Shown one piece after another: positions 1 to 64,000 of a stretch of DNA of 64,000 nt; position 1 is the stretch's first letter; each line of letters begins with the position of its first letter. The notes below the pieces were generated by a model. That model saw nothing but the letters and a program-made list of their open reading frames with translations, had not been told where the DNA came from and ran no database searches. Both the position numbers and the translations under genes were made by a program. This DNA is from Collybia mongolica (taxonomy: Eukaryota; Basidiomycota; Agaricomycetes; Agaricales; Clitocybaceae). The stretch lies in contig JAAXNY010000011.1 of assembly GCA_013420905.1 (NCBI GenBank), forward strand, positions 248,001 to 312,000. The letters run 5' to 3'.

Positions 1-589
1 GTCGCATGAAAAAGCCATCACGCATCACATGGACAGAGAGCTTTGACAGTGAAGTTTATCCATAAGCACTACCCCGTTTAGCAGAAAGGACGCCGCACGT
101 ACAAATATCTTGGATGCTTTATGCAGGTAAAAATGAGATTTGGCCAGAGTGGTGAGTTAGAGACCACTCTCTTGCGATTCCAGGCGAGCTTGTGGTCAGG
201 GCATGTCGTCTCTAATGCACTCCCAACAATAGTCACAACAAAGGGTAATTAGCACAGAAGCGGTACCAGGACCCTCGAATGCACCCAAAACCACAGTGCT
301 TTTTCTTGTACCTTCCACAGGCAGCTGCTCACCATCCTGGTCCTGATCGGCAACAGTAGATGCCGTCATCATTCTCCCTACTACCCTCGAATTGACATGA
401 TGAACGGAACCAGAAGTCCTGCAACAGCCCTCCCAAAATCGCGCCAATCAGATGGGTAGACAGTACAAGATATAGGCACAAAGGATCGCGCGCCAGCGGA
501 TGTCAGGCACCAATACAAATATGTCTGCCAGGAAGGCCCCAAGGTGGGATGAGGGAATTCATTACAAGTAGTGGCAGCAGAGGAGTCTG
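1..589. other. no recognisable gene
   Basis: Only short open frames occur here. The longest (196-447, minus) has no motif I recognise. Composition is non-repetitive and I see no terminal repeats, so it is left unassigned. Confidence 0.4.
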
Positions 590-1745
590 GATCACGAAGA
601 CATGTGGCGCAAGGTATGAGCGTCCCACGTTTTCTTTATGAATTCGGGGGAACATAACACCGTAGATCTGGTGAAGCGTGAGGGCCGTAGATTGCCCAGT
701 ATTGGGAAGGACTGATACTGTAGCTTCCGCATGTGGAGAGAACTCACCATCCGGAAAGGCAAGTCCACTGGCATAGTGGGAGTGCTACAGCCCAGGGCTG
801 GCTATTGAATTGGAGAGGAAATCATTTTTGCTCATCACCAGAATGGGAGAAGGAAATGAGTAATTAACCACAGGAAGAGAGCGTCCGCGTGTCTTGTTTT
901 ATCAGGTATTCACCAAGCACCGTGACAGATCCTCGATCATCCCTTAACAGGTGTTGGACGCCGGGACATAACGTTCCAATTTAAGCCATCTTCTTGTCCT
1001 GAATCCAAAAAGGAAGTGGGGATTTTGCAATGAACGGCGGAGCGCTGCTAAAGTAACAAGTAAAGTGAATTCGCAATAGAAAGGTTTCGTAAACACACAA
1101 AGTTTGTAGTCATTTGGATTCTCGCATGGCGATTGGCTGGAACGAGCAGGCTGGCCTATAGAAGGCTTGATTACATCACCCACAAAATTCATTCAGTTGC
1201 GAAACGACTCTAATCCCCAAGATTTTGTACTGATTTCATGATGGAATGGGTTTTCATAGCGCTTGTGTTTGGGCACAATCAGTGCGGCATTATCTGAGAA
1301 GGCAAGTGTACTGGCATGATGGTAGTACTGCTGCCTGGGGCTGGCTATGTGGTTCATTGTGTTTGCTCACCGCCAGAATAAGGTGGATGAGTGGTTGCAG
1401 GTTCTGAAGTCACAAATTGAGCATATTCGCAACCTCCAAGTTTTTCTCCTGATTCTGGCTCGAGACGGATTTTCGTGGGGCGCTTGTGTTTGGACTGTAA
1501 TCGGAGCGGCATCCTGGTATGACTTGGAATTGGGATCAAGGGCGCAGCCTGAAAACACCTGTGACTATGCCCCACACATGCACAAATAACGCTTTCGGAA
1601 ATACATGTGGCTGGCTCTTCGCGAATCTGGTGTCCGTGGACGTGTCGATGTTTTTGATGACCCGCGTATGATGCCAATGTGAAGTACATTCTAAACCTAT
1701 ACCGTAAAAATACTATTTGGTTTGGAGCTGACTGCGAGCCGACCA
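590..1745. repeat. degenerate local direct duplications
   Basis: Segments around 750-860 and 1295-1400 are diverged direct copies, both carrying ggcaag..actggcat followed by a shared ggctggctat. A second pair is 1248-1297 and 1469-1518, sharing gcgcttgtgtttgg and then gcggcat. The order suggests an old tandem duplication with later indels. No conserved reading frame is evident across the copies. Confidence 0.45.
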
Positions 1746-1791
1746 CATTACTGCTGGGGTCCCTTTTGCTTGGGTACCATCTACGATGTTA

Positions 1792-2172
1792 TCAAATGTT
1801 GTATACTCCTTTAATCCCCGCGTTGAAGGGCCATCTCACCTTGTTACTCGTAACGTAGCAAGGGTTGACATATAACAAATTGTGAGCTTCCATAGGGCCT
1901 GTAGTACACTTACACGCACTATAACCACGATGTGCTGGAGTCAGTGCTAATTTCCAGATGGGCGGTGGATTGTATCTATATTCATCATAATGAACAATAC
2001 AGGATCTCTCACCAGGTGATTCTAGCCAATATCCTGACTCGGGTCCTTGAATAGCAGGATTTTGGCAAGCATACCCCTTGTGGTATCTATGAATGTTCAG
2101 GGCCCGCTTGTTGTGGGTAAGACTGGGGAAGGCGGAACCAGGGTCGGGATTGGGCGAACAGCGCACATGCAT
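1792..2172 (-). CDS. unrecognised ORF, possible gene fragment
   Basis: An open frame of 126 codons on the minus strand is rich in aromatic residues and prolines (for example YNPPPIWKLAL and the ending VRWPFNAGIKGVYNI), which looks more protein-like than its shadows. I do not recognise the family. There is no signal peptide, membrane segment or repeat. It lies in old CpG-poor sequence without a neighbouring gene on the same strand, so it may be a relic exon rather than a working gene. Confidence 0.25.
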   Translation of the reverse strand: MHVRCSPNPDPGSAFPSLTHNKRALNIHRYHKGYACQNPAIQGPESGYWLESPGERSCIVHYDEYRYNPPPIWKLALTPAHRGYSACKCTTGPMEAHNLLYVNPCYVTSNKVRWPFNAGIKGVYNI

Positions 2173-3074
2173 CAGTGTTTATACAAATTTCTTTTCGTGC
2201 TTGTACAAGTCCGAAAAGTGTGCAAACAAACAGCTGAAAAGCTATGTCTGAATTTCAACAAGTTCTCAACGCAAATTTGTTTGAAATTTATTGCTTCTCC
2301 AGTAGTGTGCTTAACAACATGTTGACTGGTCTCAGGATATCCCCACAGCCTTCACCTACATGTTTCCGAGCACAGAACATGCTGGTTGATCAGCAAACAG
2401 CAACCGCATTTGCCAGTTTGAACAGGGGCTGCCAATAAGTCTTCACATGATTGGTGAGTGTACTAAGGTCCTTTGGGGAAACAAGTCAACTCTTACTTCA
2501 ATGGCATTCCAGCCTGTCTTCATATCCCAAGGGGCTCCTGACCTGGTTGTAGAATGTGGCTAGTTGACCGTGAGATGGGGTATCTTGTGATGTTACCTGC
2601 AGACTGAACTGGGTCATGGGACAAGTGTGGCCCATTTGAAGACAACTGCAACATAATGCCTAAAACGTGTGAATTTGAGATCAATTCTCCCATCCTGACA
2701 AGCAGCAAATGGTGGATTAGCGCTCTTGAGAGAACATCAACGTATAGTGCAGGTCAGGCCAAACTTATTCTCCCTAGAGGAAAGGATGTTGGCCCACATT
2801 TATTTTGTTCAGTTGCAAAATCTAGGTATTATTTATGCAATTTCTCCAATCACTTGGTGCCAACTGTACTTGAAGTGGACCACACAGTCTTTCCAGGAAT
2901 CATCATTGGAGACATAGGCAGTATCAGGTTTTTTTTATGGAAAATCGGAATATAACAACTGGATGTGGGTTTGCTCAGTGGTCAATTCGATACTTGAACT
3001 TGATAAATCAAACACTATAACAATATCTGCCTGTTTTTTTGTGGAATGTTTCGGAGAAGGTATCAAAAAGGCTT
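2173..3074. other. no recognisable gene
   Basis: Several open frames of 60-100 codons overlap in conflicting frames and show no motifs. The stretch ends at the TSD of the hAT derivative. I see nothing else in it. Confidence 0.4.
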
Positions 3075-3082
3075 ATTGCCAG

Positions 3083-3784
3083 TAGGCTATAGCATGGGTA
3101 CTCCTGCAGGTATGACAAGGTTGACCTGTACCCGTACCCGCACAGGTAGCAACCCGTCAACCCGCGGGTAGAATCAGAGTGGGTATGGGCGGGTAGTGAC
3201 GGGTTAGGGTTCCCACATGGGTTTTCACAGTAGACAAAAACATATAGTAAAACTAAGCTCAAATCCTTAACAGTTCCCCCAGCTTCTCTAGTTCAATTTT
3301 CCCCTGGATTTCGTCCAGTAAAGCAATGGCCTTAACATCTCAATGGTAATTCTGGCCATGGATCATATCGACATGTACTTCACCAATGCAATCAAGCAAA
3401 CTAGTGGCAACAACCCAGCAATCCAAGCAGCCATGAGAATCGTGAAGAAGACACTTAATCGTTATTATTTGCTCACGGACACTTCAGAAACTTACTGGAT
3501 TGCTATGGGTGAGTCTTCTTTATTCTATGATCGCTCAATTGCTGATCATTGTCTTGTTTCAGTTCTACATCCTCGACACAAGCTCGCGTACTTTAAACAT
3601 GCATGGTCAGGAACTGTGCGCTATCTACAATATGGGTTGAGTATGGGATACAAAGATCTGGCAGCACTATCTATGGTACAGGTTGAGTACAGGTTACGGG
3701 TTACTAGAGTATGACCCATACCCTAACCCATGGGTACCTGTACCCGCGACCCGCATGGGTTACCCGTACCCATGCTATAGCCTA
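3083..3784 (+). mobile_element. non-autonomous hAT element with perfect TIR and 8-bp TSD
   Basis: The element is bounded by a perfect 19-bp terminal inverted repeat, taggctatagcatgggtac at 3083-3101 and its complement at 3766-3784. The flanking direct repeat attgccag lies at 3075-3082 and 3785-3792. An 8-bp duplication is the hAT superfamily signature. Both subterminal regions are packed with acccgta/tacgggt-like motifs, as seen at the right side of the larger hAT gene near 46190-46330. The interior keeps only the middle of a transposase gene, so the copy cannot encode its own transposase and would depend on a relative. Exact ends and TSD make the boundaries firm. Confidence 0.9.
3343..3714 (+). 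pseudogene. hAT transposase fragment (internal exons)
   Basis: The translation contains MDHIDMYFTNAI, LNRYYLLTDTSE and LHPRHKLAYFK, which match the region before the C-terminal dimerisation domain of BED-finger hAT transposases. The related gene at 45165-45443 has MDHIDVHLATA and LNKYYNMTDQSE in the same order. A likely intron (gtgagt to tttcag, about 3509-3561) separates the AM and LHPRHK parts. The N-terminal BED finger, most of the catalytic core and the dimerisation domain are absent. This is internal cargo of the 702-bp element and not a functional gene. Confidence 0.75.
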
Positions 3785-3792
3785 ATTGCCAG

Positions 3793-4180
3793 ACCCCCTT
3801 TTCTTATTCGTTTTGGTCATGTTTTCTGTGGGACAATAGGTTGCTCAAGCCGTAGTATACCTAGTAACAGTCAAATAATCTGGAGATCTGAGTGAATAGG
3901 TGAAATGGATCATGTGGTATTGTTGAACAGTTTACAATCAAATATCTCGGTTCAGCACAATCCTCAACTGATAGTTTGTTTTTCTATGAGCAGAGTTCAT
4001 CAACTGAGCCCCCAAACATGGAGGCCTATGGTACCAAATCAGCGTCTGGTCCCTTCAATGGCTCCTCCCACTGTCCTATTTTCAGGTGAATCAATGACTT
4101 GGTAAAGGATTTTTATTGATACTGTTTATCCTAGACGCCTGACTATGATACAACATTCAAATTAGCAGGAGTTGTTCTCA
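3793..4180. other. no recognisable gene
   Basis: This is low-identity sequence between the hAT derivative and the F-box relic. A 66-codon frame (3905-4105) has no motif. Nothing else is seen. Confidence 0.35.
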
Positions 4181-4183
4181 TCA

Positions 4184-4571
4184 GCTTACATTTACTGCCC
4201 TTCCACTCGAGGTCATCATACAGGTGTTGAAAGTCCTTGACTAGCGCGCACTGTTGAAAAATATGTCAGGTAAGACCGTATTATCTGCAAAGTCTATAAC
4301 CTCATCATCAGAAACATATCTAGATCATTTGTGGTGTGGAAGAGCCAGTACAACAAATATCAATCAGAATAAGTTCTTCAAACACAGTTAGAAGAACCCC
4401 TACCATCATATTCAGTAGAGGAATTAGAGCGATGGGTGCTTGCAAGAAAAGGCGCCGATATTGGATGGAGAAGAGATGGCACAAATCCCATTCAAATCTG
4501 TGATGTTGACCATTGAATGACTGATGGCATATGGGTTCAGTGGCTACTTGTCAGTGATGCACAATGTGGCT
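4184..4571 (+). pseudogene. F-box protein pseudogene fragment
   Basis: The first exon reads ALPLEVIIQVLKVLD, an in-frame stop, then RALLK, which fits the F-box pattern LPxExxxxILxxLDxxxLL. A 5' splice site (gtaag, about 4269) follows. Later segments read SRSFVVWKSQYNKYQS (about 4315-4366) and SVEELERWVLARKGADIGW (about 4408-4464), then WLLVSDAQCGSVTVY. This order (F-box, Ser/Leu-Trp linker, ELERW motif, WD-like WLLV..SVTVYD) is what I remember of the large Agaricomycete F-box family. Stops after the LD and after DVDH show it is dead. It is cut off by the GC-rich repeat at 4572. Confidence 0.55.
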
Positions 4572-5139
4572 CTGTGACTGTATATACTATTTGTTATTAA
4601 TAACATAACATAATGGTGCTAAAAAACTTGCGTCCAACTGGGTTTGAACGCATAGACAAGAACATTACATAATATATTTGGCATTCATAACCATTGGGCA
4701 AGACAGGCATTTCAAGCCCCAGGCTACATTGGCCTCAAGTGTACAGGCTTACATCACATGACTACAAAGCACGTGCAATGGTCACATTACCGTTGCCATG
4801 TCTTTGTTGGTTCTCTTCCACCACATCAACCAAACTGCCAATGCCAACACCAATGCCAACACACCCACACTGCCAACGCCAACACCAATGCACCAAATGT
4901 CAATCAACAGCACCATAACGACGCACAAGGCAATGTGGGGTGAAGGGTAGAACCAGACATGGAATGAGGTGACAACAAGGAAAGGGTGCCCCGAGGGGCA
5001 AAGTGGGGTGAGTCCCACACTGCTGCTCACTTACACGCTCACCGTGCAGCGTGTCCCCTCCCGCTTCAGGATCTGGAGACAAGAATGACATGGCTGCCAA
5101 CACCCAGGGTGCCCCGGTGCACCTGGAAGATGATGACAA

Positions 5140-5178
<39 letters not shown>

Positions 5179-5553
5179 AGACAGGAACAGCAGCAGCAGC
5201 AACAGTGCCAACAAGGCCTGTGGCAACAACAGCAACAGCAGCAGCAGCAGCAGTACCAACAATGGTGCAACAATGATGACAACTACAATGAAGACTACCA
5301 CTACCACCATGAGGACAACGACAATGACGAGAACGGGGACAACAACAAGAAAAGCAGCTAGTTCCGTTGCTGCTGAAACCCAGGCTGCTGACAACGAGGG
5401 GGGAGCCAACAAGAATGGCAGGGGGGCGGGGGCCCCCACCCCCACCTATATTAAATTGTCTTATCATATATGTATTATATTTAGTAATAATATATGTTTT
5501 ATCCTATTAATTACATAGATTGTTAGTAAGTAAAAGAGTAATTATAAGTAACC
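4572..5553 (-). repeat. GC/trinucleotide-rich repeat, copy 1 (CpG-poor)
   Basis: This copy aligns, in inverted orientation, with 8983-9908. Shared landmarks are the ttattaataac end, tacataatatgtttgg-like sequence, cacgtgcaa..gtcacattacc, a long AAC/AGC trinucleotide body and a gttagtaagtaaaagag end. Compared with the other copy, CpG positions are mostly TpG or CpA here. The long open frames with poly-Asn, poly-Thr or poly-Val runs come from the trinucleotides and are not treated as genes. I could not fix a TSD. Confidence 0.7.
5144..5178 (+). repeat. (AAC)n microsatellite
   Basis: An uninterrupted run of about twelve AAC/ACA triplets inside the GC/trinucleotide-rich repeat. The equivalent place in the 9-kb copy has a much shorter run, so this array expanded in this copy. 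Confidence 0.85.
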
Positions 5554-5635
5554 TTTCTGCCCGAAAACTGGGTTGATAAAGAACTCATATTTAGTAAACT
5601 AAAGAACTTGTAATGACTAGCTGAACTTGTAGCCC

Positions 5636-6270
5636 TTTGCAAAGCCACCCATGCTAAAGAACAGCAGAAGAATGTCATACCACACCCACCACACAGCGTC
5701 GCAGGGAACGGATTCAATCTCCAGGCTGAAATGCAACTCCAAGATGATTCCAATTTATACAAGGCCATTTGTGTAAGTTTTACTTCTTAAAACCCTTTGC
5801 TCCAATCTTTTTTCTTACAAGTAATAGTGTTGTGTTTGTAGTTTAGTTGGTAATGCAGGCCTCAACTACTCAGTTGTTTGGCACAGGCAACCTACAGTAG
5901 TCATTAGTCAAATCATCCGTGTGGTAAGTCTTTTCTTTGCTGCTTTGTTATTCATTTAAATAATATATTTCAGACCAAAAGTCGGCATACATACCTCAAA
6001 AAATTCCATAATGGCTGGGCCACTCAAGAATTTATCAAGTCACATTTGAAGAACAAATGCACCTATGCTTGTAAATGTGGGTATACAAATGAGACTGGAA
6101 ATACAGTAGGGGGCAGTAATGCTGATAATGAGGAGGAAATGGATGTTGACATTGACTTAAATGAGCATGATGAGGATGAAATAGATAGTAGTGATGAGGG
6201 GGAAGAGGATGGGGACCAGGAGGGTGAGGACCAGGAGGATGAGGAAGGGAATGAATCAGAAGCCTACTAA
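5636..6270 (+). CDS. 3' part of a spliced hypothetical gene with acidic tail
   Basis: Three coding blocks can be read in order. The first (to about 5772) includes FNLQAEMQLQDDSNLYKAIC, the second (about 5842-5925) NYSVVWHRQPTVVISQIIRV, and the third (about 5973-6270) RHTYLKKFHNGWATQEFIKSH followed by a strongly acidic C-terminus ending NESEAY. Intron-like gtaag sites follow the first two blocks, but my first junction does not keep phase exactly, so there may be an indel. I recall similar FNLQ..MGL / WAT..FLK proteins as uncharacterised Agaricomycete families found near transposons. No catalytic motif is visible. The N-terminus is missing or unrecognised. Confidence 0.4.
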
Positions 6271-6464
6271 TCATTAGAATATTGTTAAATGTTGAATCAC
6301 ACAAATTTAAACATCTATAAGAGGATGAAATATCCAAATAAAAATGAGTGCATTTCAACCTTTCAATGGATGAAAAGTTAGTACTACTTTCATCCAAAAA
6401 CAATCCAGTAAAATAATGAAAAAGAGGATGATATAAGTGACCAGATTTCATTTCTCATATATTT

Positions 6465-7310
6465 CTTGTTTGTTATGGATCCTTTGACATGTCCTCCCAC
6501 ACGGTCTAAGTCTTTAATCAGCTGAAAGCATAGCTTCTCTTCATTGGTTTCTGGCTTGATTCTCTCACCAGTTTCCATTCTTTTAATCAGATTATTTAGA
6601 ACATCAATATCCACATCTATAAGTCTCTTGGATATTTTGTCAAATTTTGGTTTTTCAGCCAACAGATAACCAGCTGTGGTACTATCTTTGATTTGTTCAT
6701 GATTAAATGCAATCAGAGGGAAGTGAGGATCTTTCTGAAATTGTTTATCATGGTACATAAGTAAGTGTTTTTTGTGTTTACTGTCAGACATTCTGCCTTT
6801 GTGAAATCCATTTCCAATTCCTCCAAGTCCATATGGAAATAGCCAAGGCAGCATTTGAGGAAATAGCTTAGGGTTCTTATAAATGGATTCTGGGCCCTCT
6901 GCATGCCCAATGGCAAGTACTTTTCCTTTGTTTGTTAAATGCTGTAGAGCAATAGCTTTGATAGCTTTCAGGCTTTTGGTGGAGTATTCTTCACCAGTCA
7001 ATCTATGAACTACAAATAAACACATTCCAGTTTCAGTTCCAGTTTCTTCATCTATATCATGGACTGCAGATGATTCAGGATCTCTGTTGGATTCAGATTT
7101 TCTGTAATCAACAATAACTGGTGGGCCACTTTCTGGATACTCTTCTAAATTATCATAGGAGATGTTTAAGTCCAAATAATCTGAATGGTTGAGTTTAAGC
7201 CATTCCAGTGCAGCAGTTACTTTCTTCCTTCTTACAAGTAGAGGAGTCCATTCAAAATCTGAATTAATGGGTCTACATGGACCAGTATAAACTTGAGGTA
7301 GAGGGCCATT
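6465..7310 (-). pseudogene. Helitron Rep/helicase protein, N-terminal fragment
   Basis: The minus-strand translation contains TGPCRPINSDFEWTPLLVRR, then ALEWLKLNHSDYLDLNISYD, AEGPESIYKNPKLFPQMLPW and LFPYGLGGIGNGFHKGRMSD. These form the Helitron-like N-terminal region that precedes the HUH nuclease. The frame stays open to DLDRVGGHVKGSITNKKYMR and breaks at NEIWSLIS, exactly where the Rep catalytic block should begin, so the endonuclease and helicase are missing. The upstream end (about 7290-7310) runs into the dispersed repeat 7281-8537, whose first 30 bases encode part of this protein. It is truncated and inactive. Confidence 0.8.
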
Positions 7311-8537
7311 ACTGGCAGATACGAGTCCTTATGTTTTTTTTTTTGATTAACTTTTCTTTATATTTCTAGAACTAGGTTGTTGCAATAGAACTAGCTATCC
7401 AGAATCTATTCAACTTTATATTACTTTTTGTCATTGATAAGTTTGGTTCTGGAACACTTGTTAGGCATTGTCCTAGAATTAGACTGTAGGGTACAGGGAG
7501 TAGCTTGACATCATGGAAGGCCTGATGGATACACAACATGAAGATGTAATATGACCACACATTTGAGCTTGCCAAATACTTGTTGCACTTCTGTAAGGGG
7601 TCATATTGCCAAGAGGCTCAGACAGGGAGCAGTATACACAGTATAAACAACCATGCAGGGAAGGGATGAGCATAGAGCACTAGAGGCTTGACTATGAGTA
7701 GAGAACCCAGACCAAGTCTATTACAAAGGTGCCCTTCCATGGAGAGGAAGGGGTACCTTATATACAGTACATTGTGCCTATGTCTTAAATAACAACAGAA
7801 TCTGTGATATGTCAGTCCAGAGTAAACTACTATCTGTCAAGGGGCCAAAGCAGTGTGTGTCAGAATAATAGATATAACAGTGAGGATATGCAAGCTGTGC
7901 AATAGTGATTCTGATGGCTAGATGTGGACAAACAAGTGATCCCCTTACAACTTCAGCCATATCCATAGTGTATGCCAATAGAAGTTGGTGTTTATAGATC
8001 CTATACAAATATCCATTAATAAAAGGTAACAATATATATCTAGGCATTTTCCTTAAAAATAAGTCAGCTGGTAAAGTGGGGACTCAGACTCTCAGAGATG
8101 GACTGTGTTAAAAAAATTAACAAACTTGAAAATGTAGATCTATATTTGTATATATTCCAAATACACAACCAACTCAGTAGCTTCTCTGGGGACTTTATGC
8201 TGAGCAACATGAGGCACACAGACCACACAGACAAATGCAGACATTTGCAGACTAAGGTCAGACCTCATTTTGCAGTCTGCATCTGAACCAAGTCAAAGCT
8301 GAGTCCATAAATCTGCACTGTTACTTGGATGCTCAGACCCAGCTGGGAACAACTCCTCATAAAGTCCATGCAGACTATCCAGATTGCTTACTTAATCATA
8401 GTTACCATTTCTTATTTAATGCACAAAAATGCAATATTTTGGAGAGTCAAATACAAGGCCTCAAGGTTACATGTCATGTGCATAAAGCATGCAGATTAAC
8501 CATTTGGTCATATGAGCTTGTCAGTCCAAGGTGCTAA
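7281..8537 (-). repeat. Helitron-derived dispersed repeat (R-A), copy 1
   Basis: This is a ~1.25-kb repeat with further copies at 38596-39886, 63253-64000 and, inverted and interrupted, 46336-48214. All begin with acttgaggtagag.gccattactggcagata, which in this copy is coding sequence of the adjacent Helitron gene read on the minus strand. The rest is AT-rich and apparently untranslated. The simplest reading is that R-A is the upstream (5') part of a Helitron, with this copy still joined to coding sequence and the others cut at one shared point. Confidence 0.7.
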
Positions 8538-8830
8538 GTAAACAAGCAATGCCTGTGTGCAAAACCCAATGCCATAGCTTGCCTGGTTATGGAGAAAACA
8601 CAAAAACCATCAGAACTAATTTTTCCCAGGATCATGGACACTAAATAAGCATTCAGATTGTTGTCATGTATTTGGTATACTTATATGGTGGAATAGACCA
8701 TGTGACATGTGCCAATAAATAGAGAAATCAATCCTCTTTGTATTTCAGGTAAATATAGTAGTAGTTGTTGATTATTCCAATGTTTAGTGTAATTTCCCAC
8801 AAGGGTCACGTTTGGTAAGGGTCATTGTTG
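8538..8830 (+). repeat. dispersed repeat R4, left part (interrupted)
   Basis: This matches 35803-36060 closely, including caagcaatgcctgtg, catcagaact and gtaagggtcattgttg. The remainder of R4 continues at 10145 on the far side of the inserted 8831-10144 element. R4 is AT-rich with no coding frame. Confidence 0.8.
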
Positions 8831-10144
8831 CTGTACTTTACACTCCCCCACATGTCCTTGCGGACTCCGTATGGACTCCGCGAGGACAGCACAAAGTCCA
8901 CACGGACTCTGCACGGACTCCGCGCGGACTCCATGTGGACTCCACAGAGTCCGCGTGGACTCACTTACTTTCGTCTATTATAAAGTACTTACTCTTTTAC
9001 TTACTAACGATCTATATAATTATTAGGTTAAAACATGTATTATTACTAAATATAATACAAATATGATAAGATAATTTATTATAGGGGGGGGCCCCCGCCC
9101 CCGCCCCCCCCGCGATGTCGTCAGCGGCCTGCGCTTCAGCGGCGACGGCACTGGCCGCTCTACTTGCCGCTGTCCCCGTCCTCGCCGCCGCCGCCGTCCT
9201 CGTGGTGGTGGTCGTCGTCTTTGTTGTAAGTTGTCATCGTCGTCGTCGCGCCGTTGTTGGTGCCGCCGCTGCCGCTGCTGTTGCTGCCGTTGCCGCCGGC
9301 CTCGTCGGCACTGTTGCTGCTGTTGCGGTTGCCGTCTTTGTTGTTGTCGTTGTCGTTGCCGCCGTCCTCACTGTTGCTGTTGGCGGCCGTATCCTTCGTC
9401 TCGAGTTCCTGAAGTGGGGGGGAGGGGGACGCGCTGCATGGTGAGCGTGTGGGTGAGCGGCGGTGTACGACTCACGTGGTTCTGCCCCTCGGGGCGCCCT
9501 TTCCTCGTCGTCCCCTTGTTCCGCGTCCGTTTCTATCCTTCGCCCTACACCGTTTTGTGCGTCGTCATGTCGACATTGGTTGGCGTTTGATGCGTTGGCG
9601 TTGGCGGCGTGGGTGCGTTGGTGTTGGTGTTGGCGTTGGTGGTTTGGCGGACGTCGTTGATGTGGTTGAAAAGAACCAACGAAGACGTGGCCACGGTAAT
9701 GTGACCGTTGCACGTGCCTTATAATCATGTGACCTAAGTCCGTTGACTTGAGGCCAGTGAGCCGGCAGCTAGAAATGCCCGCCTTGCCCAACGGTTATGA
9801 ACGCCAAACATATTATGTAATGTTCGTGCCTGTACGCGTTCGAACCTAGTCGGATGCAAGTTTTTCACCGCCGTTATGTTATGTTATTAATAACAAATAG
9901 TATATATAATTTGTGTAAATAAAATTTATATTACTAATCTGATTAGTAATCGACTGGCCGCGCGGACTCTGCGAGCTGTCCGTCCATGCTAGTCCGCGTG
10001 TCCGCGTAAAATTGCGCGGATTGATGCGGACTCGGCGCGGACACGGATTCTTGTCTGGCTGATGGTCCTGCCAAATGAGTCCGTGCGGAGTCCGTGTGTC
10101 CGCGCGGAGTCCGCACAGGTTATGTGGCTTAGTGTAAAGACCTC
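8831..10144. mobile_element. CpG-rich non-autonomous DNA element with 8-bp TSD
   Basis: The insertion is flanked by the direct repeat cattgttg at 8823-8830 and 10145-10152. The unoccupied paralogue at about 36045-36065 has a single cattgttg followed by ttataagatg, which proves the boundaries. The ends share ctttacact in inverted orientation, and both subterminal regions are arrays of ggactccgcg-like motifs (8866-8965 and 9960-10118). The 8-bp TSD suggests hAT, but the terminal bases are imperfectly inverted. The interior is a copy of the GC/trinucleotide repeat. No transposase gene is present. Confidence 0.8.
8983..9908 (+). repeat. GC/trinucleotide-rich repeat, copy 2 (CpG-rich)
   Basis: This is the inverted partner of 4572-5553, lying inside the 8831-10144 element. 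It retains dense CpG (gccgccgccgtcc-type runs) where copy 1 has TpG or CpA. The + strand holds an A-box-like ttgcccaacgg (about 9783) and a B-box-like cgttcgaacc (about 9838), but no tRNA fold can be closed. Low-complexity Ala/Val frames are by-products of trinucleotide runs. Confidence 0.7.
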
Positions 10145-10610
10145 CATTGTTGTTATAAGATGTTTGTTCACCCCTGGCATAACACACAGACCTTCAAAAC
10201 TAGCTGAATATGGACATTTCTAATATTTCACTCAAAATAGACTGTGGGAAAAATATGCTCAACAAGGAAATTGTAGAGCCATGTTTGTACATACTAAATA
10301 TATATAAAAAAGTTAATAGCTTTACTGGCTATGGAGAAAAACACAAAATAAATTTTGAAAAATGACACTTTGAAATATTAGATATGCATAATTTTGATGG
10401 CATCATCAAAAGCATTATGTAAGCATCCCAAATACATGCAAATTATGTCACACTACTTTGTATTTGTAGAGAAATGCTGTAAAAAGCCATAAGAGAAGAA
10501 AATCCCATTATGGAAATATTTTCCCACAGTGTTGAAATATGAATCCATGAATGAATGAATCAATCAATTTTTTGCCTGAAACCTGGGTTGATAAAGAACT
10601 CGTAATAATA
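10145..10610 (+). repeat. dispersed repeat R4, right part
   Basis: Continues R4 after the inserted element and matches 36056-36505. Shared sequence includes taacacacagacc, ggaaattgtagagcc, tgatggcatcatcaaa and the terminal gggttgataaagaactcgt. The short gggttgataaagaactc end is also found alone near 5575, so R4 may have a conserved terminus. Confidence 0.75.
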
Positions 10611-10849
10611 GAAACAAGTTCCCACAGTATTGAAATATATATCAACTATTCAATATTGAACAAGTTATTTCTAGCCTTGCATCCTGGATTAATCAAGAAC
10701 TTATAAGATATGCTAAAAGTAGATATCATCATCAAAGACAAAGTTCAAACAAATGTACATATGCCTGTTAAATGTTTTTTGTTGTATTATCACATACTAT
10801 ATTTAACCATACTCATATAGCTAGTTATTGTCAAGATGTTGAGCATTAT

Positions 10850-11795
10850 AGATTCCAGGAGCATCCACATTGACTTGTTTAGCTATGCTTATAGTCAAGT
10901 AATGTATAAATGTGATATTAAAATAGATATAACAAGAGATTATAATCAAATTTCGAAAGGTACAAACAAATATAAATATACATTTCCTGGTACCCCCTCC
11001 ATAGGTCTAGGAGTAGTAGCAATTTCAATTGTCTCTGTTAGCCTTGTATTTGCTGAGATATGCATCATCTATATTGTGGGAATTTCATTAATGTTGATTG
11101 TTTGGCCAGATGTTGGCAAAGTAATATACAGATCATATTCATTTGTAATATGTAGTAAAAGGTTGTTGTTGATAATGAGGTTTGGAAGGGTACAAACAAC
11201 TACAAACAGATATAAATAAACACATCATGTATTCCTTTACAATGTCTAGTAGTAGCATTTCCATCAGCTTTGTATTTGCTGAGATAAGTATCATCTATAT
11301 TGTGAGAAATTTCTTTAGTATTATTGTTTGTTTGGCCAGATGTGTGGTGAAATGATATACAGACAGTATTCATTTACAATATGTAGCAAGAAATTTGTTG
11401 TTGATGAGGTTTAGAAAAATATAAACAAATACAAACACTTACAAATGTATACATGAGGTACTACTTCATCGTATCTGATACTAGCAATTTAAATTACATC
11501 CATAGGCCTTGTTGTTGTTGAGATATGCAATGATTTATATTGTGGGAACTTTGATGTTATTGTTTGTTTGGCTAGCTGTGTGGCAAAGTCATATACTTGA
11601 TATTGATTTGTAACATGCTTGTAGTAAGAGAGCTGTTTTTGATCATGGTGTTTGAAGGTGTACAAACAAATACAAATACATGTAAATATCTACATTGGGT
11701 AGCCCCTCACCATATCTAGTAGTAGCAATTTAAATTGCATCCATAGGTCTTGTCATTGTTGAGATATGCAATGTTTTGTATTGTGGGAAAAGTTT
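10850..11795 (+). repeat. tandem array of ~230-240 bp units
   Basis: At least three units plus a partial one. The landmark ttg.tgagat(a)..at..t.tattgtg recurs at about 11050, 11277, 11516 and 11757 (spacing 227-241), each followed by ttgtttggc and gtacaaac.aatacaaa. Units are AT-rich and diverged. No ORF spans them. The array runs directly into the palindrome at 11821. Confidence 0.8.
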
Positions 11796-11820
11796 GACCC
11801 AAAGCGGAACAAGTGTCTTG

Positions 11821-11890
11821 TAATCGTGCTTACGTTTGTCAACTACGCTGTTAGCTCTAACAGCGTAGTTGACAAACGTAAGCATGATTA
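11821..11890. repeat. 70-bp near-perfect palindrome
   Basis: Arms 11827-11854 and 11857-11884 are perfect 28-bp inverted repeats with only a 2-bp centre (ct). Pairing extends to 34 bp with one mismatch (cg versus ca). It would extrude as a cruciform or fold as a long hairpin. It sits in a short CpG-containing island (about 11796-12035) that begins and ends with gtgggaa / ttcccac, so it may be the core of a small foldback element. Confidence 0.9.
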
Positions 11891-12049
11891 TGCAGTGGAC
11901 AGTTATTAATTAATTCTTGAGATATCCCAAGAAAAAGACCAATTAACTCGAATTTATATTATTAAATGCAGCTTGTGTTAGCAGTTGCCTTTTTCGCTCG
12001 AAATCCGCGCGTCGGCTAATTTTGATTCCCACAGTTAGAAAAATATTTC

Positions 12050-12350
12050 CACGACTACAAAGTCTTACTGATGTACTTCAAAAACTTTACTGATCATGTT
12101 CTAATGAAATCTCGGAACACTTCAAACTTACTAACCATGGGAAAAACAACACTTGATCTTGTTGGGTACGCTGAATTTTCCCTGCAAACCCAGGATGATG
12201 AACGAGTTACTTATGTAAACATAAGGACTCATAAACACCATCAACTGGATTTAAGTTGTGCAATATCATGACAGGGCACCCCACCTTTAAAGTTAGCTTA
12301 GATAGAGGTAGCCCTGATACATTGATAGAGTTCAGATATTCAACAGGATA
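12050..12350 (-). pseudogene. Helitron helicase C-terminal fragment
   Basis: On the minus strand, 12350 to about 12240 reads [15 protein letters not shown], then [10 protein letters not shown] and LNPVDGV. This is the PEEFLxSLNxSGLPxHxLxLKVGCPxMLLRNL block of Helitron/Pif1 helicases. It continues more weakly as HHPGFAGKIQ and QVLFFPW toward 12050, with a stop and frame disturbance. The upstream part of the protein is missing, because the 12358 transposon inserted at the edge of this fragment. A 21-bp palindromic stretch at 12206-12226 interrupts the expected CNGTRL segment. Confidence 0.75.
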
Positions 12351-12603
12351 CATTTAGTGGGGAGGGGCAATCACGGTTATTGCCGCGTGAGCATTACATA
12401 ATCAAAATCATCGAAAATGGCCAGTTTCAGTGACCCAAGCCATCCTCACTCAATTCTCAATGGATTTTCATGATCCTTTGTGCATAGATAATCTTTAACA
12501 TATGCTGGGTATAGCTGAGTGTGTTTTTTTTGACCTAAACTACAATCCTTGGACCATGATAAGCTAAACTACATGTATACTACTTGTGGCAAATATCAGA
12601 CAA

Positions 12604-15600
12604 TTACTCTTCCTCACTCCCAGAGCTCACAGAGTCAAACTTCTCCCCTTCAGAGCTTTCTCCACCTTTAGGAACATTTGATGTACCAGGTACCTCATCA
12701 TTGAACTTTAAAATGGCTTCTGTCAGAGCTGCCATCTTGCTTTTTTTGTTCTTGATTTTGTATGCTTTTGGCACTCCTGCTACCATGTTTCAATAGATAT
12801 TCAGTTGTTCATCAAGTTGTGGATTTGTCAGATCATTGAGCTTTGTGATATCAGTCACTTGTACCACTGTGGCTTTCAAAACTACAGGAGTTGGCTGTGT
12901 CTCTGCACATTGGGAACTGCCACTTTGTAGAGCCTGGGGATGCACAATTGTATACTGAGCAATTGCAGCTTGCAATGCTGTAAGCTTTGCTGACTTGGTT
13001 GGTGTTTTTGATTTCATTGGAACTCCTTCCACCAAAGTCCGATAGATATCCAGCTGTTCATCAAGTTGGGCATTTGTCATAGCTTTGAGAATATCAAGAT
13101 CTGTTACTTGATCCACTGTTGCAAGATGTTTAATCCTGTTATTCAATTTCTCCTTGGCTTTTCTATCTTTCTCATGTTTTCCTTGTACAGCCATTTCAGC
13201 ATGTTCAATGAGCTCCTTTCTCCGCTTCTTCTCAAGTCCCTTGCTATCAACAAACCGTGCAACCTTCCGAATATGCTCATAATCATCCTCTTTGAAGTTC
13301 TTGAGCATGAATTCTTCAGTACCATTTCTGTTACACATAACCATTGCATTATACAAGTGCATTGACGTTGTTGGCTTTTTTCTTATAAAGAGCTGATAGG
13401 ATCCAAGGGCTCCCTCATTGATATCATTTGTGGATGGCATCCATGCTTGATCTCTCTGCTCAGGTGTTGCAAGGTCAATTACCCCACCTGGAGCAAATTC
13501 CAGTGTGAATCTCTCCCAGGTTTCTAAGGCTCCTTGAAAGAATCTAATCAGTACTGGCCTGATATGTGGAAGCTCTGGGGCTTTTTCAATGATTGCTGCA
13601 ACAACCTCTGGCTCTTCCCATGGTTTCTTGTCCATTGTACCATTTTTATAGTCACCAGATATAAGTGGATCAGGATTGTCAATAATAGCCTGCATATGTT
13701 CCTTGAGCTGAGTATGTACTGGACCAAGATTGAGCATGTTAAGTTCTTCTGTTCCTGGGCCTCATATTTGGCGCATATATGGGTGTGTAATAGCTTGTGC
13801 ATACAAAGCAAGAACACAAAGCTCAGTAAGTGTAGGAATGTCATGCAATGCATTGTACAGGTTGTGCTCTAAGTGGCTGAATCTGCAATTTTGTTTGCAA
13901 TCTTGTACAAAATCCAAGAATCTGATTATAGTTCTCAGATATTGTATAAGCATTCCACCTGCCTTCCCAAATGACTGATATTGGATATTGGTAGTATCTG
14001 CAAAGGTAATTGCCTTTCCTATTGCTTGTTCCATATAGTACCGGAAGGTGTTCTGCTGTCCTTTTTTATCATCTTTGTGATTAAACATATATCCAGCAAT
14101 TGCTGCTGCTTTGCTGCCTCCACAAGTGGTGGAATCTATTGCCTGTTTCTCAGCAACTGTCATTTCTTCATGATCAGAGATTCCAGCTATGACTTGAGCA
14201 TTATCCCTATTTGCTAGAAGAATAGGCCCTGTGTTTCCTGTGTCTGCCCACCATTGGCTCATAGCAATGTCTCCACCTTTTCCACCATTTAAATCTTTAT
14301 GCATTCCACATCCAGCCCAAATAAACAAATGCAAAGCATTTTTCTCTTCTTCAGATAAATTCACATAAGCTTCTTTTCCCAATTGCATAGCTAAGGCCCT
14401 CATCATTTCAGCACCTTTTTCTGCCTGATCATCTTTAGTAAGCTGATTCCATTTCTCAAGGCCCCCAGCTTCTAGTATCATCTTTTCATTCTCCTTCTGG
14501 ATGAGAGCAAATAGTTCACCTGCTATCATCTCAACCATTCTCTCACCACCAAGTGTTTCATAAAGCAAAGTCCTCTTTTAGTTGTTGTAGTAGCCTTGCT
14601 GCTTTTTTCTGATCCTCTGCATGGTCAGAGTTCATGCCCTTGAGCTTAGCAAAAAACTCAGCCAGGAGCAGAGACATCTTGTGTCTTCGTGCTAGAGGAC
14701 TTTGCTGGAACCATTCAATTATTTGGAGTATCAGTTTAATAAGACCATTAACCTGAGTTTGACTTGTATGGTCAACAGAGGAATAAACACCAAGAAGCTG
14801 GCTCTGATGTTTGGTTTCTGCATCATCCTGAAGATATGATACTTTGGCTTTTAGATTAATATGACGGGATTCAAAGTTTATGTGTTTGTGTGTTGTCCCA
14901 TCCCCACTGACTGTCAAACCATCAGTCTGGCCTATTTCAAATCCAAGTTGTATTTCTGCTGCAATACCACCCTCCAGAATTGCTCTTTGTACAGTTCTCC
15001 GGCTCATTTTAGCACCCACTGAAACACCTGCTGCTTTGCAGATATTTTGTATAATTTCTCCCACATAAGCCTGGGAGCATCCAGCATTGATCAGTGATCT
15101 AGCTAGAGCATGTGCCTCAGGAGTATATACACCTTTCTTCAATAGCTGATATTTGTTGTTCTCTTTCCGAGCTTTGCCTCTTGCCTTTTGAACAGCATGA
15201 TCAAGTACCCCAGGTGCTCTCTCACAATACATTTCCAATGCATGTCTTTTTTTCTGAGACTCTGCAAGTCGGTGCTTTAGATTAGTTATTTCAGAGGTAC
15301 AGTTGTCAACAAGTGAAACAAAGTGGTTTTCCATATGTTGGCTTTCAGATCTGAGCTCGTCAAGAAGGGAAATAGCTTTAGATGCATCAGCTTTAGCAGT
15401 TGGAAGGTCTACAGACTTCAACAAGTCAATCCAAGCCTGGAGTTTTCTTTGAGCTTTCCGCCTCTCTACTCTAAGAGCTTGGTATTGTTGCTTTGATTTC
15501 TCCTCAGATTTGTTCAGCTTTTCCTCCTTATCTTTGAGAATAGATGTCTTTTCTGCTATTTCAGTTTTGGCCATGGCCAATTCTAGTTGCACCAATTCCA

Positions 15601-15796
15601 ATTCTTCTGTAACATTGGCAAGCTGTACCCTCAAAGATTTTGGCTTAGTTGAAGGCTTAGAAGGAGGTTCTACCTCAGAAGGAGGCTCTACCTCAGAAGG
15701 AGGCTCTACCTCAGAAGGAGGCTCTACCTCAGAAGCAGTTCTAACCTTGTTCATAGCCTTCATGTGATTTATCTGAGCCCTAGTTCTTTTTGCCAT
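12604..15796 (-). pseudogene. putative transposase, coiled-coil and SAP-like repeats, three lesions
   Basis: Starts at ATG 15796 and ends at TAA 12604. In order: four tandem SEVEPP repeats; a long coiled coil (residues about 55-190); a conserved block GVYTPEAHALARSLINAGCS and KMSRRTVQRAILEGG; a strand-like LTVSGDGTTHKH; GMNSDHAEDQKKAARLL; IWAGCGMHKDLNGGKGG; NDINEGALGSYQLFIRKK; two C-terminal copies of a SAP-like module (LDEQLDIYR..VEGVP..KL.AL..AI). Lesions are a 1-base frame change near 14565, TGA at 13762-13764 (before GPGTEE) and TGA at 12790-12792, where the first SAP-like copy has Arg. The Asp and Glu in the SGDGTT, NSDHAEDQ and NEGALG blocks are candidate DDE residues, by inference only. 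I remember this protein as a common uncharacterised Agaricomycete family. Confidence 0.8.
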
Positions 15797-16713
15797 AGTG
15801 TTCCAGAAAAATCCAATATGTCAAGACCCAAGATAGACAAGTACCCAGAAACAGCCTGATAGCCAAGAGACTTTCCTTTAAGCTACAGCCCCAGTATTGT
15901 GTCAAGAAAGACCCAAGGTAGCCCAGTAATGCCACTTATAGGATCCTGCTATCTAATAATTGGAGATCTACCCAAGATCAGAATGATCAGAACTGTAAAC
16001 TGTGAGTAGTTTTGTCAGTCCAGTTTGAGAGAAGATATCTAGGCTGAATTATCATAATCAGAGGGTCAGATCCAAGTTACAATAAACATGTAGGTGCATT
16101 ACCACAGATCACTGACTGATGGGCAAGATAAGACAGATCCTAAGCAGAACTTGTCAATATTCTGGTGTAAAAAGGGTTTAGGAGACATTAGGAGGGCAGG
16201 GGAACATAATTTAAATGATAGAACCTACTAGTGGCAAAGATATTTCACTTTGAGGTGGTATGTGGGTGCAGAGCATCAAGAATGTTGAGGAAGAGATAGG
16301 AATAGCAGGTGATCAATATTTTTAAACTCCGCTCAGTCATCAGATCACCAGCAAAATGGCAGATGACAGTGCGCCATCACTGACATCTGCCTTGGCGACA
16401 ATACAGCTTAACTTCTTTGATCAATCCCACATGAAATTTCACGGGCAAGAGGGTCTTTGTGGCCGATTTTTCGATTTTTTCTTTTTCAGCTCTGCAGGTC
16501 TAAAAAATATATGTAAATTAGGTAAATCTTATGCAATATGAAGGAAATTAAAAAATCCGCCACAAAGACCCTCTTCAGGCTGGTTTTTCGAGCAACTTTT
16601 ATTATTATTCTGATCTCTTATTTTCAGTTTTTGAGCCACCAGCGATGTGGGTCACCAAATGGTGCTTTTTCAGGTGGGACAAACAACCATAAACAAATCA
16701 AAAATAACCGGGA
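15797..16713. other. 5' flank and subterminal region of the TIR transposon
   Basis: No ORF is supported. It should hold the promoter of the minus-strand gene. A block at about 16345-16700, containing gagggtctttgtgg.. and its inverted partner ccacaaagaccctctt, is shared with the MITE at 57290-58014, so these bases are the conserved cis-acting end. The inverted pair (16449-16465 and 16558-16574) can form a hairpin. Confidence 0.6.
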
Positions 16714-16734
16714 ATTGCCCCTCCCCACGTTTAG

Positions 16735-16912
16735 TGTTTGAGAGTTCGGTCCATATGACCGAAAAATAACCGTTGACTGAACCGAACTGCAACTGACATC
16801 AACCGGACTGTCAGTTGCAGTTATGGTAGGATTGACAGTTTGTCGGTTGCCAGTTACACAATCTCAAGCTAATATATTAACCGGAAACATACCGGTTATG
16901 ACCGGTTCAGAC
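16735..16912 (-). mobile_element. hAT-like terminal fragment
   Basis: The right edge reads, on the minus strand, cagtggtctgaaccggtc followed by more accggt motifs. CAGxGG starts and repeated subterminal accgg are typical of hAT termini. The other end is not found, because the 12358-16727 transposon abuts this piece. It may be a solo end of a non-autonomous element. Confidence 0.4.
16785..16822. repeat. 14-bp inverted repeat (hairpin)
   Basis: aactgcaactgaca (16785-16798) and tgtcagttgcagtt (16809-16822) are perfect complements around a 10-base loop. It lies in a region rich in ccggtt/aaccgg, just inside a hAT-like terminus that reads cagtggtctgaaccgg on the minus strand (about 16897-16912). 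Confidence 0.75.
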
Positions 16913-17094
16913 CACTGCTACAATCCATTCAGTAGTTGTCGCACAGTTACATATATATGTTGATGCAGATACACAAAAGACTGAAACTTGCGGAATTCAT
17001 AACCAAGCAATGGGGCATGAGATCACAGATATTATACGAACAAACAATGCTGCTGGCACACACGTGCATCTGCAGCATACTCACTCTCTCAACA

Positions 17095-17570
17095 TGGCAA
17101 AGCCCAAGGCCAAAACGAGAAAAGAACCTGCCACGAGGTCCAACAAGGGGAAAACCAAGGCACAAGCTCCAAAAGCAGGTAGCCACAAGTGGCATGCCCC
17201 TGATGAAACCGAAGATGATGGCGACAGTTCTGATGAAGAGGTACCGAAGACCCATCGTCGTAAACGGATAAAACCTTCACTAGAGCCTGATGAGGAAGTT
17301 GTCGAGAGCCAGGAGTCGGAGATTGAGGTAGTCAATGATGATAGTGTTCCTGTTGGTGGCCAACCCAGTGAAGAAGAAAGTGATGAGGTGCATTCATACG
17401 TTCATGACCACTAAAATTGATACTCACCAATGGCAGGAAAACAATGGGGACAAGCAGCATGAGATCAAGATAGGGTCAATGAAGAACGTGAGAAAGGATA
17501 GCACAAAGGACCTCTTGACAATCTTTTCAGACATCGTCATTGTCACATTCAAGAAGGGAAGCAAGACCGA
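17095..17570 (+). pseudogene. hAT-type transposase, 5' part (split by LTR element A)
   Basis: Starts MAKPKAKTRKEPATRSNKGK, continues with a long Asp/Glu/Ser-rich segment, and after a probable intron near 17395-17425 reads KDLLTIFSDIVIVTFKKGSK. That phrase normally leads into the RGRWCxxC zinc-binding motif of a fungal BED-like hAT transposase. The next codons lie on the far side of the 14.2-kb LTR element at 31804. The TSD ccga (17567-17570 and 31800-31803) marks the break. After removing the element, the frame continues but meets TGA (31811-31813) at the Arg of RGRWC, so the gene carried a stop besides the insertion. Confidence 0.75.
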
Positions 17571-18787
17571 TGAAAGGGGGCTCCTGGGCTATAAGTGCGC
17601 TGATGCTATGAAATGTAATCCCTTACACACACACACCAAACTTAACAATCAACACACGAACAGTAGGAATCGCCTGTTTTGAGTTCGGGTTCAAGTGCTT
17701 AGAAGCACTAAGCTTTGAATAGTACTAGCCAAAGCCCTTTTCAATGATCTCCCAACGGGTTTGATTCAGACAAAAGCTTCAACACAGGTTCATAAACCTG
17801 CTAGGTATATTTATAATATTTCTCGATCCAATAGACTGGGTACCAAGTGTACGTTCAATTATTAATGATCCCAAACGGATCTGTAAGTCCAAGCGACTTA
17901 TCAAACAATACAGTGCCAAGTGCACTAAGGCCAAGTGCCTAGTAATTCCAACGGACAATACGATACTAAGTTCCAAGTGAACTAAGTCTCTTTAATTCTG
18001 TAGTTCTTCAATCAATTCCAATCAAGACACGTTGAAGCAATCTGATCCTTAATTCGGGCACGCAATAGTGTTTTTAACAAATGTGATTTGTATACTCTAT
18101 AGTAGCGCGAAGTGGGGGCAAGATTCCTTGCCTTAGCGCTACTCATCTACAGTCTATTTATAATGTACAAACTAAATATCATATGGAATTGTAAATTTTA
18201 CACGGAACCGCGCTCCCGCGCGCCAAGAATCTGTATTCAATACTGACGCGTCTACTACAACTTGGCGCGCGCGCCATGCGTGCCAATTATGTCGTTTACT
18301 GGTTACTTATCAAATATTGAAAGAGCTGGCTAAACTCTTATCAAGTCCCGACCGCGCGCTCTGTTATTTAAAACAGCGCGGCACTGTCGTTTACTCCTCC
18401 TGATTGTCCTGGTTGCTATTCACGGTGTCCCGTCACTTCCGGTAGTTAACACCAAGTACCCCTGACTAGGATCGGGTTGTGCAAGTCCCGAATTTACAAT
18501 TACTTCTCCTATTAATGATGATCCCCGGACTAATGATATCATACTACAACGGTTACTTATGAACTAAGACACCGAGGTTGTAACCGGGCATGGTGAATAG
18601 GACTAATAATAGACCGTACTCATAGTCCTCTGTACTGATAGTGTATTATCCATTAGACTAGTTCACTCTGATTAGCCGTCTCGGAGCTCGACTCTAATCC
18701 TTTATTACTGCTTACTTGGTTATTAGAAATGACACTAATAGCCTTACTTGTTGACTTTATAAGTGCAAACAATTTCGGGCCCTATCA
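17571..18787 (-). repeat. element A 3' LTR
   Basis: A 1217-bp LTR, TG...CA, identical by eye to 30583-31799. In element orientation it contains a TATA box, tataaatag, at 18162-18154. It includes an (AC)n stretch near 17630 and cgcgcg clusters. The 65-codon minus-strand frame inside it recurs in the other LTR and is not considered a gene. Confidence 0.95.
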
Positions 18788-18800
18788 TCTCCCCCATACC
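18788..18800 (-). other. element A polypurine tract
   Basis: In element orientation ggtatgggggaga lies directly before the 3' LTR (which starts TGATAGGG). This is the expected place for the plus-strand primer. Confidence 0.7.
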
Positions 18801-19126
18801 ACAAATGTAGACTGTCCTCAGTCTCTCTTTGCCGGCAGGTTGGTCCAATACTTCGGGTCTGCATGTGTCTAATCTTTCAGTACAATGTTACAACGGTTCC
18901 GCTTTTAGACAGGTAGGCGCGCGATGTTGGGATCGAGCCCAGAGGTTTACTTCCCATCAGGATCGTGACAGTTATATACGTCTCCTGAGAGAGTACTTGA
19001 CATTTGGACATCGCTTTACAGATATTTCAGTCATCTGGACATTTTTCTCGTTATGTTTCTGACACTTCAGCAAGAGATCGGTACTCCTGTTTGTTCTTTA
19101 GAGCTTCGCAATGCAGGGTTGTGCGT

Positions 19127-19137
19127 TTTAAAAAGCT
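19127..19137 (+). promoter_or_regulatory. TATA-like box of antisense gene 1
   Basis: ttttaaaaagc lies about 105 bases before the ATG at 19238. The second antisense gene has tataaaaagg at nearly the same distance, which supports separate promoters for both. Confidence 0.45.
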
Positions 19138-19237
19138 CGCGTCCTTGCTAAGTTTTAGACAATTTGGACTTTATAGCCCATTTCTAAATCTCTTTGCTAT
19201 CTACATCGCTCAAACGCTCCAACCTTTTCAAACAGAA

Positions 19238-21187
19238 ATGTCTTCCACTTCTACTTCCGCCATGGCTCGTGCTCTGCGCTCGCCTTCCGCGCTGTCTCTC
19301 TCGCTCTCTGCCGCGATTCTACTGACTGAGGGCCGTTCCCCCACTATGGTCTATGTGGACCAGCCGGTCCCCTCATTTTCCGACCTCCTTGAAGATGCCG
19401 AGGGCGATGTCTTTGTCGCCATGGAGCAAGGGTGGATTATTATGGCCGAGGAACTCGCGCCCCGTATGGACCATCAGGGCCCCCTTGACCTCGACGAGTT
19501 GATTGACTTCGTCGATCACTGCTCCATGCTCATCGTACGCCCATCTTTTACTTATTAAAACCTTTTACTTATTTACTGGTCTCAGGATGCCATCACTGGC
19601 GTGGTCCGTGGCGCGCGTTTTTCGCTGCCATATCCGGCTATTCTCCTCCTGCGCGCGCTTCACCTTCAAGTGATGCGCATCCCTGTCGACGCGCGCGAGG
19701 CTTCGTGGTCTTCCTGGCGCACGGTCATATCGACTGACCTGGGCCACAATTCCATTCTTCTGGTAAGTGACTTGTTTACTTCTTTACTCTGCCTGCCCTT
19801 GTCAAGCTGACTACCTTTTACTTTAGGGCCAGGCTCCCACTGTGGAGCAAGTCCTGGACCAGGTGGGGTCGCGCTTCGAGCGCGACAATGGTGAAAGTAT
19901 CTTTCAGGATACTTTCCTCGTCCCTCCTCGCATGGTTGGCGCACCGCGCCGTTACCATCAGTACCGGGACAGTTGGTCCGCCGCGCCCTTGCCGGCGCGC
20001 TCCCCGGTCTTGGTACCCGCGGTTCGTTTATTACTGCTTTTTATTACTTTTCTTCGGTAGTTGACTTATTTTAATAGCCCCTCAAGCGGAAGCGTACAGC
20101 TGGGTCCAAGGGCAAAGGCCGTGCGGTTCCCCAGGTATATCCTTTACTTTACGAGTTTCACATTATTGCTGACTTGATTTCAAAATTCTAGTCCGACATG
20201 TCGCGCGTCCAGGGGACTGGCAGTGCTTCCGCGCCGCGTCCCTCGGAAGCAGGCCCGGTATGTCTCTTTTCTCTCTTGAAGTCATTTACTTTTACTCATC
20301 TTTATCTCCTTAGTCCTCTGGGCAGCCGCTGGTGAAGGTTGAAGTCCCTGAACTTCGGCTCTTCGATGATGAGATCGCCCGCCAGTTGGCTCAAGAGGGG
20401 TTCGCGGAGTTGTTGCCTCCCGCGGCCCCTTCTCCTCGTCGGTCGCGTAAGACCACTCGCTCTAGGGATAGGGCACAGGCGACACGCCGCAAGCACGCGC
20501 TGGTTCCCAACCGGGAGCTGACGCCGCTACAGTCCCCCATTACCTCCCTGCTGGCTGACCTTGCGCCGCGGCGCTCTTCCGTATGTTTATTACTACTTTA
20601 TTTCTTGTTACTGATCATTTTTACTAGGTGGGCTATCCTTGCACGATGTGCGCCACCCGCGGCGACATTGAGTGCACCTTCAACGGTTGGGGTAAACCGT
20701 GCGTGGAATGCGCCACCGCCAAGAAGGGGAAGTGCAGCTTCAGCCTCACTCCCCAGAAGCGCGCTAGGCTCCGTGAGGATCTGGGGCCCATGCTTGGTGC
20801 GGGCATTTCTAGTAAGCCATCTTCTTTCCGTCTTTTTGTTTACTACTGATTTTACTTATTCTACTAGCGGTTGCTGAAGCCTATGCTCAGCTCAGCGACG
20901 CGGACACCCTTGCCGCGGAGGTCATTCAGGCCGCTAACCGCGCGCTTGAAATGCGCGACTCCTTGTTGGCGCGCATAGTTGGCACCATTGGTAGGTTGTA
21001 CGAGGAGGAAGGCCTGGAGGGCCTTCAAAACCTCTTGCTGACTACGCCAGCCACGGAGAGCGCCCTCCTCTTCTACGCGGACTTCCAGAATCTCCCTTGG
21101 CCGCCCTTGGAAGAAGAAGTAGAGGTTGATGACAGTTCTTCGTCGTCAAGATCTTCTGCGTCCGTGCCTGACAGCGAGGAGGAGTAG
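19238..21187 (+). CDS. antisense gene 1 of element A, 8 exons, Cys-rich DNA-binding-like protein
   Basis: Exons 19238-19534, 19586-19762, 19827-20021, 20078-20134, 20192-20257, 20314-20580, 20628-20811, 20868-21187 join without a phase error into 520 codons. All introns are 47-64 bases with GT..AG ends. Features: Ala/Ser-rich N-terminus; acidic Asp/Glu patch; basic PLKRKR in exon 4 as a likely nuclear signal; Arg-rich exon 6 (RRSRKTTRSRDR); exon 7 with PCTMCATRGDIECTF and PCVECATAKKGKCSF, a paired CX2CX7C and CX2CX6C pattern reminiscent of zinc-cluster proteins; acidic/Ser-rich C-terminus SVPDSEEE. It lies antisense to gag-pol inside the element. Function is unknown; DNA binding or control of the element is inference. 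Confidence 0.8.
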
Positions 21188-21884
21188 CCGCGCCGCGCCC
21201 CCCCCCCCACCTACGTTTTCTTTCTATATGTGTTTTCCCGGGCCCTAGTGCCCTTACATATCACTTATTCCCCCGCCTTTCGTTGGGCTTCAATTTTATT
21301 AATTGAAGTCCAACACTTTGTCTTACATACAGTCCCTCGGACTATAAACAATGCTATTGATTTGGCTGTGGTTCTATTGTCTTCATAAGAAAGCTTCCGC
21401 CCTTGCCCCGGCTACTTAAGTTATAAATAGTACGGTTTAATTCTGGTGCAATTCTCTCGATCATTAAAAACCGTGGCGCGATCACTGACTTTTTATAGAC
21501 AATCTATTTCAATCCTTGTAACCTTGGTAAGGTTTTTCCAATTCGATTTTGCTTATACCCATCTCCCCCTCAACACTGATAACAACTGTCCCAGTTGTCA
21601 TGCGGACACTGCCGCGCTCCACATGAATTTTTACGGAGCTCCTTTTTTTTTTAATTGGGCCCAGCATTTCAATTAGGCACGCGTCTCGGACCTGTTCAGT
21701 TGAAATGTATAGATTTTTCTGGGGATAGAACGCGCGCAACGAATGAGAGACTGGGTAGCACTTCTCTAGTCGTAGAGGTATAAAAAGGGCACTGGCTGTG
21801 CTTTTTGTCCCAAGACATCGCCCAACTCTATTATACTCTCTTTACAACGTTCTGGTTCGAAGAATCAATTTCCTCTGCATCATT
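21188..21884. other. intergenic region between the two antisense genes
   Basis: No ORF is supported. It contains the 3' flank of gene 1 and the promoter of gene 2, including the TATA box at 21779. Nothing else recognised. Confidence 0.5.
21779..21788 (+). promoter_or_regulatory. TATA box of antisense gene 2
   Basis: tataaaaagg lies 106 bases before the ATG at 21885, followed by a pyrimidine-rich leader (ctctattatactctcttt). Confidence 0.6.
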
Positions 21885-23262
21885 ATGACTAGCCCCCCCA
21901 ACTATCAAGACATCGAGAACTTCAAGATGGTCCAAGCTCAGTGGCACACCTTTCAAGCTCGTTTATCGATAGACACCCTTGTTGAACAAAGGGTCAGCGT
22001 CCGGAAGTTAGGCGAAACCGCGGTACACTTTTTACCAATTAACTTATATACGCCGTTATCGTAACAACTTTTACAATTTACAGCTACTCCTGACTGAGTC
22101 CAAAATGGTTTTGACGGAGCGGTCCTGGCAGAATGTTATCTTTGGCGTCCGTAAAGCATTCCAGGGACTACAACATGTATACCCCGAGTTACTTCAAGAG
22201 CCCGTCTACCGCAACATTGTGACTCTTACTGCCGCTATTCACCGTCACCGTGAAAAGGTCCGCACCGAGCACCTGTCTCAAACCGCGGTGCGCGCTTTTT
22301 ACCTTATCTTGCACTGTACTGTTCTTAAACCATGGTTTTCTGGTACTAGGTCCCTGCTACTGGTGGTGATGCAGATAGTCCCGCTATTCCAGGCGAGGTC
22401 ATTGCTGGCGGTGAATATGACAGTGACATTGAAATGTCTGGTACTGACTCGGTATGTTTCTTTTTAGCTACCGCGCTGTCAGTGCGCGACATACTCAATG
22501 GCGTCTCTTCTTTACTCAAGAATATGGTCATTGATTCCGGCGCTACGGCTAGCGCTACTGTCTCTGGGCCAGTGACTAGTCGTCTCCTTAGTGAAGGACC
22601 AATCACCCGTAGTCGCAAGGAGAAGGAGAACATTAAGGTTCCCCGTGTCAAAAGGACTAAGGCTGAAAAGGCTGCCATCAAGGTACCCATTCTTGTTTTT
22701 GCTCTGTCTATTACTTTGTTTCTTATTCCTACAGGACGGTAAGCGTTCCGAGCTCAACCGCGGCAGCACTCTTCGTCCCAAAAAGCGTACGAGGCAGGAC
22801 ACCCCGGATGAAGATCCAAAGGCATCTGCTGAGGGTACGTTTTCTAATAATAGATGGTTCTATTTTTATACTGACTGTGTATCAGATACTCGTGTCTTTA
22901 TTGACTTCCGTCCCTCCAAGGAGCACGATGTAGTCTTAGCGCGGGCGCGCTTGATTGCTGACGCAGGCGATCCCTTGTCACACACCAAGCAAGCCCTCGG
23001 TAGGATGCTTTTAAACTACCGCGCTGAGTTGGAGGAGATCAGTCATACAGTGTCCTTCTTATTGAAGCGTCGTGACGCCACTATGGACGAGGTTACTCGC
23101 CTCAACGGTCTAATGAACGAGGCCGCTCTGGAGGGAGGCTCTGACGAGGCTGCCACTGCAAGCGCTACCGAAGTCCATGACCAGGATGACAATAATAAAG
23201 AGGAGGTAGCTCCGGCTGATGTGCCCTTGCCCGAGGTTGAAGACGACTTCATATCTGCTTGA
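21885..23262 (+). CDS. antisense gene 2 of element A, 6 exons, basic/coiled-coil protein
   Basis: Exons 21885-22022, 22084-22287, 22350-22451, 22521-22682, 22735-22834, 22886-23262 join in phase to 360 codons ending DDFISA. Intron 4 (22452-22520) ends in caag and is the least certain. The protein has an N-terminal helical segment (MVQAQWHTFQARLSID), a middle helical region (RSWQNVIFGVRKAFQGLQ), two basic clusters (PRVKRTKAEKAAIK and RPKKRTRQD) that could be nuclear signals, a helical stretch around LSHTKQALGRMLLNYRAELE and an acidic tail. No family recognised. Its stop lies 146 bases from the end of pol on the opposite strand, so the two transcripts converge. As with gene 1, introns point against the element's sense RNA. 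Confidence 0.75.
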
Positions 23263-23408
23263 GGGTAGTCCAATTAACTTCCTCCTTAGTTATGGTGTCC
23301 CTCCCCACGCTCCTTTGTATTACTGTCTTTACTCGGTTTAACACTGTCCTTACTACTTAGCTTCGTTGCTTACACTGTCTTTACTGCTTCTGTTTTCATA
23401 CTGATTTA

Positions 23409-26400
23409 TCACTTATGCAACTTCCGGTGTGACATAGTAGTTTGTGGTAGCGCCGGCGCTATCCCCTCTTCAGTGTTTTCACTAGAGCTTGACTCTGAAT
23501 CGGACTGATCCAATTGGACTCTGTCAAAGGTATAGTCACGCTCCTTATAAACTTGTCTATTAGCGGGATCTTTCGATTCCACTAAAGCATTTAATGTTTC
23601 GCTAGAGATGTCTATTAGATCTTGCAGATTATCCGGCAGTTCAATTGTACTCCTAGCAAAATAGGGAATAACCCTAAACGCCCCCACTTTATGTTGCCAC
23701 ACCGATCCATCCATTTCGCAAACAATATAGGCTCCCCCGCGGTTTCGTCTCAGGACTATCATTGGTCCCAGGTACCGTGGCTTCAGCTTTTTATCGAGCG
23801 AACTTTCGACCTCGGTATTTCTAACTAGTACTAAACTTCCTGGTTTGAAATCATAGTCTCTGATGGTCGCGCTGTGATCCTTCTCATACTGTAATAGTCT
23901 CCTTCGTTTTTCTATATTGATACGTTTCCTCATATCGGCCACATGCTGGACGTGCTTAGCTAGAGCCTGCGCTCTAAACCCAATGAGTTCCTCTGTAGTC
24001 AATATTTTTCCTGGTAACTTTACTAACCAAGTGGCTTCAATGATATCTAACGGTAAGGTTGGGTGCGCGCCCGTAATCATAAAATAGGGGGAGCAACCCG
24101 TCCCTCTCCGTATAGTAATCCTGTCAGCCCACATTACATGGTGGAAGAAGTAGTACCACTTCTTTACATCACCACCTGTAGCTTTGAAGACAGCTTGACG
24201 CACATCCCAATGTGCGCACTCGGCGATCCCATTTCCTTTGGAATTGTATGGTGATATACTTATTCCTGTAATACCATACTTGGATTCCAGCCACGCTTTG
24301 GCTGCGACAAAGGCAGGACCATTATCCGTTACAATTTCCGTTAGAGAACCCCATCTACAAATTACTTCTTCGAACAGCCACCTTCCCAAGGTCTTGCCGT
24401 CCTCAGATTTGAGGGGCGCGCCTTCCATCCATGAAGACAGCGCACATCTTCCTTGGACAATGTATTTATAACCGTTAGACGATGGGCTCATATACATGGT
24501 GTCCGCATGCAATACTTGGAATATAGACGGTGTGTGGGTTATAACAGGAGGGATTCTCAACAAAGTTAAAAGCCTTGTCTGACAGATGTGACATGACTTC
24601 ACATACCATGATACATCGCGTTCCATTTCTGGCCACCAAAATCTTTTATCTATTAAAGATTTTGTTGCATAGAAACCCCTATGTCCAACAGAATCGTGAG
24701 ACGCCTTCATCATATATGTTCGGTGATTTTTATCAACAACAAGCTGGTGCGCGCTATCGATATTTTTCCTATACATCCTGCCTTCTGGATCCAAAAAGAA
24801 ATTAGACGCCTGCCTTGCAAACTTTAGGTAGGCGCGATCTGTCATTCCTTTTGGTCTCTTTTGTGGTCTTTTTAACCATTCTTTTATTAAAGGTAGGTTT
24901 TTATCCTGTTCCTGTGCCGTAGGTGTCCGTTTAGACTCATCATATACTTCCCTTACATTAGGGTCGTATTTAAACTTTTCATTGGGTATGACAGTAGTAT
25001 TTACAAGTTGCTTTAGATAAGCTTCTCTTTGAATACCGAACCGTCCTAAACCTAAGTGCTGTTTTACTTCTCCGATAAATGCTGCTTCACCAGCCCAGGC
25101 ATTGTTTACTTCCACTTCAAAATCAGAGATTTCCTTTGCAAGTTGGAATAGATATCCGCCGCGCGTGTCGATCTCCTCTTTAAAGTCTGACAGTTCCAAA
25201 GGGTCATCCAATCCTTCCGTTGGGTTGATAAACCTTAAAGGACCTGAGGGTTCGTCGTAACCATCGTCTGGGTCCGGGTAGACAGGATCCCCTAGCCGCG
25301 CGTCGCGTCTTGACAGACCGTCTGGGCCAAAGCCTTTACCAGCTTTATGAACCAAAGTAAAGTGGAACATAAGTATCCTATCGATCCACCTATTTACCGT
25401 TGCATTAGGTCCTAAACTTGGGTTTGATAACATCCCCTTAATGTACTTTGCATCCGTTTCCACTACCAAATTTCGTACTCCAATAAACCAATAATAACAT
25501 GCCATTAGAACTCTCATTAATCCGAATAGCTCTCGTTTGGGTTGTGAGAAGCGCGCTTCGCGCTCATTCAGAGTTATCGAGTCAAATCTAGCATAGTGCT
25601 TTCTTCCAGGTATATCAGGGTCTTCCTGGTAGATATAGTAGCCTACGGCTTTCCATGACGTATCTACTGACAGTACTACTGGCGTATTCCAGGTGTAATT
25701 AATTGGACGGAGCGCGGGGCTATTTTTAAGTGCGTCTAATAATAGCTGCTGCGCTTCTTCTTGCTCAGGCCCCCATATCCAAGGTTCACTACTCCTAGTT
25801 AACTTTTGAATTGGTTGACCTATACGGGCGAAGTCTTTAATGAAATTCCTGCATACACCAATAGTTCCCATGTAAGCGCGTACTTCACTGACATCTTTGC
25901 ATGGTCCCCATCTTTCAACTACACCGATTCTATCTGTAGTAGGTTTCCGTCCTTCATATGTACATCTATGTCCTACCACTAGAATTTCACTTGCGCATAA
26001 CATAGACTTATATCCTGAAAATGTTCCTCCAGAATACTTCATTCTCTGTACGACGCGATTTACATTTTGCATATGTTCCCAGAAGAAGCGCCTAACACCT
26101 GGAGCACCAGGTAGCTCTTCTTCTGTTCCGTCCGGTAGTTCGTAACGCGTTGCTGGACCGTGCACGGGTACATCATCAATATAGGGTATTGTGACATGTG
26201 GTACCTCATCCTGTAGGATGTACGTGACATCGTCATGAAATATTGGAACAGAATTCGTCCATCCCATAGGGAGTGTTACTAATCTCAGCGCGCCAAATGG
26301 TGTTTGGAACGTGGTTAGATCGCGCGAGGTTTCTGCTAAAGGCCTCTCATCGTATCCTACATATAGATCCATCATTCCGCCACAAGCGCGCCCTGCGAAG

Positions 26401-27275
26401 TGTTCTGCTAGTTCTTCGGTAGCGGGTGGTAGACCCGAGTGCGCTATTGTGACTGCATTCAGTGGTTCTAGACTATGTACAATTCTAAGCTTCTTTCCTG
26501 GGCCTTTCTTTAATACGGTAAACCATCTAGACCTGTATGATGAATTGGATCTCTCATAGACTCCTGCATCAATTTTTGTCTTGATGATTTTACAAACATC
26601 TTCATAGATTCCTGGTGGGATTCTAATGTTCCTCTCTGTCCACGGCGTATGTGGGACTACTGGTATTTCGACGGGAGGAAAATATTCCTTCTTAAAACTA
26701 CCGCGCTCACTATCATTCCAAGCAAAACCATCATTATGTTTGCACATAAAGTCGTGGATTATATCCATCTCTTTAGGTTTTAAAAAGCTTTCTTCTTCGT
26801 GTACTCTTTGGAATTCCGCGCGCCTTTCCTCAGTGTACCTCCCAGTTGGTTTAAACGGAGGTGGGTTAGGTGTTAGAACTGGTAGGGCTGCTAAAGGGTC
26901 GCCCTTTATATCTCTGATAATTCTAAATTTATCAGGCAGGTCCGCCAGTGTTGGTTTTGTTTTCAAATGTACTGGTTTATACTTCTTTCCTACTAGCTGA
27001 TCCATGGTCTCAATATTACACTTTTCACTTGTTGCCGTTCCAAGACCGCGCTCGTTTGTGCCAATTTGCCACTGCTTTAATTTACTTAAAGCTTTATTGA
27101 TCATGGGCTGTTCTTGAGCGTATGTCAGCGGTCTAGTGGGTGTGCTTGCTGTGTCCCTACTGTTCTGCTCGTAGTTTATTACTGGTCCATCGCGCTCATC
27201 TACGGAAGCCAAGTACGTGGCTAGTAATTCGCGTTCAGGTACTGTACTATTCATGTTTACATCACTTCTAGACAA
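23409..27275 (-). CDS. pol: element A pol: reverse transcriptase, RNase H, integrase
   Basis: A 1288-codon frame. Reverse transcriptase: first Asp at about residue 303 (MMDLYVGYD), LPMGWTNS, and YIDD near 365. RNase H: VDTSW (about 538), KREL (about 582) and ETDAK (about 607). Integrase zinc finger: SHDSVGHRG through CHICQ (about 860-898). Integrase catalytic triad: LHADT (about 924), VTDNG (about 984), and Glu in [11 protein letters not shown] (about 1019). The C-terminus has a GPY/F-like region ([13 protein letters not shown]) and no chromodomain. The frame is open about 45 codons upstream of this ATG and overlaps the protease end in the -1 frame, so pol is probably made as a fusion. I see no canonical slippery heptamer at that second overlap. 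Confidence 0.93.
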
Positions 27276-27403
27276 AAAGACATCTCTAAGTTCTTTGTGA
27301 CCAAAATTCCGCTTATCAGTAGGGTGTCTATAACCCGTTATAATAAAGTTCCCGTCCTCATCTTCAGCAATTTCTACGGCTAGCTCTCCTTGATCACTTT
27401 GGA

Positions 27404-28609
27404 TTAATTCATCGAAGGCCGAAAATCCTGCTCCGGTTGTCTTTTCAACAGCTTAGGCGGTGATCCCTTTGCATGGGTAGGAATAGTACACCTTCGTCCC
27501 GTGTTAGGGTCCGTGATAGTGACTACTTGTCCCCCGTCCCGAGCATTTTTGATCTGACTTTCCGTGAGCGTATCAAACGGTCTCCCGAGCAATACTTTGT
27601 ATGCGGGTGAATTTATAATATGTACTTGGAGGTAGATGGCCATGTCATTAAACAAGAAAGGGACATTGCGCGCTAATCCCGCTGTTTTCTCCACTTGTTT
27701 ATTAGCACTCTGCATGTGTATGACAACGTCCGGATCCCATGAAATATCCAAGTCTAAAGCCGTTTGTTTAGCCATTGATACTATTTGGGATCCCCCATCT
27801 AATAAAGATTCCTCCGTTCCTACCCCATTTATTACTGGATATACTGCGCGCAAAGAGGCCGATTCTTTTGCTACATACAACTGTTTGGGCTCTTCCCCGG
27901 CTGGTAAAGATTCTAAATACTGTAGGACTGGGTCCCCGCATATTATAGATCCCTTAGGTATTCCGCCGCGGTCATACTCTGAGATGAAGAAAGACTGGAA
28001 TGGGATTGACTCTACTGGTAGCGCGTCATGCCGTAAGTAGTTATCATCAAGTTCCCAGTCCCCTCCAAAGGGTAAGACGTCTTCCTCATCTATTCCGTTT
28101 ATTTGCAAGTTAGCGTCCCTTTGGGTAAGGGACTTACGTCTGGCAGTTACAATATTCTTTATTCCATCTCTAATGGTTTTTGACGAGCCCATTAACTCTC
28201 CCGTGGTCAATGTGATAGGGTTGTCTAACACTTTAGCAATTATATCGCCACCTTTTAATTTTACTTCTATCGGGGACTTAGTTTCATAAGTCGGACCGCG
28301 CTTAGTGTTAAAATTAGGTAGCGGATCAACTGGTTCAGGGTTGCGTTCCGTTCTCCGGGGTATGTAGGGTACCACGGGCACATCGATGTAGGGTAATTCT
28401 TTTCGTACTGGGGACTTTACTGATGGTTCAACAAATTTTACTTTCTTTTTACTAGGAGACGGCGCTACCAACTCCTCTTCACTACTATCCTGACTACTCT
28501 CTGAATTGTTACTTTCTTGACGACTATTTCTATTTTTACTTCGGTCCTCTGGCTGTCTCTTGGAACGCGACCTAGTCGTAGGTCTAGCGTGTTCCTTAGC
28601 CTCCTTCAT
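27404..28609 (-). CDS. element A aspartic protease ORF
   Basis: A 401-codon frame. The N-terminal ~90 residues are Arg/Lys/Ser-rich ([16 protein letters not shown]). The retropepsin active site is [12 protein letters not shown] at about residue 270, the Asp-Gly-(Gly/Ala/Ser) motif, followed about 75 residues later by [10 protein letters not shown], the usual hydrophobic-Gly flap partner. It processes Gag and Pol polyproteins. It lies in the -1 frame relative to gag, starting 6 bases beyond the gag stop, and the same frame is open back through the GGGTTTC heptamer, so synthesis as a Gag-protease fusion is likely. Confidence 0.88.
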
Positions 28610-28614
28610 CGGAC

Positions 28615-30126
28615 CTAATTGAAACCCGACTCTTTAACCTTGTTTTGGTTATTGAGTTCTGCTACCTGCCCTAATAAAGTGCTCATTTGTGCTTGTAAGG
28701 CTACTATGTCAGGGTTCGGCGCGCTCTTTGCCGTAGGATTATAGTTATTATTTATATATTCCTGTTTCTGCATCTGAGGCGCTACTGGCAGCGCGGTTTG
28801 CGCGCTCTGTTGTCCTAACATTTGTTGCGCTTGAAATTGTGCCATTTGTGCCATTATGGCTTTCAAGGTTCCAATGTCGTTACTATTGTCTACTGCATTA
28901 TGTGACTGCATAACGGACAATACTCCTGGAGCGGGTCCTTCTGTGACATCTCCGTAATAAAGGGCCGCTACCTTCTTTGAATGGAAGTGTTCCACTTTAT
29001 CTTTCAATGATACCGTTTCTGGTTCTCTTGGAATATATGATCCGTCTGGTAAGCATACTCCTCCATTTGCGTTGGTTTTTATTTTCCCTTCCTCAAAATG
29101 TTTCTGTTTCTCGGGACAGGCCATTATGAAGTGTCCGGGTGTAAAACAGTAGTGACATTTATACGCATTTGGTCTTTGCGGTTGTCCTTCTTTAGGCTTT
29201 CCGTACTGATTCTGATACTGATGCTGCTGGGGTGCGCTATTCGTGGCATGGTTCTGAACAGTTGCTTGTTGAAGCGCTTTCATTACATCCTCGAATCCAC
29301 TCCTCGTATTCTTCTCATTTACTTGGAGACGGTCTAACAAATTAACTATTTGTTGTTTTATTTCATCCATCTCTACTTTGATTTTGGGCGCTGCTGTTGC
29401 TGTTACGGACGTTATAAACGATCTATTTGTGTCTGGAATATTCATGTTGGCTACACCTTCAGAAATGCTGATTGCAGTTGCTATAACTTCCTCCAGATCG
29501 TACTGATCCCCTTTTCGTCGCGCGAGCGCGGCGGCTTCGGCAATAGTATTAGGATCTGCTCGGTTGTTTGTAGCAACGGCTTGTCCTGCCTGTGTAGCAT
29601 TAGACTGATTATTCCCTAGCAGGGTTAGCCTTCCTTGTACTTGGGATCTGAAGACTTCGTCTAGACATCCCAAGAACTTGGTAACTAATTCACGGTTAGA
29701 GATAATAGGTGGCCTAACTCCCAAGAGTTTAATAGATTCTGCTTTGAATTCACGCTTCAGCTTTTTCAGCGCGGCCTCATCGGTTACTCCAATACGTGGG
29801 TTGGCGCGACACACTGCCTCTAACTTGGCTACTGATCCTTCTACTTGATCGAGTGCTTCCGGATAACTAGAGATCAACTCTGTCTTGAAATCCGTCCAAG
29901 TGCCTGTCTTATAGTGGTCTAATGCCCTCCACTCATTCTCTGATTGTAGGTCTGCGTATTTTCCCAACATTAACTTCTTTTCTTCATCATTTGTAATGTT
30001 ACACTCCTTCCATAGGACCTCCATTCGCTCCAGAAACCGGATTAAACCCGTGGGCTCTTTTCCTTTGAATACTGGTGCATCACGGACGCCTGGTTGGGGC
30101 ATATATTTACGAGGGGGTTCAGTCAT
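28615..30126 (-). CDS. gag: element A Gag
   Basis: A 503-codon frame. The capsid-like region begins DAPVFKGKEPTGLIRFLERM and EWRALDHYKTGTWTDFKTEL. One CX2CX4HX4C zinc knuckle (CHYCFTPGHFIMAC) lies near residue 330, and the C-terminus is Gln-rich (QMAQFQAQQMLGQQ). Upstream of ATG 30126 the frame stays open to about 30474 with low-complexity Arg/Ser/Pro/Thr codons but no ATG, so the start is set here, though a longer N-terminus from a non-ATG codon or a spliced leader is possible. It forms the virus-like particle and packages RNA. Confidence 0.88.
   Translation of the reverse strand: MTEPPRKYMPQPGVRDAPVFKGKEPTGLIRFLERMEVLWKECNITNDEEKKLMLGKYADLQSENEWRALDHYKTGTWTDFKTELISSYPEALDQVEGSVAKLEAVCRANPRIGVTDEAALKKLKREFKAESIKLLGVRPPIISNRELVTKFLGCLDEVFRSQVQGRLTLLGNNQSNATQAGQAVATNNRADPNTIAEAAALARRKGDQYDLEEVIATAISISEGVANMNIPDTNRSFITSVTATAAPKIKVEMDEIKQQIVNLLDRLQVNEKNTRSGFEDVMKALQQATVQNHATNSAPQQHQYQNQYGKPKEGQPQRPNAYKCHYCFTPGHFIMACPEKQKHFEEGKIKTNANGGVCLPDGSYIPREPETVSLKDKVEHFHSKKVAALYYGDVTEGPAPGVLSVMQSHNAVDNSNDIGTLKAIMAQMAQFQAQQMLGQQSAQTALPVAPQMQKQEYINNNYNPTAKSAPNPDIVALQAQMSTLLGQVAELNNQNKVKESGFN
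28621..28627 (-). promoter_or_regulatory. -1 frameshift heptamer GGGTTTC, gag to protease
   Basis: In gag phase the minus strand reads tcg ggt ttc aat tag. G_GGT_TTC fits X_XXY_YYZ, and the -1 frame continues caa tta ggt ccg atg into the protease ORF without a stop. The heptamer lies one codon before the gag stop. Confidence 0.75.
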
Positions 30127-30559
30127 GATTACTGAACGGTTCTGAGTAGCTAACGAGTTCGGGTTTGCTACTGGGTTTACTACGGACGATCTTCCGCGCG
30201 CTACTGGTCTACTAGTAGTCGATATGTTTCCTAAGGGCTCTGGAGTTCTAAATACTTGCCTTGGTCCTGAAGATCCAAAGGCTGGTTGTGAAGATCCTCG
30301 TGTGCGCGCTCGCCTAGGAGGTGGTAACGACTCTGTTACTCCAGCGTTTTGCGAATTTTTAGTCTGCCGCGTTTTTGTAGCTACTTGTCTTGCAAGTGGC
30401 TGATTAGTTAGTCTGTTTGACGAGCTGGCTTGTGGGCGTGGCTCTTGAGACAGATTGACTAAACTTTCTCCGCTCTACTTCGATTTGTAGACGACGTTGC
30501 TCGTCTTGGTATAATATTTTTCAAAGAAAGATGCTCTCTTTAGACTATTCAAAAACTCT

Positions 30560-30580
30560 GAACCCTCGCGGTGGGCTCCA
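30560..30580 (-). other. element A primer-binding site (tRNA type)
   Basis: Two bases inside the 5' LTR the minus strand reads tggagcccaccgcgagggtt, then c. A start with TGG and a GC-rich complement ending ..ggctcca are what a tRNA 3' end requires. I cannot say which tRNA. Confidence 0.65.
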
Positions 30581-30582
30581 GA

Positions 30583-31799
30583 TGAAAGGGGGCTCCTGGG
30601 CTATAAGTGCGCTGATGCTATGAAATGTAATCCCTTACACACACACACCAAACTTAACAATCAACACACGAACAGTAGGAATCGCCTGTTTTGAGTTCGG
30701 GTTCAAGTGCTTAGAAGCACTAAGCTTTGAATAGTACTAGCCAAAGCCCTTTTCAATGATCTCCCAACGGGTTTGATTCAGACAAAAGCTTCAACACAGG
30801 TTCATAAACCTGCTAGGTATATTTATAATATTTCTCGATCCAATAGACTGGGTACCAAGTGTACGTTCAATTATTAATGATCCCAAACGGATCTGTAAGT
30901 CCAAGCGACTTATCAAACAATACAGTGCCAAGTGCACTAAGGCCAAGTGCCTAGTAATTCCAACGGACAATACGATACTAAGTTCCAAGTGAACTAAGTC
31001 TCTTTAATTCTGTAGTTCTTCAATCAATTCCAATCAAGACACGTTGAAGCAATCTGATCCTTAATTCGGGCACGCAATAGTGTTTTTAACAAATGTGATT
31101 TGTATACTCTATAGTAGCGCGAAGTGGGGGCAAGATTCCTTGCCTTAGCGCTACTCATCTACAGTCTATTTATAATGTACAAACTAAATATCATATGGAA
31201 TTGTAAATTTTACACGGAACCGCGCTCCCGCGCGCCAAGAATCTGTATTCAATACTGACGCGTCTACTACAACTTGGCGCGCGCGCCATGCGTGCCAATT
31301 ATGTCGTTTACTGGTTACTTATCAAATATTGAAAGAGCTGGCTAAACTCTTATCAAGTCCCGACCGCGCGCTCTGTTATTTAAAACAGCGCGGCACTGTC
31401 GTTTACTCCTCCTGATTGTCCTGGTTGCTATTCACGGTGTCCCGTCACTTCCGGTAGTTAACACCAAGTACCCCTGACTAGGATCGGGTTGTGCAAGTCC
31501 CGAATTTACAATTACTTCTCCTATTAATGATGATCCCCGGACTAATGATATCATACTACAACGGTTACTTATGAACTAAGACACCGAGGTTGTAACCGGG
31601 CATGGTGAATAGGACTAATAATAGACCGTACTCATAGTCCTCTGTACTGATAGTGTATTATCCATTAGACTAGTTCACTCTGATTAGCCGTCTCGGAGCT
31701 CGACTCTAATCCTTTATTACTGCTTACTTGGTTATTAGAAATGACACTAATAGCCTTACTTGTTGACTTTATAAGTGCAAACAATTTCGGGCCCTATCA
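30583..31799 (-). repeat. element A 5' LTR
   Basis: Identical by eye to 17571-18787. The TATA box tataaatag at 31174-31166 in element orientation is the likely promoter for gag-pol. It is followed at 31800 by the TSD ccga. Confidence 0.95.
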
Positions 31800-31803
31800 C
31801 CGA

Positions 31804-32785
31804 GACCGTTTGAGGAAGATGGTGCATGCTGTGCAAGTAAGCCTTAGTTTTCTGCAACGGAGAGAATACAACAAGGATACTTACAACATCATAGGGTTGA
31901 CGGACAGGTTCTGAAGAAAGGAGGGCTCTGAAAAACTTTCTACACTGGTGGAAACTTGACCTGTCAATCGCATATCCGCCAGCACTATGAACATTACCAA
32001 GAGCTTTGCAAGGATAAAAACATACCCAAAAATCACTTCGCTATCCCTCGACCAATCTGGAACGAAATGCAGTGAAAGAAGAACAACCCAAAGGGAAAGA
32101 TTCAAGCGAAACTCAATGGGGTTGTCAAAAAGGTGCAGGGACCAAGGGAGTTCACGCACGAGGGTGTATTGCATGCCGTCACGAAGTTTATCGCCTGTGA
32201 TGACCAGGTAAGCTTTACAAAACAGAACGAGAGGTAACACTAACCTTGTTGTTAGGCACTGGTGGTGGCCGACAAGGTGTTGTTTCGGAACTGCCTTGTT
32301 GCGATGAGGCCACAAGCAACCTGTCCAGATCTGCCGAGCACATATGATGTGAAGGTGCACCTCCACAATGAGTGCATCAAATGGCTGCAAGGTTTGAAAA
32401 AGGATATTCTTGTCAGTTGTACACCATTGTAGTCCATCTCGTACTCACCAAACCCTCAACAGGCAGTGCCAGGGACAGTCTCAACCACCGCTGACAGATG
32501 GACGGCCGACAATACAAAGGGATTGTTTCTAGGAATGATGGTGCACTGGATCGAGGTAAAAGAGCGGAAATGGTGTTTGCAGTCGGAGGTTGTCGGATTT
32601 CAGGGTATTTCAGGAGATCACAGTGGTTTGAACCTTGGGCGGTACTTTGTTGGGTTGTGTGACTGCGTGGGTATCACAACCCCAGATAAGTCAAAGGTGA
32701 TTGATGATTAGATTACTATTTGATAAGATAACTGAAACACGCACAGCTATTCACCGTAACATTGGACAACACTTCCAACAATAAC
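31804..32785 (+). pseudogene. hAT-type transposase, 3' part (after LTR element A)
   Basis: Continues the gene begun at 17095. TGA (31811-31813), then GRWCMLCK, an intron, and GGNLTCQSHIRQHYEHYQELCK (about 31948-32013) complete the C2H2/BED-like finger. Later exons read FTHEGVLHAVTKFIACDDQ (about 32149-32207), ALVVADKVLFRNCLVAMRPQ (about 32256-32315), VSTTADRWTADNTKGLFLGM (32478-32537) and, after another intron, FTVTLDNTSNNNT (about 32751-32784). TADRWT and TLDN are the first two acidic motifs of the hAT RNase-H-like core. Sequence stops at about 32785, where the Helitron piece begins, so the insertion domain and dimerisation region are lost. Confidence 0.75.
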
Positions 32786-34434
32786 ACCAGCTGTGCCCAT
32801 ACATTGCTTCAGCTCCATCAATTCCTTTGTGTGCAATAGAATCAGCACTGTGGTATACCTTGCCATCTCCAGGAAACATATCCAGTACTTTTTTATTGAG
32901 AGAGTCAACATCATCATTTCTGGCAGAAAGAATAGCTTTCTCAGAATAAAATATATCAGGTTTTAGGACAGGGTTTCCAATATCAGGATATATTGCATCA
33001 ATTAGAGACTTCACAGTATTCTTAGCACAACAGAAGTTGTCAGGTAAGGTGACATTTCCATTGTCATCTGTAAGCTTCCCATGGCCAACTTCAACTTGCC
33101 ATTTGGCAAAATTGGTTTCATTCTCAGTAACACCATTTAAGCACATATTTTTGTTCAGCTTGAGTATCTGAAGCTCACCCCACAATGGAGAGTGCATGTG
33201 ACAGGCACCCACAGTCTGTGCACGTGAACACTTAGGAACAACAGGTAGGATTTGTTGATAGTCACCACCAAATACCACAGTTAATCCCCCAAAGGTTCTA
33301 TTATCTCCCCTAATATCCTGGCATAGCCAGTTAACTGCATCAAAGACATGATGATGCTGCATAAGAGCCTCATCCCATAGTATGAGGTCAGTTTGTTGCA
33401 AAAGCTTAGCTTCTGGAGTCCCTTTACTAATTCTACATGTAGCTGATTCATAGACCTTCAGAGGAATTTTAAAGCAGAAATGAGCAGTCCTTCCTCCTAC
33501 TAGTAATAGTGCTGCAATTCCAGATGAAGCCACACATAAGTCAATCTTTCTCTGGCCTCTGAAATAGCAACACAGGGTGTTATAGACAAATGTTTTGCCA
33601 CAACCTCCAGAGCCATTGAGAAAGAATGATTGTCCAGACTTGGTTTTCACAGCTTCCTTGACTGCATTGAATGCAGCTTTCTGTTCATTATTCAGCTGTT
33701 CTGACTGTTCTAAATACTCTGCAAACTGTTCTGCATCATCATAATTCTGTTGCTCTTGAATAAGAGTATTTCCCAGCTGGATAGCCCAATCCATCTGAGA
33801 TGTTGGCATTCCAATAATTGAAGTCAATGATTTATTACTTCATGCCAGTATCTGCTCAATCAGGTATAAACCATAGTCATAGACTTGCTCTTCTGTTGGA
33901 TTTGCCACACCTCCCTTTGTTCTTAGCCAGTAAGCAAGGTCATCACAAATATTCTCACAGAACTGGTTCCATAAGGCTATTGGATCAGAAGGCTGACATT
34001 CAGCCAGAATCATTGCAAATAGAGAACAGAGTTGTCTGCCTGTTTGCATAAGTAATGCCTCAGTCAAGGCTTGAATCCACTCCTGATCATCATCTAATAG
34101 TCCCCTTGCACAGCATGGCTCATGAAAAGAGGGATATAATCTGCCTTCAAAAGTGGCCAAATCTTCATAAGATTTTGGGCCTTTAACTGCAGTCAAAAGT
34201 AGGCACAGATAGAAACATTCTCCAGAAGCAGAATGAGCATAGTACATTCTGCCAATAGCAAAGCCCCGCTCTCTGAGTTTTCCATTTTTTTGTTTTGTCT
34301 ACCCAAACAATTTTTTTAGGAAAGTCCTGATATAAGAGATCCTTGGCTTCATCAGAAAATTTGATATTAGCCTTAAAGAATCCTGTTAGGGTAGTATCTT
34401 GCATGGCTGCTCTTTCCACAACCTGTTGATTCAT
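32786..34434 (-). pseudogene. Helitron helicase region (Pif1-like), two lesions
   Basis: Order on the minus strand: MNQQVVERAAMQDTTLTGFF (linker after the Rep domain), FPKKIVWVDKTKKW, GFAIGRMYYAHSASGECFYL, then the helicase with Walker A NGSGGCGKTFVYNTL (about 33590), ASSGIAALLL, the DE motif LILWDEALM (about 33385) and VFGGDYQQILPVV (about 33240), ending GKVYHSADSIA. A one-base frame change near 34280 and a TGA at 33840-33842 split it. Motifs V-VI and the C-terminus are missing; equivalents of them survive as a different fragment at 12050-12350. The HUH nuclease is also absent, so this piece is not autonomous. Confidence 0.88.
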
Positions 34435-34436
34435 AA

Positions 34437-35400
34437 TTTTATAAGCAGTAGTACCATTTACATGCCTATTTTATTGTTTTAGTCTGAGCATCTGAATCTT
34501 GTCAGACAATACACACACAAATAAGTTAAGGATAACAGATAACATTTGTTGACTTAGTCTACTTTAGTGGTAGTTATCCTGTGTTGTAAAGCAGGTGACT
34601 TAGCATGTGATACCTGGATAGATGTTTTTTTCATATTTAAATATATAATGTAATATAATGTAATTAAAATAGGATTTGTAATGTTGGAATATATTGTGTG
34701 AATCCGAGGTTTACATCAGAATTGGTCAGATAAAGTCATTTTCATTTTTGTCTGTCTGCTGTTGATTTGTAAAATTTTATGAGTAGTAGCACCATTTCAA
34801 TGTACTGAAATTTATGAGGAAGTGTACACACAAATGGGTTAATATTTATTGATTTTGTGTGCTTTGGAGGTCATGTGATGTGGTTGTCATGTGGTGTTTT
34901 GAGGCAGGTGACTTGAGCTGGTTTGAACAGGTGATTAGGGCAGGTGATTAGAGCAGGTGATTAGAGCAGGTGACTTGAGCAGGTGATGTGGCATGTGACT
35001 TTAACAATTTTCTTGCTTTGTCATCCTTAGTCAGCACTCTACTTAAAAGACAACTTTTTTGCTGCTTTGTCAGACTTAGTCAGTGTTTAGTCAGGATTAG
35101 TCACAATCAATTCCCACGTTCCTGGTACTTTAATATATACACAAGCTTATGGCCCGTGGCTACACCACGGAACTGTGGCACTGGGCCATAGTTCACTACA
35201 AATCCTTGGCTTGCTGGGGGCTCTGCCCCAGACCCCCCCTTCATCCCAGAATTTTTATCACACATCACATGTCAAGAGTTTAGTCAGTGCCTTTACTTTC
35301 ATGGAGAAATCTTATATACTGTATCCAACATATTATATAACCCAATATCCTATAAAACCCCACATTGTATCATTTCAGTTGCACCCCAATCCTTGTCTTT
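34437..35400. repeat. AT-rich dispersed repeat R-C, copy 1
   Basis: Parallels 37680-38595: tttataagcagtag.., aaataagttaaggataacag, aaagcaggtga, repeated gcaggtga units (about 34912-34990) and a final gcttatggcccgtggctaca..ctgggggctctgcccc.gaccccc block. It abuts Helitron coding sequence at its left edge, as copy 2 follows a decayed helicase piece, so R-C is likely part of a Helitron family. The gcaggtgattagagcaggtgatt stretch is a short local tandem repeat. Confidence 0.7.
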
Positions 35401-35739
35401 ATCTTGGAACTTCTTTGGAGCCAGTTACTCTATTGTATCCTATTGCATCCTACTGCACATGCCTGGAAACAAAACATACACTCTCAGCTTACTATTTTTA
35501 TTGCCATCTTATTCATATAGCCCATATCATACTTACAGTCACTATTTATCTCTTAAGGCTCCAATTCTTTTATTTGTTTACTGTTTACCATTTCTGTCTA
35601 GTGTACTGACCACCTATCTAAATGGTAAACAACTGGTAAACTTGGGTGGAGTGGGCCAACACATTGTGTGGCAGGTACTCATTCTTTATTTCTTTTCTTA
35701 GGAGAACTAAGTCCATTCTACATTCAGGAAGTTGTAAAT

Positions 35740-36505
35740 GACTAGAAACAATGTAGATGATAGTTTATAGAGGTCATGTGACCCTGGGAAAATGCTACCA
35801 AGCAAACAAGCAATGCCTGTGCACAAAAACCATCAGAACTTACTTTTCCCAGGATCATGGACACTAAATGAGCATTCAGATTGTTGTCATGTATTTGGTA
35901 TGCTTATGTGATGGAATAGATCATGTGACATATGTCAATATATAGAGAATTCAATCCTCTTTGTATTTCAGGTAAATATAGTAGTAGTTGTTGATTATTC
36001 CAATGTTTAGTGTAATTTCCCACAAGGGTCATGTTTGGTAAGGGTCATTGTTGTTATAAGATGTTTGTTCATCTTTGGTATAACACACAGACCTTCAAAA
36101 CTAGCTGAATCTGGACATTTCTGATATTTCGCTCAAAATAGACCATGGGAAAAATGTGCTCAACAAGGAAATTGTAGAGCCATGTTTGTACATTCCAAAC
36201 ATATAAAAACAAAGTTAATAGCTTTACTGGTTATGGAGAAAATCACAAAATAAATTTTGAAACGCGACGCTCAGAAATATTAGATATGCATAATTTTGAT
36301 GGCATCATCAAAGGCATTATGTAAGCATCCCAAATACATGCAAATTATGTCACAATACTTTGTATTTGTAGAGAAATGCTGTAAAAAGCCATAAGAGAAG
36401 AAAAATCCCATTATGGAAATATTTTCCCGCGGTGTTGAAATATGAATCAATGAATGAATGAATCACCTTTCTGCCCGAAAACTGGGTTGATAAAGAACTC
36501 GTCTT
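35740..36505 (+). repeat. dispersed repeat R4, copy 2 (uninterrupted)
   Basis: Full-length counterpart of 8538-8830 plus 10145-10610. It carries the empty insertion site cattgttgttataagatg at about 36048, which dates the 8831-10144 element as a later insertion. No ORF. Confidence 0.8.
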
Positions 36506-37344
36506 TAGTAAACTAAAGAACTTGTAACAAACAGTGGTAAATGGTCACCATGAGTGGTGGGGTGGTGATACTACAGCATGCTGTATCCGTATTTACATCA
36601 TATAGCTTCCTATAATTGGCAAATGTCAAATGGCATATACTATAAATATCCATTCTATGGCTGTTAAGGAGATATGTACTTATATGAAAGATGGCCAAGG
36701 TTCCTTAGATTTGTTCAAACTTCATCATTTGTTTGCTGATAGTCCATTACTATTCACTTGATGCATTAATGTTTATTTGAGTCTTTCTGTCCTCAATAGC
36801 CTTCTTGTTATTTGGTAAATGTTTAGTTTACACCATTTTATAAACAAATACTAAATGGTTAGAGCCCTATAACCTCCTATACCTGCAAATTTCATAATAT
36901 CACCTCAGTCCTGCTTTCAGATATGGCCCTTTACTATTCCAATCCAGCAGTTGGTCAACCACCTTATGCATTATTGTCATATCCTATTTTACCCTGTCTT
37001 CTTGGTTTTACAAACCTACTCTTGCATATCCATATGTGTGTTATTGCCATAATTATGTCTATATTTCCCCTCTGCAGATAAATAATTATGAATATATAAC
37101 TTGGTTGAACTGTAACTCAAACAGTGGATACAAATAGTCTAAGGTCAGATTCAACATTGTATAATTATTATCCTACCACATTTGTTGATTGCCATACATA
37201 ATCCATCATGAAAAGGTAATTATCATTGGCTTAATTTAACAAATATCAGCTTTTCTCAAATTCTTGAAATCAATGTTTCTACCCATTATATTTTCTTTTA
37301 ATCAATTACACTATTTCACTTGATCATTTGCACTGGATTCCAGT
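36506..37344. other. AT-rich region without recognisable genes
   Basis: No frames with motifs, no clear repeat pairs within the window, and high AT content. I see nothing supportable in it. Confidence 0.4.
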
Positions 37345-37640
37345 TGCTTTAAATATAAGCTTAGAAAGAGGTAGCTCTGATCCATGGATAGAGTTCAAGT
37401 ATTCAATTAGGATACAGTGCTGTGGCTCCATCAATTCTGTCAAGTGCAATAGAATTTGTAATGTGGTATGCATACCTTGGCATTTCCAGGAATTATTTCC
37501 AGTATTTTGGAAGAGTTTATATCATTGTATTTGGTGGAAAGAGAGTCTTTTATAGTGTATAATGTATCAGGTTTTAAAACAGGATTTGTAATCTTAGAAT
37601 ACATTGCATTGATTAAAGGCTTGATGGCAGAATTGATTAG
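37345..37640 (-). pseudogene. decayed Helitron helicase fragment
   Basis: DNA similarity, not an open frame, identifies it. ccatcaattctgtcaagtgcaatagaa.. and gtatcaggttttaaaacagg.. (37425-37600) parallel 32812-33000 of the intact helicase. The left part (37345-37415, ttagaaagaggtagc.ctgat..) parallels 12285-12350. It therefore joins two helicase segments that lie apart elsewhere, in the order expected of a complete gene. Many substitutions and indels. Confidence 0.7.
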
Positions 37641-37679
37641 GTAAAGTCATTTCCATGTTTGTCTGTATATTCTTGATTT

Positions 37680-38595
37680 GTAATTTTATAAGCAGTAGCA
37701 ACATTTAAATACCTATTTTACTGTTTTAGTTGAGCATCTGAAACTTGTCAGGCAGTATACACATACAAATAAGTTAAGGATAACAGATAATATTTATTGA
37801 CTTTAGTCCACTTTAGTTGTGGTTATCCTGTGCTGTAAAGCAGGTGATTATATTGTTTTGAGGCAGGTGACTTAACATGTGATCATGACTTGGATAGAAC
37901 ATTTTTTTTGAATAAATATAATGTAATGTGATGTAATTAAAATAGGGTTTGTTTGGAATATATTCTGTCAATTAAAGGTTTTATAGCAGAATTGGTCAGG
38001 TAAAAGTCATTTTCATTTTTATCTGTCTGTAATTTCATGAGCAGTAGCACCATTTGAATGTATTTTTTATAATTTAGTTTGGGCATCTGAGTGTGCATAT
38101 AAATGGGTTAATATTTATTAATTTTGTGTGCTTTAGAGGTCATGTGATGTGGTGGTCATGTTATGTTTTGAGGCAGGTGACTTGAACCGGTTTCAGCAGG
38201 TGACATGAGCAGGTGATCTGAAGTGACATAGCATGTGACTCAAACACCTTTTCCTGCTTTGTCAGTCTTAGTCAGCACTCTACTTAAAAGATAACTTTTT
38301 GTTGCTTTGTCAGACTTAGTCAGCGCTTAGTCAGGATTAGTCACAATCAAATTCACACACTAACTGTATTTTATAATAGACAGACAAGCTTATGGCCCAT
38401 GGCTATGCCACGGCACTGTGGTGCTGGGCCATGGTTCATCACAGATCTTCCAGGTTGCTGGGGGCTCTGCCCCTAGACCCCCTATTCAACCTGGAATATT
38501 TATCATATGTCCATCTCAATTTTCTAGTCATTACTTTACTTTTATGGAGAAATCTTATATACTATATCCAGCATATTCCATAACCCAATATCCAA
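37680..38595. repeat. AT-rich dispersed repeat R-C, copy 2
   Basis: Diverged copy of 34437-35400 with the same order of landmarks, ending acccaatatcc, where R-A copy 2 starts abruptly. In copy 1 the same acccaatatcc runs on into tataaaacccc, so 38595/38596 is a junction. Confidence 0.7.
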
Positions 38596-39886
38596 CTTGA
38601 GGTAGAGGGCCATTACTGGCAGATACGAGTCCTTATGTTTTTTTTTTGATTAACTTTTCTTTATATTTCTAGAACCAGGTTGTTGCAATAGAACTAGCTA
38701 TCCAGAATCTATTCAACCTTATATTACTTTTTGTCATTGATAAGTTTGGTTCTGGAACACTTGTTAGGCATTGTTCTAGAATTAGATTGTAGGGTACAGG
38801 GAGTAGCTTGACAACATGGAAGGCCTGATGGATACACAACATGAAGATGTAATATGACCACACATTCGAGCTTGCCAAATACTTGTTGCACTTCTGTAAG
38901 GGGTCATGTTGCCAAGAGGCTCAGACAGGGAGCAGTATACACAGTATGAACAACCACACAGGGAAGGGATGAGCATAGAGCACTAGAAGCTTGACTATGA
39001 GTAGAGAACCCAGCCCAAGTCTATTGCAAAGGTGCCCTTCCATAGAGAGGAAGGGGCACCTTATATACAGTACATTATGCCTATGTCTCAAATAACAACA
39101 GAATCTGATATTAGTAACTCTACTGATGTAACAATTCATCTGTGATATGTCAACTATTTATCAAGGGGTTAAAGCAGTGTGTGTCAGAATAATATGTATA
39201 ACAGTGAGGCTATGCAAGCTGTGCAATGGTGATCCTGATGGCTAGATGTGGACAAACAAGTGATGCCCTTACAACTTCACCCATATCCATAGTGTATGAT
39301 ATAAGCAACTGCATATGAATTGCCAATAGAAGTTGGTGTTTATAGATCCTATACAAATATCCACCAATAAAATGTAACAATATATGTATATCTAGACATT
39401 TTCCTTAAAAACAAGTCAGCTGGTAAAGTGGGGACTCAGACTCTCTGAGATGGACTGTGTTAAAAAATTAACAAACTTGAAAATGTAGATCTATATTTGT
39501 ATATATTCCAAATACACAACCAACTCAGTAGCTTCTCTGGAGACTTTACACTGAGCAACATGAGGCGCACAGACCACACAGACAAATGCAGATGTTTGCA
39601 AACTAAGCTCAGACCTCATTTTGCAGTCTGCATCTGAACCAAGTCAAAGCTGAGTCCATAAATCCACACTGTTACTTGGATGCTCAGACCCAGCTGGGAA
39701 CAACTCCTCATGAAGTCCATGCAGACTGTCCAGATTGCTTACTTATTCATAGTTACCATTTCTTATTTAATGTACAAAAATGCAATATTTTGGAGAGTCA
39801 AATACAAGGCCTCAAGGTTACATGTCATGTGCATAAAGCATGCAGATTAACCATTTGGTAATATGAGCTTGTCAGTCCAAGGTGCT
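38596..39886 (-). repeat. Helitron-derived dispersed repeat R-A, copy 2
   Basis: Matches 7281-8537 throughout, from acttgaggtagagg to gtcagtccaaggtgct, with scattered substitutions and a few indels (an extra gatataagcaactgcatatg near 39298). No Helitron coding sequence follows its left edge. Confidence 0.8.
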
Positions 39887-40276
39887 TGTTTTTATAATGA
39901 CCCCTGCTGCCTACTCTTGGCCATTACTGGCAGTGGCTGAATGTTGTTGATAGGTACTACATCACCTGTCAGCCTTGTTGTCGACCACCACCACCACTAC
40001 ATCCCCTGCTGCCCCTCCCATCACCTCCCTGCCTCATGATTGTGTACATACTGCCAAATACAATACCAGGTCCCACTGCCATGGATACCACCACCCTCTC
40101 TCATACCCACCCCTCTCAGTGAAAATAACAACTGCAAAATCACAACAATAAGAGCTGCAGGAAGAACTACAGAGGCACCTGTCACTGCCTGCCCACTTCT
40201 GCTAGTGAGCAGCTAGCATGGTGGACATGGGTGGTGCAGTGGTGTATTCCATATGGTAGAACCATCACCTGGTGGG
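39887..40276. other. no recognisable gene
   Basis: C-rich stretch with accaccaccaccac-type simple sequence near 39988. No ORF or terminal repeats recognised. Confidence 0.4.
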
Positions 40277-40781
40277 TGTAAGGGGAACTCCATTTCCGCC
40301 TTACTTCGCCGATCTAGCCTTACTTCGCCGAATCTCACTCCGCTGACTTCTACTTCACCGATTCGCGACTCAGTCATCCTGCCGACTTACGATACAATTT
40401 CTCTGCTTACTTCGCGCTCACTTGATTACATGCACTACATCACACGTTCATTACCTACGCCCACACGCACCCCCACTCTCTACTTCGCGCGCAGTTCGCC
40501 ACCGGACTTCGCACTTGTTCGGACTATCAAGGGCACGGTCACATGACCTTCGCTAGCCCAACGCGTGTCGTCGTACCGCACCGGGAACGTGTATTTAATG
40601 TAGTACTAGGTATATAGCACACCCCCCCTGATGGAGGCTCCTCAGAGAATTCTCTTAGGATCCCCTCCACCAGGTGAGTAGTACATATGTCGTACAAGTG
40701 AATACATCTCTTAGGATCCCCTCCACCAGCGTCGGCCCGCTCTACTAAGTTCGCGCACACTCCGCCGGAGTTGCCCTTACA
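40277..40781 (+). repeat. LTR of another retrotransposon family
   Basis: A 505-bp unit begins tgtaaggggaactcc and ends ggagttgcccttaca, a TG..CA LTR with 15-base imperfect inverted ends. It contains a short direct repeat, ctcttaggatcccctccacc (about 40651 and 40709). No TSD is found, and about 85 bases of probable leader follow before sequence switches at 40867 into the integrase of element B'. It is likely a 5' LTR joined by deletion or recombination. Confidence 0.6.
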
Positions 40782-40866
40782 GTAGAATTCTCTCACCAGC
40801 AGAGACCGCGACCTCACCGCAGCCATTGCCAAATTCCGATCGGCAGAAACTGTCAGCTCCGATACA

Positions 40867-41818
40867 GGTAATTTCTATCCCTTGCACTAAAACGATCGAT
40901 GCTTTAGGAACGGCGAATCTTTATCTGGAACGCGTTTATAAAAGATTTGGACTACCCGACACTTTTCTATCAGATCGAGGCCCTCAATTTGCAGCAAAAG
41001 TTTTCAAAGAACTAGGAAAACTCCTTGGAATCAAACTCGTAATGAGCACAGCATATCATCCACAAACAGATGGAGAAACGGAGAGATTAAACCAAGAGCT
41101 CGAAATCTACTTCCGCATGTTCTGTCAGAACAACCCGGCAATATGGAAAGAACTTAACTCAATCGCAGAATTCGCGCATAATCAAAAAAATCATTCCACT
41201 ACAAAGAAATCTCCATTCTTCCTAATGATGGGATACGAACCCCAAGCAATTCCATCAGCATTCCAGAAGACGAACGTTCCGAGTGTAGAACAACGAATGA
41301 TTGAGCTTAACAAAGCCCGAGAAGAAGCTATGGCCGCACATGATTTAGCGAGAAGAAAAGTCGCAGAAAGGACAACACGAGGTTTCATTCCATTCAAACA
41401 AGGAGAATACGTTTGGTTAGAAGGAACAAATCTTCGAATTCCTTACCCATCAAAGAAATTAGCACCAAAAAGAGAAGGACCCTTCAAAATCCGAGAAGTC
41501 CTCGGACCAGTGACATACAGACTAGAACTTCCATCACAATGGAAGATTCATCCCGTGTTTCATGCATCACTCCTCACACCATACAAAGAAACCGATACCC
41601 ACGGACCAAACTTCTTAGAACCACCACCGGATCTTGTAAATCAAGAAGAAGAATACGAAGTGGAAGGGATTATTAATCACCGACAACGAGGCCGAGGCTT
41701 CCAATACCTCGTAAAATGGAAAGATTACTCATCCGTGCACAACACATGGGAACCTGAAAGTCACTTAAAAAGGGCTCAAACGATCCTTCAATCCTATCAG
41801 AAGCTACATCGCCTCTAA
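40867..41818 (+). CDS. element B' integrase C-terminal part with chromodomain (truncated)
   Basis: The frame opens at 40826, but native sequence starts at about 40867. It includes FLSDRGPQFAAKVF (second catalytic Asp), YHPQTDGETERLNQELEIYF (catalytic Glu), the GPY/F module (KREGPFKIREVLGPV) and a C-terminal chromodomain, YEVEGIINHR..FQYLVKWKDY and NTWEPESHL. The zinc finger and first Asp are lost, so it cannot integrate DNA. Chromodomains direct chromoviruses to marked chromatin. It ends at the same LHRL* as the intact copy, 52 bases before the accessory ORF. Confidence 0.9.
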
Positions 41819-41870
41819 ACAGACTATCATCTCTCATCGCTCTCAACAAATTTCAAAGCTCATACAAACA

Positions 41871-42884
41871 ATGTCTTCCCCCATCACCAACAACCTTTAC
41901 ATTGCCACCGCCACCCCTCTTAACACTCCTTCCGACACTCCTGTTGTCAACATTGGATCCCAAGAACGTCTCGAGATAGCTACGAAAATCATACGCAGTC
42001 AAAAGTTCTTATCATGGTTCATGAACGAAGAACACCGTGAAAGAATGATCCAAGCGTTTGATCAACCACCGTATAACCAACTCATCGAATTAGTTGGGAA
42101 ATATTTAGAGATTAGGGATATGTTGTACACTCAAACTGCGGATATCAGCCGAGCACTAGATCAGGTCACTGACAAGCTGACGAACACACAAGAATTCCGA
42201 ATTCTAGAAGACTTAATCCCGTTACTACAAGACGGAATTCGATTACCTACGACCACGCCGTCGACACCTACAGAATCGACTACAGATATCTCGACAAGTG
42301 ACAAAGAAACGCAAACATCTCCTCCAAATACACCAACACCTTCAGCGCCCAACTCTCCTATTTATGAACCTGCACCATTACCAATTCCGCCCTTTCGCGA
42401 ACCATCCCCTCCATCCTCGCAACATTCCACCCCTGATCCAAACGACATGGTTCAAAGCAAAGAAGTATTTAAATATTTAGAAGGACGAAAAGGTACAAAA
42501 TCGGTCATAAAGAAGAAGAAAACCCTCAAACCAATCAAATACACGATGAACGCTCTCAATCACGTTGGAAGTCGAGAGAAACCAATCGACCTCACGCAAG
42601 TAGAACGAGCAATCATTTACAAAAACGTGTTATGCTCTCAATGCCTTAACTTCGGACACTCATCAATACACTGCGAAAAACAATATTGTCCAATATGTTA
42701 CAAACCAGCTCCAGGACATCGAAGAGACCAATGTCCTGAAAGACCAATAACTAGGACGGCAGGGTATCACCGAAGCTGGCGACGAGTTGGGGATGAATAT
42801 GAAGATGTAGATGACGGAATTGACGACCCCTTTGACTTCCCAGAAGCCATTGCCAACATGTCAGGAGAGCCAATTGATTTCTAA
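41871..42884 (+). CDS. accessory ORF after pol, double zinc knuckle (element B')
   Basis: 337 codons, intact although the element is truncated. Counterpart of 50087-51097, nearly collinear with mostly identical or conservative residues. N-terminus is helical (RLEIATKIIRSQKFLSWFMN); the middle is Pro/Thr/Ser-rich (PTTTPSTPTES); then a basic KKKKTLKPIKYT; then two zinc-binding motifs CSQCLNFGHSSIHC (CX2CX4HX4C) and CPICYKPAPGHRRDQC (CX2CX6HX4C); then an acidic tail ending GEPIDF. It occupies the env position, but has no signal peptide or membrane segment. RNA binding is inferred from the knuckles. Confidence 0.8.
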   Translation: MSSPITNNLYIATATPLNTPSDTPVVNIGSQERLEIATKIIRSQKFLSWFMNEEHRERMIQAFDQPPYNQLIELVGKYLEIRDMLYTQTADISRALDQVTDKLTNTQEFRILEDLIPLLQDGIRLPTTTPSTPTESTTDISTSDKETQTSPPNTPTPSAPNSPIYEPAPLPIPPFREPSPPSSQHSTPDPNDMVQSKEVFKYLEGRKGTKSVIKKKKTLKPIKYTMNALNHVGSREKPIDLTQVERAIIYKNVLCSQCLNFGHSSIHCEKQYCPICYKPAPGHRRDQCPERPITRTAGYHRSWRRVGDEYEDVDDGIDDPFDFPEAIANMSGEPIDF

Positions 42885-42917
42885 AGCTGGGACGCTTTAG
42901 AGATAGAAGAGGGGTAA

Positions 42918-43381
42918 TGTTACAAATTCCCCTACTTGTCCGGCATATCACTTCTTTTCCCTTTTCTTTTACTATCAGACGCTTATTGACCTTATCTTTG
43001 ACATCCCCATATGCATTCTCTTTCCCATAGTTACTAAGCCTCCTTACTCATCTTCTCAGATAGCTTACTAACTCTTATCTATAACAAATAGCGTAAACAA
43101 CGCTTATCGAACTACTACGTATATATAGGGATACTTTAGTTAGTTAGCTCTTTAGCTTGACCTAGCTGAATTCACCTTATTCATCTATTCTCTTGATGCG
43201 AACTCGATCCTATCCGCCTTACGAAGGGGGTAGTGCATCTCTGATCAGATAAACTCGATAACCTGACTTTAGCCCTATTGAGGGAGTCAATAGACGTTGG
43301 ACTTACAGAAGTCAACGGTCTAAGAACGAACGAACGACTCAGCATATTGATCTAGAGGATAAGGCCTAAACAGCCGTAACA
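42918..43381 (+). repeat. element B' 3' LTR
   Basis: 464 bp, tgttacaaatt...cagccgtaaca, homologous to the B LTRs. Keeps the TATA-like tatatatag (about 43120) and the downstream agcttgacct (about 43155) proposed as the RNA start and self-primer. Preceded by the purine tract agagatagaagagggg. Confidence 0.9.
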
Positions 43382-43400
43382 GTAACTAAACCCGTTGAGA

Positions 43401-46156
43401 TGGCAGAAGAACAACGCAGTGAGTCAAACAAAACGTGGTGAGAACACTGAACCCTGGCTCACCCAATTTCCCCATTAGAACGACTATCTGATGAGTGGAT
43501 GGCTCCAATCTATGCGTTCTTCCAGCCAACTCCTTCCATTGTGACCGTTGATGGACGGCGTGTCCACGAATTCAGGTGCACTGCAACAAATTGTAAGGGA
43601 TGTGGCAAAAACCCAAGAATGGTCCGATGTTACCTTGATACATCCGATCAAAACTTGACAGGAAACCTTCGCAAGCATGTGCGACTGTGTTGGGGAGATG
43701 AAATCTTAGATGGTGCGGATGCTTGTGGCGACCTAGAGAGTGCTCGGGAAGGGTTAGACAAAGCCAAGAAGCTAAAAGACAGATCAATCACAACAGCCTT
43801 TGAGAGGAAGGGGAAAGGGGTGGTTACCTTTTCTCATCGCCAACATGATAAAGCCCAAACTATGTTCGTAGTGATCAACTATCATCTAACCTATCTAATG
43901 TATCGCTCAGGGCTGAAATCGTTTGTTGGGTATCCGAAAGCATGCGACCTTTTTCCATTGTTAGCGATCGAGGATTCCAATGCCTCATGAAGACTGGCAG
44001 ACCGGAATATTACATACCTTCTCCTTCCACCGTCTCGCGTGATGTTAAGCAAGTGTTCACAAAGGTTTGGGGTAGGATTGCGAAGATGCTTCAAGTAAGA
44101 ATTCAAGTCAGCTTCGTGATGACATAGGACGAGATTGATTTACCCCATCCAGGAACATGAGGGTGCCCTCAGCTTCGGGACAGATGCATGGACTTCACCT
44201 AACCACAAGGCTTATATTGCTGTAACCGTCCACTTTGAGCAGAACGGGGAGCCAATGTGTCTTCTGCTTGAACTTGTGGAGGTTGCAAAGTCTCATCCTG
44301 GCGTGAATCTTGCATCTGCATTCGCGAAAATACTAGTTGATTTTGGGATAGCGCACAAGGTAAATATGCTGGATGATTTACATGAAAAAATGGGACTTAC
44401 AGTGATCTCACACACCAGATTCTCAGTGTTACGTGCGATAACGCATCGCCAAATGACGTGATGATCGACACACTTGCTGAGCTAATTGTTGCGTTCCCAG
44501 GTGCCGCAAATCAAACGCATTGCTTTACACATATTCTGAACCTAGTTGTCAAAGTAATCCTTCGCCAATTTGACGTGCCGAAAGCCAAGGCAGATGAAGC
44601 GCTTGATGTGGCGTCGCAGGCGCTGGTAGACCTTGCAGGAGATATCGAGATGGAGGAGGCAGCAATGGATGAGAGAAATGATGATGAGGATGATGACGGA
44701 GAAGAGGGATGGGTTGATCCACACGATAGGATGTCACAGGAGGATGTCAAACTCTTAAAATTACTCGAAGTCAAGACAAGCTTGATCTGGCGGTGTGTCC
44801 AGTGCGGTTGGTCCTAGTAAAAGTAAGTTTAAACTCAGATTAAACTCTAATGCTGGACTGGTACTCATCCAATCCAGCTACGAAAACTTGCGTATGTGAT
44901 CAAAAACTCCACGACAATCCTACTCCCTCGCTGGATTCAGCTCCTTGAAGATCTGGCAGATGATGCTACCAATCCCCTTGCCATTCGGATGATGCCACGC
45001 GACGTTGCGACATGCTGGAATTTGACGTACAACATGCTTATGTTTGCTCTCGAATATCGTGAGGCAATCGATGAAATTTCTGGTGACAGGGATATGAGGA
45101 AGTATGAGCTTTCAGATGAGGAATGGGAGCTGGTTCAGCAGCTGTGTGATGTATTGGGAGTACATTGTGCTGGCCGTCTTCCCGTATCCTGCCACTCACA
45201 TTTTCACAGATATTCAAGGACGCGACCCTTTTCTTTTCGCATTCAATGCCAAACCTTGCCACTGTGATACCTGCAATGGACCACATTGATGTGCATCTCG
45301 CGACTGCAAGCCAAGACTTGAAGTACTCGCTTGCCATTCGCGCTTCGCTGGCACTCGGAAAAGCCCATCTAAACAAATACTACAACATGACAGACCAGTC
45401 AGAAGTCTACCGAATCGCCATGAGAGAGCGCCCCTCCCCCTGATCATTCTATTCAATTACAATGCTTTTGAGCAGTCTTACATCCATGACACAAACTTCA
45501 ATATTTCCACAATGCCAACTGGGACGACGCGTGGATCACCACTGCGACGGCAATTGTCCGTGATGAGTTTGAGCAAGCATATGCGGACCTCCCCATTGAT
45601 GAGGTCGTCGTTTGTACGAAGAATGTATGTGCTACCCATCCAATGTGTTTCTGCATCAAAACTTGCTAACATACATTTTTTAGGCCACTAGACCTACCAA
45701 GTGGAACATCTTTGACGACCTACCATTGGTCTCTGCCCCCATCACCTCCAAGCCCAAGGACGAGCTTCAACAGTACCTCGAGTGTCCTGTCGAGAACGTC
45801 AAGAATGCATTTGCGTGGTGGGTCAAAAACCGGATGGTCTACCCCCGTCTCTCTCGGATGGCATTAGACTACTTGTCAATACCAGGTATGTGTTCTGTTA
45901 TTAGTCTCCTGTACTTGATCTAACGACTCCTACAGCTACTTCAGTTGATGTGGAGCGTGTCTTCAGTAAAGGAAGACTCGTTCTATCTCATGTTTGGAAT
46001 GGGCTCTCAGTTCAGTCCACGTGTGCATTGATGTGTCTCGGCACTTGGAGCAGGATGGGTTTGGTGAAGGATAAGGATGTGATGCAGGCTGCGAGACTGC
46101 CTGATGTAGATGGGAGTGAGGCGGAGCTAGATGGTTGTTGGGATGATATATTGTAG
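43401..46156 (+). pseudogene. hAT transposase (BED finger to dimerisation domain)
   Basis: Spliced gene read in blocks: FRCTATNCKGCGKN..LRKHVRLCW (BED-type finger, 43572-43694), MKTGRPEYYIPSPSTVSRDV (43984-44043), GALSFGTDAWTSPNHKAYIA (first catalytic Asp, 44162-44221), LIVAFPGAANQTHCFTHILN (44482-44540), MPRDVATCWNLTYNML (44992-45039), MDHIDVHLATA (45279-45311), YPRLSRMALDYLSIP (45841-45885) and TSVDVERVFSKGRLVLSH (45937-45990), the hAT C-terminal dimerisation motif. Introns account for several breaks, but stops near the start (after SNKTW) and single-base disruptions around 44100-44150 and 44440-44460 make it doubtful. The left end is cut by, or adjoins, the B' LTR; no left TIR is seen. Confidence 0.75.
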
Positions 46157-46189
46157 TAGGTACAAGTTGCTAATCTACTGTCTACAACG

Positions 46190-46335
46190 CGAACCCGTGG
46201 TGCCAACCCGTGCGGGTTTCCATACCCACGTAACCTGCCTGTACCCGTACGGACCCGTACCCGCCTGTACCCATACCCACGAGCACGGGTACGGGTACGG
46301 GTAGAGGTCGAGTGACCCGTGGGTTACCCGTGATG
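46190..46335 (+). repeat. acccgta-rich subterminal array of the hAT element
   Basis: Dense acccgta/tacgggt motifs on both strands (for example cacgggtacgggtacgggta), the same kind of sequence found inside both ends of the 3083-3784 element. It ends where R-A sequence begins (about 46336). These are likely transposase-binding repeats. They are not telomeric, since the unit is acccgtaccc-like. Confidence 0.65.
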
Positions 46336-46417
46336 TGCACTATTTACCAGCTGACTTGTTTTTAAGGGTAATGCCTAGATATATATTGTTACCTTTTGTT
46401 GTTGGATATTTGTACGG

Positions 46418-47635
46418 TGAAAGGGGGCTCCTGGGCTATAAGTGCGCTGATGCTATGTAATGTAATCCTTCACACACACACACACCAAACCTAACAATCA
46501 ACACACGAACAGTAGGAATCGCCTGTTTTGAGTTCGGGTTCAAGTGCTTAGAAGCACTAAGCTTTGAATAGTACTAGCCAAAGCCCTTTCCAATGATCTC
46601 TCAACGGGTTCGATTTAGACAAAAGCTTCAACACAGGTTCAAAAACCTGCTAGGTATATTTATAAAATCTCTCGATCCAATAGACTGAGTACCAAGTGTA
46701 CGTTCAATTATTAGCGATCCCAAGCGGATCTATAAGTCCAAGCGACTTATCAAACAATACAGTGCCAAGTGCACTTAGGCCAAGTGCCTAGTAATTCCAA
46801 CGGACAATACGGTACTAAGTTCCAAGTGAACTAAGCTTCTTTAATTCTGTGGTTCTCCAATCAATTCCAATCAAGACACGTTGAAGCAATCTGATCCTTA
46901 ATTCGGACACGCAATAGTGTTTTAACAAATGTGATTTGTATACTCTATAGTCGCGCGAAGTGGGGGCAAGATTCCTTACCTTAGCGCTACTCATCTACAG
47001 TCTATTTATAATGTACAAACTAAATATCATATGGAATTGTAAATTTTACACGGAACCGCGCTCCCGCGCGCCAAGAATCTGTATTCAATACTGACGCGTC
47101 TACTACAACTTGGCGCGCACGCCATGCGTGCCAATTATGTCGTTTACTGGTTACTTATCAAATATTGAAAGAGCTGGCTAAACTCTTATCAAGTCCCGAC
47201 CGCGCGCTCTGTTATTTAAAACAGCGCGGCACTGTCGTTTACTCCTCCTGATTGTCCCGGTTGCTATTCACGGTGTCCCGTCACTTCCGGTAGTTAACAC
47301 CAAGTACCCCTGACTAGGATCGGGTTGTGCAAGTCCCGAATTTACAATTACTTCTCCTATTAATGATGATCCCCGGACTAATGATATCATACTACAACGG
47401 TTACTTATGAACTAAGACACCGAGGTTGTAACCGGGCATGGTGAATAGGACTAATAATAGACCGTACTCATAGTCCTCTGTACTGATAGTGTATTATTCA
47501 TTAGACTAGTTCACTCTGATTAGCCGTCTCGGAGCTCGACTCTAATCCTTTATTACCGCTTACTTGGTTATTAGAAATGACACTAATAGCCTTACTTGTT
47601 GACTTTATAAGTGCAAACAATTTCGGGCCCTATCA
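46418..47635. repeat. solo LTR of the element A family
   Basis: 1218 bp, TGAAAGG...CTATCA, clearly related to the 17571 and 30583 LTRs with scattered substitutions. Flanked by acgg at 46414-46417 and 47636-47639. Joining the flanks gives tttgtacgggatctataaac, matching uninterrupted R-A (tttgtataggatctataaac). No internal region is present, so it arose by LTR-LTR recombination. Confidence 0.92.
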
Positions 47636-47661
47636 ACGGGATCTATAAACATCAACTTCTA

Positions 47662-47993
47662 CTATCCCACCCCCTACAATCAGTTTGCACCCTCTTTCGG
47701 TTTGCACCTAGATCTTAACATCTGCCATCCCGTTCCCTTAGTGTTTTGAGATCTGACATACTGGTACCTCTATGAATACAATCCTGGCATTTTAATACAA
47801 TTCTATGTGTTTTTGAACATGGTCAAAAAATGGCCTTGTGTCATGCTTGCCACCAGTGCCGAATAATCAAATATAGATAATTGGCCTCGGTTATAAGTTC
47901 GTCTCTTGGTGTTTCATTCTCCGAGACCAACTGATGTGACGTGTCTGTGACAAACTGAAAGAGGGTGCAAACCAATTGTAGGGGGTGGGATAG
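47662..47993. mobile_element. 332-bp MITE with TA target duplication (Tc1/mariner-like)
   Basis: Ends ctatcccaccccctacaat and its complement; the inverted repeat extends imperfectly about 45 bases (gtttgcaccctctt). TA flanks at 47660-47661 and 47994-47995. Removing it rebuilds the R-A phrase acttctattggcaattc. No coding capacity. Confidence 0.88.
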
Positions 47994-48224
47994 TATTGGC
48001 AATTCATTTCCAGTTGCTTATATCATACACCATGGGTATGGGTGAAGGGTAACAGGCCTTTGACAAGCTCAAATGTGTGTAATATAAAGTTGAAGAGATT
48101 CTGGATAGCTCATTCCATTGCAACAACCTGGTTTTAGAAATATGAAGAAAAGTTAATCAAAAATAAAAAGAAGGACTCATATCTGCCAGTAATGGCTCTC
48201 TACCTCAAGTTACTTATGTAAACA

Positions 48225-48790
48225 TAAGCACTTGTAACTGACATGCCATTTCTTCTTGTCTCCATTGGCAAATTTGTAAAAGTCTTGTTGGTGGTCCCAA
48301 TGCTTGCATTCTGCAGGACCATTGGCATTGGTATTGTAGCTGGAATTGATAGGGTTGAGATTGCATTTGGTCACTAAAATCTTTGTGGCTTTCTTGAAGG
48401 GTCCACCATTGTTGATAACAATTTTGCAGAGTATGCCCCATTGGCAAATGATGTCCTGGTATAGAAATTAGCTATCATTTTGTGGTTCTCTGATCAGAGC
48501 ATCTGTGCTTCAGGATATGAAGATAGCAAGTGTTGGCATCATCATCATCATGTCAACATAGACTTTGGTGAATAGAGGAGTGGGCATTGCAATGACCAGT
48601 GGGATATTGATATGTCACATCTGTCAGGTTTGGCAGATGTGGCATGAATCCACAAACCACTTGACATTGGCTTGTAAAGGTGGCCACCAAAAATGTAAAA
48701 GTAAATGAGATTGGGTCAGATAGCACTGTGCACCTGGTGGGGGAGGTTTTTCCCCCACTTATGGATGAAAGCAGCATTTCCTAAGTTTAG
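48225..48790 (-). pseudogene. decayed gypsy integrase relic
   Basis: Minus-strand reading: HFWWPPLQANVKWFVDSCHI, CQT, stop, QM, stop, HINIP, then AMPTPLFTKVYVDMM (first catalytic Asp region); farther on QWGILCKIVINNGGPF (second Asp now Asn) and NANGPAECKHWD (catalytic Glu). The order and spacing match the integrase of element A-type pol ([30 protein letters not shown]). Both stops (48624-48626 and 48615-48617) are TGA, where I expect Arg. Cut at the left by R-A. Confidence 0.75.
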
Positions 48791-48814
48791 TGGATGAATC
48801 TAAAGGGTATGAAA

Positions 48815-49130
48815 TTGGGATGAAACTTCATCCCAGATATTTCATCCCTTGAGAGGATGAATTTCTGCTCTTATAATTTCAGAAATTTTCATCCCTTAGT
48901 GGTGTGAACTTTCATCCCATTAGAGGTGAATTATATGGGACAATTTTAATCCAGTGAAAAAGAGGGGAATTTCATCCTATAATGGGTGGGTTTTATTAGA
49001 TCATTTTAATCTATTAGAGAGTGAACTTTTCATCCCATAAAAGGTGGAATATGTGGGATGATTTAAGTTCAGCATAGAAGGTATTTCATCCCACAAATAG
49101 TGGGTTTATGGGATGACTTTACTGCCTTAG
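48815..49130. repeat. degenerate tandem repeat, core ttcatccca
   Basis: The core recurs at about 48829, 48846, 48897, 48913, 48971, 49027 and 49084, each followed by a loosely conserved ..aagaggtg.a...gggatga segment; spacing varies from about 17 to 60 bases. AT-rich, no ORF. Confidence 0.6.
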
Positions 49131-49281
49131 ATGAATCATTTAGAAAAGAAGAAATTGAGATTTTGGTTAGATTAGAATGAAGTGTTATATGTAGTATAAA
49201 ATGACTGGGTTAATTGATCTATATATATATATGTGACCAGTACTATTGGTCCATATTATGTACTTGAGTCAATAATTGGCT

Positions 49282-49572
49282 TCAGTCAATAAGTGCCCAT
49301 TTGCCATGGTCTTTAATCCGACCAATTAAACATTGTACTTGATCAATATCAACAAATTCTGTTGCCCCCAAATCTTTGTAATAGATGATTTTATGATGGG
49401 TATTAGTAGCTATGTCTAATAGTTTGGCCTGTTTGATACTTGCATAGACAAATGAACCTGCTTCAATACCATTTTTAGGAGATGCAGGAACTGTAACTAT
49501 AAGCAGACGAAGGACTTGTCCATAGAAGTCTTGAAGCTCAAACACAGGTGTTTGACGTCTCTGATGAGCAAA
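49282..49572 (-). pseudogene. TNP2-type transposase, C-terminal exon (split by element B)
   Basis: Reads FAHQRRQTPVFELQDFYGQV, LLIVTVPASP, FVYASIKQAKLLDIAT and VDIDQVQCLIGRIKDHGKWA, then ALID*. It is the C-terminal VQCLVGR..WAIID block of fungal TNP2 (Transposase_21) proteins. It joins 56533 onward after removal of element B: with one copy of the TSD ataag the frame reads EVDKFAHQ. Neighbouring pieces are at 56533-57289 and 58015-60293. Confidence 0.8.
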
Positions 49573-49577
49573 CTTAT

Positions 49578-50053
49578 TGTTACGGCTGTTTAGGCCTTAT
49601 CCTCTAAGTCAATCCGATGTATCGTTCGTTCGTTCTTAGACCGTTGACTTCAGTAAGTCCAACGTCTATTGACTCCCTCAATAGGGCTAAAGTCAAGTTA
49701 TCGAGTTATCTGATCAAGGATGCACTACCCCCTTCGTAAGGCGGATAGGATCGAGTTCGCGTCAAGGAGATAGATGAATAAGGTGAATTCAGCTAGGTCA
49801 AGCTAAAGAACTAGCTAAGCTAAACTACCCGTATATATACATAGTAGTCCGATAAGCGTTGTTTACGCTATTCGTTATAGATAAGTATGAGTAAGCTTTC
49901 AAAGAGGATGAGTAAGAAAGCTGAGTAAGTATGAGAAAGGAAATGCATATGGGGATGTTAAAAGATAAGGTCGATAAGCGTCTAGTAATCAATAGTAGGT
50001 AAGAAAAGAAAGAGAAGAAGTGATAGGTCGAACAGATAAGGGAATTTGTAACA
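49578..50053 (-). repeat. element B 3' LTR
   Basis: 476 bp, tgttac...gtaaca. One visible difference from the 5' LTR. Contains the TATA-like tatatatac and the agcttgacct motif in element orientation. Confidence 0.95.
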
Positions 50054-50056
50054 TTA

Positions 50057-50072
50057 CCCCCTCTCTATCTCT
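50057..50072 (-). other. element B polypurine tract
   Basis: Element orientation agagatagagaggggg, then taa, then the 3' LTR. The same position in B' reads agagatagaagagggg. Confidence 0.75.
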
Positions 50073-50086
50073 AAAGCGTCCCAGCT

Positions 50087-51097
50087 TTAGTAATCAATAG
50101 GTTCTCCCGTCATGTTGGCGATGGCTTCTGGATAATCGAAAGGATCGTCAATCCCATCATCTACTTCTTCATATTCTTCACCAAACCGTCGCCACATTTG
50201 ATAGTGTCCCACTGTTCTAGTTTGAGGTCTTTGAGGGCATTGGTCGCGACGATGTCCTGGTGCTGGCTGGAAACAAATTGGACAATATTGTTTCTCGCAG
50301 TATATCGACGAATGTCCGAAATTGAGACATCTAGAACATAGTACGTTTTTGTTCATGAGTGTTCTTTCAACTTGGGTGAGGTCGATAGGGTTTTCGCGAC
50401 TTCCGGCATAGTTGAGTGGATTTAATGTGTATTTGATAGGCTTCGGTGATTTCTTCTTTTTAATGATAGATTTTGTAGCTCTTCGTCCTTTTAAATATTT
50501 AAGTGCTTCTTTGTTTGGGACCATATCTGCTGGATCAGGAGTGGAATGTTCCGATGATGCAGGGGATGGTTCGCGAAAGGGCGGGGGTGGGATTGGAAGT
50601 GGTTCAGGTTGATGAATAGGGGAGTTCGTAGTCGATGGTGTTGGGGTTCGAGGAGGGGATGTCTGTATTTCTTTGTCGACTGTTTCAGTAGATTCTGTGG
50701 GTGTCGAAGGAGTAGATGTGGGTAGTCGAATTCCGTCTTGTAGCAGTGGGATTAGATCTTCTAGGATTCGAAATTCTTGCGTATCTACTAGTTCTTCTGT
50801 GGTTTGGTCGAGAATTCGACTGATGTCTGCCGTTTGACTGTACAGCATGTTTCTAATTTCCAAATACTTTTCGACTAATTGGATGAGTTGATTGTATGGC
50901 GGGTTGTTGAATGTTTGAATCATTCGTTCTCGGTGTTCTTCGTGCATGAACCACGATAAGAATTTCTGACGACGTATGATTTTTGTGGCTAATTCAAGAC
51001 GTTCTTGGGATGCAATGTTTACAATCGGGGTGTTGGGAGGAGTGGTGATGGGAATAGCAGTGGCGATGTAAAGGTTGTTGGCGGTAAAAGACGACAT
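50087..51097 (-). CDS. accessory ORF after pol, double zinc knuckle (element B)
   Basis: 336 codons starting MSSFTANNLYIATAIP, 51 bases after the pol stop and ending 15 bases before the purine tract. Same layout as 41871-42884: helical N-terminus, Pro/Thr/Ser-rich middle (PTSTPSTPTES), basic IIKKKKSPKPIKYT, zinc motifs CSRCLNFGHSSIYC and CPICFQPAPGHRRDQC, acidic DDGIDDPFDYPEAI and end GEPIDY. The gag of this element has its own single knuckle, so this is an additional, distinct nucleic-acid-binding-type protein. No hydrophobic segment, so it is not an envelope. How it is translated (reinitiation, subgenomic RNA) is unknown. Confidence 0.85.
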   Translation of the reverse strand: MSSFTANNLYIATAIPITTPPNTPIVNIASQERLELATKIIRRQKFLSWFMHEEHRERMIQTFNNPPYNQLIQLVEKYLEIRNMLYSQTADISRILDQTTEELVDTQEFRILEDLIPLLQDGIRLPTSTPSTPTESTETVDKEIQTSPPRTPTPSTTNSPIHQPEPLPIPPPPFREPSPASSEHSTPDPADMVPNKEALKYLKGRRATKSIIKKKKSPKPIKYTLNPLNYAGSRENPIDLTQVERTLMNKNVLCSRCLNFGHSSIYCEKQYCPICFQPAPGHRRDQCPQRPQTRTVGHYQMWRRFGEEYEEVDDGIDDPFDYPEAIANMTGEPIDY

Positions 51098-51148
51098 GTT
51101 TGTGAGACGATTTGAAACTTGTTGAGAGCGATAGAGGACGATAGTTGG

Positions 51149-52774
51149 TTAGAGGCGATGTAGCTTCTGGTAGGATTGAAGTATCGTCTGAGCTCTTTTT
51201 AAGTGTTTTTCAGGCTCCCACGTGTTGTGTGCGGATGAGTAATCTTTCCACTTCACGAGGTATTGGAAGCCTCGGCCTCGTTGTCGGTGATTTATAATCC
51301 CTTCTACTTCGTATTCTTCTTCTTGGTTCACAAGATCCGGTGAAGGTTCTAAGAAGTTAGGTCCGTGGGTATCGGTTTCTTTATACGGTGTGAGAAGAGA
51401 TGCGTGAAACACGGGGTGAATTCTCCATTGAGATGGAAGTTTCAATTTGTATGTCACTGGTCCGAGGACTTCTTGAATTTCGAAAGGTCCTTCTCTTTTT
51501 GGTGCTAGTTTTCTGGAAGGATAGGGGATTCGAAGATTTGTTCCTTCTAACCAGACATATTCTCCTTGTTTGAATGGATTAAAGCCTCGTGTTGTTCTTT
51601 CCGCTACTTTTCTTCTTGCCAAGTCGTGTGCTGCCGTTGCTTCTTCTCGTGCTCTGTTTAATTCGATCATCCGCTGTTCTACACTTGGAACATTTGTCTT
51701 CTGGAATGCTGATGGAATTGCCTGTGGTTCGTATCCCATCATGAGGAAGAATGGGGATTTCTTTGTCGTAGAATGCGTCCTTTGATTATGCGCGAATTCT
51801 GCTATTGGATTTAAATCTTTCCATATCGCTGGGTTGTTCTGACAGAACATGCGAAAGTAGATTTCAAGTTCTTGATTTAATCTTTCTGTTTCCCCATCTG
51901 TTTGTGGATGATACGCTGTGCTCATTACAAGCTTTATTCCAAGGAGTTTTCCTAGTTCTTTGAAGACTTTGGCCGCGAATTGAGGACCTCGATCGGATAA
52001 AAAGGTGTCGGGTAATCCGAATCTCTTGTAAACGTGTTCCAAGTAAAGATTTGCCGTTCCTAATGCGTCGATTGTTTTGGTGCAAGGGATAGAAATTACC
52101 CCCTTTGTAAGGCCATGGTCTACCATGACCATGAGGCTGTCTTTTCCATCGTTTTCTGGTAAATCTGTGACGAAATCTGCTGTGACGAATGAGAAAGGAC
52201 GTAGTTTTCCATTTGTTGCGATTGGTATTAGGCCTGGTTTTGTTGGGTGTGTGTTTACCTTCATTTGTTGACAAGTGGCGCAACCATCGACATAATTTTT
52301 AATAAACACTCCCATACCTGGCCACCAGTATTCTCGACTGATCAATTCTTGTGTTTTGTATTGACCTGGGTGTCCTCCTGGTTTCGTGTCATGGTATCTT
52401 CGTACTATTTCTCGTCGCAGTTTTGCATCTGGTCCCACATAACATCTGTTTTTGAAAAACAGAAGTCCGTCTTCGAATTTCCAATCAAATAAATTTGATT
52501 TAATCGGTGGCGTCCCTGTTTCCTTTAATGCTTCGATTGATTTTGCGAACAAATCATCTTCTTCAACTGATTTCTTCAGGTCTTCTTGTAATCCTATATC
52601 AATCATTTTGATGAAAATGTCATCTGGCAATAAAATCCGATCTTTGTTATCTGTGTCTTCCGTATTGACGTAGTCTGATCTTCTTGATAAGGCATCAGAT
52701 TGTATCATCCGTGTTCCAGGTGTATGCACGAGTTTGAGATCGAATTGTGATAAGAAAAGGCTCCATCCTGCCTG
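51149..52774 (-). CDS. pol: element B pol, RNase H end, integrase and chromodomain
   Basis: In frame with 52778-54754 beyond the tandem TGA. Starts with the RNase H end (LVHTPGTRMIQSDALSRR). Integrase zinc finger H-H-C-C from YHDTKPGGHPGQYKT to CATCQQMK; catalytic TADFVTDLP, FLSDRGPQFAA and QTDGETERLNQELE; GPY/F module KREGPFEIQEVLGPV; C-terminal chromodomain EVEGIINHRQ, FQYLVKWKDY and NTWEPEKHL. All catalytic residues are present. Without readthrough of the stops the integrase would not be made. Confidence 0.93.
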   Translation of the reverse strand, partial: QAGWSLFLSQFDLKLVHTPGTRMIQSDALSRRSDYVNTEDTDNKDRILLPDDIFIKMIDIGLQEDLKKSVEEDDLFAKSIEALKETGTPPIKSNLFDWKFEDGLLFFKNRCYVGPDAKLRREIVRRYHDTKPGGHPGQYKTQELISREYWWPGMGVFIKNYVDGCATCQQMKVNTHPTKPGLIPIATNGKLRPFSFVTADFVTDLPENDGKDSLMVMVDHGLTKGVISIPCTKTIDALGTANLYLEHVYKRFGLPDTFLSDRGPQFAAKVFKELGKLLGIKLVMSTAYHPQTDGETERLNQELEIYFRMFCQNNPAIWKDLNPIAEFAHNQRTHSTTKKSPFFLMMGYEPQAIPSAFQKTNVPSVEQRMIELNRAREEATAAHDLARRKVAERTTRGFNPFKQGEYVWLEGTNLRIPYPSRKLAPKREGPFEIQEVLGPVTYKLKLPSQWRIHPVFHASLLTPYKETDTHGPNFLEPSPDLVNQEEEYEVEGIINHRQRGRGFQYLVKWKDYSSAHNTWEPEKHLKRAQTILQSYQKLHRL

Positions 52775-52780
52775 TCATCA
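52775..52780 (-). other. tandem in-frame TGA TGA inside pol
   Basis: The frame reads AQKLN, TGA, TGA, QAGWSLFLSQFDLKLVHTPG. Ty3/gypsy RNase H normally has KLNRRQARW here, so two adjacent Arg codons (CGA CGA) have most likely become TGA TGA. The flanking frame is intact. Confidence 0.9.
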
Positions 52781-54754
52781 GTTCAATTTTTGTGCCGTTC
52801 GGAAATACGTTAGGTTTTTGTGATCGGATAGAATTACTGTTGGGAATTGTGATCCTTCGAGGTAATGTCTCCATGTCTTCAAAGCTCGAATGATGCCTAA
52901 TAGTTCTCTATCATAGATCTCGTAATTTCGTTCGGTTTCTGTGAATGAATGTGAAATATATCCACATGGGTGCCATTCTCCATTATCGTTTTGTTGTCTT
53001 AATACCGCGCCTGTGGCCCATTTCGAAGCATCTGATTCGATGTGAAATGGTTTCTTTTTGTCTGGCATCATAAGGACCGGTGACTTCAAGAATTTCTGTT
53101 TCAGACCATCAAATGCTTCTTGACATTCTTGTGTCCATTTCCATTCGACGTCTTTTCTTGTCAAATTTGTTAATGGTCTGCTGAGTTCGGCGTAATGTCC
53201 AATGAATTTTCGATAAAAGTTTGCGAATCCAAGGAATGATCGGACTTGTTTTACTGTTGTTGGTGCTGGCCAATCTGCGATTCCTGCCAATTTAGTTGGT
53301 TCCATACCTATCTCGTTTTCTCTGATGACTAGTCCGAGATATTCAAGTTCTGTGGCTTTGAATACGCATTTGTCCAAATTCAGATACAAATCGTTTTCCT
53401 TCAATTTGTCCAGGACTTTAAGGGTTTTTCTTCGCAAATCATCGATGTTGTTGGAGGAAATAAGGATGTCATCCATATAGATCAGAATCCATCCTTCGTC
53501 GATCTCAATTGCGTAGATATCATTCATCATATTTTGGAACGTTGCCGGCGAATTGCATAGACCGAAAAACATAACAAGGGGTTCGAATAATCCCCTGTTC
53601 GTTTTAAATGCCGCTTTCCATTCATCGCCTTCTTTGATCCGGACATTATTATATCCCCATCGTAAATCCAACTTTGTGAAGTATTTTGCCCCTTTAAGTT
53701 TATCAAGGAGCTCCCCTACAAGTGGCAAAGGGTATGCGTTTTTGATAGTTCCTTCATTTAGTCTTCTATAATCTTGGGTTGGTCGAAGTTTTGTCGAGTC
53801 TTTCTTTGATACGAAGAAGAAAGGTGATGCTTGTGGGGATTTCGATGGTCGAATGTATCCTTTTCGCATGTTTTCATCAATAAATTCGTCCAGTTTTCCT
53901 TGTTCCGCCGGGCTGATGGGATAGATCTTACAATCTTTTGGGATAAAATCAGGTTTAAGATCTATCGCATGGTCCCATGATCGTCGTGCTGGCATCCTTT
54001 CCGAATTTGTTTTGTCAAATAATGACGCATATTCTCGATAGAATTCTGGTAATGTCTTCTTTGGTTTCTGGTCTTCGATTTCTGCTTTATGTTCTAATTC
54101 CTGTGATATTGATGTTTTTGCCTGTATCCAAATGGATTCTTCTTCATCATCTTCTGAGTCGATGTATGTCCTGAGTAGATTGATTTCAGGTTCATCATCT
54201 TCTTCGTTGATTTCTAAAAGAATCGGTTGCCAATCTTCAAGGGGTTGATTCCTTGGGATTTCTTCCGGGTATTCTTCCTGTATTTCTGTTACCGTTGCCT
54301 TGGGATATTGCCGTGTTAATTTCATTTGTTGGATTTCCAGGTTTCTTCGGATTGCTTCCGAAAGAACTCCTTTCTTGATGCTTGATCCGAAGTCGAGTGT
54401 TCCTTTCTCCCAATCAATCTTGGGGTTGTGCCGTTTTAACCATGGTAATCCTAAAATGATATTTTCTTTTCCTAGTCCACTGACGAGTAGTCGGATTCGG
54501 ATTTCTTCGTCTCCGATTCGGATTTTGGTCCATACACAATCAGTGATGTTTCCTGATTGGTTCTTTGTGCTGTCTACGTTTCTAACCGAGTATGATTTCC
54601 TTAATGGGGTTGTCTTTATCCCGTTTTCTTCGACAAATGTTTTGTCGATGAAAATTCCTCCAGCTCCACAATCAATTAATCCGATTGCTTGGGTTTCGAC
54701 GTTTTTCTGTTCTTCAATCACCATAATTGGAATAGATAACGATTGTCGATTCAT
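52781..54754 (-). CDS. pol: element B pol, protease, RT and RNase H part
   Basis: 658 codons from ATG 54754. The -1 frame is open further upstream into the gag overlap (LKRRTESTSVPAEIF). Protease: IGLIDCGAGGIFID at about residue 32 (Asp-Cys-Gly-Ala). RT: KLRPTQDYRRLN, KLDLRWGYNNVRI, FFGLCNSPATFQ and IYMDDILI (YMDD near residue 425). RNase H: FHIESDASKWATGAVLRQ and YEIYDRELLGIIRAL. Ends at TGA 52778-52780. The order PR-RT-RH-IN with a chromodomain places it in the chromovirus branch of Ty3/gypsy. Confidence 0.93.
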
Positions 54755-54828
54755 TTCTCCTAATATTACAGGTGATAGTGTTACTGAAAAGATTTCGGCA
54801 GGTACTGACGTCGATTCAGTCCGCCGCT

Positions 54829-55986
54829 TTAAAAACCCTCATCTTCCATATTCTTTAGGGCGATCTCTTTTTCTTCTTCGTCTAATTCTGCCATAAGTGC
54901 TCGGATTTTCATGTAGGCGTCTTTGCCTTTCATCGGTGTCTTCTGTTCTTCCTTTCTTTGTGTTTGAGGGATCGATCCTCCTGCTTTGTGATCTGATGCT
55001 CGATGTCCATATTTATGGCATTCGAAGCATAATCCTCGTTTCATATGTTCATCTCTTTCTTGGATAGTTAATCGATCGATATCCATTGCATTTGGATCTC
55101 GACTGTTGTTTGGGACGTATTTGGGATTGTTTCGCTGGAAATTGTACTTTTTTCCATTGTTTCCTCCCGTGGTTTTTCCTGTGTTTCCTTTGATGCGTGC
55201 TACAATCGATTTTGCACGTCTGTACTGGGTATCGAATATGGATGCCTTTTCATACCAACCCTTGATGGTGGTCGGTGGGTTGTCCATTGTTAAGATTTTC
55301 TGCATCAAAGAAGGAGGTATCCCTTCCATGAAGTATTCGACAAGTGCTTCGCTTTCTGTAATCATGCTTTCTGATGCGGCTGATTTAAATTCAGCGATGT
55401 AGTCATCTGCTGTCATGTTTCCTGTCATGCGCAGCGTTTTTAAAGTCTGTCTGGCGTCTCCTGCCTCATCTGGAGTAGAGAACGCTTCTTCGACTGTTGT
55501 CATAAATGTTGTGAAAGTTCCTGGATGGTCGCTGTTTTCTCCATACCAGGACTTTTTCCATGGTCCTGCTGTTCCTCCCTTCATGTACGAAAGTACATAG
55601 AGGATCTTCTTCCAATCTGTATCGTAAATTCTGTCGTTTGCCTGCAAATACATTTTGCAATCAAGGACGAAGTCCTTTGTCATTCTTCGATTTCCATCAA
55701 AGATGTTTGGTGAGCTAAGTTTAATCTCGGTGGGTCTTCGCTCGTCTGCCATTTCTACATCTGAGTCTGGCGGTATCGGGGAGTTTGGTGATTCTGGTTT
55801 CGGTGGTTTTTCTGGTTCCTTGCTTTTGGAACTTTCTGCCTTTGGTTTCGGCGTGGTGGGCGTTTCTACTGTTTGTATGACTACTGAGAGTCTTGGTTGT
55901 TCTTCTGCGTCTTGGAAGTCTTCGCTACTAATAACGCTTTGCCTGCTGCTGCTTCTGCTGCTTTCACTGCTGCTTGCAGGTTTCAA
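54829..55986 (-). CDS. gag: element B Gag
   Basis: 385 codons. Ser/Pro/Lys-rich N-terminus (SSSESSRSSSRQS), a retrotransposon gag domain (FDGNRRMTKDFVLDCKMYLQ..ILYVLSYMKGGTAGPWKKSW..TPDEAGDARQTLKTL), a basic linker and one zinc-knuckle-like motif, CFECHKYGHRASDH, near residue 325. The last ligand is His instead of Cys, so it is CX2CX4HX4H. Ends EDEGF just after the slippery site. Starts 66 bases inside the 5' LTR. It forms the particle and packages RNA. Confidence 0.92.
   Translation of the reverse strand: MKPASSSESSRSSSRQSVISSEDFQDAEEQPRLSVVIQTVETPTTPKPKAESSKSKEPEKPPKPESPNSPIPPDSDVEMADERRPTEIKLSSPNIFDGNRRMTKDFVLDCKMYLQANDRIYDTDWKKILYVLSYMKGGTAGPWKKSWYGENSDHPGTFTTFMTTVEEAFSTPDEAGDARQTLKTLRMTGNMTADDYIAEFKSAASESMITESEALVEYFMEGIPPSLMQKILTMDNPPTTIKGWYEKASIFDTQYRRAKSIVARIKGNTGKTTGGNNGKKYNFQRNNPKYVPNNSRDPNAMDIDRLTIQERDEHMKRGLCFECHKYGHRASDHKAGGSIPQTQRKEEQKTPMKGKDAYMKIRALMAELDEEEKEIALKNMEDEGF
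54832..54838 (-). promoter_or_regulatory. -1 frameshift heptamer GGGTTTT, gag to pol
   Basis: Gag phase reads gag ggt ttt taa. G_GGT_TTT is directly before the stop. In the -1 frame translation continues tta aag cgg cgg act gaa and stays open to the pol ATG. Confidence 0.8.
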
Positions 55987-56039
55987 TCCGTATCGTGGTG
56001 CCGTTGCGTCTGAACCTTAATAGGTTGACGGTTCTGATC

Positions 56040-56049
56040 AGCTTGACCT
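56040..56049 (-). other. element B primer-binding site (self-priming type)
   Basis: Two bases after the 5' LTR the minus strand reads aggtcaagct, the exact complement of agcttgacct in the LTR (56278-56269), 35 bases downstream of the TATA box. No tRNA-like TGG start is present. This is the Tf1/sushi arrangement, in which the RNA 5' end primes its own minus strand. Confidence 0.7.
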
Positions 56050-56051
56050 TT

Positions 56052-56527
56052 TGTTACGGCTGTTTAGGCCTTATCCTCTAAGTCAATCCGATGTATCGTT
56101 CGTTTGTTCTTAGACCGTTGACTTCAGTAAGTCCAACGTCTATTGACTCCCTCAATAGGGCTAAAGTCAAGTTATCGAGTTATCTGATCAAGGATGCACT
56201 ACCCCCTTCGTAAGGCGGATAGGATCGAGTTCGCGTCAAGGAGATAGATGAATAAGGTGAATTCAGCTAGGTCAAGCTAAAGAACTAGCTAAGCTAAACT
56301 ACCCGTATATATACATAGTAGTCCGATAAGCGTTGTTTACGCTATTCGTTATAGATAAGTATGAGTAAGCTTTCAAAGAGGATGAGTAAGAAAGCTGAGT
56401 AAGTATGAGAAAGGAAATGCATATGGGGATGTTAAAAGATAAGGTCGATAAGCGTCTAGTAATCAATAGTAGGTAAGAAAAGAAAGAGAAGAAGTGATAG
56501 GTCGAACAGATAAGGGAATTTGTAACA
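56052..56527 (-). repeat. element B 5' LTR
   Basis: 476 bp. Promoter features in element orientation: tatatatac (start near 56313) and a predicted RNA start at A 56278. Confidence 0.95.
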
Positions 56528-56532
56528 CTTAT

Positions 56533-57289
56533 CAACTTCAAGCTGGTACTAAGATAAATTAGCAATATGCATTGAGCATTTTAGAAAGAAACCTACCCGG
56601 ACATATGACATATCCCAGCTGTCTGATCTAAGTGGAATAATTTCACGTGCTTGTATTGTATCACCTCCTTCTAGATGATGCATCTGGCCATATTGGATAA
56701 ATTTGGTATCTTGAGGTATAAGTTTCCTGATAAGTGATGCAGATTTACTGAATCAAGTAGCTAGTGTTGCTGTAAGTACTTTCCACAGGGGAGTGGGGAG
56801 ACATATTAGTCCCTTGGGTGGGGTGAAAATATGTAATGGGTCTAAATCAAGCTAATGAGTATATAAGTAGTTGATTATGATGGGAAACATACATAAGGGA
56901 AAACTGATGTTCCTCTCATCAGATTTAGGAGGGAGGAGGACAAGCTTTCCATGCAAGTCATAGAGGAGAGTTATTTGTGTTAAATGAGCACAAGAAGTAA
57001 CATAGCTATTGATGTTTGGATAGGGGAACCTTCGACTTTTAATATGGTGGAGGAGGTCACCACAATAACGTTCCATTGGAAATGCCCAATATGCCCAGTC
57101 TGGCCCCATAGCCCTAATAGTTGGTGCAATATGTAGAAGGGCATGGATGGTTAGAGGACATGTAGATACCCGCATTGGATCATGGTTATAGTACAACCTG
57201 GAAAATCATCAGATCATGTTCAAAATTAAATATATATCAAAATACTTGCTCTTCATATTTCTCAACCCAGCTATTAAAACCCCTTTCAA
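56533..57289 (-). pseudogene. TNP2-type transposase, downstream middle part
   Basis: From right to left: RGFNSWVEKYEE directly after the MITE, an intron, then LYYNHDPMRVSTCPLTIHAL, AMGPDWAYWAFPMERYCGDL and LHHIKSRRFPYPNINSYV (about 57196-57010), and further QDTKFIQYGQMHHLEGGD and WDMSYVR (about 56720-56590). These follow the catalytic region of fungal TNP2 proteins (FPMERFCG, AIKSRRYPY). It is cut by element B at 56532. Confidence 0.8.
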
Positions 57290-58014
57290 TGGGGAGGGGC
57301 AATTGCTGGTTATTTTTTATTTGTTTATAGTTATTTGTCCAGCCTGGAAAAGTGCCATTTGATGACCCACATCACTGGTGGCTCAGAAACTGAAGATAAT
57401 GGATTGGTCTAATGACAAAAGTTGCTCAAAAAATCAGCTCAGAGAGGGTCTTTGTGGTGGATTTTTGGATTTCCTCATATTTTTCAAGATTCATCAAAAT
57501 TACATATGTTTTTCAGACCTGGGAAGCAGAAAAAGAAAAAATCAAAAAATCCGCCACAAAGACCCTCTTGCCCCTGAAAATTCATGTAGGATTGATCAAG
57601 GAAGTTAAGCCATATTGTGGCCAAGGAAGATGTCAGTGATGGCACACTGTTGTCTGTTACCTTGCTTGTGGTCTGAAATTTAGATAGCCGAGACATGTCA
57701 AGTCACTAAATTACACACCAAATCTAATCAGAAGTGAGCCGAATATGGAAACATGTTATTTGAAACTCAGCTCGAAACTATACCCTCATGGAAAATAATT
57801 TAATTCTCATTAACACACTGCTCTATGGAGCTCAAAACAAGATGGGAGCTCTTTACATATACTGCCCTTCAATTTTCACTAGCATGACATTTTTTATCTC
57901 ATGAGGATGTGCTCCCAAAAGCATAAAAATTTGGTGGGTCACAAAATCTCTCCAAATTTGTCATTTGTTTACCTGTATTATGAACGTGGAGTAGGTAATC
58001 ATTGCCCCTCCCCA
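57290..58014. mobile_element. 725-bp MITE of the 12358-16727 transposon family
   Basis: Ends tggggaggggcaat / attgcccctcccca, as in the 4.37-kb element. The left ~370 bp match the right subterminal part of that element in reverse (ggttatttttt.atttgtttat, gacccacatc.ctggtggctc, aatccgccacaaagaccctc). TSD ctttcaa at 57283-57289 and 58015-58021. With the element and one TSD removed, the TNP2 frame reads DELERGFNSW without a break. Confidence 0.92.
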
Positions 58015-60293
58015 CTTTCAAGTTCATCAACTTGATCCTGAGTAATCTCAAATTGAAGGCAAAGGTTTAATAACCTAACTAATTTAATAAAGTGTGTATA
58101 ATATTGCGGACTTGTAAATCATCCTTTAAGGAGAGTTGGTGCAACATATAAAGTCCAGATTGAATAGGTTTCAGCAATCATCTGTGCCTTTTCTGATGCA
58201 ATATTTGGGACCCTTGAACCAAATGCTGCAGGAATTGTATCCCCAGCCTTTGCTGTGGCCTGACCAATAGCTTCCCATACAGTTGGTGCTAACACATGCC
58301 TGCACCATCATGGGAAAGATCTTTGTAATTTCCAGTCCACAGGGAAATCAGATTTGGAATGAGATTGGACCATATAAGGTGCATAAAGTCATAGGGAAAT
58401 GAGACTGGAAAAGAGAGGGAACTCAAAGTACTGAGTAGTGGAATGCCTTTGACACCATATTTAGTAGCAAGGCGTTCAGATTCTGCAGTGTTCAAGGCAT
58501 ATTGGACCTTCTTTGCTTGTCTTAAGAATGTTGCATGGTCTTGTAGTGGAAGTGTGGATGCATGATATTGTTGTTGAGGGTCTGGAAAGCCATTTTGTCG
58601 CAATGGAACATAGTGTGTTGTTTTTTGTGAAAAGGGAATGCGAACTCCCCAAATAGTACACATTCGGCATGGATATATTGCATTGTGGCCCTTCATGCAC
58701 ATGAGCATTGACATTACAGGAATATCACCAAAGACAATGATGAGGTGAGCATGAAGTAGGAAGATTTCTTTACTGATTCCATTGAAGGCTGAAACCCCAA
58801 TCTTGAGCTGCAGAAGCTCCTGGACTACAGGCCAAAAAAATGAATCTGTGTTGTCAGGCTTTTTGGGCCCTGGAATAGTCCCTAGACGAATTATGTTATC
58901 CTTGAGAAAGCATTCCTCAGGAGGCAGGTTATAATTAAACATGATTATAGGCCATGCCATCTTGGTATGGAACTTGAAAGGACCGAAGCCCTCTGTAGAT
59001 AACCCAAGTGCAATATCACAAGGATCAGAAAAAAACCACTCTGGAAGTTCTTTGTCACCAATTGTAACAAATGTCTTCTGGAGTAGTCATAATGGGTGCT
59101 GTCAAAGATATCTGTCATTTTTCTTGGGTCATGTTTGTGATTGGATTGATACTGCATTTTTCGAGCATACGGGAAATTTCCAAGCATTGCATGGAGTCAG
59201 GGAATAATAGGGAGATACTCTAGATATGAATAGGGTGTTGTCCCATCAGATTTATAGCAGTTGGAATTACATTTAGGGCATTGTTTGAGGGCTTCATATG
59301 GGCCAGTGTAGCAGACACAAGATGAACAACAGCAGTCATAGCATACGGGCTGAAAACCAGAGAGAAACTGAATATGTTTCTGTGTATTCTTCAGTGATTC
59401 TGTTGAAGTTATATAGCAGATTTTCTGGAATGTTCTATCCATTAGGCCATCTTGAACTTTCAGGGCAAAGAACTGGATGAGCTTCATATCACTCATATCT
59501 AGCATTTGGTCTGTAAACTAGTTAATATGATGCACATAATGATAACAATGTACATACCTAATTGCGAGACTTCCTTCATAAATCCCTCCCCAAGGAGATC
59601 CCATACTGAGATTCCTGCCTGGCTTGCCTCTGCAATTGGCATTTCAAATCCATCACTGTCTTCCCCAAAGTCTTTGTTGGAACCATCAAAGTCCCCCCCC
59701 ATATTGTCATTGCCTTTGTCTTCTCCAGATCCAATCTCGTCATTGTTGCTATCCCCATCATCCTCATCAACAGTAAATCATTGTGTTGAATTGTGCCCCC
59801 ACTGTTGCTGGCTGAGCTGATTGATATGTCCTGCAATACAAGAAGAGCAGTGTAAGTTGGACAAGCCATATTTGTTTGAGCAATCCTCCAATGGAGGTAA
59901 GGATGGTGCCAATGGTGGATCAGGAGAGCTGTCATGAAATCCAGATGGTCCTGCCTCACCTGTCAAGTTATCAATAATTTCTTCTGCATTATTTTGAGAG
60001 CTGAAAGAGGTGTTGCCCTTTGTAGAACTAGGGGCCAGTTTCTTTGCTAGTTGGACTTGTGAGTGGGGGGTGGATCCAATAACTTTATGCTTGGGATGGG
60101 GACAGGACGATATTTTCCATTGGGGCTGATCTTCCTGGTTGAGGCTCTGGATAAGAGACTGGTTCTGTGATAGGATTTTTGATGTGAGGTGAGAGTGCCC
60201 TTTCCCTTTCAAGTGCCAGCTCTCAGTCCTGGAGTTGACCCTTTTGGCACAGCCACATGCACAAAGCACTGTCTTACTGCCCATAATGCGCAT
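58015..60293 (-). pseudogene. TNP2 (Transposase_21, CACTA-type) transposase, N-terminal and catalytic part
   Basis: Begins MRIMGSKTVLCACGCAKRVN (Cys-rich N-terminus) at 60293, followed by a long low-complexity segment and an acidic stretch. Later blocks: CCCSSCVCYTGPYEALKQCP and CNSNCYKSDGTTPYSYLEYL (zinc-binding, about 59335-59215), KMTDIFDSTHYD, DPCDIALGLSTEGFGPFKFH, MAWPIIMFNYNLPPEECFLK (58960), LIIVFGDIPVMSMLMCMKGH, CRMCTIWGVRIP, FPYDFMHLIWSNLIPNLISL, and GQATAKAGDTIPAAFGSRVP to AETYSIWTLYVAPTLLK (about 58250-58135). A frame change lies near 59085. The gene continues at 57289 and 49572. Confidence 0.85.
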
Positions 60294-60605
60294 TCACCTG
60301 GAGAGTGAAATATATAAGTTGGTATGTAAATGAGGCAAATATGTACGCACCAGGTCTTGAGGCCCCTAGAAAGCTGCAATGACCTCCTCAGTCTTATGAA
60401 ACGTGGGAAGTTGCACACATTGTGCCTGCGGCAACAGTCCTAGTTCACCTATTTACAATGGATCATTAGCTTCTTTATTTTTAGCTCAGGTTGTGAAATC
60501 TTATATTGTATTCAATATTGAGTACTTATAACATATTGACTATATTTGTATAGAACTACTATATACTATATACTAAAAAATGTCTTTTACTTACCAAAAT
60601 ACTGA
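60294..60605. other. upstream region of the TNP2 gene
   Basis: Probable promoter/leader of the minus-strand transposase gene; short frames only. No CACTA terminus could be recognised to define the element's end. Confidence 0.4.
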
Positions 60606-60965
60606 GGAGGGAGGCTGGGGAAGGGGCCAGGAGGCTGGGCAGAAGTTGCAGTGGGCGATGGTTGTGGTACAGGAGCAAAGGGGAAAGCGTGCGAAAGCAG
60701 GCTGCCAGCACATGATATAGCTTGGAATGTTCAGCTGTCAGGCATCTCAGGGATTGGGCCTTTACAGCTAAATTGTTACCTGAGAAATCCGAGTCACATT
60801 GTATAAGAGTGATATGACCGAAATGCCCAATTTGATCACATGGCCTTATTGACCAAGATGCCCGATGGCTGAACATTCTGAGCTGTATCATGTGTTGGCA
60901 GCCCACTTTTGCATGCTTTCCCTCTTGCTCTTGTACCACAACCATCGCCCATTGGCCCCCTCCCC
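60606..60965. mobile_element. foldback element with ~140-bp imperfect inverted arms
   Basis: The arms 60606-60745 and 60830-60965 are inverted copies: gtgggcgatggttgtggtaca, aggggaaagc.tgc.aaag and acatgata.agctt.gaatgttcagc recur as reverse complements. A central ~85 bp separates them. Several arm mismatches are cg versus ca/tg. No coding capacity, and no TSD fixed. Confidence 0.75.
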
Positions 60966-61120
60966 CTTGTTGTAAGTACTTTTTCTTGATAGATTACAAT
61001 TAGTATAGTAGAATTTGTAGTAGTTAATTGAATTCCAATACAAAACTATAAGACTTTATCAAGAACATTAATAGAAGCTAACAATGATCCTACAGGAAAC
61101 CTAAGGACATCACCAGTATG
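60966..61120 (+). other. upstream flank of the SPT5-like gene
   Basis: AT-rich leader or promoter region. No distinct box could be defended. Confidence 0.3.
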
Positions 61121-63052
61121 CAGGACAAGACCATGCCCAATGATGTCTGCAACATGGTACACCGCTTCATTGACCTCGAAGCACAGGTGGACAACAAGGG
61201 GGAGGACGATCTCTTTGGAGAGGAGCTGGGACTCGGTATGCCAATCTACCCATTCAGATTCAAAGCACATTAACACTAACCCATTTTACAGATGACTTCA
61301 TTGATGATGAGGTCAACGAGGACAACGGGCAGTTGGGCAGTGCACCAAGACTGTCAACTTCTGCCAACAGCCCTCTCAACAATGATGATGAATTTGATAA
61401 ATTTATTCATGGGATAATGAGATGATCATGGGCAAGTCATGAGGAGGAGTTGGATGAGGACAGTAATATGGAAGAGAACAATGAAGATGACTACTATTAT
61501 TGCCTTGCAAATGGATACTTTTCTGACAAAGGCACACCAAAACCCTGCGATCTGAATGAGGAACAACCCCCAGTCAATGAAGGCCTTTCAAGACACCCTG
61601 GTCTGGATGTGGAACAACTTCTAACAGGTGAAGACAGCCCATTAATGAGAGTCCATTGTGTGGTGAGCATCAGTACCTGCATCTCACTGATACTATGACT
61701 GAGACTTGACGCAATGTATTCTAGGAGGGGAGGGAAAGAGACGCCATTTCCTTTCTCCTCAATAATACAGACTCTTGACATTGGCTCAGATCAGCATTTT
61801 GTCGAGATTCCATACATGGCTGGTTCTACATCAAGGGTATAATGAATGCTGACCTTTTAGCCCTTCTAAATCATCACCCTCAATTTTTTGCCCTTGGGAT
61901 GGTATTATGGGGGTGAAGCTGGGGGAATGGGTGTCTCTGTTGAATTTAAGGCAATCTGAAGAGACCCCTTCTGCTGGAGGTTGGGTCATAATTTGTAGGG
62001 GGCTCTACAAAGGGGATGTAGGATATGTTTCCTCAGTAGAGAATTGGGGAAAACTGGAAGTCCTGCTGTTACCTCGCCTCCCTCCCCTTCAAGATGGAGA
62101 TTCCTCCAAGAAAAGGAAACAAGGTACCCTCTGCTCCGAGCTGGGTTTGTTTGACAATGAAAAATGGGACCGAATCATCAAAACTCACCCCAGAGTCACT
62201 ATCATTGACAGCAAAACTATGGGCCATTTTGCTGCTTTTGGTCGCAAATTTGAATTTTTCCTTGAATGCAGAACTTATGGCTTTGGTTCAGTATTGTGTG
62301 TCCCCATTTCCTTAGAAAGCAAGATGATGGACTTGTTTCTATGCTGTCCTCACCCTGAAATCAAAAGCACACGATTCCCATGCCCTTCAGAATGGCAATT
62401 TTTTGAAGGCAAACAGGTGGTCATAAAGGAATCCTCTAAGAGGGGTATCATCCAGTCTGTTGGTATTGATTCAGCAGAGGTGGAACTAGAAATGGGGGAG
62501 GGTTTACACATGGTCCTGTGGTCCAATATGTGGAAGTACATCGCTCATGGCCATTTCGCAGAAGTAATCAGTGGGGCTCTCCAAGGGGAAAAGGGACGGG
62601 TAGTTGAGGTGATGGAGGAATATGTCTACATTGTTGAATGCCTTGAAACACAAGGACTGCAGAGTTACATCAGTCCAAACTCCCTCAAGGTAAAAACTCA
62701 AGATATTATGCCAGTCACATTGTAATTTACTTTTAAACAGCCACTCAAAGTCCATAGGAACTGGGTGAAAGTAGTTGACCCTCCAATAATACTCCACAGT
62801 CAACCACCAACATTGAGTAACGTACCAACCATCCCAATTAGATGTGAGGAAGTTCCCTGGATAGGGCTTGAGGTTTTGGTCATCAAAACAGGACATGCAA
62901 TGAAGGGTTCTCATGCAGTAATCAAAGATGTTCAACTCTTGAAAACTACACTCAGTGGACTCCGAGTAACTGTTCAATTTATTCACTTGAATCCTGCACA
63001 TCCATTCAGTGGCAAAGTTCTGGACTATGATGATGTTGTAGAATCTTCATAA
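61121..63052 (+). CDS. SPT5-like KOW-repeat protein (spliced, possibly decayed)
   Basis: Blocks in order: CNMVHRFIDLEAQVDN (61150-61197) with an acidic EDDLFGEELG, intron, DDFIDDEVNEDNGQ, a gap with frame breaks, then a 272-codon frame (61907-62725) with KOW motif IICRGLYKGDVGYVSSVENW, LPRLPPL, FEFFLECRTYGFGSVLCVPI, FPCPSEWQFFEGKQVV, and a second KOW-like VISGALQGEKGRVVEVMEEY. After an intron, 62765-63052 reads VPWIGLEVLVIKTGHAMKGS, HAVIKDV and VTVQFIHLNPAHPFSGKVLD, ending DYDDVVESS. SPT5 is a transcription elongation factor; this shortened, KOW-rich version is one I know as multiplied in Agaricomycetes, and its role is unknown. The middle part (61400-61900) lacks a clean frame. Confidence 0.65.
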
Positions 63053-63252
63053 GTATTATATTGTTCTTCATATTCATTATGAGCTAATTTCTCCTCCAAG
63101 GTCTCACCTCAGATTAAACGAATTCCCCCCACCCAAGAACAAATTATTTGTCCCCCTCCCAGGCCATGTTACCAAATTCCCCCCTCCCCAGGAACCTGCC
63201 ATGGCTGCCACTACTGCAGCAGTAGGGGGTAGCACACCCATGCCTGACTTTC
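63053..63252. other. no recognisable gene
   Basis: C-rich stretch (ccccccacccaag, cccctcccagg) between the KOW gene and R-A copy 3. Nothing supportable. Confidence 0.4.
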
Positions 63253-64000
63253 ACTTGAGGTAGAGGGCCATTACTGGCAGATATGAGTCCTTATGTTTTT
63301 TTTTTGATTAACTTTTCTTTATATTTCTAGAACCAGGTTGTTGCAATAGAACTAGCTATCCAGAATCTATTCAGCTTTATATTACTTTTTGTTGTTAATC
63401 TTGTCAGGCATTGTCCTAGAATTAGATTGTAGGCTACAGGGAGTAGCTTGACATCATGGAAGGCCTGATGGATACACAACATGAAGGTGTAATATGACCA
63501 CACATTTGAGCTTGCCAAATACTTGTTGCACTTCTGTAAGGGGTCATGTTGCCAAGAGGCTCAGACAGGGAGCAGTATACACAGTATGAACAACCACATA
63601 GGGAAGGGATGAGCATAGAGCACTAGGGGCTTGACTATAAGTAGAGAACCCAGCCCAAGTCTATTGCAAAGGTGCCCTTCCATAGAGAGGAAGGGGCACC
63701 TTATATGCTGTACATTATGCCTATGTCTCAAATAACAACAGAATCTGATATTAGTAACTCTACTGATGCAACAATCCATCTGTGATACTGTATGTCAGTC
63801 CAAAGTAAACTACTATCTGTCAAGGGGTTAAAGCAGTGTGTGTCAGAATAACAGTGAGGCTATACAAGCTGTGCAATAGTGATTCTGATGGCTAGATGTG
63901 GACAAACAAGTGATCCCCTTACAACTTCACCCATATCCATGGTGTATGCCAATAGAATTTGGTGTTTATAGATCCTATACAAATATCCACCAATAAAAGG
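63253..64000 (-). repeat. Helitron-derived dispersed repeat R-A, copy 3 (runs off window)
   Basis: Starts acttgaggtagagg like the other copies and follows them to the window end, with a small deletion near 63393 relative to copies 1 and 2. Preceded by unrelated C-rich sequence, so the left boundary matches copies 2 and 4. Confidence 0.8.

Follow-up and report, generated by a model that had tools for sequence, protein, structure and literature searches.

The 64,000-nucleotide stretch of Collybia mongolica DNA analysed here (the window) contains a genuine cut-and-paste mobile element of the fungal genome at 12358-16727. It represents a class II cut-and-paste family with an RNase H-fold DDE transposase; by ancestry, this family is very probably deep sister to hAT or one of its early branches. 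The element works like hAT, yet it lies outside recognisable hAT by sequence. A first-pass annotation of this DNA had proposed an "undescribed system" and had counted the 7-bp target duplication as a departure from known systems. The first wording was overstated for what is a divergent hAT-like lineage, and the 7-bp duplication itself is already described for hAT7 and Kyakuja (PMC12730594).

Element ends and flanking sequences

The matching inverted ends reported earlier are perfect 14-bp repeats (Table 1), and similarity between the two ends stops after these 14 bp. A chance check in the window found 235 perfect inverted 14-mer pairs spaced 0.5-8 kb apart, only three of them with flanks that agree at six or more of the seven positions, and these three include the element itself and its short relative at 57290-58014. 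The 14-mer TGGGGAGGGGCAAT occurs 88 times in the 46-Mb, 26-contig assembly (reversed control, 0), and the family end consensus is TGGGG[A/G][G/T]GGGCAAT (14 bp). A second copy on the window's contig, C11:426804-438096, is 99.9% identical across the 3.5 kb compared. It is flanked by CTAAATG on both sides, an exact duplication and the reverse complement of CATTTAG. Because this copy is exact at the same seven bases, the original duplication of the window element was 7 bp.

Both the window element and the short relative recur with their flanks on C11, at 426804-438096 and 464149-464873, each in the opposite orientation with the order unchanged. Therefore, this C11 stretch has been duplicated or rearranged. 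In its second copy, the long element exceeds the window version by 6.9 kb. The short relative had been described as a deletion derivative; it does share the ends, but it did not arise from the window element by simple internal deletion, since only its first 387 bp align (83%, to the element's right end). An ordinary hAT is also present in the window, as indicated by a PF05699 match at about 45762-45890 (C11:293762-293890).

Table 1. Features of the element and related sites in the window
Feature	Position	Strand	Remarks
Whole element (type 1)	12358..16727	- (gene strand)	4,370 bp
Left terminal inverted repeat TGGGGAGGGGCAAT	12358..12371	+	Perfect, 14 bp
Right terminal inverted repeat TGGGGAGGGGCAAT	16714..16727	-	No mismatch to the left repeat
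Left target duplication CATTTAG	12351..12357		
Right target duplication CGTTTAG	16728..16734		6/7 as the left one; exact in the second C11 copy
Transposase piece 1	14558..15820	-	ATG codon 15794-15796; coiled coil, HTH-like helices, first half of predicted RNase H fold
Conserved Asp codons (piece 1)	14900-14902; 14624-14626	-	First Asp; second Asp
Transposase piece 2	13762..14577	-	Frame-shifted against piece 1; helical insert; terminal TGA 13762-13764
CxxH and aromatic codons (piece 2)	14308-14310; 14299-14301; 13978-13980	-	Cys; His; aromatic Tyr
Transposase piece 3	12790..13761	-	End of helical insertion, C-terminal helices; terminal TGA 12790-12792
NEGALG Glu codon (piece 3)	13414-13416	-	
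Transposase piece 4	12604..12789	-	C-terminal tail; frame as piece 3
Non-autonomous relative	57290..58014		725 bp; same ends as the element
CTTTCAA duplication of this relative	57283-57289; 58015-58021		Exact
Unoccupied counterpart of C10:2141762-2142485	35771..35963		CTAAATG once; 190/193 identical, no gap
Unoccupied counterpart of C4:2447394-2448118	47697..47852		CTGACAT once; 146/156 identical, no gap

Target duplications and unoccupied sites

The claimed 7-bp duplication is borne out genome-wide, as it is exact in 31 of 38 end-pairs when the two subfamilies are taken together, and unoccupied sites carry the 7 bp once. Among the type-1 pairs, 17 of 22 are exact and three agree at 6/7 (L040, L051, and the window element); of the remaining two, L058 is shifted by one base and L047 has no duplication. 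Type-2 pairs are exact in 14 of 16 cases, with C1:5757381 at 5/7 and C1:4808311 without a duplication. Two pairs are not independent, since L057 is a mirror image of L056, and C11:426804 one of the window element. Among the 35 pairs examined, no exact repeats of 5, 6, 8, 9, or 10 bp were found, and a 4-bp exact repeat was found once.

The targets have only the pattern nTnnnAn in common. In 28 duplications, counted without L057 as the inverted duplicate of L056, T is at position 2 in 27 and A is at position 6 in 24, with a base composition of the flanks of 33% T and 27% A. Two further duplications, CTGTTAG and TTTCTAT, also fit this pattern. Flanks joined with the 7 bp present once were searched against the extracted loci and the window; in 7 of the 35 cases, a match to another sequence ran through the junction, most clearly at the two window sites in Table 1. 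These terminal inverted repeats (TIRs), 7-bp duplications, and unoccupied sites together show transposition by staggered target joining.

Two subfamilies in the genome

Protein searches of the fungus's own genome returned close copies (type 1) and a divergent group (type 2), and the labels were assigned from the protein identities in these searches. Type-2 proteins are 32-35% identical to type 1 in the first piece (long matches) and 45-46% in the second piece (best matches), and type-2 copies are 98-99% alike over long stretches. Type-2 ends, TGGGGGTGGGCAAT, were derived from aligned type-2 copies and occur at 78 places in the genome (reversed control, 1). Convergent end-pairs no more than 12 kb apart number 22 for type 1 and 16 for type 2; L041 and L042 are not convergent pairs. 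All but one of the 22 type-1 pairs differ in length from 4,370 bp, and 17 of these 21 measure 681-736 bp.

Gene loci numbered 26 after exclusion of eight weak matches (E above 1e-7). Both own-type ends lie within 12 kb of the gene at 2 of 8 type-1 and 8 of 17 type-2 loci, and at least one own-type end is near the gene at 5 of 8 and 17 of 17 loci, respectively, the end at C13:983512 being borrowed from a neighbour. Most type-1 gene copies have thus decayed. Seven of the eight two-ended type-2 gene copies have an exact duplication, and six of the eight weak matches likewise lie inside type-2 end-pairs. One locus on C15, not assigned to a type, has no ends. The earlier description of a mobile TIR family with the gene inside the ends thus applies to both subfamilies.

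Several arrangements stand apart. Four type-2 elements of about 1.8 kb (C1:6027661-6029507, C5:2285044-2286864, C8:612403-614262, and C10:1563547-1565367) have exact 7-bp duplications, and their match to the transposase is weak and confined to its N-terminal HTH-like region; they may code for a DNA-binding fragment or represent deletion forms in decay. On C2, type-2 ends lie 46 kb apart (275455-321528; L096, L097) with a 6/7 duplication (cttatat/cttgtat), nested within a type-1 end pair (C2:274766, 321571). This is a type-2 element that nested insertions have enlarged, or else a mobile segment of very large size. L042 (C1:3285725-3288028) has two type-1 ends back to back with mirror-image flanks, as if the site had been duplicated inside out. 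L053 (C8:1216096-1217023) is a short type-1 element within another copy of its own family, and its site is found in unoccupied form in many sister copies.

Transposase gene and its relatives

A single gene of about 1060 codons had been reported. It does lie within the ends, but it is not one open frame in the broken window copy, where the frame shifts within the overlap 14558-14577 and two in-frame TGA codons interrupt it. Relatives have Arg at the places of both stops, and the change from Arg to TGA would fit C-to-T changes at methylated sites. The gene copy on C9 is open over 885 codons; its left end has one mismatch and its duplication is 6/7. The type-2 copy on C11 consists of three pieces in a single frame with stops between them, the last piece having 696 codons. 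These stops are largely common, in number and kind, to other type-2 copies, and candidate introns are likely in the type-2 gene.

Searches of 5.8 billion proteins, with about 8,000 candidates scored per search, returned 37 related proteins, none of which has a precomputed Pfam domain. Fifteen are named to species, in Coprinopsis, Mycena, Serpula, Wolfiporia, Amylocystis, Leucogyrophana, Artomyces, Hericium, Laccaria, Tricholoma, and Sphaerobolus, all of which we take to be genera of mushroom-forming Agaricomycetes; the other 22 are metagenomic. All named relatives are annotated as "hypothetical protein". No relatives were found in the viral contigs and prokaryote genomes searched.

Predicted fold and conserved motifs

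The AlphaFold2 model of protein P0001, built with 34 sequences, has a pLDDT of 82.6 and a pTM of 0.68. It begins with a long coiled coil (45-210) followed by helices (225-289). The core has strands at 293-302, 305-316, and 330-341, a helix at 346-366, a strand at 386-391, helices at 395-490, a strand at 493-496, and a helix at 498-519. Further helices run through about 790, followed by a helix at 797-812 and C-terminal helices. The first strand carries D298, and D392 directly follows the fourth strand. C497-H500 and E800 both sit at helix starts, the former behind the fifth strand and the latter behind the insertion. The spacing is 94 residues from D298 to D392 and 105 from D392 to CxxH.

The triad had been placed in the SGDGTT, NSDHA, and NEGALG blocks. 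The conserved acids and the predicted fold agree with this placement, and D298, D392, and E800 are likely the catalytic triad in the model, with E662 and E772 conserved equally to E800. The fold and the conserved acids together point to DDE chemistry. This predicted DDE RNase H fold and the position of the gene inside matching ends also uphold the view that the protein is the transposase. CxxH is present in 31 of 31 alignment rows with letters. The NTRYQS block has Tyr or Phe as its aromatic residue in all 26 listed of the 27 rows with letters. The first-Asp block is SGDGTT and variants, without Trp. CGMHKDLN is the CxxH motif that has been described for hAT, Kolobok, P, and MuDR (PMC3706591).

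Relationship to hAT

Among the matches listed in a predicted-fold search, the structure nearest to the P0001 model is hAT Hermes, aligned over 344 residues (model 256-837, Hermes 135-609). The model also has the hAT feature of an all-helical insertion, which separates the second Asp/CxxH region from Glu. In a fungal hAT model, the elements follow one another in the same order, and a short stretch separates the second Asp from CxxH. The earlier opinion that the protein resembles no known kind is therefore not supported, given a predicted fold nearest to Hermes and a Hermes-like target. The Hermes target consensus is nTnnnnAn (PMC2803484), and the element's target is this pattern less one base.

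The family is placed beside hAT because of its fold, CxxH, and target rule. It shares with hAT (Hermes, Ac, Tam3, and Kat1, and fungal hATs) the RNase H fold, the helical insertion before the last acid, the D/D/E residues, CxxH past the second Asp, a putatively corresponding aromatic residue in a TR(W/Y/F)xS block, TIRs, and a target whose second base is T and whose last-but-one base is A. In Kat1, Hermes, and Muta1, CxxH and W319 are described as important for activity or for the formation of hairpins (PMC4763223, PMC5225508), and W319 of Hermes, in the RW block, as partly replaceable by other aromatics (PMC5225508).

In contrast, the family duplicates 7 bp where hAT duplicates 8 bp, has about 105 residues between the second Asp and CxxH, and lacks Trp after the first Asp; in Hermes, a functional role is described for W182, two residues after this Asp (PMC4763223). 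Its N-terminus is a coiled coil with HTH-like helices. No BED finger was found among the Pfam matches of members, the model having the coiled coil and helices there. The hAT C-terminal dimerisation domain (PF05699) has no match in members, and none of its 123 matches in the genome is at the 26 gene loci.

Sequence similarity to hAT is not detectable. No transposase family appears among the Pfam matches of 34 members. Pfam matches up to E 10, covering the window pieces, two longer frames, and the 34 relatives, are scattered and unrelated, the best being DUF7842 in one member (E 0.0011). The best PDB sequence matches have E 0.047 (one protein) and 0.92 (profile), both to non-transposases. By hhalign, the core alignment gave a non-significant 0.5% probability (E 0.11) against 16 fungal hATs and 0.1% against each half of the hAT set, while controls gave 99.9% for two hAT groups and 100% for two halves of the element's transposase family. 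A strong match to a superfamily profile, which the first-pass annotation had set against its own proposal, was thus absent. KDZ (Kyakuja-Dileera-Zisupton) against hAT also scores 0.1%, and therefore hhalign cannot separate such deep kinships. The best hAT pairing places NTRYQS beside the hAT block NTRWxS in the right order, which may be taken as a lead, not as proof. Judged by sequence, the family is not a member that hAT profiles recognise. Because BED, PF05699, the 8-bp duplication, W182, and sequence similarity are all lacking, it cannot be filed as a recognised hAT member.

More specifically, the family may be a distinct superfamily-level CxxH-type DDE lineage whose separation from hAT predates the known hAT clades, a plausible but tentative reading. 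Such a lineage would have retained the hAT insertion domain and the palindromic T..A rule for targets, while its stagger became 7 bp. It would also have gained a helical module that lies between the second Asp and CxxH, and a coiled coil with HTH-like helices would have taken the place of BED. It would be known so far only from mushroom-forming fungi and from soil and plant metagenomes. No published description of the family was found in the full-text literature searched, a scope outside which Repbase, Iyer et al. 2014, and most subscription journals lie.

It is rather unlikely that this is an ordinary fast-evolved hAT, for example near hAT7, which better profiles would place inside the hAT tree. 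Such a placement is consistent with Hermes as the nearest fold, with a motif order of D, D, CxxH, TR(Y/F)xS, E against D, D, CxxH, TRWxS, E in hAT, with the side-by-side position of these blocks in the best, non-significant hhalign pairing, and with the nTnnnAn target. hAT7 (Puccinia, Melampsora; Kojima 2025) is described from rust fungi with a 7-bp duplication, and hAT5, hAT6, and hAT7 all depart from 8 bp (PMC12730594). The 7-bp duplication and a fungal host are common to both, but the sequence of hAT7 places it within hAT, in a cluster with hATs of fungi and plants, whereas the present family is unrecognised by hAT profiles.

Relationship to other transposon groups

A place in or near KDZ, the other large DDE group of mushrooms, is improbable. 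Kyakuja has a 7-bp duplication and basidiomycete hosts (PMC12730594), a likeness that extends to Agaricomycete hosts, and the KDZ domain PF18758 has 55 matches in the genome. However, none of these is at the 26 gene loci, and none of the 34 members has a match. Kyakuja is described with CA..TG ends and no TIRs (PMC12730594), unlike the TGGGG..CCCCA ends and perfect 14-bp TIRs of the element. Against nine KDZ pieces of the genome, hhalign gave 0.1% (E 0.46), and 0.1% against reversed decoys; this is a weak test, since hAT against KDZ scores alike.

There is similarly little likelihood of a closer kinship with P, Dada, MULE, or Kolobok, groups with a CxxH or DxxH motif, than with hAT. CxxH is common to them, and Galileo, a P-superfamily element, is known for 7 bp. 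The P transposase 6p5a and ISCth4 are not among the 50 VIA matches listed for the P0001 model, which does not count against P, and ISCth4 gave a Foldseek E of 0.0025 against it. The Pfam search of the 34 members gave no match to these groups. Dada resembles the family in its DDE with D/CxxH, its 6-7-bp duplications, and, in some members, an extra domain between the second Asp and the xxH motif, but it is described as inserting into small-RNA genes, with U6 and U1 families that lack TIRs (PMC3706591), in contrast to the apparently scattered nTnnnAn sites and the TIRs found here.

That the gene is a passenger of an element moved by an unrelated transposase is hardly credible. Non-autonomous or interrupted elements do make up most type-1 pairs, and the copy in the window is itself broken, but the predicted fold is a DDE RNase H fold and proteins 32-46% alike lie within matching ends in both subfamilies.

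Proposed mechanism of transposition

In the mechanism proposed for this hAT-like branch, the transposase would recognise the 14-bp consensus ends together with subterminal DNA. It would then excise the element and join it at points 7 bp staggered in nTnnnAn, so that 7 bp are duplicated. The chemistry would be performed by the encoded protein alone. By analogy with hAT, CxxH and the aromatic residue of NTRYQS may aid the formation of hairpins on the flanking DNA. The N-terminal coiled coil may form multimers, and the HTH-like helices probably bind the ends in place of the hAT BED finger.

Significance for mushroom genomes

Pfam-like annotation pipelines leave this transposase "hypothetical", and its copies and short derivatives consequently remain unclassified in mushroom genomes. 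A hAT-like enzyme with the same T and A target positions but a 7-bp instead of an 8-bp stagger forms a natural pair with hAT for the study of stagger control. The type-2 copies, about 98-99% identical and with intact duplications, suggest recent activity, and an assay therefore looks feasible.
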